Below are positions 1 through 33,395 of a stretch of DNA of 33,395 bases, one piece after another. Under the pieces are notes generated by a model. That model saw only the letters and a list, made by a program, of their open reading frames with translations, had not been told where the DNA came from and ran no database searches. The stretch comes from Spirochaetaceae bacterium (GTDB lineage: Bacteria; Spirochaetota; Spirochaetia; CADAEX01). Each line of letters begins with the position of its first letter. The stretch's first letter is position 1. Position numbers and translations under genes: made by a program. Where the stretch lies: the NCBI GenBank assembly GCA_009780675.1, contig WQZP01000024.1:1-33395 (forward strand), written 5' to 3'.

Positions 1-1
1 A

Positions 2-151
2 GAAATAATAAAAGATATGGAAAGCATACAGAAAATTATTGAGGGCTACAAGAGTAATCATAAAAACTGGCTTGATTTTTTGATTAAAACAGTAATAGCC
101 CTTGTTATTGCTGGGATTGGCGGCGTTGTGGGGGTATATTTAATAGGTTAA
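2..151 (+). CDS. 3' end of a gene for a small protein with a C-terminal membrane segment (partial)
   Basis: An open frame runs from the window edge to a TAA at 149-151. The visible 49 residues have a charged helical stretch (MESIQKIIEGYKSNHKNW) followed by about 24 hydrophobic, Gly-rich residues ending in GVYLIG, so it ends in one transmembrane helix. An in-frame ATG at 17 could be the true start of a 44-residue protein, but the frame is open upstream, so the start is unknown. The layout resembles small phage membrane proteins of the XhlA/holin-accessory kind; that is a resemblance in shape only. Its position just left of a tRNA-fragment scar fits cargo at the end of an integrated element. 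Confidence 0.4.
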   Translation, partial: EIIKDMESIQKIIEGYKSNHKNWLDFLIKTVIALVIAGIGGVVGVYLIG

Positions 152-310
152 TTTGCCTTGATAAATATTAATTATCTTGATTTTGATGACAAGTTTAGTG
201 CAAACAAAAATGTTAACACTTTGAAATATACCTATATACACGGATATTAGTATTTGACAGTATATAATAGAAGGAAATAGCCGTAAATATACGGAGATTA
301 TTACAAGAGG
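152..310. other. non-coding end of the putative integrated element
   Basis: No gene is seen here. The stretch is AT-rich and holds a perfect inverted repeat (CCGTA-AATA-TACGG, 281-294) about 17 bases left of the tRNA-like fragment. Such short repeats near an attachment site can be integrase or excisionase arm sites, but nothing in the sequence proves this. A TTGACA at 253-258 has no well-spaced -10 box. Confidence 0.3.
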
Positions 311-355
311 TTTCCGACACGCAAGGGGTCGGCAGTTCGAATCTGCCGCTACCCA
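311..355 (+). other. 3' fragment of a tRNA gene (likely tRNA-Arg CCG), attachment-site scar
   Basis: Positions 331-347 form a perfect T arm (GGCAG, loop TTCGAAT, CTGCC). They are followed by an acceptor-strand-like GCTACCC (348-354) and a discriminator A (355); no CCA is encoded. Leftward, AGGGGTC fits a variable loop and TTCCGAC fits an anticodon loop with CCG. The bases before it do not pair with ACGCA, and no GGGTAGC acceptor start lies upstream, so the 5' half is missing. Tyrosine recombinases often use the 3' half of tRNA genes and leave such a partial copy at one end of the element. The isoacceptor assignment is inferred from the loop. Confidence 0.7.
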
Positions 356-437
356 ATATTAATTTGTCACAGCATATAAACTCGTTTAATTAATTATGTT
401 TTTTATATAAAAATATGTTAAACTACCTTAATCAACT

Positions 438-1649
438 ATGAAAAATAATAAAGAGTTTATTAAAGCGTATAATTTTACACCTGTCTTAAAAGACTATGAC
501 TGGGGTTCTCTTTCTGGTATACAAAATATTATAAAACGAGATGATTTAAAAGGAAATCCTTTGGCTGAGCTCTGGATGGGCAGCCATAAAAATGGCGATG
601 GATTGGTCTCTGTTTCCAATGATAAAAAAATAAATTTATCGGAATTTATAAAAACAGATTGCAATGCGATATTGGGAAAGCCTGTAAGTAAAAAATACAG
701 CGCTGAACTCCCTTTTTTATTTAAAATACTTGCTGCAGAAAAACCTCTCTCAATACAAGTCCACCCTTCAAAAAAAGAAGCAGAAAAGGGATTTGATAAT
801 GAAGAAAAAGAAAAAATCGATATTTCAGCTTACAACAGAACTTATAAGGATAGAAATCATAAACCAGAACTTATATATACTCTAACGGACTTTTATCTTC
901 TAAAAGGTTTTAGGGAGTGTAGTGATATATACTCAAATCTTAGGGCATTTTCTCCTTTATTTATTGAAAGAGCAGAAAGAGAAAAAAAATTGGCAACAAT
1001 AGAAAAACTTTTTAAATACCTTTTATCAATAGATAAAAATAATCTGCATGATATTATTGATCAAACACTTAGTAATTGTAAAAAATATAATGGGCTAATT
1101 TCTGATACAATAAATAACTTTTATTCTGTTTATGGTTATGACTCTGGAGTGCTTGCACCACTTTTTTTAAATATCTTAAAACTAAAACCGCATAGTGCGC
1201 TTTTTATACCTGCAGGGGAACTTCATTCATATATTTCGGGTATAGGGTTTGAAATCATGGCAAATTCCGATAATGTGCTTCGAGGCGGACTTACAACAAA
1301 ATATATTGATGTCAAAGGGCTTTTTGAAGTTGGAAATTTTAAAAAATCTTCTATGGATAAAGGGATTACTCTGCCAAAAACAGATAAAAATGTAGAAAAA
1401 TATATCACCAAAGCAGGGGAGTTTACCTTTTCTGTTATTTCCCTGGATAAAGGCAATTATAGTTATGAAAAGTCAAGAAAAAATTTTGAACTTTATTTTT
1501 ATATTGGCAATGAATGTAAAGTAACATTCCCCGCTGAAAATAGTTCTTATAATTTTAAAAATGGTGACTCATTTATTATTCCTGCCTGCGCATTTCCATA
1601 TATAATAAATGGCGATGGGATCTTGTATATGGCATCGGTCAATATATGA
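438..1649 (+). CDS. manA: mannose-6-phosphate isomerase, class I
   Basis: Zinc-dependent interconversion of mannose-6-phosphate and fructose-6-phosphate in the cytoplasm, feeding mannose use or GDP-mannose synthesis. The 403-residue length is normal for type I enzymes. Zinc ligands are visible as Q107 and H109 (QVHPSK), E144 (HKPE) and H263 (GELHSY). Other family signatures are YDWGS and ELWMGSH near the N-terminus and the FEIMANSDNVLRGGLT stretch after the last His. The ATG at 438 has no strong ribosome binding site, but the protein begins where the family does. The stop overlaps the next gene's ATG by 4 bases (ATGA), so the two are translationally coupled. Confidence 0.93.
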   Translation: MKNNKEFIKAYNFTPVLKDYDWGSLSGIQNIIKRDDLKGNPLAELWMGSHKNGDGLVSVSNDKKINLSEFIKTDCNAILGKPVSKKYSAELPFLFKILAAEKPLSIQVHPSKKEAEKGFDNEEKEKIDISAYNRTYKDRNHKPELIYTLTDFYLLKGFRECSDIYSNLRAFSPLFIERAEREKKLATIEKLFKYLLSIDKNNLHDIIDQTLSNCKKYNGLISDTINNFYSVYGYDSGVLAPLFLNILKLKPHSALFIPAGELHSYISGIGFEIMANSDNVLRGGLTTKYIDVKGLFEVGNFKKSSMDKGITLPKTDKNVEKYITKAGEFTFSVISLDKGNYSYEKSRKNFELYFYIGNECKVTFPAENSSYNFKNGDSFIIPACAFPYIINGDGILYMASVNI

Positions 1650-2113
1650 AAATATGGATCGATGCAGACTCGTGCCCTATAAAAGTTCGGGAAATTGTAT
1701 TAAAAGCAGCAGAAAGAACAGGAGTACCCCTTATAATGGTTGCAAATAAAAAAATCCCCCATAAAAATTCAGAAATTGTTAAAGATATTATCGTAGACGA
1801 TGCTCTTGACGCAGCAGATGATTTTATTTTTGATAATACTGAAAAAAATGATATTGTTATTACAAGAGATATCCCTCTTGCAGAAAAGCTTGTAAGTAAA
1901 AGTATAAATGTTATTAATGACAGGGGAACGCAATATACATCTGAAAATGTAAAAGAGAGGCTTTCTATACGCAATATAATGCTTACAATGAGAGAGTCAG
2001 GGCTAAAAGTAAGTGAAGAAACAAGCTTTAGTCAAAAAGATTTACAAAAATTTGCAAATCTTTTTGACTCACTTCTAACAAAAATGATAAAAGTATGTAA
2101 TAATTTTAAGTAA
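1646..2113 (+). CDS. YaiI/YqxD family (DUF188, UPF0178) protein
   Basis: This 155-residue protein matches the widespread UPF0178 family. It opens MKIWIDADSCPIKVREI, carries the acidic stretch DIIVDDALDAADDFI, then VITRDIPLAEKLV and NDRGTQYTSENVKERL. The conserved Asp residues suggest a PIN/NYN-like nuclease fold, but no biochemical role is settled for the family. It overlaps manA by 4 bases, so the two share a transcript, though no functional link is evident. The gene ends 73 bases before the TatT lipoprotein gene. The family call is firm; function is unknown. Confidence 0.88.
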   Translation: MKIWIDADSCPIKVREIVLKAAERTGVPLIMVANKKIPHKNSEIVKDIIVDDALDAADDFIFDNTEKNDIVITRDIPLAEKLVSKSINVINDRGTQYTSENVKERLSIRNIMLTMRESGLKVSEETSFSQKDLQKFANLFDSLLTKMIKVCNNFK

Positions 2114-2186
2114 ATAACAAAAACTATGTTAATATAATGGATATATCTTTAAAGCAATTTAAAAATATGCTGGTAAGAGGATTTTC

Positions 2187-3116
2187 ATGGATTATTTTAA
2201 AAAAAATTTTGTAATATTTGTAATTATATTTGTAATATTTGTAACTCCCTCTTGTTCTATAAATAAAATGGCTGTTAATGCTATCTCCAATACTTTGGGT
2301 GAAGCTGGGATGCGCGCATTTTCAAAAGATGATGATCCGCAACTGGTAAGAGAAGCTTTTCCTTTTGCGTTGAAACTTATGGAAATTATGGTTGAGAGTG
2401 ATCCCCGCAACCATGAAGTAAAAGCAGCAACAGGCCAACTTTTTATTATTTATTCTAATCTTTTTGTTCAAACTCCTGCAAGTATGCTTGATTATACAGA
2501 ATGGAGAAGACAAGCAGAAATGTATGCAAGGGCAAAAAGTCTATATATGAGGGGAAGCAATTATTTGAGAGAGTCTCTTGAAATCAAATATAGAATAAAA
2601 ATCGATCTTACTGACCCAAAAACTGTTGAATTCAATTATCGAAAAGGAGATGTTACTACCCTTTATTGGCTTGGCGCAGGGCTTATGAGCGCTATATCTA
2701 TTGATGTGACAGACCCATTCTTTGCACCTCTTAGAGATGCTGCAATCAGAATAATGTATATTGCTTATGGGCTTGACCCGGATTATAGTGATGGCGCATT
2801 GCATGAGTTTTTTCTATTGTATTATGCCTCAATGCCAGAAGGTATGGGCGGCTCTCTTGAAAAAGCCAAGTATCACTATGCAAGAACAGTTGAGTTATCA
2901 CAAGGGAGAAGAATATCCCCCCATATTGCTTATGCTACTACTATTTCTACTCAAAATCAGACAGAAGAAGGTGTTGCAGAATTCAAAAAAATGCTTGAAA
3001 AAGCCATATCATTTGATATAAATAAATATCCCGAAAACAGGCTGGAAAATACAATAAACAGGGAAAGAGCTATATGGCTTTTGGAAAATATCGAGAATTA
3101 TTTTTTGATTGATTAG
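2187..3116 (+). CDS. tatT: TatT-like TPR lipoprotein, TRAP transporter associated
   Basis: A 309-residue lipoprotein resembling T. pallidum TatT (Tp0956), which partners the TRAP substrate-binding protein in the periplasm. The signal peptide is strongly hydrophobic and ends in a lipobox-like TPSC with lipidation Cys at 23. The mature part is helical with degenerate TPR-like repeats (MEIMVESDPRNHEVKAATGQ; YGLDPDYSDGALHEFF; AKYHYARTVELSQGRR). The following genes encode the binding protein and membrane subunits, the same order as in T. pallidum. The partner relationship and ligand are inferred from family knowledge; the ligand is not evident. Confidence 0.85.
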   Translation: MDYFKKNFVIFVIIFVIFVTPSCSINKMAVNAISNTLGEAGMRAFSKDDDPQLVREAFPFALKLMEIMVESDPRNHEVKAATGQLFIIYSNLFVQTPASMLDYTEWRRQAEMYARAKSLYMRGSNYLRESLEIKYRIKIDLTDPKTVEFNYRKGDVTTLYWLGAGLMSAISIDVTDPFFAPLRDAAIRIMYIAYGLDPDYSDGALHEFFLLYYASMPEGMGGSLEKAKYHYARTVELSQGRRISPHIAYATTISTQNQTEEGVAEFKKMLEKAISFDINKYPENRLENTINRERAIWLLENIENYFLID

Positions 3117-3145
3117 TAAACCGAAACAGAGTTTAGGAAGGTATT

Positions 3146-4123
3146 ATGAAAAGAGTATTATTATTCCTTATATTTCTTATTGTTTTTAATATAGATATTT
3201 TTGCACAACAAATAAGAATAGGTACAATAGCCCCTGCTGGCTCTCTATGGGAAACAACTATAAGAGAGATAGCTGCAGAATGGACAAGAATATCCAATGG
3301 TAAAATTACTGTAAGAATTTTCACTGGTGGAGCAGTTGGCACAGAAGAAAACATAATAAGAAGAATGAGAATTGGAACACTGGATGCTGCTGCTATTACT
3401 CCCTATGGTATGAAAAATATTGCTGATGACCTTTTTATACTTAGTACTCCCATGCTTATAAGAGATGATGATGAATTTGACTATGTTCTTAGAAGAATGA
3501 AGCCAACATTTAATAGAATACTTCAGGAAAATGGGTACGTTGCTCTTGGTTGGACAAACACAGGTTGGGTAAGGTGGTTTAGCAGATCAAGGGTTCTTTA
3601 TCCAGATGACCTTAGAAGGATAAGACTTGCTGTTGACAATAATGACTATAACGCAATTCAAATATGGCAGAGAAGTGGTTTTAGAGTTATCCCATTGAGT
3701 TTTACTGATTTGATTTCCGGAATAAATCAAGGTATGGCCGACGCTACATATAAAACACCATATGCTGCAAGCGCATTGGGCCTTATACGACATATTCCTT
3801 ATATGCTTGATTTACCTATAAGCCCTGTATATGGTCTTCTTTTAATAAACGAAAGAACATGGAATAGGATAGATGACAGATATAAGCCTGAAATCATGCG
3901 GAGAACTTCCGAGATCATAGCCAGATTTTATCAGGAAATTGCCAGACTTGATAATGAAGTAATGAGGCAAAGAAATTTAAATTTTGTTCCACTAACTCCG
4001 GAAGCTCTTGCTGAATGGGAAGAAGTTGTAGGCGTTGCTGCTGAGCGTTATGCGAGGCAGACATTTTCTCCGCAAATTTATGCAGAAGTCAGAAAGTATA
4101 TAGATGAATACAGAAATAGATAG
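3146..4123 (+). CDS. tatP: TRAP transporter substrate-binding protein, DctP family
   Basis: A periplasmic solute receptor of 325 residues. The signal peptide (MKRVLLFLIFLIVFNIDIFAQQ) has a likely cut after FA. The mature start IRIGTIAPAGSLWETTIREIAAEW is the classic DctP opening (IKIATLAPEGS type). Later signatures are FTGGAVGTEENIIRRMRIGTLDAA, the NTGWVRWFSR region and the GINQGMADATYKTPYAA region, where family members bind an organic-anion ligand through an Arg. The ligand cannot be told from sequence. An AGGAAGG-type ribosome binding site precedes the ATG. The last 20 bases overlap the fused permease gene, so synthesis is coupled. Confidence 0.92.
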   Translation: MKRVLLFLIFLIVFNIDIFAQQIRIGTIAPAGSLWETTIREIAAEWTRISNGKITVRIFTGGAVGTEENIIRRMRIGTLDAAAITPYGMKNIADDLFILSTPMLIRDDDEFDYVLRRMKPTFNRILQENGYVALGWTNTGWVRWFSRSRVLYPDDLRRIRLAVDNNDYNAIQIWQRSGFRVIPLSFTDLISGINQGMADATYKTPYAASALGLIRHIPYMLDLPISPVYGLLLINERTWNRIDDRYKPEIMRRTSEIIARFYQEIARLDNEVMRQRNLNFVPLTPEALAEWEEVVGVAAERYARQTFSPQIYAEVRKYIDEYRNR

Positions 4124-5978
4124 AAAGAACAAGTTTGAATATTTTGTAAATACAATTATTACCATTTTAATTGTGTTGCTCGCTGCTATTCCTATATTGG
4201 AAGTTATTATAAGATTTTTTTTCAAATCAGGAATTACTGCTTCACATGCAATGATGAGACATATTGTTTTATGGATCGCTCTTGTTGGCAGCTATGTTGC
4301 AACAGCTAATGGAAGGCATCTGGCAATGGAAGCAGGAAAAAAATATATTCCTGAAAAATTCCAAAAAGCAACCTCTTCGTTCTGCAAAGCAATTGAAATT
4401 TCGATTTTAATGGCTTTTTTTACAGCATCTATATTTTTTATTTTTATTGCTTTTGATGCAAGCGATAGAGTGGGTTATTTAAGTACCAGATTTTTAACAG
4501 CCATAATGCCTATTTGTTTTTTGGGAATGGCTTTAAATCAAATCATAAATGAATTAAAAAAAGATTCTTCTTTTGAAAAAAAAGTTGGTTTTCTTTTAGC
4601 TGTAATATTATTGGGGGCGTTTTTTGTAGCACCTTCGCTTTACAGTAACGTAGATACTAATAACTTGCCTGGTTTTATTAATAAACTAATGGATATTTCT
4701 GTTGCGTTGATGCCGGTTATACAAACACCCCTGATTGTTTTGCTTATTATATCCGGAATACTTGGGGCGCCAATTTTTATTGTTCTTGGAGGCATTACAT
4801 ATATACTTATTTCTGTTTCCATTGGTTATACGCCAATAGTTATGAATGAATTTTATGTTGCGCTTACTGGAAACATGATCCCTGCTATCCCGTTATTCAC
4901 TATTACAGGTTTTATATTATCCGAAAGTCAGGCAGGGAAGAGGCTTATTGAATTTTTTAAGGAAAGCTTTGGCTGGTTTCCAGGAGGAATAATAATTGCC
5001 GCAGTCCTTATTTCTGCTTTTTTTACAACATTTACAGGAGCTTCTGGCGTTACAATACTTGCAGTAGGCGGGCTTTTATATATAATTCTGGAAAAATACG
5101 GGGTTGATAAAAAATTCCGAACAGGCATTTTAACATCTTCCGGCAGTATAGGCTTGCTGTTTCCCCCAAGCCTGCCAATAATATTATATGCAATTACTGC
5201 GAATCTTGATATAAAAACATTATTTGTGGCTGGAATATTTCCTGGAGTTCTTATTGTTTTATCATTATCAATAACAGGAATTTGGTATACTCAAAAACAC
5301 AAAATACAATATGAGAAAGTAAATATTTTTAATATTTTAAAAAGTATAAAGAAATGTTTTTGGGAGCTTCTTCTCCCTTTTATTGTTCTAATAAGCTTTT
5401 TTTCTGGGCGCGCGACAATTATTGAAGCAGGAGCAATTGCAGTAATCTATATACTGATTGTAGAAGTGTTTATACATAAAGAGATAGATTTTAAAAAACT
5501 TATTGCTGTTGTAAAAAAGAGCGCTCCTGTTATAGGCGGTATATTGATTATACTTGGAATGTCAAAAGCTTTTTCTTTTTATATGATTGATGAAATGATA
5601 CCTCAACGGCTTAGCGAATGGATATCCAGCCGCATAACATCAAAAATTCTTTTTCTTATTTTACTTAATATTATGCTTATTATTGCAGGCTGTTTTATGG
5701 ATATTTTTTCTGCAACTCTTATTCTGGTACCGCTCATTCTTCCGTTAGGTGAAGTATATAATATACACCCTGTGCATCTTGGAATCATATTTCTTGCAAA
5801 TCTTGAACTTGGGTATCTTACTCCGCCGGTGGGGCTTAATATATTTTTGGCAAGCTACAGGTTTGAACAACCTCTTGAGAAAATATATTTATCAATAGTT
5901 CCTTTCTTTTTTATTATGCTTGTTGCTGTAATACTTATAACATTTATCCCTGCAATATCGCTAATGTTTGTAAGTTAA
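4104..5978 (+). CDS. tatQM: TRAP transporter fused small and large membrane subunits (DctQ-DctM)
   Basis: One 624-residue polypass membrane protein combines two usually separate subunits. Residues about 1-175 form a DctQ-like four-helix part (RHIVLWIALVGSYVATANGRHLAM). After a linker near 190, the rest is a DctM-like permease with more than ten predicted helices, including GASGVTILAVGGLL, GSIGLLFPPSLPIILYA and LELGYLTPPVGLNIF, the last two being PP(S/V)-type motifs of the ion-coupled transport core. It imports the ligand captured by the DctP protein using a Na+ or H+ gradient. The start overlaps tatP by 20 bases. Fusions of this kind are known in TRAP systems. Confidence 0.92.
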   Translation: MNTEIDRKNKFEYFVNTIITILIVLLAAIPILEVIIRFFFKSGITASHAMMRHIVLWIALVGSYVATANGRHLAMEAGKKYIPEKFQKATSSFCKAIEISILMAFFTASIFFIFIAFDASDRVGYLSTRFLTAIMPICFLGMALNQIINELKKDSSFEKKVGFLLAVILLGAFFVAPSLYSNVDTNNLPGFINKLMDISVALMPVIQTPLIVLLIISGILGAPIFIVLGGITYILISVSIGYTPIVMNEFYVALTGNMIPAIPLFTITGFILSESQAGKRLIEFFKESFGWFPGGIIIAAVLISAFFTTFTGASGVTILAVGGLLYIILEKYGVDKKFRTGILTSSGSIGLLFPPSLPIILYAITANLDIKTLFVAGIFPGVLIVLSLSITGIWYTQKHKIQYEKVNIFNILKSIKKCFWELLLPFIVLISFFSGRATIIEAGAIAVIYILIVEVFIHKEIDFKKLIAVVKKSAPVIGGILIILGMSKAFSFYMIDEMIPQRLSEWISSRITSKILFLILLNIMLIIAGCFMDIFSATLILVPLILPLGEVYNIHPVHLGIIFLANLELGYLTPPVGLNIFLASYRFEQPLEKIYLSIVPFFFIMLVAVILITFIPAISLMFVS

Positions 5979-6033
5979 AATAATATTTTTTAAGCCTTAT
6001 GGAGATTTTTGACAAGTGCAGATTGAATTGACT

Positions 6034-6915
6034 CTATATTAAATAATCAAGCTCTTTGATAAACCAGTTAAGAGTATTAATTATTATATTTTTTCTATGG
6101 CTTTTAATGGTATCGTATTTTTTATCCAGATGTTCTGAAAACTGTGAAATTATTGTTGTTGCAAGTTTTTCATCTATTGGAATATTTTGACCTTCCAGAT
6201 TGGACTCTACTTCTTTATTTCTGATAACAAAAGTATTGGAAACGCTGAATATGAATTGTATGGAATTTATATTTTTCTTTGTAAGCGATACCACTGCAGA
6301 AAAACTTATAGGGCCTTCATTCTGCGAAGCAGGTCCAGGCAGTGAATCATCTTCAAGTTGCAAAGCAAAGCCATTATTGATTTCCCTGTACACGCTAATA
6401 TCATAATCTCCAAGATATAATCTTATTTTTGTAACAATTTCACCTGGCGCAAGATTGATCACATTATAGTTAAACAAATGATTTATGCTTATCCATTTTG
6501 AGGAACTGCTTGATCTTATTTCAAGTTTTGCATCAAGTATTGAAAGTACAGAAAAAATAGTGTTTCTTTCTCTTTTTGCGCAAACCATTCCGCCAATCGT
6601 TAGTATATTTTTAAAATTAGGAGGGGAAATGTTTTTCATTGCTTTGAGCAATATTCCTGGAATTATATTTTTCCCTTTTTCGATAATGTTGTTGATTCTG
6701 GTTGCTGATCCTATTTCAATATATCTTTCGGAACGGTTCATTCTTTGTAATTCTTCAATTCTTTCTATGTAGATAATATCTTTATTGAATGAAACAGTTT
6801 TTTCTCTGGACTGACAAATTTTTTCAAGACCACTGGAATATATCAGAGCATCTGGATATTTTTTTAGTATCCGCAAAAGAGAATTAATTGTTTTTGGTTC
6901 AAATATTGTTGACAT
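6034..6915 (-). CDS. FAD-binding subunit of a molybdenum-hydroxylase-like complex (XdhB/CoxM type)
   Basis: The 293-residue protein resembles the medium, FAD-carrying subunit of xanthine dehydrogenase-family enzymes, which passes electrons from the Fe-S clusters to an acceptor. Family features are an N-terminal PCMH-type half (IFEPKTINSLLRILKKYPDALIYSSG), the ERYIEIGSATRINNI stretch, and NILTIGGMVCAKRERNTIF, matching the usual TIGGN(L/I)A flavin loop but with Met-Val-Cys in place of Asn-Leu-Ala. The C-terminal FAD-linked reductase-like half is present but divergent. It is the last gene of the minus-strand operon, starting directly after the Fe-S subunit's stop. Flavin binding is likely but unproved given the divergence. 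Confidence 0.75.
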   Translation of the reverse strand: MSTIFEPKTINSLLRILKKYPDALIYSSGLEKICQSREKTVSFNKDIIYIERIEELQRMNRSERYIEIGSATRINNIIEKGKNIIPGILLKAMKNISPPNFKNILTIGGMVCAKRERNTIFSVLSILDAKLEIRSSSSSKWISINHLFNYNVINLAPGEIVTKIRLYLGDYDISVYREINNGFALQLEDDSLPGPASQNEGPISFSAVVSLTKKNINSIQFIFSVSNTFVIRNKEVESNLEGQNIPIDEKLATTIISQFSEHLDKKYDTIKSHRKNIIINTLNWFIKELDYLI

Positions 6916-7398
6916 TTAATATTTCCCTGCTTTTTTCCTTTTTATAGTAAGGTGCGCAAGTTTTATTCCCTTTTTAAGAGACTTAATATCAATACATTCG
7001 CACAAATTCCCCGAAAGCACTTCGGAAATATCTGTATCGCTTAATTCTTTGTGTCTCTCTATAAAATGCTGGAAAGCTAATAATCTACCCTGTTTGCAAT
7101 ATCCGCAAAGATAACAGCCTGTACTTTTAAGAGATTTTTTTATTATCTCACAGTTTTCTGTTTTTTCATAATTTTCAAGCGTTATTACTTCTCTGTTTTT
7201 CACAGTAAAGGCAAGTACAACACATGAAGGGACAGGTGCGCCATCAAGCAATACAGTACATGCTCCACATTCTCCGCTTAGACAGCTTTCTTTTGTAAAT
7301 AAGAGCCCAAAATTTTCTCTAAGCATTGTTGAGAGGCGGGTGAACGGGTCAATATTTACAAGTACTTCGGTATTATTTAATATAAATTTTATATTCAT
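6916..7398 (-). CDS. 2Fe-2S subunit of a molybdenum-hydroxylase-like complex (XdhC/CoxS type)
   Basis: A 160-residue small subunit with both expected clusters. A plant-ferredoxin-type N-terminal cluster is bound by C39, C44, C47 and C59 (ESCLSGECGACTVLLDG, then PSC). The helical C-terminal cluster has C98-G-Y-C101 and C133-E-C135 (CYLCGYC; NLCECID). It carries electrons from the molybdenum site to FAD. All eight Cys are intact, unlike the catalytic loops of the large subunit, so electron transfer has probably been kept under selection. Its ATG overlaps the stop of the large-subunit gene by 4 bases. Confidence 0.9.
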   Translation of the reverse strand: MNIKFILNNTEVLVNIDPFTRLSTMLRENFGLLFTKESCLSGECGACTVLLDGAPVPSCVVLAFTVKNREVITLENYEKTENCEIIKKSLKSTGCYLCGYCKQGRLLAFQHFIERHKELSDTDISEVLSGNLCECIDIKSLKKGIKLAHLTIKRKKAGKY

Positions 7399-9467
7399 TT
7401 TTGCCTGTTAATATTAAGAATAGCATCGATTTTATCAATAGTCAGCGGGATGCTATTAATGTCTTCTCCTAAAGCTTGTATAAGCGCATTATAGTAAGCT
7501 CCTGGAATTAAAGAAAGAGGTAAATCTCCTATGTCAAAAGATTTACCCTTTTTTGTTACATTATTGTATTCTGTAAAAATTGGTATATTTACAAAATGGC
7601 GGGTAACTTTTTCTGAAGGCGCGGATATCCAATTAAGGCTGTCAATAATTCCAGAATATACACTCTTGTCTATAATGTCTCTATTTATCATGTGTCCACA
7701 GTCAAAACAACACCAAATTCCTTTTACCTCAATTTCATATGTAAAAATGTCAATAGAAAGTTCAACCACTGATGCTCCCCATGAAAAATCATTTTTGTTA
7801 AGAGTATTCAGCGAAAGCGAAGTTGTAATTTCTATGGGCAGGGGATCCCTGAATCTTTTTTTCTGCATATCATGTGAAGCTTTTTTTAACAACTCGCTAA
7901 ATCCGCCAATCCCTTTGGAAAAAGCATAAGAAGCAGAAGCAGGCGCAGTATCTGTCTGGTGGGGGAGTATATTTATTTTCTCTCCCGGAATTCCTAAAAG
8001 TTCTCCTGAATATTTTTTCCATATATCATAATTATGATTTCCATTAGGAACAGTGAGCGTATAAATATTTAAATTGGAAGAATTATCAAGCAACATTTTT
8101 AATGACAATTTTTCTTTTTCCATTGATTTAAGAGGAATTGAATTGTTAAAAAAATTCAATGAAAATCCAATCCCCGATAACTTGTTGCTTTTATTATTTT
8201 TTTTATTTGTTCTCATAAGCTCAAATGAAGCATATTTTCTTTTAAAATCAGATGATGCAGAAACAGTATCTATAATCGAAAGAATACTTTCCATGCTGGA
8301 AGTTATTGTTTTTTTGGAGTTTTCCTGAATATTCCAATATCTATTTTTAACATTTTTTGTGTTCCATTCTATAGGGCATAATCTCAATTTCCTGACAATA
8401 TTTGAAATATGTTTTTCAAGTGAAATATTAAATTGTGAAAAATTAAAACTTGAAATAAATGACATGGGAGGTTTGCTTGTTTTTATTACAGAAAAATTCA
8501 TGGAGATATCCGGGCAGTCAAGGAAGCCTGCTGCAGAAAAAAAAGATTTTTCATATAACTCGTCGATAATAAGCGGATATGCTCCTGCATCAACTGCCAT
8601 GTCTATTTCCATTTTTTTCAATTTGCCTGTTTTGGATATAGCTGATTTATATGTAATGCGAAATGGAAATTGCGCAGGGGTAAAGTTATTGGTTTCCTGC
8701 TTTGATAATATCAACTTTACAGGTTTGCCTGTTTTCCATGCTGCTACTGCTGCCTGGCACGATATAAGAGAAGGGTACCATATTTTCCCTTCAAGTGGAG
8801 AACTTAATGCTGTAATAATAACTTTAACATTTTTATAACTTATTCCAAGTGTATCAGCAACGCTTTTTTGCACATGAGTAGGCCATTGTGTAACTGTGTA
8901 AATTATCATGCTTCCATTTTTTTCAGGCTGGGCTATTGCTCCGTATGGCTCACAATATCTTGTATGGTATTGGTTGGCAAAAAAATCATCGACTTGAAGC
9001 AGCAGATCATTGTCAGATTTTGGATATATATCTTCGTTAAGTTGTGAAAAATCTATTTTATTTTCTTTTTCGTCTGAGATAGAATATGATTTTTTATAAA
9101 CAATTTGCTCTTCTGATAATTTTTTTTTATCAAAAGAAAGATATGGATCTTGTTCTATATCAATGAATATTCCGCTTTTGGCAAATTTACATGATTCTTC
9201 ATTGCTGTAAACTATAATATAAACAGGTTCGCCTTTATAGTTTATTACTTTATCTGCAAGTATAGGTATTTGATTATTAAGAAAACTTATCTCTTTATTT
9301 CCAGGTATGTCGTTATATGATATTATTGTGTAGTTTTTATCATTTAGCGGAGGAAGATTTGCTGATTTTATTGTCCCTCTTGTTTTTTCAGATCTGAATA
9401 TAAAAGCATTTAACATATTGGGGAGATAATAATCATTCAGAAAAAGCTGTTCTTTCTTTTTACTCAA
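7395..9467 (-). CDS. molybdopterin-binding large subunit-like protein, divergent active site
   Basis: 690 residues, somewhat shorter than typical large subunits (about 750-780). It keeps the fold markers: an N-terminal a/b hammerhead region, EPYGAIAQPEKNG, TVTQWPTHVQKSVADTLGI, and AAVAAWKTGKPVKLILSKQET. The usual GGGFGGK cofactor loop reads SSPLEGK (222-228). The AFRGFG-PQ substrate loop is unrecognisable (PPMSFISSFNFSQF). The GVGE element holding the catalytic Glu reads DIGD with Asp648. The start is a TTG with a strong AGGAGGA ribosome binding site a few bases upstream. It may be a specialised or inactive relative; substrate unknown. It lies 40 bases after a sugar aminotransferase gene. Confidence 0.75.
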   Translation of the reverse strand: MSKKKEQLFLNDYYLPNMLNAFIFRSEKTRGTIKSANLPPLNDKNYTIISYNDIPGNKEISFLNNQIPILADKVINYKGEPVYIIVYSNEESCKFAKSGIFIDIEQDPYLSFDKKKLSEEQIVYKKSYSISDEKENKIDFSQLNEDIYPKSDNDLLLQVDDFFANQYHTRYCEPYGAIAQPEKNGSMIIYTVTQWPTHVQKSVADTLGISYKNVKVIITALSSPLEGKIWYPSLISCQAAVAAWKTGKPVKLILSKQETNNFTPAQFPFRITYKSAISKTGKLKKMEIDMAVDAGAYPLIIDELYEKSFFSAAGFLDCPDISMNFSVIKTSKPPMSFISSFNFSQFNISLEKHISNIVRKLRLCPIEWNTKNVKNRYWNIQENSKKTITSSMESILSIIDTVSASSDFKRKYASFELMRTNKKNNKSNKLSGIGFSLNFFNNSIPLKSMEKEKLSLKMLLDNSSNLNIYTLTVPNGNHNYDIWKKYSGELLGIPGEKINILPHQTDTAPASASYAFSKGIGGFSELLKKASHDMQKKRFRDPLPIEITTSLSLNTLNKNDFSWGASVVELSIDIFTYEIEVKGIWCCFDCGHMINRDIIDKSVYSGIIDSLNWISAPSEKVTRHFVNIPIFTEYNNVTKKGKSFDIGDLPLSLIPGAYYNALIQALGEDINSIPLTIDKIDAILNINRQK

Positions 9468-9507
9468 AAATCCTCCTGCGAAAACCCTAACAGCGGCGGC
9501 ACTAACT

Positions 9508-10728
9508 TTAGCGATAACTCCTGGAACCTATTTCAACAACGCTATTTATTATATATTTAACTTTTTCATCATCAAGAGCCGGGTATATCGGAAGGCTTAT
9601 TGATGTTAAATATTTTTCCATTGATCTTGGAAAATCTTCTGGTTTTAAGCCATAACAACTTTTGTAATATGGCATAATATGGAGCGGAATAAAGTGAACA
9701 GATACCCCTATCCCTTTATCAAGTAGTTTTTGAATAAACTCATCTCTGTTTATTTTAAGCTTAGCGTTATTTATTCTTATTATATATAAATGCCAGCAAT
9801 GGCTTTCAGAAGCAGGCGGGAGGGTTAAAAAATCATATTCTTTAAATGCTTTATTATATAACTTTGCGATTTTGATGCGCCTTTTTGTAAATATATCAAC
9901 TTTTTTTAATTGCTCAATCCCTATGGCGCTTGCAATATCTGTTAAATTATATTTATACCCAGGAGCTTTTACTTCATAGTACCATTTATTCTTTTTTGTT
10001 TTTTGCCTATCCCAAACATCGCAGTCGATTCCATGAAGGCGCATCATTTTCATGTGCTGAACGATTTTATCATTATCTGTTACAATCATCCCCCCTTCGC
10101 CTGTTGTTATTGTTTTTGTAGCATAAAACGAGAAGATGCCTGCGTCTCCGAATGTGCCTGCAAATTTCTTTTTTTCTTTTCCCGAAGAAGCTTCGCAGAC
10201 CGGAAAAGCATGAGCAGCATCTTCAAAAACAGGAATATTTTTTTTATTTGCAATGTCCATTATCTCTTTCATTTTACAGAGATGCCCTGCTATATGGACA
10301 GGCATTATTGCAGAAACATTTTTATTGCTTCTGATTGCTTTTTCGATCAAAATGGGGTCAATATTATAATCTTCTTCGGTTATATCAACAAAAAGAGGAT
10401 GCAAGTTTAGGTAGCGAGTAACTTCTGCTGCTGATGTAAATGTATATGGAGAAGTAATTACATAACTTTCTTTCTTGAGGTTAAAAGAATCCAGCGCAAG
10501 ATGAAGCCCTGCGGTCGCAGAGTTGACAGCTATTGCGTATTTGGATCCAATTTTTTTGCAAAACTCTTTTTCAAAATTTTCTGTAACTTTGCCTGTTGTA
10601 AGCCAATTGCTTCTTATAACTTTTACAACAGCCTCTTCCTCTTCTTTGCCTATAGAGGGGAGGGCAAAAGGTATAAAATTGTTGCTTGGCGAAGTATTTC
10701 CGACTTTTGCTTTAGTATTCTGGTTCAT
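9508..10728 (-). CDS. DegT/DnrJ/EryC1-family sugar aminotransferase
   Basis: A PLP-dependent enzyme of about 406 residues that would aminate a keto-sugar nucleotide. Signatures are FALPSIGKEEEEAVVKVIRS, a cofactor-pocket DAAHA, and the Schiff-base lysine K205 in FYATKTITTGEGGM. The late HFIPLHIMPYYKS and LPIYPALDDEKV segments are typical of the family. I chose the ATG at 10728, which has GAAAGG at good spacing; a TTG at 10743 would add five residues. It overlaps the upstream dehydratase gene by 17 bases, so the two probably act in sequence (4-keto then 4-amino sugar), as in surface-glycan pathways. The exact sugar is unknown. Confidence 0.9.
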   Translation of the reverse strand: MNQNTKAKVGNTSPSNNFIPFALPSIGKEEEEAVVKVIRSNWLTTGKVTENFEKEFCKKIGSKYAIAVNSATAGLHLALDSFNLKKESYVITSPYTFTSAAEVTRYLNLHPLFVDITEEDYNIDPILIEKAIRSNKNVSAIMPVHIAGHLCKMKEIMDIANKKNIPVFEDAAHAFPVCEASSGKEKKKFAGTFGDAGIFSFYATKTITTGEGGMIVTDNDKIVQHMKMMRLHGIDCDVWDRQKTKKNKWYYEVKAPGYKYNLTDIASAIGIEQLKKVDIFTKRRIKIAKLYNKAFKEYDFLTLPPASESHCWHLYIIRINNAKLKINRDEFIQKLLDKGIGVSVHFIPLHIMPYYKSCYGLKPEDFPRSMEKYLTSISLPIYPALDDEKVKYIINSVVEIGSRSYR

Positions 10729-12178
10729 TTTCCGGCCTTTCAATAGTAGGGATATATTTTTTTAAGATTTTTCTAAGCTGGTGTCTGTTTCTGTATTTAT
10801 TTTTTGATCTTGAGTCAAAATAACATATAGGTTTTAGTTCAGAAAGAAGTTTATTAAGCTTATCTCCAAGCCCTTTTCTTTCAAAAAGTATATTGACCCG
10901 CTGCACTTTTGTTTGCTCAATTTTTTCATCGTCGCTCCAGAGTTTTTCCATAAATTTTTCGCCCGGTCTTATCCCTGTATAAATTATTGGAATATCAATG
11001 TCCGGCTCAAGTCCATAAAATTTTATCATCTGCTCTGCAATATCTTTTATCAAAAGAGGTTCTCCCATATCAAGGATATAGAGGTTTCCAGATTCCCCAA
11101 AACCTGCTGTTTTTAATACCAGTGAAACAGCTTCTGGTATTGTCATAAAAAAACGCATTATTTGAGGGTGAGTAATTGTAACATGGCCTGAGCTTAAAAT
11201 TTGATCTTTGAATAAAGGTAAAATACTTCCGCGCGACCCAAGAACATTTCCAAATCTTACAACCATAAAATCTATATTTGAATTCTTGTTATTAAGAACT
11301 ATATCTTCGCATATAAGCTTTGTCGCTCCATAGACACCAATAGGCTCTACAGCTTTATCTGTCGAGATATGTATGAATTTTTTTACACCTGCTTCTATTG
11401 AAGCTTCAACAAGATTTTTGGTTCCAAAGACATTATTTTGCACTGCCTGCACAGGGTTTACTTCCATCATGGGAACATGCTTATATGCTGCGCAATTAAA
11501 GATAACATCAGCTTTTACCCTTTTTAATATAAAAGAGATAAAATCCTTATCCTGTATTTCTCCTATTATTGGTATGATCGTAGCTTTTTCACCAACCCCT
11601 TCTCTTTGAAGAAGATTTAGCTCTTTTTCTATTTCATAAATACTGTTTTCTCCATGCCCAAAAAGATAGAGTCTTGATGCGCTTGCAGAAAGAAGTTGCC
11701 TCGCAAGTTCACTGCCTATGCTTCCCCCTGCGCCTGTTATTAAAACTCTTTTATCTCTAAGGTATTGAAGTGTTTTCTTTAATGGTATTACAACAGGGTT
11801 TCTTCCAAGAAGGTCAAGCGCAGATATTTCCCTTGCTTGTATCAAATGAGCGCTTCCGTCAATTATTTGGGATATTCCCGGAAGAATTAGTATCCGTTTG
11901 AATTTACCTTTTTGCAGAATATCATATATCTCTTTTATTCTTTTGCGCGGAGCGCTTGGTATTGCAATAAGAGCTTCATCTGCTTTGTATTTTTTTTGTA
12001 TTCTTTGAATATCTGATATAGGACCTTCAACCAGTATACCGTCGATTTCAGCGCCTATTTTTGTTTTTTTATCATCAACATAACAGACAATTTCTCCTGC
12101 AATCCCTTTTTTTATTATTTCGGCTGCAAGGGATCTGCCTGCTTCTCCTGCTCCAATAACAGCTATTCTATTTTTCAT
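10712..12178 (-). CDS. CapD/FlaA1-like NDP-sugar 4,6-dehydratase (soluble form)
   Basis: 488 residues. An N-terminal Rossmann-like domain (IAVIGAGEAGRSLAAEII, about 1-125) is followed by an SDR-type catalytic domain with the NAD loop GAGGSIG at 149-155, the HVPMMEVNPVQAVQNNV helix, STDKAVEP at 272-279 and Y283-GAT-K287. Membrane-bound relatives (WbpM, PglF) start with several TM helices; none is seen here. WbpM-type enzymes usually have Met where this one keeps Tyr, so it has the full YxxxK pair. It likely makes a 4-keto-6-deoxy-HexNAc nucleotide used by the downstream aminotransferase. The start lies 20 bases after the NusG-like gene. Confidence 0.88.
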   Translation of the reverse strand: MKNRIAVIGAGEAGRSLAAEIIKKGIAGEIVCYVDDKKTKIGAEIDGILVEGPISDIQRIQKKYKADEALIAIPSAPRKRIKEIYDILQKGKFKRILILPGISQIIDGSAHLIQAREISALDLLGRNPVVIPLKKTLQYLRDKRVLITGAGGSIGSELARQLLSASASRLYLFGHGENSIYEIEKELNLLQREGVGEKATIIPIIGEIQDKDFISFILKRVKADVIFNCAAYKHVPMMEVNPVQAVQNNVFGTKNLVEASIEAGVKKFIHISTDKAVEPIGVYGATKLICEDIVLNNKNSNIDFMVVRFGNVLGSRGSILPLFKDQILSSGHVTITHPQIMRFFMTIPEAVSLVLKTAGFGESGNLYILDMGEPLLIKDIAEQMIKFYGLEPDIDIPIIYTGIRPGEKFMEKLWSDDEKIEQTKVQRVNILFERKGLGDKLNKLLSELKPICYFDSRSKNKYRNRHQLRKILKKYIPTIERPENEPEY

Positions 12179-12198
12179 TTTTGCTATTTTCCTTAAAA

Positions 12199-12720
12199 CT
12201 ATTCTTCACTAGAATGTTCAATCAATTCAAACCCAAAGTCAATTAAAAAAGAATCTTCATATAATTTTAATTTTATTTTTGCCCTTTTTTTTCTTTTATC
12301 TACTTTAACGATTTCCCCTTCAAGACCCTTCATGGGGCCGCTTATAACTTTTATTTTATCATCTTTATTAAAATAAATTTTGGAAATTCCTGCTATTTCT
12401 CCATTTAAAGATAGCTGATAAACAAACTTTTTGTCATCATTTGGAAGGGGTCTGATATCATCATTATCCCTCAAAAACCTGCAAAATCCTGGAAATTTTC
12501 TTATATTTTTATAAAAATCATATGAAACTGTGTCAGATTCAATGAAAATATAGCCTGGAAATATTGAGGACACTGATTTTTTTGTTATACCTGCTTTTTT
12601 TATAAAAAGCTCTCTTCTTAGCCAGAAAAAACGTATATTTTTCTCTTGCAGAGAGTTTCTTGCGTATTTAAGAAAAGATTCTTCTTTTCCTGTAAGCAGT
12701 TGGATAACATAATATTCCAT
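12199..12720 (-). CDS. NusG-family specialised transcription elongation factor (LoaP/UpxY-like)
   Basis: 173 residues with an NGN domain (YYVIQLLTGKEESFLKYARNSL; SIFPGYIFIESD, the conserved FPGY(I/V)F motif) and a C-terminal KOW domain (FNKDDKIKVISGPMKGLEGEIVKVDKRKKRAKI). Housekeeping NusG normally sits by secE and ribosomal genes. This copy heads an operon of sugar-nucleotide genes, the position typical of RfaH, UpxY and LoaP paralogues, which bind RNA polymerase and promote read-through of long polysaccharide or metabolite operons. A 6-bp GC-rich hairpin lies in its leader. Specialised antitermination is inferred from context; the family call is firm. Confidence 0.9.
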   Translation of the reverse strand: MEYYVIQLLTGKEESFLKYARNSLQEKNIRFFWLRRELFIKKAGITKKSVSSIFPGYIFIESDTVSYDFYKNIRKFPGFCRFLRDNDDIRPLPNDDKKFVYQLSLNGEIAGISKIYFNKDDKIKVISGPMKGLEGEIVKVDKRKKRAKIKLKLYEDSFLIDFGFELIEHSSEE

Positions 12721-12745
12721 AATTGTTAATTTTATGTCCCGGCTA

Positions 12746-12761
12746 TTGCGCGAGGGCGCAA
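12746..12761 (-). promoter_or_regulatory. leader hairpin upstream of the NusG-like gene
   Basis: On the minus strand this reads TTGCGC-CCTC-GCGCAA, a perfect 6-bp stem with a 4-base loop, 25 bases before the start codon. No U-tract follows on either strand, so it is not an intrinsic terminator. LoaP-type factors recognise a small RNA hairpin in the leader of the operons they control, so this could be the recruitment site; that is inference. Confidence 0.45.
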
Positions 12762-12852
12762 AAAGTTTAGATTTTAAAAGGTATCATTTATAACGAACAT
12801 CATCAAGATTAATAAATTATAAGACTTTCAAAGTAATTTTAGTATGCTGGGA

Positions 12853-12880
12853 TTGACAAAATAATGAACAATAATAATAT
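12853..12880 (+). promoter_or_regulatory. candidate promoter of the MNT/HEPN pair
   Basis: A TTGACA (12853-12858) and a TAATAT (12875-12880) are separated by 16 bases. Transcription would start about at the ATG at 12887, giving a leaderless or nearly leaderless message. That agrees with the lack of a visible ribosome binding site. The match is modest. Confidence 0.35.
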
Positions 12881-12886
12881 TTAGTT

Positions 12887-13228
12887 ATGGATTTCAATGC
12901 AATGTTGGATAATTTAGTAAATTCTTTAAAACCTTCTGACCCATATAAAATAATTTTATTTGGATCTCATGCAAGCGGTAATCCAAATGAACATAGCGAT
13001 ATAGATATTATGGTGATACTTGATAATGACCATGTTTCAAAAACCTTTGAAGAACGACTAAATAAAAAAATAGCTATTAGAAATATGGTTCTTGAAATTA
13101 ATAGAAAAATACCATTAGATATACTGGTTTACTCAAGGGAAGAATTTAACATAGTAAAAAACTATGGAAATTATTTTATAGATGAGATTGAAAAGACAGG
13201 AAAGGTGATCTATGAAAAAGCTGGTTGA
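12887..13228 (+). CDS. MNT-type minimal nucleotidyltransferase (antitoxin-like)
   Basis: 113 residues of the small nucleotidyltransferase family that pairs with HEPN proteins. The signature is complete: G26-S27, ten residues, D38-I-D40 (FGSHASGNPNEHSDIDIMV), i.e. GSx10DxD. A third acidic residue is plausibly in PLDILVYS. In characterised MntA/HepT pairs the MNT protein AMPylates and silences its HEPN partner. The gene overlaps the HEPN gene by 17 bases, the usual arrangement. Such pairs are common in accessory regions and act as stability or abortive-infection modules; this role is inferred. Confidence 0.88.
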   Translation: MDFNAMLDNLVNSLKPSDPYKIILFGSHASGNPNEHSDIDIMVILDNDHVSKTFEERLNKKIAIRNMVLEINRKIPLDILVYSREEFNIVKNYGNYFIDEIEKTGKVIYEKAG

Positions 13229-13604
13229 AGACTGGATTTTCATGGCAGGCAGAGACCTAAAGACAGCAGAAATTTTAATCAAGGAAGATTCTCCGCTTAC
13301 AAATATTATTGCGTTTCATTGTCAGCAAGCAATTGAAAAATATTTAAAAGCATACTTGATTGAAAAAAATATTCCCTTAATTAAAACCCACGATTTAATA
13401 AGATTAAACAATATGATAAAAGAAATAAAGAACTTAGGTATTGATGAAAAGAAACTGATAATAATAAATGAAGTTTATATAGAAACAAGGTATCCAAGTG
13501 AATTAGGATTATTACCTGATGGATTACCTGCTACTGAGCAAGTAGAAGAGTTCATAAAATACACAAAAGAAATAAAAGATATTATTACTAACGAATTAAA
13601 ATAA
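13212..13604 (+). CDS. HEPN-domain protein (HepT-like partner of MNT)
   Basis: 130 residues of the HEPN family: DWIFMAGRDLKTAEILI, the hallmark FHCQQAIEKYLKAYLIE helix, KTHDLIRLNNMI and the late ETRYPSELG. The four-helix layout and the overlap with the MNT gene define the pair. Many HEPN toxins are RNases with an R-x4-6-H motif. I do not see a clear R-x4-6-H here; the conserved late element is TRYP. Nuclease activity is therefore uncertain. It could instead belong to the HEPN group that binds nucleotides or is AMPylated without strong RNase activity. Confidence 0.83.
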   Translation: MKKLVEDWIFMAGRDLKTAEILIKEDSPLTNIIAFHCQQAIEKYLKAYLIEKNIPLIKTHDLIRLNNMIKEIKNLGIDEKKLIIINEVYIETRYPSELGLLPDGLPATEQVEEFIKYTKEIKDIITNELK

Positions 13605-13655
13605 ACACAAAAACATCTTGTTCCATATACGTTAAATACGTTAATTTATTCTGGA

Positions 13656-14144
13656 TTAATTTGAGAGGTCGCGAACCATGAGGTATTCTTCTTCTATTTC
13701 TTTCAAGATTGAGAAGCCAACATTTTGATACATTTTTACAGCAAAGTTATCTTTTTGCACAGCCAGTGATACCCTTTTATAGCCGTGTTTCTTTAAAGCT
13801 TCCAGCATATATTTCATTAGCGCTGTTCCAATACCTTTTCCTCTATATTCTTCATATAGCGAAATAGCAAATTCCGGTGTGCAACTGTCTATGTTGCCAA
13901 AACCTTTGACTTTACCTGCTAAAATTCTTGTCCATACAGCGCCAATTATTTTCCCCTCGATTTCCGCGACAAAACACTTGTCATCTGGTTTCCCGAAATC
14001 TTCGTAAAAGACTTTTATTTCAGGTTGTTTGACAGCATCTCTGGGAATTGGCTTACTTTTGTCTCTTTGAAATATAGCTTCATACGCAAGGTCCTCAAGC
14101 AAGTGAGTTTCTGATTTTTTCAGTTCTCTGATTATATAATTCAT
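13656..14144 (-). CDS. GNAT-family N-acetyltransferase
   Basis: A 162-residue protein starting MNYIIRELKKSE. It has the GNAT acetyl-CoA loop EEYRGKGIGTALMKYMLEAL (R-x-x-G-x-G type), then VSLAVQKDNFAVKMYQNVGF, the usual motif B. The frame stays open upstream to 14231 and overlaps the regulator gene, but homologues begin near the chosen ATG, which has an AGGCG a few bases before it. The substrate is unknown. It follows the XRE regulator by about 43 bases on the same strand, so the two are probably co-transcribed. Confidence 0.83.
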   Translation of the reverse strand: MNYIIRELKKSETHLLEDLAYEAIFQRDKSKPIPRDAVKQPEIKVFYEDFGKPDDKCFVAEIEGKIIGAVWTRILAGKVKGFGNIDSCTPEFAISLYEEYRGKGIGTALMKYMLEALKKHGYKRVSLAVQKDNFAVKMYQNVGFSILKEIEEEYLMVRDLSN

Positions 14145-14187
14145 GTCGCCTAACGCTGCCTTTGTCTTTCTTGCCCGGATTTTATGA

Positions 14188-14538
14188 TTATTTTTTGTCT
14201 GTTTTTTCATATTTGATATTTTGCAGTTCAATAAGTTCGTCTATTTGTCGCAGCACAAAGTCCTGGTATTCTGGATACAACTCATTGAACAAGCTGGTCA
14301 TGCGCTCCATTTTTTTTTCTGTGGTGCTGTTGAACATACATCCCTCGCCAGTAAGCAGCCAGTGTTTGTTGGCGGAAAAAGTGGTGGAAATAAGGTGGAT
14401 AAGGCGGTCTTTGACTTCGTTGTTACCCAACTCAATCCCGGCAAGATAACCATTTGAGACATATACAGCCTTTGCAAAGGCTCTTTGGGATAATCTTAGG
14501 CTACACCTAAGCTCTCTGATTCTTTCATTAACCGTCAT
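14188..14538 (-). CDS. XRE-family helix-turn-helix regulator
   Basis: 116 residues. The N-terminal HTH reads MTVNERIRELRCSLRLSQRAFAKAVYVSNGYLAGIELG, with the recognition helix around SNGYLAGIE, and is followed by the HWLLTGEG motif often seen in phage-type regulators. The C-terminal half is helical and charged and probably dimerises. A 21-bp palindrome lies 31 bases upstream over the likely promoter, so autoregulation is likely. A small plus-strand gene is divergent to it. It is the only DNA-binding regulator seen at the left edge of the accessory region. Confidence 0.87.
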   Translation of the reverse strand: MTVNERIRELRCSLRLSQRAFAKAVYVSNGYLAGIELGNNEVKDRLIHLISTTFSANKHWLLTGEGCMFNSTTEKKMERMTSLFNELYPEYQDFVLRQIDELIELQNIKYEKTDKK

Positions 14539-14568
14539 ATAATCCTGATTTATACACTATATTATTAC

Positions 14569-14589
14569 TTTGCTTGCCTATCAAGCAAA
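14569..14589. promoter_or_regulatory. palindromic operator between the XRE gene and a divergent small gene
   Basis: TTTGCTTG-CCTAT-CAAGCAAA is a perfect inverted repeat with 8-bp arms and a 5-bp spacer, the size of a typical XRE dimer site. It overlaps the region upstream of AT-rich -10-like sequences (TATAGT, TATAAA on the minus strand). A weaker related site, TTGCTTGTATTGAAGCAT, lies at 14655-14672 directly before the small divergent gene, so one regulator could control both directions. Confidence 0.6.
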
Positions 14590-14672
14590 AATCTTCATTT
14601 TTTTGAGGAGTTTTATAATTACATCTATACAAATGCTCAATTATATGCTATATATTGCTTGTATTGAAGCAT

Positions 14673-14864
14673 ATGCAAAACAATATGAAGCTTGAATATT
14701 TACAGTGTAACTTCCCAAAACTTACAGAAACAAACCAGTGTTATATATTGGGTCTTGTAGAGGGTTTGAAGCAAGCGCAAGGCAAGAGCAATGATACATC
14801 AGTGAAAATACTGGATACAAATGGCTCTAAAGAGGCAAAATCAGCTTTTTCTAGTCCGCATTAG
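14673..14864 (+). CDS. small hypothetical protein beside the XRE regulator
   Basis: 63 residues from the ATG at 14673 (an alternative ATG lies at 14685). The sequence has one recognisable helical segment, FPKLTETNQCYILGLVEGLKQAQ, followed by a polar tail. Short proteins with an L-x-E-x-x-Q-x-Y-I-x-G-L-x-E-G-L-K type helix often occur next to XRE regulators in spirochaetes and Firmicutes; I recall the pattern but cannot name a family. No good ribosome binding site is visible. Function unknown. Confidence 0.5.
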   Translation: MQNNMKLEYLQCNFPKLTETNQCYILGLVEGLKQAQGKSNDTSVKILDTNGSKEAKSAFSSPH

Positions 14865-14919
14865 AGATGAAGGGTAGTTTGCTGTAATCATATATCCATT
14901 AGCTAGGTAAGAGGGAAAT

Positions 14920-15255
14920 ATGAATACTACAAATTGTATTGAAGAAAAAATTACTCTAGAAGAAACAGGGCAGCTATTAAAGTATTCTCTTTCAAATGAT
15001 TTAAATGATATTAAGAATGCAATTTATGAAAGAACAGGTTATAGCATAAATTTAGATGATGTAATTCCGAAATTAAATCCATATCTCTCTGTAAGTGTAA
15101 AACAATTAATGAATAAATATAATGCTAATTTTTCTATGACAACTAGTAGAAAAGATAACGCTATATGTGTATGGATAAACCGTCGAGTTGTAGACGAATG
15201 GTTTACTGTTATAATTAAAGAAAAAAATAATTCACTATGTGTCATAGATTGTTAA
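14920..15255 (+). CDS. hypothetical protein upstream of the Cys-repeat precursor
   Basis: 111 residues, no signal peptide or membrane segment, not recognised. An AGAGGGAAAT ribosome binding site precedes the ATG. The N-terminal half looks helical (EETGQLLKYSLSNDLNDIKNAIYERTG). The C-terminal half looks like strands (AICVWINRRVVDEWFTVIIKEKNNSLCVIDC). It ends 22 bases before the repeat-protein gene and probably opens the same transcript, so an accessory or immunity role is possible. No motif supports a specific function. Confidence 0.65.
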   Translation: MNTTNCIEEKITLEETGQLLKYSLSNDLNDIKNAIYERTGYSINLDDVIPKLNPYLSVSVKQLMNKYNANFSMTTSRKDNAICVWINRRVVDEWFTVIIKEKNNSLCVIDC

Positions 15256-15277
15256 AGGCGTAATTTGGAGAAAAACA

Positions 15278-15955
15278 ATGAGTAGAGTATTTTTCATTAT
15301 CGTTCTTTTACTATTGGCAGCGTCTATCTTTGCCCAACAGCAAGCTGAGAATTCCAATCGGGGTGTAGCTAATGCTAGACCAGGTGATTTTATTATTCGA
15401 ACAAATGGGCAGAGAGTTATATTAACTCAAAATGATATTGATCATGCTCGTAGGCAATTGGGATTGAGTACAACCCAAAATACTACATCATCATCTAGCA
15501 ACACTGCGTCTGGTAATACTGCTTCTACTTCAAGTTCAAATGATTATCTTATTTTATTTATTGTGTTAATAGTAATAGTTCATATTGTTATTACAACAAT
15601 TATAGCTAACAAAGTAGGTGGCGGTTGGGCTGCTGGCTACTTTTTTTTAGCACCTCTAATTCTTTTATTGCTCTTAGGTAATGTTGGTGGTGTAGGTAAT
15701 CAATCCAAATTTAGAGGTGGTGGTGTTAGCGGTGGCGGTAGTAGACCAAGTAGTAGCTCTAATTATCTTCCTTCAGGATCAAGCTCTAATAGTTCGCGTG
15801 GAACTTGCGGAATGGGGTTAGGCTGTAGCGGTGGTGGTGGAACTTGCGGAATGGGGTTGGGCTGTAGCGGTGGTGGTGGAACTTGTGGAATGGGGTTAGG
15901 CTGTAGCGGTGGTGGTGGAACTTGCGGAATAGGATTAGGTTGTAGCGGAAAGTGA
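15278..15955 (+). CDS. membrane protein with C-terminal Cys/Gly tandem repeats, putative radical-SAM-modified precursor
   Basis: 225 residues. A signal peptide (cleavage likely near SIFAQQ) is followed by a small region (ARPGDFIIRTNGQRVILTQNDI), a Ser/Thr/Asn linker, two hydrophobic helices (about 90-110 and 117-136), a Gly/Ser linker, and four repeats from residue 175. Three are GTCGMGLGCSGGG and the last is GTCGIGLGCSGK. Each has a C-x5-C pair: C177/C183, C190/C196, C203/C209, C216/C222. With the signal peptide removed, two helices would place the repeats outside. The stop overlaps the GTG start of a radical SAM/SPASM gene. By analogy with repeat-type RiPP precursors, the repeats are likely core peptides. 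I know no family with exactly this repeat. Confidence 0.75.
   Translation: MSRVFFIIVLLLLAASIFAQQQAENSNRGVANARPGDFIIRTNGQRVILTQNDIDHARRQLGLSTTQNTTSSSSNTASGNTASTSSSNDYLILFIVLIVIVHIVITTIIANKVGGGWAAGYFFLAPLILLLLLGNVGGVGNQSKFRGGGVSGGGSRPSSSSNYLPSGSSSNSSRGTCGMGLGCSGGGGTCGMGLGCSGGGGTCGMGLGCSGGGGTCGIGLGCSGK
15800..15952 (+). repeat. 39-bp tandem repeat array, four copies (last 36 bp), coding
   Basis: Copies start at 15800, 15839, 15878 and 15917, each beginning GGAACTTG(C/T)GGAAT. The first three differ by single silent changes; the fourth has a few more changes and a shortened end. The near identity points to recent expansion or homogenisation, so copy number may vary between strains. Each copy encodes one 13-residue Cys/Gly unit. 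Confidence 0.95.
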
Positions 15956-17232
15956 AGTCAAATAAACTTTTATTTGTTAATGATATATTTATTCATTCGG
16001 AAGACAATCGTGTTTTATACCTGAACCCTGTAGCTCCTGATTGGATAACGATAAGTATAAAATATAAACCCATATTCGACTTATTCAATAATGAAAATGA
16101 AAAAAATATATTTAGTTATATAAAAAATAATTATTCTGATGAAAAAGATATTCTAATCCCTCAAATAAAAAAACTAATAAAGACTTCTAAAATATTTAAG
16201 AGGAATCATAAAATTACAAATCAAAAAATTAAGCGCATAAAATTTCCATATAGTATATATCTTACTTTGACAGATAATTGCAATTTAAATTGTAAATATT
16301 GTTATGCTATAGAGCGTGATAATAATGAAAATATAACTTTTGAAAAATGGAAAGAATATGTTTCCTCAATTGTTAAATTTTCTAAAAAACCAATCTTTAC
16401 ATTTACAGGAGGTGAACCTCTAATTATTCCCTACATATTTGACTTAGCTTCATTTGTAAAAAGCAAAGGTAGCAATACAATATTATTAACAAATGGAACT
16501 TTGATTACCTCCAATGAAATTGCTAAAAAAATTTCCGAATCTTTTGACTTAGTAAAAATAAGCATAGATAGTCTTGATGATGATGTTAGTAAATATTTAC
16601 GAGGAGATGGTGTCCTGAAAAAAGTAAAAAATGCCTTCCAGTTGCTATGCGTAGCTGGTTGTAATGTAAGCATTCTTGCAACAGTAACGTCAAAAACTTG
16701 TGAGCAATTAGATGTTTTTGCTAAATATTTTAATAATCAGGTAAATTTCCAACCTCTCTATTCAATTGGGAGAGCAAAAAATATGAATGATTTATTTGTA
16801 ACAGGAGAGCAATACTACAATGCATTAACAAAATCAGGAAAATTTAATTTATTGCGTGAATATAAAAATAAAATATTTAATTTTAAAAACAATCCATGTA
16901 CACGTTGCTCAATGGCGGCTACAGAAATAAGCATTAACTCAAATGGTGATGTATTCCCTTGTCATATGTTACATTATAAAGAATATATTTGTGGCAATCT
17001 AAATAATCATAGTATAAAAAAAATATATTATAATTCAAAAAAAATTAATGAATTACGTAAAATAAATGTTGATATTCTTCCACAATGTAAAAAATGTAAT
17101 TTTAGATATTTTTGCGGTGGAGCATGCAGAGCAAGAATAGACATTCAAGAAAATGGTATTTATGGACATGATAACTTTTGTGTTTTTGAGCAAAAACAAA
17201 TCCTTGATGCCTTAATCTATTCTTATGGGTAA
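15952..17232 (+). CDS. radical SAM/SPASM peptide maturase with PqqD-like N-terminal region
   Basis: 426 residues. The first ~90 (LLFVNDIFIHSEDNRVLYLN; IFDLFNNENEKNIFSYIKNNY; ILIPQIKKLIKTSKIF) resemble a PqqD-type RiPP recognition element. The radical SAM cluster Cys are C110, C114 and C117 (CNLNCKYC), followed by FTGGEPL, the SAM-binding GGE. The C-terminal SPASM part has C316/C319, C337, C379/C382 (CKKC), C388, C392 (CGGAC) and C410, enough for auxiliary Fe-S clusters. Such enzymes form thioether, C-C or C-O crosslinks in peptides. The GTG start overlaps the repeat gene's stop (GTGA), strongly suggesting that protein is the substrate. The chemistry cannot be told. Confidence 0.9.
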   Translation: MKSNKLLFVNDIFIHSEDNRVLYLNPVAPDWITISIKYKPIFDLFNNENEKNIFSYIKNNYSDEKDILIPQIKKLIKTSKIFKRNHKITNQKIKRIKFPYSIYLTLTDNCNLNCKYCYAIERDNNENITFEKWKEYVSSIVKFSKKPIFTFTGGEPLIIPYIFDLASFVKSKGSNTILLTNGTLITSNEIAKKISESFDLVKISIDSLDDDVSKYLRGDGVLKKVKNAFQLLCVAGCNVSILATVTSKTCEQLDVFAKYFNNQVNFQPLYSIGRAKNMNDLFVTGEQYYNALTKSGKFNLLREYKNKIFNFKNNPCTRCSMAATEISINSNGDVFPCHMLHYKEYICGNLNNHSIKKIYYNSKKINELRKINVDILPQCKKCNFRYFCGGACRARIDIQENGIYGHDNFCVFEQKQILDALIYSYG

Positions 17233-17283
17233 TTTTATGAATATTAATAATATGAAAAATGTTTTTAGTTTGGATGCCAATCT

Positions 17284-18666
17284 ATGAATACATCGTTATT
17301 AGCAAGTATTAAATGGATCATCACTAAACATGGTGAAAACATTCTTGGTGATCCTATACAGTTGAAAAAGATTTTTGCCAATTATACAAAGAATGAGCCA
17401 AAAGAGGAACGTGTTGCATTTGGCTGTTGCATTGAAATGGGTTGCTATAGAAAACTTAAAAAAGCTCGGAATATAAATGAACGCAGCCAAATAAAAGCAG
17501 ATTTAGCGTATAAATTACATAGTAGTACAGGCATAAATATGTCCCTTTGCAGAGATACTCTTGATATGCTTGATGCAGCTATTTTTGGAGATGTAGCACC
17601 TGCCCTACCTGCTGCTTCTCCTGTTCAATCAAGTCTTAAACCAAGTAGTCATATATGGAAAAAACTTGAATTAAAATGGGTTCGTCTTGGTATTGTCGCA
17701 ACTCTGCTCATTTTTTTAATTTTTAGTTTTGCTTTTAGAACGATAACGCAGTCTAAAAAAGATCTTCTGGATGAGACAGTTGATAATAGAATTGAGGATA
17801 GAATCGAAACGTTAGAAAGAATAGCCAAACATCAAGAACATATAGCTGGGCAATTGGAGCAGCTTAGAAAACAAATTGCAGGAGAGCAGAGTGGGCAAAA
17901 CCCATCGGTCCAAAATACTGCGCAGCAGAAAACAGAAAATGAATCATTGATTGAGAAACTTCAAAATGATTTGCTCATGGAAATTCTTGCCATAAAAAGA
18001 GCTAACAGACGTGATATTTCGGGCAGAATCAAAGTATTGGTTTTTCCTACTAATTATAGAGGCAGCTTATTCAGGATGAATCTTGATACTCTTAGAGCTT
18101 CTGTACAAGAGGGAATACAAATAATCCAGGAGCAGGCAAGAAAGTATAATCAAAATATTTCGATTGATTTTGATATTGTGACGGCAAGTAACGGCTTGTA
18201 TGTTTCCATAAATAGTTTTCAGGAAGGGCTAAGGCAATTTTCTCGACACAGGAGCAGGTACATGAATTACAACCATGTTGTTCTTGTTCATGCAATTGAT
18301 ATGGTGGGACGCTCTTATATTATAGTGGCAGAACCAATAGGCAAAAATGAAGAGCATATAATAATGTGGTTTAAGGGACACGATGGTTTTTGCGCCGGAA
18401 CTCTGGCTCATGAGATTTTTCATGCTTTTGGCGCAGAAGATTTGTATTATGAGCAGGGAGTCGTTCCCGGGAATGTAGAAAATTATTTTAAGACACTTCT
18501 AGGTAATTCAATAATGATTGATAGTCACAGATACTCCAACCTGGACCCCATTAACGCATGGCTTATAGGCTGGAACAAAAACCCTGAACCCTGGTACGCA
18601 TGGTTTATCAATAAAAGAGATAACGCTGTTGCGTTGTGGGTTAAAGATAAGGAGAAAGTTCAATGA
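17284..18666 (+). CDS. shared-module protein with TM helix, coiled coil and HExxHxxGxxD metallopeptidase-like domain
   Basis: 460 residues. Residues 1-102 are the helical module shared with three neighbours, closest to the FHA-like protein (both have NEPKEERVAFG or DEPKEERVAFG). A Pro/Ser linker, a TM helix (133-153) and a charged coiled coil (157-200) follow. The C-terminal domain has H376-E-I-F-H380-A-F-G-A-E-D386, a metzincin/M6-like zinc motif with Asp as third ligand, preceded by GTLA and followed by LYY and LDPINAWLIGW, as in immune-inhibitor-A-type peptidases. One TM with the module in the cytoplasm would put the peptidase outside. Substrate unknown; the Cys-repeat protein is a candidate. 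The stop overlaps the next ATG. Confidence 0.75.
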   Translation: MNTSLLASIKWIITKHGENILGDPIQLKKIFANYTKNEPKEERVAFGCCIEMGCYRKLKKARNINERSQIKADLAYKLHSSTGINMSLCRDTLDMLDAAIFGDVAPALPAASPVQSSLKPSSHIWKKLELKWVRLGIVATLLIFLIFSFAFRTITQSKKDLLDETVDNRIEDRIETLERIAKHQEHIAGQLEQLRKQIAGEQSGQNPSVQNTAQQKTENESLIEKLQNDLLMEILAIKRANRRDISGRIKVLVFPTNYRGSLFRMNLDTLRASVQEGIQIIQEQARKYNQNISIDFDIVTASNGLYVSINSFQEGLRQFSRHRSRYMNYNHVVLVHAIDMVGRSYIIVAEPIGKNEEHIIMWFKGHDGFCAGTLAHEIFHAFGAEDLYYEQGVVPGNVENYFKTLLGNSIMIDSHRYSNLDPINAWLIGWNKNPEPWYAWFINKRDNAVALWVKDKEKVQ

Positions 18667-19895
18667 ACCCCATGTTTGCTGATATTATACAAAAACTTAT
18701 TTCTGAACAAGGAGAGTCCATACTCTCTAACCCTAAACGTGTTTCGGCTTTTTTTGCTGACTTGGCACAGGATATTCCAAAGCCGCAAAAAACCGCTTTT
18801 ATTAAGTGTCTGGAACATGGATTTTTGCAAATATTTAAAAATGCTAATGAAGTAGAACACTCCAAGTGTAAAGAACAGCTTGCGCAAAAGCTGCATAACG
18901 AGGAGGGGTTTGATATTGGCTTGTGCAGGAAAAGCATTGATTTGTTGGAAAGAGTGTTGTTTGGGGAACAAAAAAGAAGAAAGAAGTGCTGCGAAAAATG
19001 TAGTAAGGAACTATTAGAAGAATGGAAGGTATGTCCGTATTGTGGGGTACAAATTTTTACTCAAGGGAGTAGTTTAATTTCATCGGATTCAGGTATTGGG
19101 GCATATGGCATTGGAGTAATAAAACCGTCATTGATAATACCTATAGCGCTTACACAGTCGTCAATGATACTCATAAATGGAGGAACTTTTATCATGGGTA
19201 GTTCTTCTGATGAGCAGGGCTGGAAAAATGAACTTCAGCATCAGGTTGCAATAAGTCCATTTTATATGGGTATATATCCTGTAACACAGAAAGAGTATCG
19301 GAAAGTAATGGGTATAGAGCCAAGTCATTTTAAAGGAGATAATCTGCCAGTGGAAATGGTAAACTGGTTTGACGCGATAAAGTATTGTAACAGACTAAGC
19401 CAAAGTGAAGGACTAACTTCTGTATACACTGGAAATGAGGATAACGTAAAGTGGAACCATAATGCTAATGGATTTCGGCTGCCAACAGAAGCGGAGTGGG
19501 AATATGCCTGTCGTGCAGGGACAACTACAACATTCAGCACGGGAAATAACATAACCACAGGTCAGGCAAATTACGATGGTAATTATCCATACAATAGGAA
19601 TGCTATAGGGGAGTTTCGTGAAAGGACAACAGCGGTGGGAAGTTTTGCGGCGAATCCTTGGGGCTTATACGATATGCATGGAAATGTATGTGAGTGGTGC
19701 TGGGATTGGTATGGGGATTATAAAAGCAATGCGTATAGAGATTCTACCGGAGCGGTTTATGGCTATAGCCGAGTGATTCGAGGCGGATCATGGTTTAGCA
19801 ATGGGCATGGTCTTCGTTCAGCTCGACGTGAGGCTTACTCTCCGTCACGTCAGGCTAAATATCTCGGGTTTAGGTTGGCGCGCAATGCGGAATGA
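18663..19895 (+). CDS. shared-module, zinc-ribbon and FGE/SUMF1-fold protein
   Basis: 410 residues: shared module (1-101), a zinc ribbon with C110-EK-C113 and C124-PY-C127, a hydrophobic linker, then a formylglycine-generating-enzyme-like domain from about 168 (INGGTFIMGSS, PVTQKEYRKVMG, FRLPTEAEWEYACRAGT, NPWGLYDMHGNVCEW, RVIRGGSW, GFRLAR). True FGEs have Cys pairs just after RGGSW; here the stretch reads FSNGHGLRSARR, so the copper-binding catalytic Cys are absent. The domain is more likely a binding or C-type-lectin-like display domain, or another SUMF1/EgtB-like function. A GGAG ribosome binding site precedes the ATG, which overlaps the upstream stop. Confidence 0.83.
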   Translation: MNPMFADIIQKLISEQGESILSNPKRVSAFFADLAQDIPKPQKTAFIKCLEHGFLQIFKNANEVEHSKCKEQLAQKLHNEEGFDIGLCRKSIDLLERVLFGEQKRRKKCCEKCSKELLEEWKVCPYCGVQIFTQGSSLISSDSGIGAYGIGVIKPSLIIPIALTQSSMILINGGTFIMGSSSDEQGWKNELQHQVAISPFYMGIYPVTQKEYRKVMGIEPSHFKGDNLPVEMVNWFDAIKYCNRLSQSEGLTSVYTGNEDNVKWNHNANGFRLPTEAEWEYACRAGTTTTFSTGNNITTGQANYDGNYPYNRNAIGEFRERTTAVGSFAANPWGLYDMHGNVCEWCWDWYGDYKSNAYRDSTGAVYGYSRVIRGGSWFSNGHGLRSARREAYSPSRQAKYLGFRLARNAE

Positions 19896-19941
19896 AAGAA
19901 TAAGAGGATGAAAAAAATGATGGTAACAAGGAGAGAATTGA

Positions 19942-20589
19942 ATGGATTCTAATTTTATTACTATTCTTCAAAAACTTGTTCTTGAACAAGGGAAAGAAGT
20001 TCTGCTTAATCAAGTAAAATGTAAAGCTCTTTTGGCTGATTATACACACGGTGAATACAAAAAAGAAAGTCGCCTTCTATTCCAGGCTCTTGATATAGGT
20101 GTGCCAAAAGCAATAGAAGCTGCGTATGATTTTAAAAAATATAAACAACAACAAATTAAAATATTGAAAGAAGAATATTTTCTGGCTGAAGAGGTTGCTG
20201 CTGATGTTGTGGATACTTTAGTGCTGGTTTTGAAGGGTAAGGAAAAAAGTTATTGCAAAAAATGCAGTAAAGAATTACTGGAAGAATGGAAAACTTGTCC
20301 ATATTGTAGTTCAAATGTTGCATGTCAGGAATCTATCAATAATGATTCATTCAAGTTGCATAAAGAACAATCGATAAACCATATATCGTTATCAAATTCA
20401 AAACCAATCAGTCATATGACATCACAAAAAACAATAGACTCCAATTGCCAAAATACTAATATAGCACCGTCAGAAGCACAGCATGAAGAGGATGGTACTT
20501 CTTTGGGCTGTATATTTGGTGTTTTAATATTTATTGGTTGTGTATTACTCCTGCTTTTTTATGGGAGTAATAATATGAAGGAAAAATAA
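19942..20589 (+). CDS. shared-module and zinc-ribbon protein with C-terminal TM anchor
   Basis: 215 residues: a divergent copy of the shared helical module (1-99; FITILQKLVLEQGKEVLLNQ), a zinc ribbon (C105-KK-C108, C119-PY-C122) nearly identical to the preceding protein's (CSKELLEEWK in both), a polar Ser/Asn/His-rich linker, and a C-terminal hydrophobic helix (about 188-207) ending NNMKEK. No catalytic domain is present, so it looks like an adaptor that tethers module partners to the membrane. An AAGGAGAG ribosome binding site supports the start. It lies 36 bases before the kinase gene. Confidence 0.78.
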   Translation: MDSNFITILQKLVLEQGKEVLLNQVKCKALLADYTHGEYKKESRLLFQALDIGVPKAIEAAYDFKKYKQQQIKILKEEYFLAEEVAADVVDTLVLVLKGKEKSYCKKCSKELLEEWKTCPYCSSNVACQESINNDSFKLHKEQSINHISLSNSKPISHMTSQKTIDSNCQNTNIAPSEAQHEEDGTSLGCIFGVLIFIGCVLLLLFYGSNNMKEK

Positions 20590-20625
20590 AATTATGAGTT
20601 AATTCATAGTAAGGAGAATAGGTGT

Positions 20626-21900
20626 ATGGCAGATTTACCAAAAGGGCAAACAATTCAAACAAAAAAGTTCCAGAAGATTGTAGTTGAGCATAAACTGGGT
20701 GAAGGTGGGCAAGGCATAGTGTACCGTGTTGATTACGGAGGCAAAACAAAGGCACTCAAATGGTATTCTGGTAAAAAGTTAAAAGACCCAAAGAAATTTT
20801 ATGCTAACCTTGAAAATAATATAAAAAAAGGAAAGCCAACTAACGCATTTCTGTGGCCAGAAGATATAACCGAACATAAAGGAGCAGCTTTTGGCTATAT
20901 CATGGATTTGCGTCCTGGCGAATACAAAGATTTTTCCAAGTTTCTTATTGGAAAAGAAGGCTTTGCAAGTATAACCGCGATGACAAATGCTGCTCTGCAA
21001 ATCACATCTGGTTTTCGGGAATTACACTTGAAAGGGTACAGTTATCAGGATTTAAATGATGGCAACTTTTTCATTAACCCTAAAAGTGGCGATGTGCTTA
21101 TCTGCGATAATGACAATGTTTCGGAATATGGTAAAAACTCAGGCATTGCTGGAAAAGCTCGATATATGGCGCCTGAAATTGTTGCAAGGGGAGACAAACC
21201 CAATATTAAGACAGATACTTATTCGCTTTCTGTAGTATTATTTATGCTTTGGACAAACAATCATCCACTCGAAGGAAAAGCTGCTTGCCCAGTGTGCATG
21301 GATGCAAAACACGAAAGAAAGATCTACGGTGAAAATCCTGTATTTGTTTGGGATCCTACAGATAATTCTAACAGGCCTGTACAGGGATTGCACAAAGGGG
21401 CAATTAGCAGGTGGCCATTTTTGCCGGGTTACTTACAAGATACTTTTATCAAAGCTTTCAGTAAAGAAGCATTAATGGATCCCATGCAGAGAATTATAGA
21501 GCAGGAATGGTTACGCATTTTTATCCGTATGCGTAGTGAAATTTTCAAGTGTCCCTGTGGAACAGTATATTTTGCCGATCCGGTTGATCCAAATCTCTGC
21601 CCCAGTTGCAAAAAGCAAAATATATTTTCGTTTTATATTAAAACATACCGGTATAATTTACCGGTCCATCAGCGAACAAAACTTTATGCCTGCCACACCG
21701 AAAAAGATTCAGATGATTTTCAGACCATCACCGGTGAAGTGTTGGTAAAGGGGAACGACTTTGAGTTGAGAAATGTATCTGATAAAAGCTGGACAATAAC
21801 TGAAGATGGCGATACTACTCAAATTGCGCCTGACGTAATAATTGTAATTAAAAAAGATATGACAATTAATTTTGGCAACACAAACGGAGAGATAGTATAG
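20626..21900 (+). CDS. Ser/Thr protein kinase of the TerY-P triad type
   Basis: 424 residues. The P-loop is GEGGQG (25-30), the ATP-lysine K45 (ALKWY), the catalytic loop YQDLNDGN with D142 and N147, and the metal Asp D161 in CDNDN (replacing DFG), then ARYMAPE and an SLSVVLFMLWTNNHPLEG region. All catalytic residues are present, so it is probably active. After the kinase domain come a zinc ribbon (C309, C311, C325, C328) and a strand-rich tail ending INFGNTNGEIV. Kinases with the NDGN loop and CDNDN motif are known next to TerY-like vWA and PP2C genes. An AAGGAG ribosome binding site precedes the ATG. Confidence 0.88.
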   Translation: MADLPKGQTIQTKKFQKIVVEHKLGEGGQGIVYRVDYGGKTKALKWYSGKKLKDPKKFYANLENNIKKGKPTNAFLWPEDITEHKGAAFGYIMDLRPGEYKDFSKFLIGKEGFASITAMTNAALQITSGFRELHLKGYSYQDLNDGNFFINPKSGDVLICDNDNVSEYGKNSGIAGKARYMAPEIVARGDKPNIKTDTYSLSVVLFMLWTNNHPLEGKAACPVCMDAKHERKIYGENPVFVWDPTDNSNRPVQGLHKGAISRWPFLPGYLQDTFIKAFSKEALMDPMQRIIEQEWLRIFIRMRSEIFKCPCGTVYFADPVDPNLCPSCKKQNIFSFYIKTYRYNLPVHQRTKLYACHTEKDSDDFQTITGEVLVKGNDFELRNVSDKSWTITEDGDTTQIAPDVIIVIKKDMTINFGNTNGEIV

Positions 21901-21923
21901 CTATATAATTAAGGAGAAAAAAG

Positions 21924-22667
21924 ATGTCACTAACATACAAAATTGAAATCCCAAGAAGGATTATGGTGTTGTTTTTTATCATTGACACTTCTGGAAGCAT
22001 GGACGGAAGCAAAATTGGAGCAGTAAATGTTGCAATAGAAGAAGTTATCCCAGCCATTAGAGAAGTATCGGATGAAAACGCAGACGCTCAGATAAAAATC
22101 GCAGCTCTTGAATTTTCTTCTGGAGCGAGATGGGTTACAGTAAGTGGACCAGTTGAAGCTGATAAATTCCGTTGGAATTATCTTGATGCTTCAGGTGTTA
22201 CTGATTTTGGAGCAGCTTGCAAGACCTTGAATGAAAAACTTTCAACTAAAGCATTTATGCAGGAAGCAACTGGTTCTTTTGCGCCAGCTATATTTTTGCT
22301 TTCAGATGGTGAACCCACTGATGACTGGCAAGGCGCTTTAGCAACACTAAAGAAAAACAACTGGTTCAAAGCGGCTATCAAGGTTGCAATTGCAATCGGC
22401 GATGATGCGAACAAAGATGTACTCAAGGAATTTACTGGTACTATGGAAGCAGTTATGGAAATTCACAATGCTGCAGTATTAAAGAAAATGATTAAATTTG
22501 TTAGTGTTACGGCTTCAAAAATTGCAAGTAAAAGTTCTAATGTTGATTCAAGTACTCTAGGCGCAAGTGCTGGCGATATGCAAAAACAGCAAGAATTGAA
22601 TACATGCTTGCAGGAATTTGCTGAAGACATTGCTACAACCCGTGACAACGATCAATCGGATTGGTAA
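21924..22667 (+). CDS. TerY-like von Willebrand factor A domain protein
   Basis: 247 residues, nearly all one vWA domain. The metal-ion-dependent adhesion site is complete: D21-T-S-G-S25 (FFIIDTSGSM), the Thr in SGVTDFG, and the Asp in LLSDGEPTDDW. TerY-family proteins bind metal through this site and act with a kinase and a PP2C phosphatase, often in tellurium/stress or conflict loci. The C-terminus is helical, with no signal peptide, so it is cytoplasmic. The stop overlaps the phosphatase ATG (TAATG). No TerD- or TerC-type genes are visible nearby. Confidence 0.9.
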   Translation: MSLTYKIEIPRRIMVLFFIIDTSGSMDGSKIGAVNVAIEEVIPAIREVSDENADAQIKIAALEFSSGARWVTVSGPVEADKFRWNYLDASGVTDFGAACKTLNEKLSTKAFMQEATGSFAPAIFLLSDGEPTDDWQGALATLKKNNWFKAAIKVAIAIGDDANKDVLKEFTGTMEAVMEIHNAAVLKKMIKFVSVTASKIASKSSNVDSSTLGASAGDMQKQQELNTCLQEFAEDIATTRDNDQSDW

Positions 22668-23731
22668 TGAGTAATTATAAATCATTCGCAACCACAGTAA
22701 TAGGCGGCATCCATATAAAAAATGGCAAAAGTTGTCAGGATGCTTGCTTTAAACATGATGATACAGATGTATCCATCGTCGTAGCCGCCGATGGTCATGG
22801 AGAAGATAACTGCTTTCGAAGCGACAAAGGCGCGAAGCTTGCTGTGGCCTGTGCGGCAAAGGGAGTGCAAGAGTTTGTAAAAATTAACGAATCCAAATTT
22901 TCTTCTGGGCTTTTCAGAAAAAAGGATATTCCTTCACAACGTGATTTTAATAAAGCAATTCGAGATCTCATTAAACACATAATCGCTTCATGGCAGACAA
23001 AAATTGAGGAAGACTACAGCACACAACCTTTTACGCTGGAAGAACTTGAAAAGACTGATGAAAAACATCGTAAGAGATTTGAAAATGGTGAAAAACTAAG
23101 TAAGGCTTATGGTACTACACTGATAGCTGCTGCAATCACCAAACACTATTGGTTCGCTATACACATTGGCGATGGGCGCATTACTGCCATGTATCCGGAC
23201 GGCAGTTTTGATCAGCCTGTACCTTGGGACGAAAGGTGTTATCTCAATGTTACAACCTCTATTTGTGATGATGATGCAAATGAGCAAACACGTTGTTATT
23301 TTTCCTATCATGGTAAAAAAACTCCTCCTGTTGCTGTTTTTCTCTGCACCGATGGTATTGACGATAACTATCCTGTTGATGGAAACGAAAAACACTTGTT
23401 TAAACTTTATCGCACCATTGCAGTAACATTCGCAGAAGATGGTTTTGACTCAACCTGTAAACAGTTGACAGATTTGGCAAATTCATTCGCAACCAAGGGT
23501 AAAGGCGATGACACCAGTATTGCAGGTTTCATTGACATGGAAGGTTTGAAGAAGACGATTCATATTTGGCAAAAGCAGATTGCTGAAGAAGTAGCTACTG
23601 CAGAAAAAGTTAGAGCAGAAACAGCTAAAGCTGGCAAAGAAGAAAAGAGAGCTGTTGAAGATTACTTAAACTATGGGGGCTTTGTTACAGAAAGCAACAT
23701 GCTTGGAAGCAAGGAAAAGAATAAGCAGTAG
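22667..23731 (+). CDS. PP2C-family Ser/Thr protein phosphatase
   Basis: 354 residues from the ATG at 22667, which shares one base with the vWA stop; a TTG six bases upstream is less likely. Metal-binding motifs are D25 (SCQDACF), D42-G43 (VAADGHGEDN), FLCTDGIDDNYP and GDDTSIAGF. It would reverse phosphorylation by the kinase two genes upstream. The last ~50 residues form a charged helix (EEVATAEKVRAETAKAGKEEKR) beyond the catalytic domain. Kinase, vWA and PP2C in this tight order make the TerY-P triad. Confidence 0.92.
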   Translation: MSNYKSFATTVIGGIHIKNGKSCQDACFKHDDTDVSIVVAADGHGEDNCFRSDKGAKLAVACAAKGVQEFVKINESKFSSGLFRKKDIPSQRDFNKAIRDLIKHIIASWQTKIEEDYSTQPFTLEELEKTDEKHRKRFENGEKLSKAYGTTLIAAAITKHYWFAIHIGDGRITAMYPDGSFDQPVPWDERCYLNVTTSICDDDANEQTRCYFSYHGKKTPPVAVFLCTDGIDDNYPVDGNEKHLFKLYRTIAVTFAEDGFDSTCKQLTDLANSFATKGKGDDTSIAGFIDMEGLKKTIHIWQKQIAEEVATAEKVRAETAKAGKEEKRAVEDYLNYGGFVTESNMLGSKEKNKQ

Positions 23732-23776
23732 GTCTGTTATTAAATATAATCTCATACGGAAAAAAGGAGTTATTAC

Positions 23777-24907
23777 ATGAATACTAATTTGCTCAATATA
23801 CTAAAACGGATTGTTTCTGAAAAAGGGGAGAATATACTTGCTGATCCGCAAAAATTAAAGCCTTTGTTCAGTGATTATGCAAAAGATGAACCCAAAGAAG
23901 AGCGCGTTGCATTTGGTCGCTGCATAGAAATTGGCGCTTACCATGAACTCAAGAACACCTGCACTGTGGGCGAAAGGCACCGCAAGAAAACTGCGTTGAC
24001 AAATCAATTACACGCCAATACAGGCATAGAAAAAACACAATGTACGACAGCGCTTGATCTGCTAGAGGCGGTGATTTTCACTTCTGCACAATCGGTTTTG
24101 CCATCGTCGCAAAGACGAATCAGCATGAGAGCGATTATCTTTGGTATAGTGGGAGCATTGGGTGGTTGGATAGGATCAATAATAGGAGAATATATCGTCA
24201 AAGAAATCAGCGGAACATTTTTGAGGGATATTATGCATTGGGCTATATGGATTGTAATGGTAGCTATTGGTGTTTCCATAGGATTGCTTATTGCACAGAG
24301 CTTATATCTTAAAAAGAAACCTATATCAAAGTCTCTTTTAAAAACTATGTTCTTTGGCATATTGATAAGCGGTGTTGCAGGCATTATTGCCGGAATAATT
24401 GTAAACATAGGAGGAGGCAATAATATATCCAGAACAATTGCATGGGGAATCACGGGGCTTGGAATAGGCCTGGCAGCCACAATATTTATTCCTAACTTCC
24501 CTAAAAAACGCGCGATGATAGCAGGTCTTTCAGGAGGCGTTATCGGCTTTATTATATCGATCCCTTTTTCTGTTCAAATCGGAGATATGATACTTGGTCT
24601 CTTTGTAGGATTAAGTGTTTCTGTCCTGGAAGAAGCTCTCCGTAAAGCATGGCTTACAATTATTTGGGGACCAAAAGAAACACGTACCATTGCGCTCGGA
24701 CAAAAACCCATTATTTTCGGTTCTTCATCAGAAGCCGATGTATACCTATCTAAGGATAAAGAACCGTCTGTCAGAGCCACTGTACATATTGAAAACTCCA
24801 AAGTTGTTATGTATGACAAAAAAAACAAGCAGCAACAAGTATTGCAAGATGGACAGCAAATAGATTTTGAAAAAGTGAGTTTTGTTGTTAGCATAAAGAA
24901 TCCATAA
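23777..24907 (+). CDS. shared-module protein with about six TM helices and an FHA-like C-terminal domain
   Basis: 376 residues. The N-terminal module (1-102) is closest to that of the metallopeptidase protein. Residues about 115-295 hold roughly six Gly-rich hydrophobic helices. The C-terminus (about 305-376) resembles a divergent FHA domain: IALGQKPIIFGSSSEADVYL, then SVRATVHIENSKVVMYD, then GQQIDFEKVSFVV. The usual GR is GS, while a Ser and the His of the SxxH-type motif are roughly in place. An even TM number would keep both ends in the cytoplasm, where the FHA part could read phosphothreonine made by the kinase. An AAAGGAG ribosome binding site precedes the ATG. Confidence 0.72.
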   Translation: MNTNLLNILKRIVSEKGENILADPQKLKPLFSDYAKDEPKEERVAFGRCIEIGAYHELKNTCTVGERHRKKTALTNQLHANTGIEKTQCTTALDLLEAVIFTSAQSVLPSSQRRISMRAIIFGIVGALGGWIGSIIGEYIVKEISGTFLRDIMHWAIWIVMVAIGVSIGLLIAQSLYLKKKPISKSLLKTMFFGILISGVAGIIAGIIVNIGGGNNISRTIAWGITGLGIGLAATIFIPNFPKKRAMIAGLSGGVIGFIISIPFSVQIGDMILGLFVGLSVSVLEEALRKAWLTIIWGPKETRTIALGQKPIIFGSSSEADVYLSKDKEPSVRATVHIENSKVVMYDKKNKQQQVLQDGQQIDFEKVSFVVSIKNP

Positions 24908-24945
24908 CGAAATGAAATACATTATAAAAAATATAGGAGAATTGT

Positions 24946-25890
24946 TTGAAGAAATTATTGTTTTATATTCTATCTTTATTTTTTTTTCATATTGAAACAA
25001 TATGCGCCAGTGAATATAAATGGGATTTAATTAATGCCTTGCTTCAAAACGATTCTGAAAGAATTGAAAATATAATTAGCTCAAACATAATGACAATGAC
25101 AGCATTGGATAAAAGACTTGTAATGAATTTTGCAATAAATTATTCATCTGGGGAAAATACATTAATGGTATTAGAGTTATTATTGAAGCACAATATATAC
25201 CCAAACTCATTTGATTTGTTTACTGCAATCAATAGAAACCGCCGAAATAGTGTAATTCAATTTATATTACGGAATGGGGTTATTCCTAATGGGGAAATAT
25301 TGCTTTTGACTATGGCGAGACAAAGGTTTGATTTAGCAAGACAATTTATTGAAATGGGGGTAGATGTTAATTTTCAATATTCCTTGTTAAGACAAGATGC
25401 GGATGGTATGACATCGCTTTTGTATGCCTCAAAATGGGGAAATCTTGAAATGGTAAAATTATTAGTGGAAAATGGTGCAAATATAAATATACAGGCTGTT
25501 AATGGGGATACGGTATTATCCATAGCCCGAAGAAATAACAATAATGCAATATTAAATTATTTATTAGCGCATGGTGCAACTGAATTCTTTAATAATGCCC
25601 CTAAAGAAAATATTGGTATTGTGAATATGCTTGATAATCAAATATTTAATTTTCAAATAGGCTCATATAGATTATCTGGAGGTAATAGGGTTATTAGGTT
25701 TACTGGAAATAAAAGTTCAGGAAATATAATTCTTATGGACTCAATAAATAATAGAGTTATTAATGGAGTTTATAGAATAGCGGGAAATAATATGACAATA
25801 ACATTGGAAGGATTTACTTTCAATTATAGATTAGATTCTAATGAATCATTTTCTGGAAATGGAGAAGTGTGGATAAGAGTAGGAAATTAG
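24946..25890 (+). CDS. secreted ankyrin-repeat protein with C-terminal beta domain
   Basis: 314 residues from a TTG start, supported by an AGGAGA five bases upstream and by a signal peptide (LLFYILSLFFFHIETICAS) beginning there. At least five ankyrin-like repeats follow (NTLMVLELLLKHNIYPNS; GMTSLLYASKWGNLEMVKLLVENGANINIQ; GDTVLSIARRNNNNAILNYLLAHGA). The last ~90 residues look like a small beta sheet (VINGVYRIAGNNMTITLEG), a type often seen in treponemal exported proteins. It probably binds proteins in the periplasm. It sits 38 bases after the FHA-like gene and is likely in the same transcript; whether it belongs to the triad system is unknown. Confidence 0.8.
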   Translation: MKKLLFYILSLFFFHIETICASEYKWDLINALLQNDSERIENIISSNIMTMTALDKRLVMNFAINYSSGENTLMVLELLLKHNIYPNSFDLFTAINRNRRNSVIQFILRNGVIPNGEILLLTMARQRFDLARQFIEMGVDVNFQYSLLRQDADGMTSLLYASKWGNLEMVKLLVENGANINIQAVNGDTVLSIARRNNNNAILNYLLAHGATEFFNNAPKENIGIVNMLDNQIFNFQIGSYRLSGGNRVIRFTGNKSSGNIILMDSINNRVINGVYRIAGNNMTITLEGFTFNYRLDSNESFSGNGEVWIRVGN

Positions 25891-25961
25891 AAAAACACAA
25901 ACATATATGCACGAAGATGAAGTTATACGCAATGTTTAAAAATAATATAAGGAGTATTTTT

Positions 25962-26099
25962 ATGGAAAATTATATGCCATTTTTTTGGCAACACTTTATG
26001 AGTTATTTAGAAATTAGTCTTGGACTATTTATTCCAATTACTATTTTTTCCATACTTATTTTGATAATGTTTTTTCGTAAAAATAAAGGGAGAAAGTAA
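25962..26099 (+). CDS. small single-pass membrane protein
   Basis: 45 residues (MENYMPFFWQHFMSYLEI...), with one hydrophobic helix (about 18-38) and a basic tail RKNKGRK, which suggests the C-terminus faces the cytoplasm. I chose the ATG at 25962 because of a clear AAGGAG upstream; the frame continues leftward but without support. Its stop overlaps the next ATG (TAATG), so it is co-translated with the following exported protein. Function unknown. Confidence 0.6.
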   Translation: MENYMPFFWQHFMSYLEISLGLFIPITIFSILILIMFFRKNKGRK

Positions 26100-26587
26100 T
26101 GAAAAAACTTCTTTTATTTCTTACTGTTTTTTGTTCCGCAATTTGCTATTCTCAAACTTGGGAAGAGACGAATCCTGCAGATGATAGTATGTCTGTAGGG
26201 TATACTGTAATAACCAGACAAGAATTTGATAGACTTCTACGACAAAATGAAGCAAGATTTGAATTTGCAATTTTGGAATTTGAAGATGTTCTTGAAATGC
26301 AAAATTGGAGAGTTACATCTGGCCGTCGGCCGCCTTTAAGTGGTTATTATTATCTTATTGGCAGAATATCATCAACTAATCCAGAAATACAGGGACTATT
26401 AGCATTGATGGGGGCAACTAATTATTTGGTATATGGAAATTCGGAAACTGGTAGAATGACTATTACATTTATGAATACTTTTGGGGCATTGACTTTTGGT
26501 TTAGCTTTGCAAAATGTTGTAAGTGTTAGCAGTAATGATTATTTTAATAGATTTAATCAATTTATCTCATTTGTTAATGGGGAATAA
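26099..26587 (+). CDS. hypothetical exported protein
   Basis: 162 residues with a signal peptide (MKKLLLFLTVFCSAICYSQ), likely cut near SAICYS. There is a Cys at 16 but it does not form a clear lipobox. The mature part mixes helices and strands (TRQEFDRLLRQNEARFEFAILEFE; YYYLIGRISSTNPEIQGLL; GRMTITFMNTFGALTFGL) and is not recognised. A GGGAG ribosome binding site lies within the end of the preceding small gene. It is the last plus-strand gene of the accessory run. Confidence 0.68.
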   Translation: MKKLLLFLTVFCSAICYSQTWEETNPADDSMSVGYTVITRQEFDRLLRQNEARFEFAILEFEDVLEMQNWRVTSGRRPPLSGYYYLIGRISSTNPEIQGLLALMGATNYLVYGNSETGRMTITFMNTFGALTFGLALQNVVSVSSNDYFNRFNQFISFVNGE

Positions 26588-26735
26588 ACTATAATTGTAT
26601 GTTTCTCTCCTTGCCCAGTCTTCCGCTTGTTTGCGAATAGTTGTGGTATAAAACCATTTGTCGAAATCGCGTTTTGTCTTTTGATTTTGAAAAGTCAATT
26701 GCATCAAAACTATAATTCGAACCGTGATACAACAT
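26588..26735 (-). pseudogene. frameshifted, truncated DUF3990-like gene remnant
   Basis: Reading the minus strand from the ATG at 26735 gives MLYHGSNYSFDAIDFSKSKDKTRF, a typical DUF3990 opening (LYHGS then FGKGFY). Right after RF the frame turns nonsense, while the +1 frame continues DKWFYTTTIRKQAEDWARRETYNYS, matching the family's GFYTT-x-x-x-QAE-W-A. So about one inserted base breaks the gene. The sequence stops resembling the family at the junction with the neighbouring gene, so most of the 3' part is gone. The ATG overlaps the DUF3791 stop, as in intact pairs. Confidence 0.7.
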
Positions 26736-26941
26736 CAGTCTTGTTTGCACGCCAAAACATCCTCGGCAAAAAATATACTTTCATCTAAATCTTGTGTATG
26801 GAGGGCATCATAATTTTTACGGATTAAATGATTAATTCCATGCTTTCGAAAAAGGATTACAATATCTTTTTCCGGCAGATTATGCCGATGGGAATAGCCC
26901 TCTACTGCACAGACAATCAATGAGGTTTTGGTCGCGTTCAA
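26735..26941 (-). CDS. DUF3791-family small protein
   Basis: 68 residues matching the DUF3791 pattern: TSLIVCAVEGYSHRHNLPEKDIVILFRKHGINHLIRKNYDALHTQDLDESIFFAEDVL (helix, then L-F-x-K-x-G-I, then YDALHTQ). The likely start is a TTG at 26941 with weak upstream signals. These proteins are usually followed by a DUF3990 gene, forming a suspected toxin-antitoxin-like pair. Here the partner is broken, so this copy may be an orphan or itself decaying. It marks the right edge of the accessory region next to larE. Confidence 0.68.
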   Translation of the reverse strand: MNATKTSLIVCAVEGYSHRHNLPEKDIVILFRKHGINHLIRKNYDALHTQDLDESIFFAEDVLACKQD

Positions 26942-27010
26942 TTTCTATCATTTCCAAAAACAAAAGCACTTACAAGGTAAAAAGTTTACTCATGTCAAAA
27001 AGTTTACTCA
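26942..27010. repeat. two 18-bp tandem units at the larE 3' boundary
   Basis: AAAAAGTTTACTCAT occurs at 26979-26993 and again at 26997-27011, separated by GTC, and the second copy touches the larE stop codon. On the minus strand the units read as a 13-codon frame (MSKLFDMSKLFTL) whose ATG overlaps the larE stop; it is too short to call a gene. It may be a duplication at the junction of accessory and core DNA. No other feature is seen in this gap. Confidence 0.6.
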
Positions 27011-27862
27011 TTACACAACAGTTTTATCGGTTTGAAAATCCTCTTCCGGAAGTGTTTCATTCATACTGCCTGTACGGTATCCCAACAAATCGAGCGCGAC
27101 ATAAGTAAACCCAATTTCTTTAAACTCTGTAAATATTTTTTTACGCCTGGCAGGGGAGTCCATCAACTTGAAGCCGTCAGCATCAGTTTCAATGCGGGCA
27201 AGGGTCCCATGATAACGCACGCGCACTTGGGTAAAACCCATATCCAGAAGAAATTGCTCAGACTTATCGATCATGGTTAAACGGAGCGGGGTAATTTCTT
27301 CGTCGTATGGAAAACGGGTAGAAAGACAAGCAAAAGGGGGTTTATTCCATGTAGGTAACCCCATTTCTTTGGAAAGCTCGCGTATTTCTTGTTTAGTAAG
27401 CTCCGCATAACGCAAAGGGCTTTTAATGTCCAGTTCAGTAAGCGCGATCATTCCGGGGCGATAGTCATTGCTGTCATCTATATTTGACCCGTCAAGAACA
27501 TGAGAGATCCCGCGCTTCTTTGCCAGATCCAAAATTTTTGAAAAAATTTCTTTTTTACAGAGGTAGCAACGGTTTGCAGGGTTTTTTGAAAATCCTTCTA
27601 TAGAGAACTCATCTAAATCATATATAACATGAGTGATTCTGTTTTTTTTGCAGAAGCTTAGCGCTTCCTCAAGTTCCCGTTTTGGGAAAGCATGCGAACG
27701 GGCTGTAACTGCCAGGAGCTTATCACCTAAAACATCCTGGCTGGTTTTTAATAGGAATGTAGAGTCCACGCCGCTTGAAAAAGCTACTGCTACATTCCCT
27801 AAATCGCGAAGATAGTCTTTTAATTTTTCATGCTTTTGTATTGCGGCTGTTTTTGAGGTCAT
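27011..27862 (-). CDS. larE: LarE, ATP-dependent sacrificial sulfur transferase
   Basis: 283 residues. LarE adenylates and then sulfurates the pyridinium precursor made by LarB while building the nickel-pincer nucleotide. The PP-loop is AFSSGVDST (27-35). C99/C102 (NRCYLC) and C179 in PPFACLSTRFPY are present; C179 lies where the sacrificial Cys176 of Lactobacillus plantarum LarE is found. The DGSNIDDSNDYRPGM stretch is typical. The ATG overlaps the larC stop by 4 bases. It is the last gene of the nickel operon. Confidence 0.93.
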   Translation of the reverse strand: MTSKTAAIQKHEKLKDYLRDLGNVAVAFSSGVDSTFLLKTSQDVLGDKLLAVTARSHAFPKRELEEALSFCKKNRITHVIYDLDEFSIEGFSKNPANRCYLCKKEIFSKILDLAKKRGISHVLDGSNIDDSNDYRPGMIALTELDIKSPLRYAELTKQEIRELSKEMGLPTWNKPPFACLSTRFPYDEEITPLRLTMIDKSEQFLLDMGFTQVRVRYHGTLARIETDADGFKLMDSPARRKKIFTEFKEIGFTYVALDLLGYRTGSMNETLPEEDFQTDKTVV

Positions 27863-29181
27863 TTATTATTCTCCTGCTGATTGTGTAAATATGCCCAAAT
27901 TTGGCGTTCTATTTCATTTATAGAAAGTTTGCGCTCTTTTGCCAGCGCTGCTACATCTTCATATTCAAGTTTGGATTTTATTACGCCGTAACCTTTGCCT
28001 GTTTTTACTTTAACTTTGCCGAGTGGTGTTTGTTCTGTTTTTATTTCGCGTTCCAGCATATAACGGTCAAGAATGGATTTTCTTACAGCAAAAGTTGTGG
28101 TGCATTTTAATATAAGCGCTGCGAGAGTATCGGAATTTTTTACATCGCAAAGGCAGGTAAGGATAACACCAGGGCGATTTTTTTTCATCCCTGTTGCAGT
28201 GGTAAAAACATCTAGTGCCCCGGCAGCCATCAGCGTATTACAGGCAAAACCAAGCGCCTCGCCAGTCATGTCGTCCACGTTGCAGCATAATTCAGCCACT
28301 TGGTAGTTTGCCCCGCGGTTTTGTCTGCTGCCATAGCCGGCGCTTTCGTCGCTTTCTCCAAGGAAAACACGCACGCAATTTACAACCTCAAAATCTTTTT
28401 TACCCATGCCATATCCAATCCCTTCCACGCTTATTTGGGGCATTGGGCCAAAGTCATTGGCAAAGTATTTGAGCAAAGCTGCTCCGGTAGGTGTGCAAAG
28501 CTCGCCCTTGATTTTTCCGCCAAATGTAGGAATACCCTTCAGAATATGCGCTGTAGCTGGAGCAGGGACAGGCAGTATCCCATGGGAGCAGCGCACAAAG
28601 CCACTGCCAACATGCACAGGGGAGACAATAATTTTATCCGGCGCAAGTTCTTCGATTAACAAGCAAACACCAACTATGTCAATAACTGCATCGATATTTC
28701 CTACTTCGTGGAAGTGTACTTCAGAGACAGGGCATCCATGTGCCAGGGATTCTGCTTCGGCAAGTAAATTGTAAACTCCAAGAGTATGTTTTTTAATGTT
28801 GTCCGAAATATTGAGTCCGGACAATATCTCTTCGATATCTTTTAGTCCTGTGTGATGGTGGTGTTCGTCAGTTTCTTCATGACTGTGGTCGTGGTCGTGA
28901 GAGTGCTCATGCTCATGGTCGTGCTCGTGCTCATGAAGATTATCCTCCATGTTTATGTCAATACTCACTTCTTTTGCTCCGCCAACAGTCACAGAGACAT
29001 GAGTGCCGGTAATCCCGCTCTTTACAGATGGTTCTGCATTAACCTTAACATTTTTTAGTTCAAGGTTATTGATTTTCTCCAGAAAAGCAGTTTTGTCGTG
29101 GTCAGGCAGCAATTCCAGTAACGCTGCCATGAGCATATCTCCTGCAGCCCCCATATTGCACTCAATAAACAATATCTTCAA
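27859..29181 (-). CDS. larC: LarC, nickel insertion enzyme of nickel-pincer cofactor synthesis
   Basis: 440 residues, a full single-frame LarC; in L. plantarum it is made from two frames by a programmed frameshift. LarC is a CTP-dependent cyclometallase that puts Ni into the pincer ligand. The start ILFIECNMGAAGDMLMAALLEL is diagnostic. Residues 83-110 form a His-rich, alternating His/acidic stretch with 14 His, a nickel store or delivery site. CNVDDMTGEALGFA and AVRKSILDRYMLERE mark the C-terminal half. The start is a TTG at 29181 with AAAGGA upstream inside the larB end; homologues begin at the same residue. Confidence 0.93.
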   Translation of the reverse strand: MKILFIECNMGAAGDMLMAALLELLPDHDKTAFLEKINNLELKNVKVNAEPSVKSGITGTHVSVTVGGAKEVSIDINMEDNLHEHEHDHEHEHSHDHDHSHEETDEHHHHTGLKDIEEILSGLNISDNIKKHTLGVYNLLAEAESLAHGCPVSEVHFHEVGNIDAVIDIVGVCLLIEELAPDKIIVSPVHVGSGFVRCSHGILPVPAPATAHILKGIPTFGGKIKGELCTPTGAALLKYFANDFGPMPQISVEGIGYGMGKKDFEVVNCVRVFLGESDESAGYGSRQNRGANYQVAELCCNVDDMTGEALGFACNTLMAAGALDVFTTATGMKKNRPGVILTCLCDVKNSDTLAALILKCTTTFAVRKSILDRYMLEREIKTEQTPLGKVKVKTGKGYGVIKSKLEYEDVAALAKERKLSINEIERQIWAYLHNQQENNK

Positions 29182-29183
29182 TA

Positions 29184-29954
29184 TTACAGTCCTTTCATTT
29201 GATTGATGCGGCTGGCTATAAAGCCTGCGCCAAAACCATTATCTATGTTTACCACCGAGACCCCGGAAGCGCAGGAATTTAACATGCAAAGGAGCGCGGA
29301 CAAGCCGCCAAAATTTGCTCCATAGCCAATACTTGTCGGCACTGCAATAACAGGGCAACTCGCAAGTCCGCCAATAACACTTGGTAACGCGCCTTCCATA
29401 CCTGCCACTACAATTATGACCCGCGCTTCGATCAAGGTGTCCAGTCTTAATAGCAATCTGTGAAGACCAGCCACACCCACGTCGTACAGTCGCGTAACAT
29501 TATTGCCAAGCGCCTCTGCTGTTAAAGCAGCTTCTTCGCATACAGCCATGTCGCTGGTTCCGCCACTGGCAACTATTATGTTGCCCACTCGCGGGAGCTC
29601 CTTGCCTGACAAGGTAATGCCAAGTTGGGGAATAGGGTGATAGTTTATGGGGATATTGCTGTTGGCTATAAAATCTGCTGTTTGTTGGGAGATGCGGGTA
29701 ACTAGTACATTGTGTGATCCATTTTTTCTCATATTTGAAAGTATCCCAACGATTTGTTCAGGAGTTTTTCCCTGCCCAAAAATTACTTCGCAAACACCTT
29801 GCCGCAATGAGCGGTGATGGTCTACTTTAGCATAACCCAAATCAGAAAAAGTTTCAGTACGAAGCAGATTTACTGCTTGCTCCGGAGAGACTTCTCCTGC
29901 CTTGATTTTGTTCAGCAGGTTAAGTATATCTTCTTTTGCTGTTATATTACTCAT
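29184..29954 (-). CDS. larB: LarB, nicotinate adenine dinucleotide carboxylase/hydrolase
   Basis: 256 residues. LarB carboxylates and cleaves nicotinic acid adenine dinucleotide in the first step of nickel-pincer nucleotide synthesis. The N-terminus (DLGYAKVDHHRSLRQGVCEVIFGQGKT) and the PurE-like C-terminal domain (VASGGTSDMAVCEEAALTAEALG; VVAGMEGALPSVIGGL; VPTSIGYGANFGGLSALLCMLNSC) are both typical. It begins directly after the DUF3842 gene and ends two bases before larC's TTG, so all are co-translated. Confidence 0.94.
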   Translation of the reverse strand: MSNITAKEDILNLLNKIKAGEVSPEQAVNLLRTETFSDLGYAKVDHHRSLRQGVCEVIFGQGKTPEQIVGILSNMRKNGSHNVLVTRISQQTADFIANSNIPINYHPIPQLGITLSGKELPRVGNIIVASGGTSDMAVCEEAALTAEALGNNVTRLYDVGVAGLHRLLLRLDTLIEARVIIVVAGMEGALPSVIGGLASCPVIAVPTSIGYGANFGGLSALLCMLNSCASGVSVVNIDNGFGAGFIASRINQMKGL

Positions 29955-30365
29955 TTAATTTTCCTCCATTTTTTTTAAGATACGTGGTATTTCTTCGATA
30001 TATTGTCCTGTTGGCTGATCTTTTACACCTGCGATAAATGTGCTGCACTTGGATGTAGGGATAAGAATTTTTATAGCCTCGCTGCCTGATACTGCTTCGG
30101 CAATACGTGGACTTATTTCACCAAGCATTGAGTTCGCCAACACAATACCAATGGTGCCAATTATAACATCAACCCTGCTGCAATTATAAACAATAGCATT
30201 TTCTCCAGTCGCTGATACCTCTGCTCCTGCTTTGAGCATAGTAGATGTGGCTATGGCATTAGTCCCTATTGCCAAAATAGAATGGCCTTCTGTTTCCTGA
30301 CGCAAACATTCTATGACTGATTTTCCAATGCCACCACCCATACCATCTATGACTAAAATTTTCAT
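29955..30365 (-). CDS. DUF3842 family protein in the nickel operon
   Basis: 136 residues with a Rossmann-like opening (ILVIDGMGGGIGKSVIECL), a middle TNAIATSTMLKAGA, and the late SEAIKILIPTSKC region. The family is small and often lies beside larB or nickel genes, but its activity is unknown. A nucleotide- or cofactor-binding role in making or handling the nickel-pincer cofactor is a reasonable guess from position. An AGGAG ribosome binding site precedes the ATG. Confidence 0.8.
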   Translation of the reverse strand: MKILVIDGMGGGIGKSVIECLRQETEGHSILAIGTNAIATSTMLKAGAEVSATGENAIVYNCSRVDVIIGTIGIVLANSMLGEISPRIAEAVSGSEAIKILIPTSKCSTFIAGVKDQPTGQYIEEIPRILKKMEEN

Positions 30366-30405
30366 AAAAATCTACTCCTGTATTGATGCATATTTTAGCA
30401 GATTT

Positions 30406-31113
30406 TTATATTGCTTCCAAGCCACAATCCTCCATTAGTTTTTTGTTGTGAAATAAATCTTTGGGCAACCCTTGTGCAAAAACAGTTCCATCTTTCATCA
30501 GTACAGCTTTGCCACATACTTCTTCAAGGAATGTCAAGTCATGGCTGGCTATGAGTTTTGTGTATGGCATATTATTTAATAAACGGATAAGGTTTCTTCG
30601 CGCTTTCAAGTCCAGGAAAGCTGTTGGCTCATCAAAAAGCAAGACTGATGGCTGCATGGAGAGGACCGACGCAATTGCTGCAAGTCGCTTTTCCCCTTCA
30701 GAGAGCTTTAGGCTGGAACGTTCTTTTAAACGGATAATGTCAAGCTCCAAAAGTGTTTGCTCTACCCGTTTTCTGACATCTTCTTCTGCCAGGCCATAGT
30801 TGCGCGGCCCAAACGCTATATCATCATAAATAGTTGCCATGAAGAGTTGGTCATCAGGATTTTGAAAAATCAAACCTGCGCGGCTGCGAATTTCATTCAG
30901 GGTCTTTTTCTCAACCCTTATGCCACCTATTTCAATGTGACCTTCTGTTATTGGGAGCACCCCCATTATCGCGAGCATAAGCGTTGTCTTGCCTGCTCCG
31001 TTTGGTCCTACAAGAGCAATGCGTTCACCTGTATTTATAGTCAAACTAAATTTGTCCACAGCCTTTGTTTTGTCCGGGTAAACTATAACAAGTTTTGAAA
31101 TATCCAGCATCAT
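30406..31113 (-). CDS. nikO: ECF nickel/cobalt transporter ATP-binding protein (NikO/CbiO)
   Basis: 235 residues from the ATG at 31113, which overlaps the nikQ stop (ATGA); upstream in-frame codons inside nikQ are unlikely to be used. Walker A is GPNGAGKTTL, the Q-loop lies in LIFQNPDDQLF, the signature is LSEGEKRLAA, and Walker B is VLLFDEPTAFLDL, followed by the His of ASHDL. It powers metal uptake with NikQ and NikMN. It matches CbiO-type energy-coupling ATPases; nickel is inferred from the Lar genes downstream. Confidence 0.93.
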   Translation of the reverse strand: MMLDISKLVIVYPDKTKAVDKFSLTINTGERIALVGPNGAGKTTLMLAIMGVLPITEGHIEIGGIRVEKKTLNEIRSRAGLIFQNPDDQLFMATIYDDIAFGPRNYGLAEEDVRKRVEQTLLELDIIRLKERSSLKLSEGEKRLAAIASVLSMQPSVLLFDEPTAFLDLKARRNLIRLLNNMPYTKLIASHDLTFLEEVCGKAVLMKDGTVFAQGLPKDLFHNKKLMEDCGLEAI

Positions 31114-31916
31114 AATATTTTTTCCACAAGAGTAGTTATCCAATTCCCAACATCAACAAATCTGAATAACAAACATAATACGCAAATCAAAGCGCAATAA
31201 GTTATATCTGTTATACAAAACTTTTTTCTAGCCAGGGTTGTGTTTTTTATCATATAACCCCGACACTTCATGGCAGAATAGATCCGCTCTGCGCGGGCAA
31301 AGCTTCTAAGCAGCAAGCAGCCAATAAAACTTCCGGCATGGCGAATATCCACACCCTTTGCTTTTGCTCCGCGCAAGACATACGCCATGCGCATTGAAAC
31401 AGCTTCTGCAAGTAGTACACCGATGTATCGATAAGTCATCTCAAACATGAGGGTAAAAATATTTGGTATTTTCAATCTTCGCAATTGAGCTGTCAATTCA
31501 ATGAATGGTGTGACTGCTACCAGCAACAGGACTGCCATAACGCAAAGGTATACGCGATATAATATTACACTAAAAGATAAAACACCAAAGCTAACGTCAA
31601 TAGTGCCAATCTTAAACGCAGTGTCCTGCTCCAGTATTAAATTTGAAATCCCGATGAACAGGCAAAAAGGGATTGCTATCAATACCCGTTTTAAAAGCAT
31701 GGTATATGGGGTTTCAGACAAAGCCATTAATATTGTGGGATAAAAAATAAATGGCACCAGCCTGCCAAAATCATGGCGACCAAAAGAGATAACAGTTGCT
31801 ATGAAAACAAAAGTGACAATCAGCTTACTCATTGGGTGCAAACGGTGAACAACTGTATTCCCCGCAGAAAGTTGCTCCAATGAGTAAATAGCGCTGATTT
31901 TATTTCTGATGTCCAA
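31110..31916 (-). CDS. nikQ: ECF nickel/cobalt transporter transmembrane protein (NikQ/CbiQ)
   Basis: 268 residues, T-component of the energy-coupling factor. It shows HPMSKLIVTFVF near the start, several TM helices, and the coupling motif region LRGAKAKGVD with the AERIYSAMKCRGY element that contacts the ATPase. The start appears to be a TTG at 31916 with GGGA upstream. It overlaps nikO by 4 bases. Nickel rather than cobalt specificity is inferred from the neighbouring lar genes and no B12 genes. Confidence 0.9.
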   Translation of the reverse strand: MDIRNKISAIYSLEQLSAGNTVVHRLHPMSKLIVTFVFIATVISFGRHDFGRLVPFIFYPTILMALSETPYTMLLKRVLIAIPFCLFIGISNLILEQDTAFKIGTIDVSFGVLSFSVILYRVYLCVMAVLLLVAVTPFIELTAQLRRLKIPNIFTLMFEMTYRYIGVLLAEAVSMRMAYVLRGAKAKGVDIRHAGSFIGCLLLRSFARAERIYSAMKCRGYMIKNTTLARKKFCITDITYCALICVLCLLFRFVDVGNWITTLVEKIL

Positions 31917-31952
31917 GCTGTTTATCCCTTTTTTGCAGCAGGCTGTTTTTTC

Positions 31953-32981
31953 TTATACGGAAGCAGGAGTTCCCATTTTCCTTTTTTTCTTTACTGCAGA
32001 AATAGCCAAAGCTGTTATCCACGCAAGTAGAAATGTAATCCCGCTCCCAACTATTCCGGCAACTGATGTTCCGGTAAGAGAACCATCTTCGCCAGATGCT
32101 CTATAGTCATAGTCTGGCATAAAAGCTGTTGCTTCCTGTATCGTAACCATTCTTTCCATAAAAGATCCGCTAACCTCAAGCTCCTCTACGCCGGCTGTTC
32201 TCTCTATTGACCACTCAAGACCAGTTGGATGTTGTGAAGCAAAAATTGAAAGCGCTCCGCCTGCTGTAATTGTAATGGCTACCAAAGTCACTATAACATT
32301 CCGCAATGGAGCTGTTTTGGGAATAGGCGCGCCTGCGTTAGCGCTTTCCAAAATCTGAGGCTGCGCTTTATAAAGGAAGCAGAGAACAGCAGCTGTGATT
32401 ATCCCTTCAAGTATCCCGATTGCCAGGTGAATGGGCTGCATAAAAAGTGCAAAAGTTGTAAAAGGCAGTTCTGTAATGCCTGCTGCCTGTGTTTGTAACA
32501 CCACTCCAAATGCGCCGAGTTGTAAACTTACAACTACAGCAATCATGGATGCTATGCTGATAGTGGTCTTAGTGATTCCTTTTTTTAGTATGGGTTTAAA
32601 CAAAAGAGGGTAGATAACCAAGCAAGGTATAACACCCAGATTAAAAATATTGCAACCAAGAGCGAGCAATCCGCCGTCCGCAAAAAAAAGACTTTGGATT
32701 ATAAGAACTGCGGAAATCGTCAGCAGCGCAGGATAAGAACCAAGAAGCGCTGCAAGCAAAATCCCTCCCCCAATATGGCCGCTGGAACCAGTACCAGGGA
32801 TAGCAATATCAATCATCTGGGCTGCAAAAATAAAAGCTCCTGCTACCGCCATCATTGGGATCTTTTTTTCGGAAAGTTCGTCTTTTTTGATTTTTGCTAT
32901 AGAGTAGCCGACTGCAGCTGCGCTTGCAGCTAACATTGTGCAGCCTACTGCTGTTGATATAAGGGCATCTGCCATGTGCAT
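31953..32981 (-). CDS. nikMN: NikMN, fused substrate-binding components of the ECF nickel transporter
   Basis: 342 residues. It starts MHMADALIS with His2, where the N-terminal Met-His of NikM/CbiM coordinates the metal. A seven-helix CbiM domain follows (GTGSSGHIGGGILLAALLGSYPA; QSLFFADGGLLALGCNIFNLGV). The C-terminal ~90 residues are a NikN/PDGLE-type domain (HPTGLEWSIERT, a PDYDY stretch, and a last TM helix), so it is a natural M-N fusion. An AGGAGGA ribosome binding site supports the ATG. First gene of the nickel/Lar operon. Confidence 0.93.
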   Translation of the reverse strand: MHMADALISTAVGCTMLAASAAAVGYSIAKIKKDELSEKKIPMMAVAGAFIFAAQMIDIAIPGTGSSGHIGGGILLAALLGSYPALLTISAVLIIQSLFFADGGLLALGCNIFNLGVIPCLVIYPLLFKPILKKGITKTTISIASMIAVVVSLQLGAFGVVLQTQAAGITELPFTTFALFMQPIHLAIGILEGIITAAVLCFLYKAQPQILESANAGAPIPKTAPLRNVIVTLVAITITAGGALSIFASQHPTGLEWSIERTAGVEELEVSGSFMERMVTIQEATAFMPDYDYRASGEDGSLTGTSVAGIVGSGITFLLAWITALAISAVKKKRKMGTPASV

Positions 32982-33099
32982 AATAAAATCCTCCTAAAAA
33001 TAAAATGTCGCAAAAAATGCGTAAAAATTTCGCGCAAATTACCACTGCGCCAACGCCGTCATGACATTATTACTTTAGAAAGAAAATATTTGCTTATTT

Positions 33100-33117
33100 A
33101 TATATCTTCTGATATAT
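33100..33117. promoter_or_regulatory. palindromic operator candidate for the nickel operon
   Basis: ATATATC-TTCT-GATATAT is a perfect inverted repeat with 7-bp arms and a 4-bp spacer. It lies about 7 to 24 bases after the predicted transcription start of the minus-strand nickel operon, a usual place for a repressor. It does not match the classic NikR box (GTATGA-N16-TCATAC), so the regulator is unknown. Confidence 0.45.
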
Positions 33118-33129
33118 ATTGTCGAGTGT

Positions 33130-33159
33130 ATCTTATCATAAAGAATAAAAAAACGTCAA
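33130..33159 (-). promoter_or_regulatory. predicted promoter of the nikMN-lar operon
   Basis: On the minus strand TTGACG (33159-33154) and TAAGAT (33135-33130) are separated by 18 bases, a fair sigma-70-like pair. The predicted start near 33123 leaves a leader of about 140 bases before nikMN. The leader has small G+C hairpins (GCGCA paired with TGCGC) but I cannot recognise a known riboswitch in it. Confidence 0.5.
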
Positions 33160-33222
33160 GATTTGTATTTTTTTGATATTTTGAAAGAAAGTATTTTTCT
33201 ACAATTAAATTAGCATTTTATA

Positions 33223-33252
33223 TTGACAAGACTGTCTTTAAAGTGATATATT
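33223..33252 (+). promoter_or_regulatory. predicted promoter reading into the heptanucleotide repeat
   Basis: A perfect TTGACA (33223-33228) and TATATT (33247-33252) are separated by 18 bases. Transcription would start near 33259, just before an ATG at 33261 that opens a frame through the repeat array. It is divergent from the nickel-operon promoter. Confidence 0.6.
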
Positions 33253-33260
33253 CTTTTACG

Positions 33261-33395
33261 ATGAGTGCAAGTTTTTTGGTAAAAATTAATAAATTCTCAG
33301 CAATCAGCAATCAGCAATCAGCAATCAGCAATCAGCAATCAGCAATCAGCAATCAGCAATCAGCAATCAGCAATCAGCAATCAGCAATCAGCAAT
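33261..33395 (+). CDS. 5' end of an open frame through the repeat array (partial, doubtful)
   Basis: ATG at 33261 gives MSASFLVKINKF and then SAISNQQ repeated to the window edge without a stop. Seven bases are not a multiple of three, so all three frames are read in turn every 21 bases, giving a seven-residue repeat. No ribosome binding site is seen, and a start right at the transcript end would make it nearly leaderless. It may be a real phase-variable gene or only a repeat that happens to be open. Confidence 0.3.
   Translation, partial: MSASFLVKINKFSAISNQQSAISNQQSAISNQQSAISNQQSAISN
33297..33395 (+). repeat. heptanucleotide tandem repeat (TCAGCAA), about 14 copies, cut by window end
   Basis: Unit TCAGCAA repeats without any interruption from 33297 to the last base, so the true length is unknown. 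Perfect short-unit arrays are prone to slipped-strand copy-number change. It is not CRISPR, having no spacers. It may also be where a contig ended because of the repeat. Confidence 0.97.

Follow-up and report, generated by a model that had tools for sequence, protein, structure and literature searches.

Within the stretch of spirochaete DNA analyzed here (33,395 nucleotides, hereafter the window), two overlapping genes on the forward strand encode a protein ending in four cysteine- and glycine-rich repeats and a radical SAM/SPASM enzyme that probably cross-links them. The combination is found again in a second genome, G254, and the two loci show that the two-gene system is real and conserved. 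In all likelihood, these are repeat RiPPs of a new radical SAM/SPASM-modified subfamily in which the core is borne on different carriers, a new branch within a known class of modified peptides.

The putative precursor is the 225-amino-acid product of an open reading frame (ORF) at 15278 to 15955. Its signal-peptide-like N terminus (MSRVFFIIVLLLLAASIFA, 15278 to 15334) was recognized from hydropathy and, by eye, from an A-x-A-type cleavage site. Further along are two hydrophobic segments at approximately residues 90 to 110 and 118 to 134 (15545 to 15679), with hydropathy peaks at 90 to 92 and 121 to 122 in 19-residue windows, that are predicted to form a membrane hairpin. A Ser/Gly-rich linker then leads to the repeats. 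An original prediction made from the DNA alone had named these ORFs, the signal-peptide-like start, and the two hydrophobic segments, all of which were found again by ORF calling and hydropathy. In model searches, the repeat protein reached the cut-off of no Pfam or NCBIfam family. Its identification as the type VII secretion protein EssA (TIGR03927 and PF10661) was rejected, as the scores of 23.0 and 18.4 bits fall below the cut-offs of 32.45 and 24.1 and the alignment comprises the low-complexity linker and the first hydrophobic segment, nothing more.

The putative core occupies the extreme C terminus, where four 39-bp units (15800 to 15955) follow one another head to tail and read GTCG[M/I]GLGCSGGG, the last being GTCGIGLGCSGK and then the stop codon. 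All eight cysteines of the protein lie inside the units (residues 177, 183, 190, 196, 203, 209, 216, and 222). Units 1 to 3 are identical as protein and differ only synonymously, while unit 4 has Ile in place of Met and ends in CSGK. Could such an array be a product of composition? A degenerate version of the unit matches four times in the entire 2.4-Mb genome, always at this locus, with no match on the reverse strand and none in a backward control. Two or more CGxGxGC motifs appeared in 8 of 20,000 shuffles of the 90-residue tail; the real tail has four. The positions, the genome-wide count, and the shuffles together bear out the four C-terminal 13-residue Cys/Gly repeats that had been proposed. 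Viral contigs gave 40 + 1 matches to the pattern, nearly all single or in GC-rich chance frames and with no radical SAM gene close by, and plasmids gave none.

The stop codon of the repeat gene (TGA, 15953 to 15955) shares the letters GTGA with the GTG start of the enzyme gene at 15952, an overlap noted originally and re-found at the same coordinates. The 426-residue enzyme (15952 to 17232) matches the Pfam families Radical_SAM (PF04055; 2.4e-21) and SPASM (PF13186; 1.5e-11). A motif scan places the radical SAM cluster motif CX3CX2C at C110, C114, and C117 (16279 to 16302). In the SPASM domain (16906 to 17181; Pfam and motif), the pattern CX12GX4C plus CX2CX5CX3CX17C is complete (C319-X12-G-X4-C337, then C379-X2-C-X5-C-X3-C-X17-C410), so that two auxiliary clusters are expected.

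To which family does the enzyme belong? For both it and its G254 homologue, the top NCBIfam model is that of the sactipeptide maturase StsB (NF045574), which scores 155 and 206 bits, respectively, against a cut-off of 625. The model is colinear with both enzymes from residue 4 to 10 on (residue 10 in the window enzyme), that is, from near the N terminus through the SPASM domain. No named maturase (SCIFF, PapB, WgkB, or others) exceeds its cut-off in the top 25 models of either enzyme, and the ACGX model TIGR04340 does not appear there. PapB reaches 74 (window) and 95 (G254) of 340 bits, the SCIFF maturase model TIGR03974 gives 83 of 425 bits with the G254 enzyme, and the WgkB and anSME models also score below cut-off. 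As judged by these scores, both enzymes fall outside any named family, in agreement with the original view that a system with this repeat belongs to no described family: StsB is its best match yet far below cut-off, and no NCBIfam model is reached. Of the solved structures, anSME comes closest for the radical SAM/SPASM part and CteB for the enzyme in its entire length. CteB is the best solved full-length relative by profile (3.8e-24) and also the top full-length fold match (5wgg; TM 0.60) of an AlphaFold model that was built from an alignment of five sequences and has a mean pLDDT of 62.5.

RiPP recognition elements (RREs) are winged helices made of three strands and then three helices, and they are common, though not universal, in radical SAM/SPASM maturases. 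The first 90 residues of the enzyme (15952 to 16221) likely form one, to judge from the alignments and the model. StsB is colinear over this region, CteB 5wgg aligns from profile position 42, and the model has strands at 13 to 15 and 21 to 23 with helices after them, at low confidence. The PqqD-like, RRE-type N terminus proposed earlier remains a prediction: the order in which strands and helices follow one another and the CteB match over the entire length fit an RRE, but PF05402 (PqqD) does not match the enzyme N terminus and the confidence of the model is low. A profile built from the N terminus alone retrieved no solved RRE.

Is the pairing of repeats and enzyme found elsewhere? In the class and phylum of the window, at least 680 sampled genomes were searched, and exactly one besides the window genome, G254, encodes a close enzyme homologue (34% identity over residues 8 to 424; E = 7.5e-69). 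This genome belongs to a different family of the same class. Its enzyme gene lies 3 nucleotides behind an 89-amino-acid ORF that ends in four units (GICGLGTGCSGGG) reading G[L/I]CGLGTGCSGGG, preceded by a 38-residue leader with neither a signal peptide nor a membrane segment. Unit positions G1, C3, G4, G6, G8, C9, S10, and G11 are kept between the two loci, while 2, 5, and 7 vary. The units are nearly identical inside each genome and the differences fall between genomes, so unit evolution is, on these two arrays, concerted, with a fixed Cys/Gly/Ser frame. The flanks of the loci have nothing in common beyond abundant gene types (an MNT/HEPN pair and FGE-sulfatase-like proteins). No equally close homologue lacking repeats was found in the sampled genomes of the class and phylum. 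The pairing of a repeat substrate with a radical SAM/SPASM maturase, originally drawn from one locus, thus recurs, with near-identical four-copy repeats again upstream of the enzyme. Because the same enzyme and repeats occur on a different carrier in a distant relative, the pairing looks real, and the link between enzyme and substrate, though resting on two loci, is well supported by sequence.

Neither a transporter nor an agreed protease is kept between the loci, and no recognition sequence common to both precursors was found. The G254 leader aligns with the N-terminal module of the window protein no better than shuffles do (p ~0.37), and the notion that it is a relic of that module was rejected on this ground. 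Other matches to the enzyme were also set aside. Those in G647 and G680 have no Cys-repeat neighbor and belong to other families (the mycofactocin maturase model is best for the former, and the latter looks, by eye, to be of a haem-biosynthesis type). A contig scan with the single enzyme sequence turned up nothing beyond MoaA and one generic radical SAM protein, and plasmids and phages held only generic radical SAM/SPASM proteins at 20 to 29% identity. One locus in G647 (L052; contig C112, 6866 to 7912) encodes a radical SAM/SPASM protein with an RRE-like N terminus, for which the mycofactocin maturase model is the nearest although its cut-off is not reached. A gene for a small membrane protein comes next, and the two are possibly another peptide-modifying pair.

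Base composition points to mobility. The G+C content of the enzyme gene is 26% in a window of 36%, and that of its G254 counterpart is 34% between flanks of 45 to 46%. Since both genes lie about 10 points under their surroundings, the enzyme gene appears to have moved horizontally in both genomes. It is absent from the close relatives of the window genome that were sampled, three of its genus and seven of its family. A 111-amino-acid gene of no known family (14920 to 15255, forward strand), which ends 22 nucleotides upstream of the repeat protein and is a possible operon member, also has 26% G+C; the G254 locus lacks it. Outside the repeats, the gene of the repeat protein is host-like at 36%. 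This composition fits, and cannot alone prove, an incoming enzyme and core that were joined to a resident carrier.

The carrier has relatives of its own. Following the signal peptide is an exported N-terminal module of about 50 residues (15335 to 15487) that is common to double-glycine-leader proteins linked to C39 exporters in G254, G316, and G114 (E = 6e-9 to 9e-7 in a single-sequence search; residues 20 to 70 match it at 37 to 46% in the alignment). In G254 (four proteins), G316, and G114, the module starts directly after the double-glycine leader (e.g., ARELTDEELFLVNGG), in place of which the window copy has a Sec-type signal peptide. A C39-peptidase ABC exporter adjoins the module proteins on contig C53 of G254, in G316, and in G114 (by Pfam for the first two and from the start of its sequence for the third); the window genome has no C39 peptidase. 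Many module proteins are followed by lipoprotein-like ORFs, as in toxin-immunity cassettes. A profile search found the module beyond doubt in only four of 347 sampled genomes. G254, the only other genome with the enzyme, is also the richest in the module, on different contigs, but this is a single, post-hoc coincidence. Matches to the membrane region in G010, G006, and G130 proved to be unrelated proteins. The membrane carrier is not shared by the two loci: in G254 its place is taken by a short leader, and the N-terminal module of the window protein is otherwise seen only right behind double-glycine leaders, in toxin-like proteins linked to C39 exporters. The same core therefore sits on two unrelated carriers.

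Arrays of the double-glycine proteins, each 290 to 460 residues long, occur at L065 (G254, contig C53, 12000 to 31000), L066 (G254, contig C20), L067 (G316), and L068 (G114). They combine the common N-terminal module or related starts with Ser/Thr/Gly linkers and variable C-terminal domains, many with a lipoprotein-like ORF next, and C39-peptidase ABC exporters stand beside the arrays in L065, L067, and L068. Taken together, they resemble an export system for polymorphic toxins and their immunity proteins.

How might the two genes work together? Taken as a whole, a RiPP-type maturation that leads from RRE-like docking through Cys-to-C-alpha thioethers to an envelope-held tail serving competition or contact is the probable reading. 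The RRE-like domain would dock on the repeat protein. Repeat residues would lose an alpha hydrogen to the radical SAM cluster, and the two SPASM clusters would help to bind Cys thiols and take up electrons. The products would be sactionines, thioethers from Cys to a C-alpha, most plausibly that of glycine, with at most two in each 13-residue unit, or eight in the whole chain. Sactionines are favored because the acceptors, if they are among the conserved residues, are Gly, which offers only a C-alpha, or Ser10. Moderate confidence attaches to this chemistry; to our knowledge, what such enzymes do to their substrates cannot be read from their sequences. Ring geometry is a weaker proposal: the donors are six apart and Gly stands at +3 for seven of the eight window cysteines (Lys for the last), but a +3 glycine comes cheaply where 8 of 13 residues are Gly, and the donor spacing is the more specific feature. 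Topology and purpose are similarly tentative. The window core, on a Sec-targeted, membrane-anchored protein, would be modified in the cytoplasm, its tail then lying at the envelope and most likely on the outer side of the inner membrane; the G254 core has an ordinary short leader. Insertion by Sec during translation runs against this order, as the tail might escape the cytosolic enzyme. The envelope display proposed originally thus survives as a prediction for the window locus, where the signal peptide and two hydrophobic segments point to it, and not for the system at large, as the G254 leader has neither. Competition or contact between bacteria is suggested because the carrier's N-terminal module is otherwise found in exported toxin-like proteins. 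An evolutionary extension of this scheme is conceivable, although we would sooner doubt it than assume it: a mobile enzyme and four-unit core grafted on two unrelated carriers, with a window tail that is never released and is cross-linked at the envelope on a module taken from the double-glycine toxin export systems of related bacteria.

Other readings bear on different parts of this scheme. The enzyme might modify the repeats by another chemistry, such as C-beta or C-gamma thioethers of the ranthipeptide type, epimerization, or a carbon-carbon link, with the variable Thr, Met, or Leu as acceptors. Known enzymes tolerate variable acceptors, and the PapB, WgkB, and anSME models also score. CteB, the closest solved full-length relative, makes a SCIFF product now known to contain a C-gamma thioether (PMC8326336). 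Nevertheless, the residues kept between the loci are Gly, Cys, and one Ser, glycine has no beta carbon, and the top model of both enzymes is that of a sactipeptide maturase, leaving this alternative unlikely. Less probable still is an unmodified tail that binds a metal or cluster or self-assembles while the enzyme acts elsewhere or merely co-travels. Cys/Gly-rich tails can indeed bind metals, but here the unit, copy number, and gene order are alike in two genomes whose flanks and carriers are unrelated, and the repeat and enzyme genes overlap translationally.

The tail could also face the cytoplasm, with only one of the two hydrophobic segments spanning the membrane and the repeats acting inside. 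Such a reading bears on topology alone and leaves room for the modification itself; the tail would stay accessible to the enzyme, and its membrane-near part is richer in Lys/Arg than is the short loop between the helices. Both hydrophobic segments are long and strong, however, and the signal peptide and a module seen elsewhere only in exported proteins point to export, making an inward-facing tail rather improbable, if somewhat less so than a different chemistry.

The genes around the pair offer a few further observations. A divergent HTH_3 regulator lies upstream (14188 to 14538, reverse strand), and G254 likewise has a divergent HTH_3 gene ahead of its pair, an association that may be due to chance. 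The next gene downstream (17284 to 18666, forward strand) encodes one hydrophobic segment and a zinc-protease-like HEIFHAFGAED motif. That its product is a processing protease is possible but speculative; in G254, an M48 peptidase is encoded two genes downstream of the pair, and the two protease-like genes belong to different families. It is the first of three successive genes (17284 to 20589) with a similar N-terminal region of about 90 residues (e.g., LISEQGESILSNPKR), behind which lie unrelated domains: the zinc-protease-like motif, an FGE-sulfatase, and a zinc ribbon with a membrane end. From 20626 to 25890, a kinase with a weak TerY_C-like end, a VWA protein, a PP2C phosphatase, an FHA-like protein, and an ankyrin protein are encoded on one strand, an island resembling TerY-phosphorylation-triad signaling. 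The MNT/HEPN-type toxin-antitoxin-like pairs near both loci (12887 to 13604 in the window and 14727 to 15513 of L054) are 31 to 40% identical; such genes are common, and their presence may be chance.

Most known RiPPs of radical SAM enzymes are small peptides that are released. If the core truly resides on both a short leader and a membrane-anchored protein, it is the core, and not the leader or carrier, that travels with the enzyme family, and thioether-cross-linked tails can be permanent parts of the cell envelope. The eight small rings predicted in one repetitive chain would also provide a convenient test of how an enzyme progresses along a repeat. A survey of 211 anaerobe genomes found four RiPP clusters in Spirochaetes, none of them sactipeptide-like: all four are from Brachyspira and for linear azole peptides (PMC4289311). 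A spirochaete radical SAM repeat system would widen this range.

How does the system compare with those already described? The best curated match of both enzymes, colinear with them, is StsB of the Actinomycetota sactipeptide system StsA/StsB/StsC, and we know of no four-copy repeat core for StsA. The RRE there is a discrete protein, StsC, whereas any RRE here is fused to the enzyme (PMC12710340). The reading of NCBIfam StsB as the streptosactin enzyme is wrong, as StsA/B/C make an actinobacterial sactipeptide (PMC12710340). Streptosactin itself (the GGG family; GggA/GggB) is nonetheless similar in form. Its links join Cys25 to Ser28 and Cys31 to Gly34 (PMC8172795), giving unnested four-residue rings with Cys six apart and acceptors at +3 (PMC8172795, PMC13361665), and the unit described here shows the same Cys spacing, with Gly at +3. 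Streptosactin, however, is a single, released 14-mer of streptococci under Rgg/SHP control, unlike the four tandem units that one of the present loci places on a large membrane protein. CteA/CteB (SCIFF, thermocellin) shares the radical SAM and SPASM architecture and probably the RRE, but its precursor is a short six-Cys peptide unlike the window carrier. The ACGX (TIGR04340) and freyrasin/PapB systems also have multiple Cys units and a radical SAM/SPASM enzyme, but the unit differs.

For an enzyme that acts before export, bufferins offer a precedent, as these RiPP precursors undergo their modification in the cytoplasm before a Sec signal peptide directs their export (PMC12452194); they are modified by another class of enzyme, the MNIOs, have no membrane hairpin, and carry other Cys motifs. 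The nearest architectural analogue is provided by the TIGR04222 membrane proteins, although the window repeat protein does not match that model at E ≤ 0.1. These proteins have a Cys-containing, Ser/Gly-rich C-terminal tail that is predicted to be periplasmic, and they are genetically tied to an MNIO (PMC12452194). In the system described here, the enzyme is instead a radical SAM/SPASM protein, and the pair would, should the window tail indeed stay cross-linked and anchored at the envelope, be a radical SAM counterpart to the putative displayed tails of the MNIO/TIGR04222 systems.
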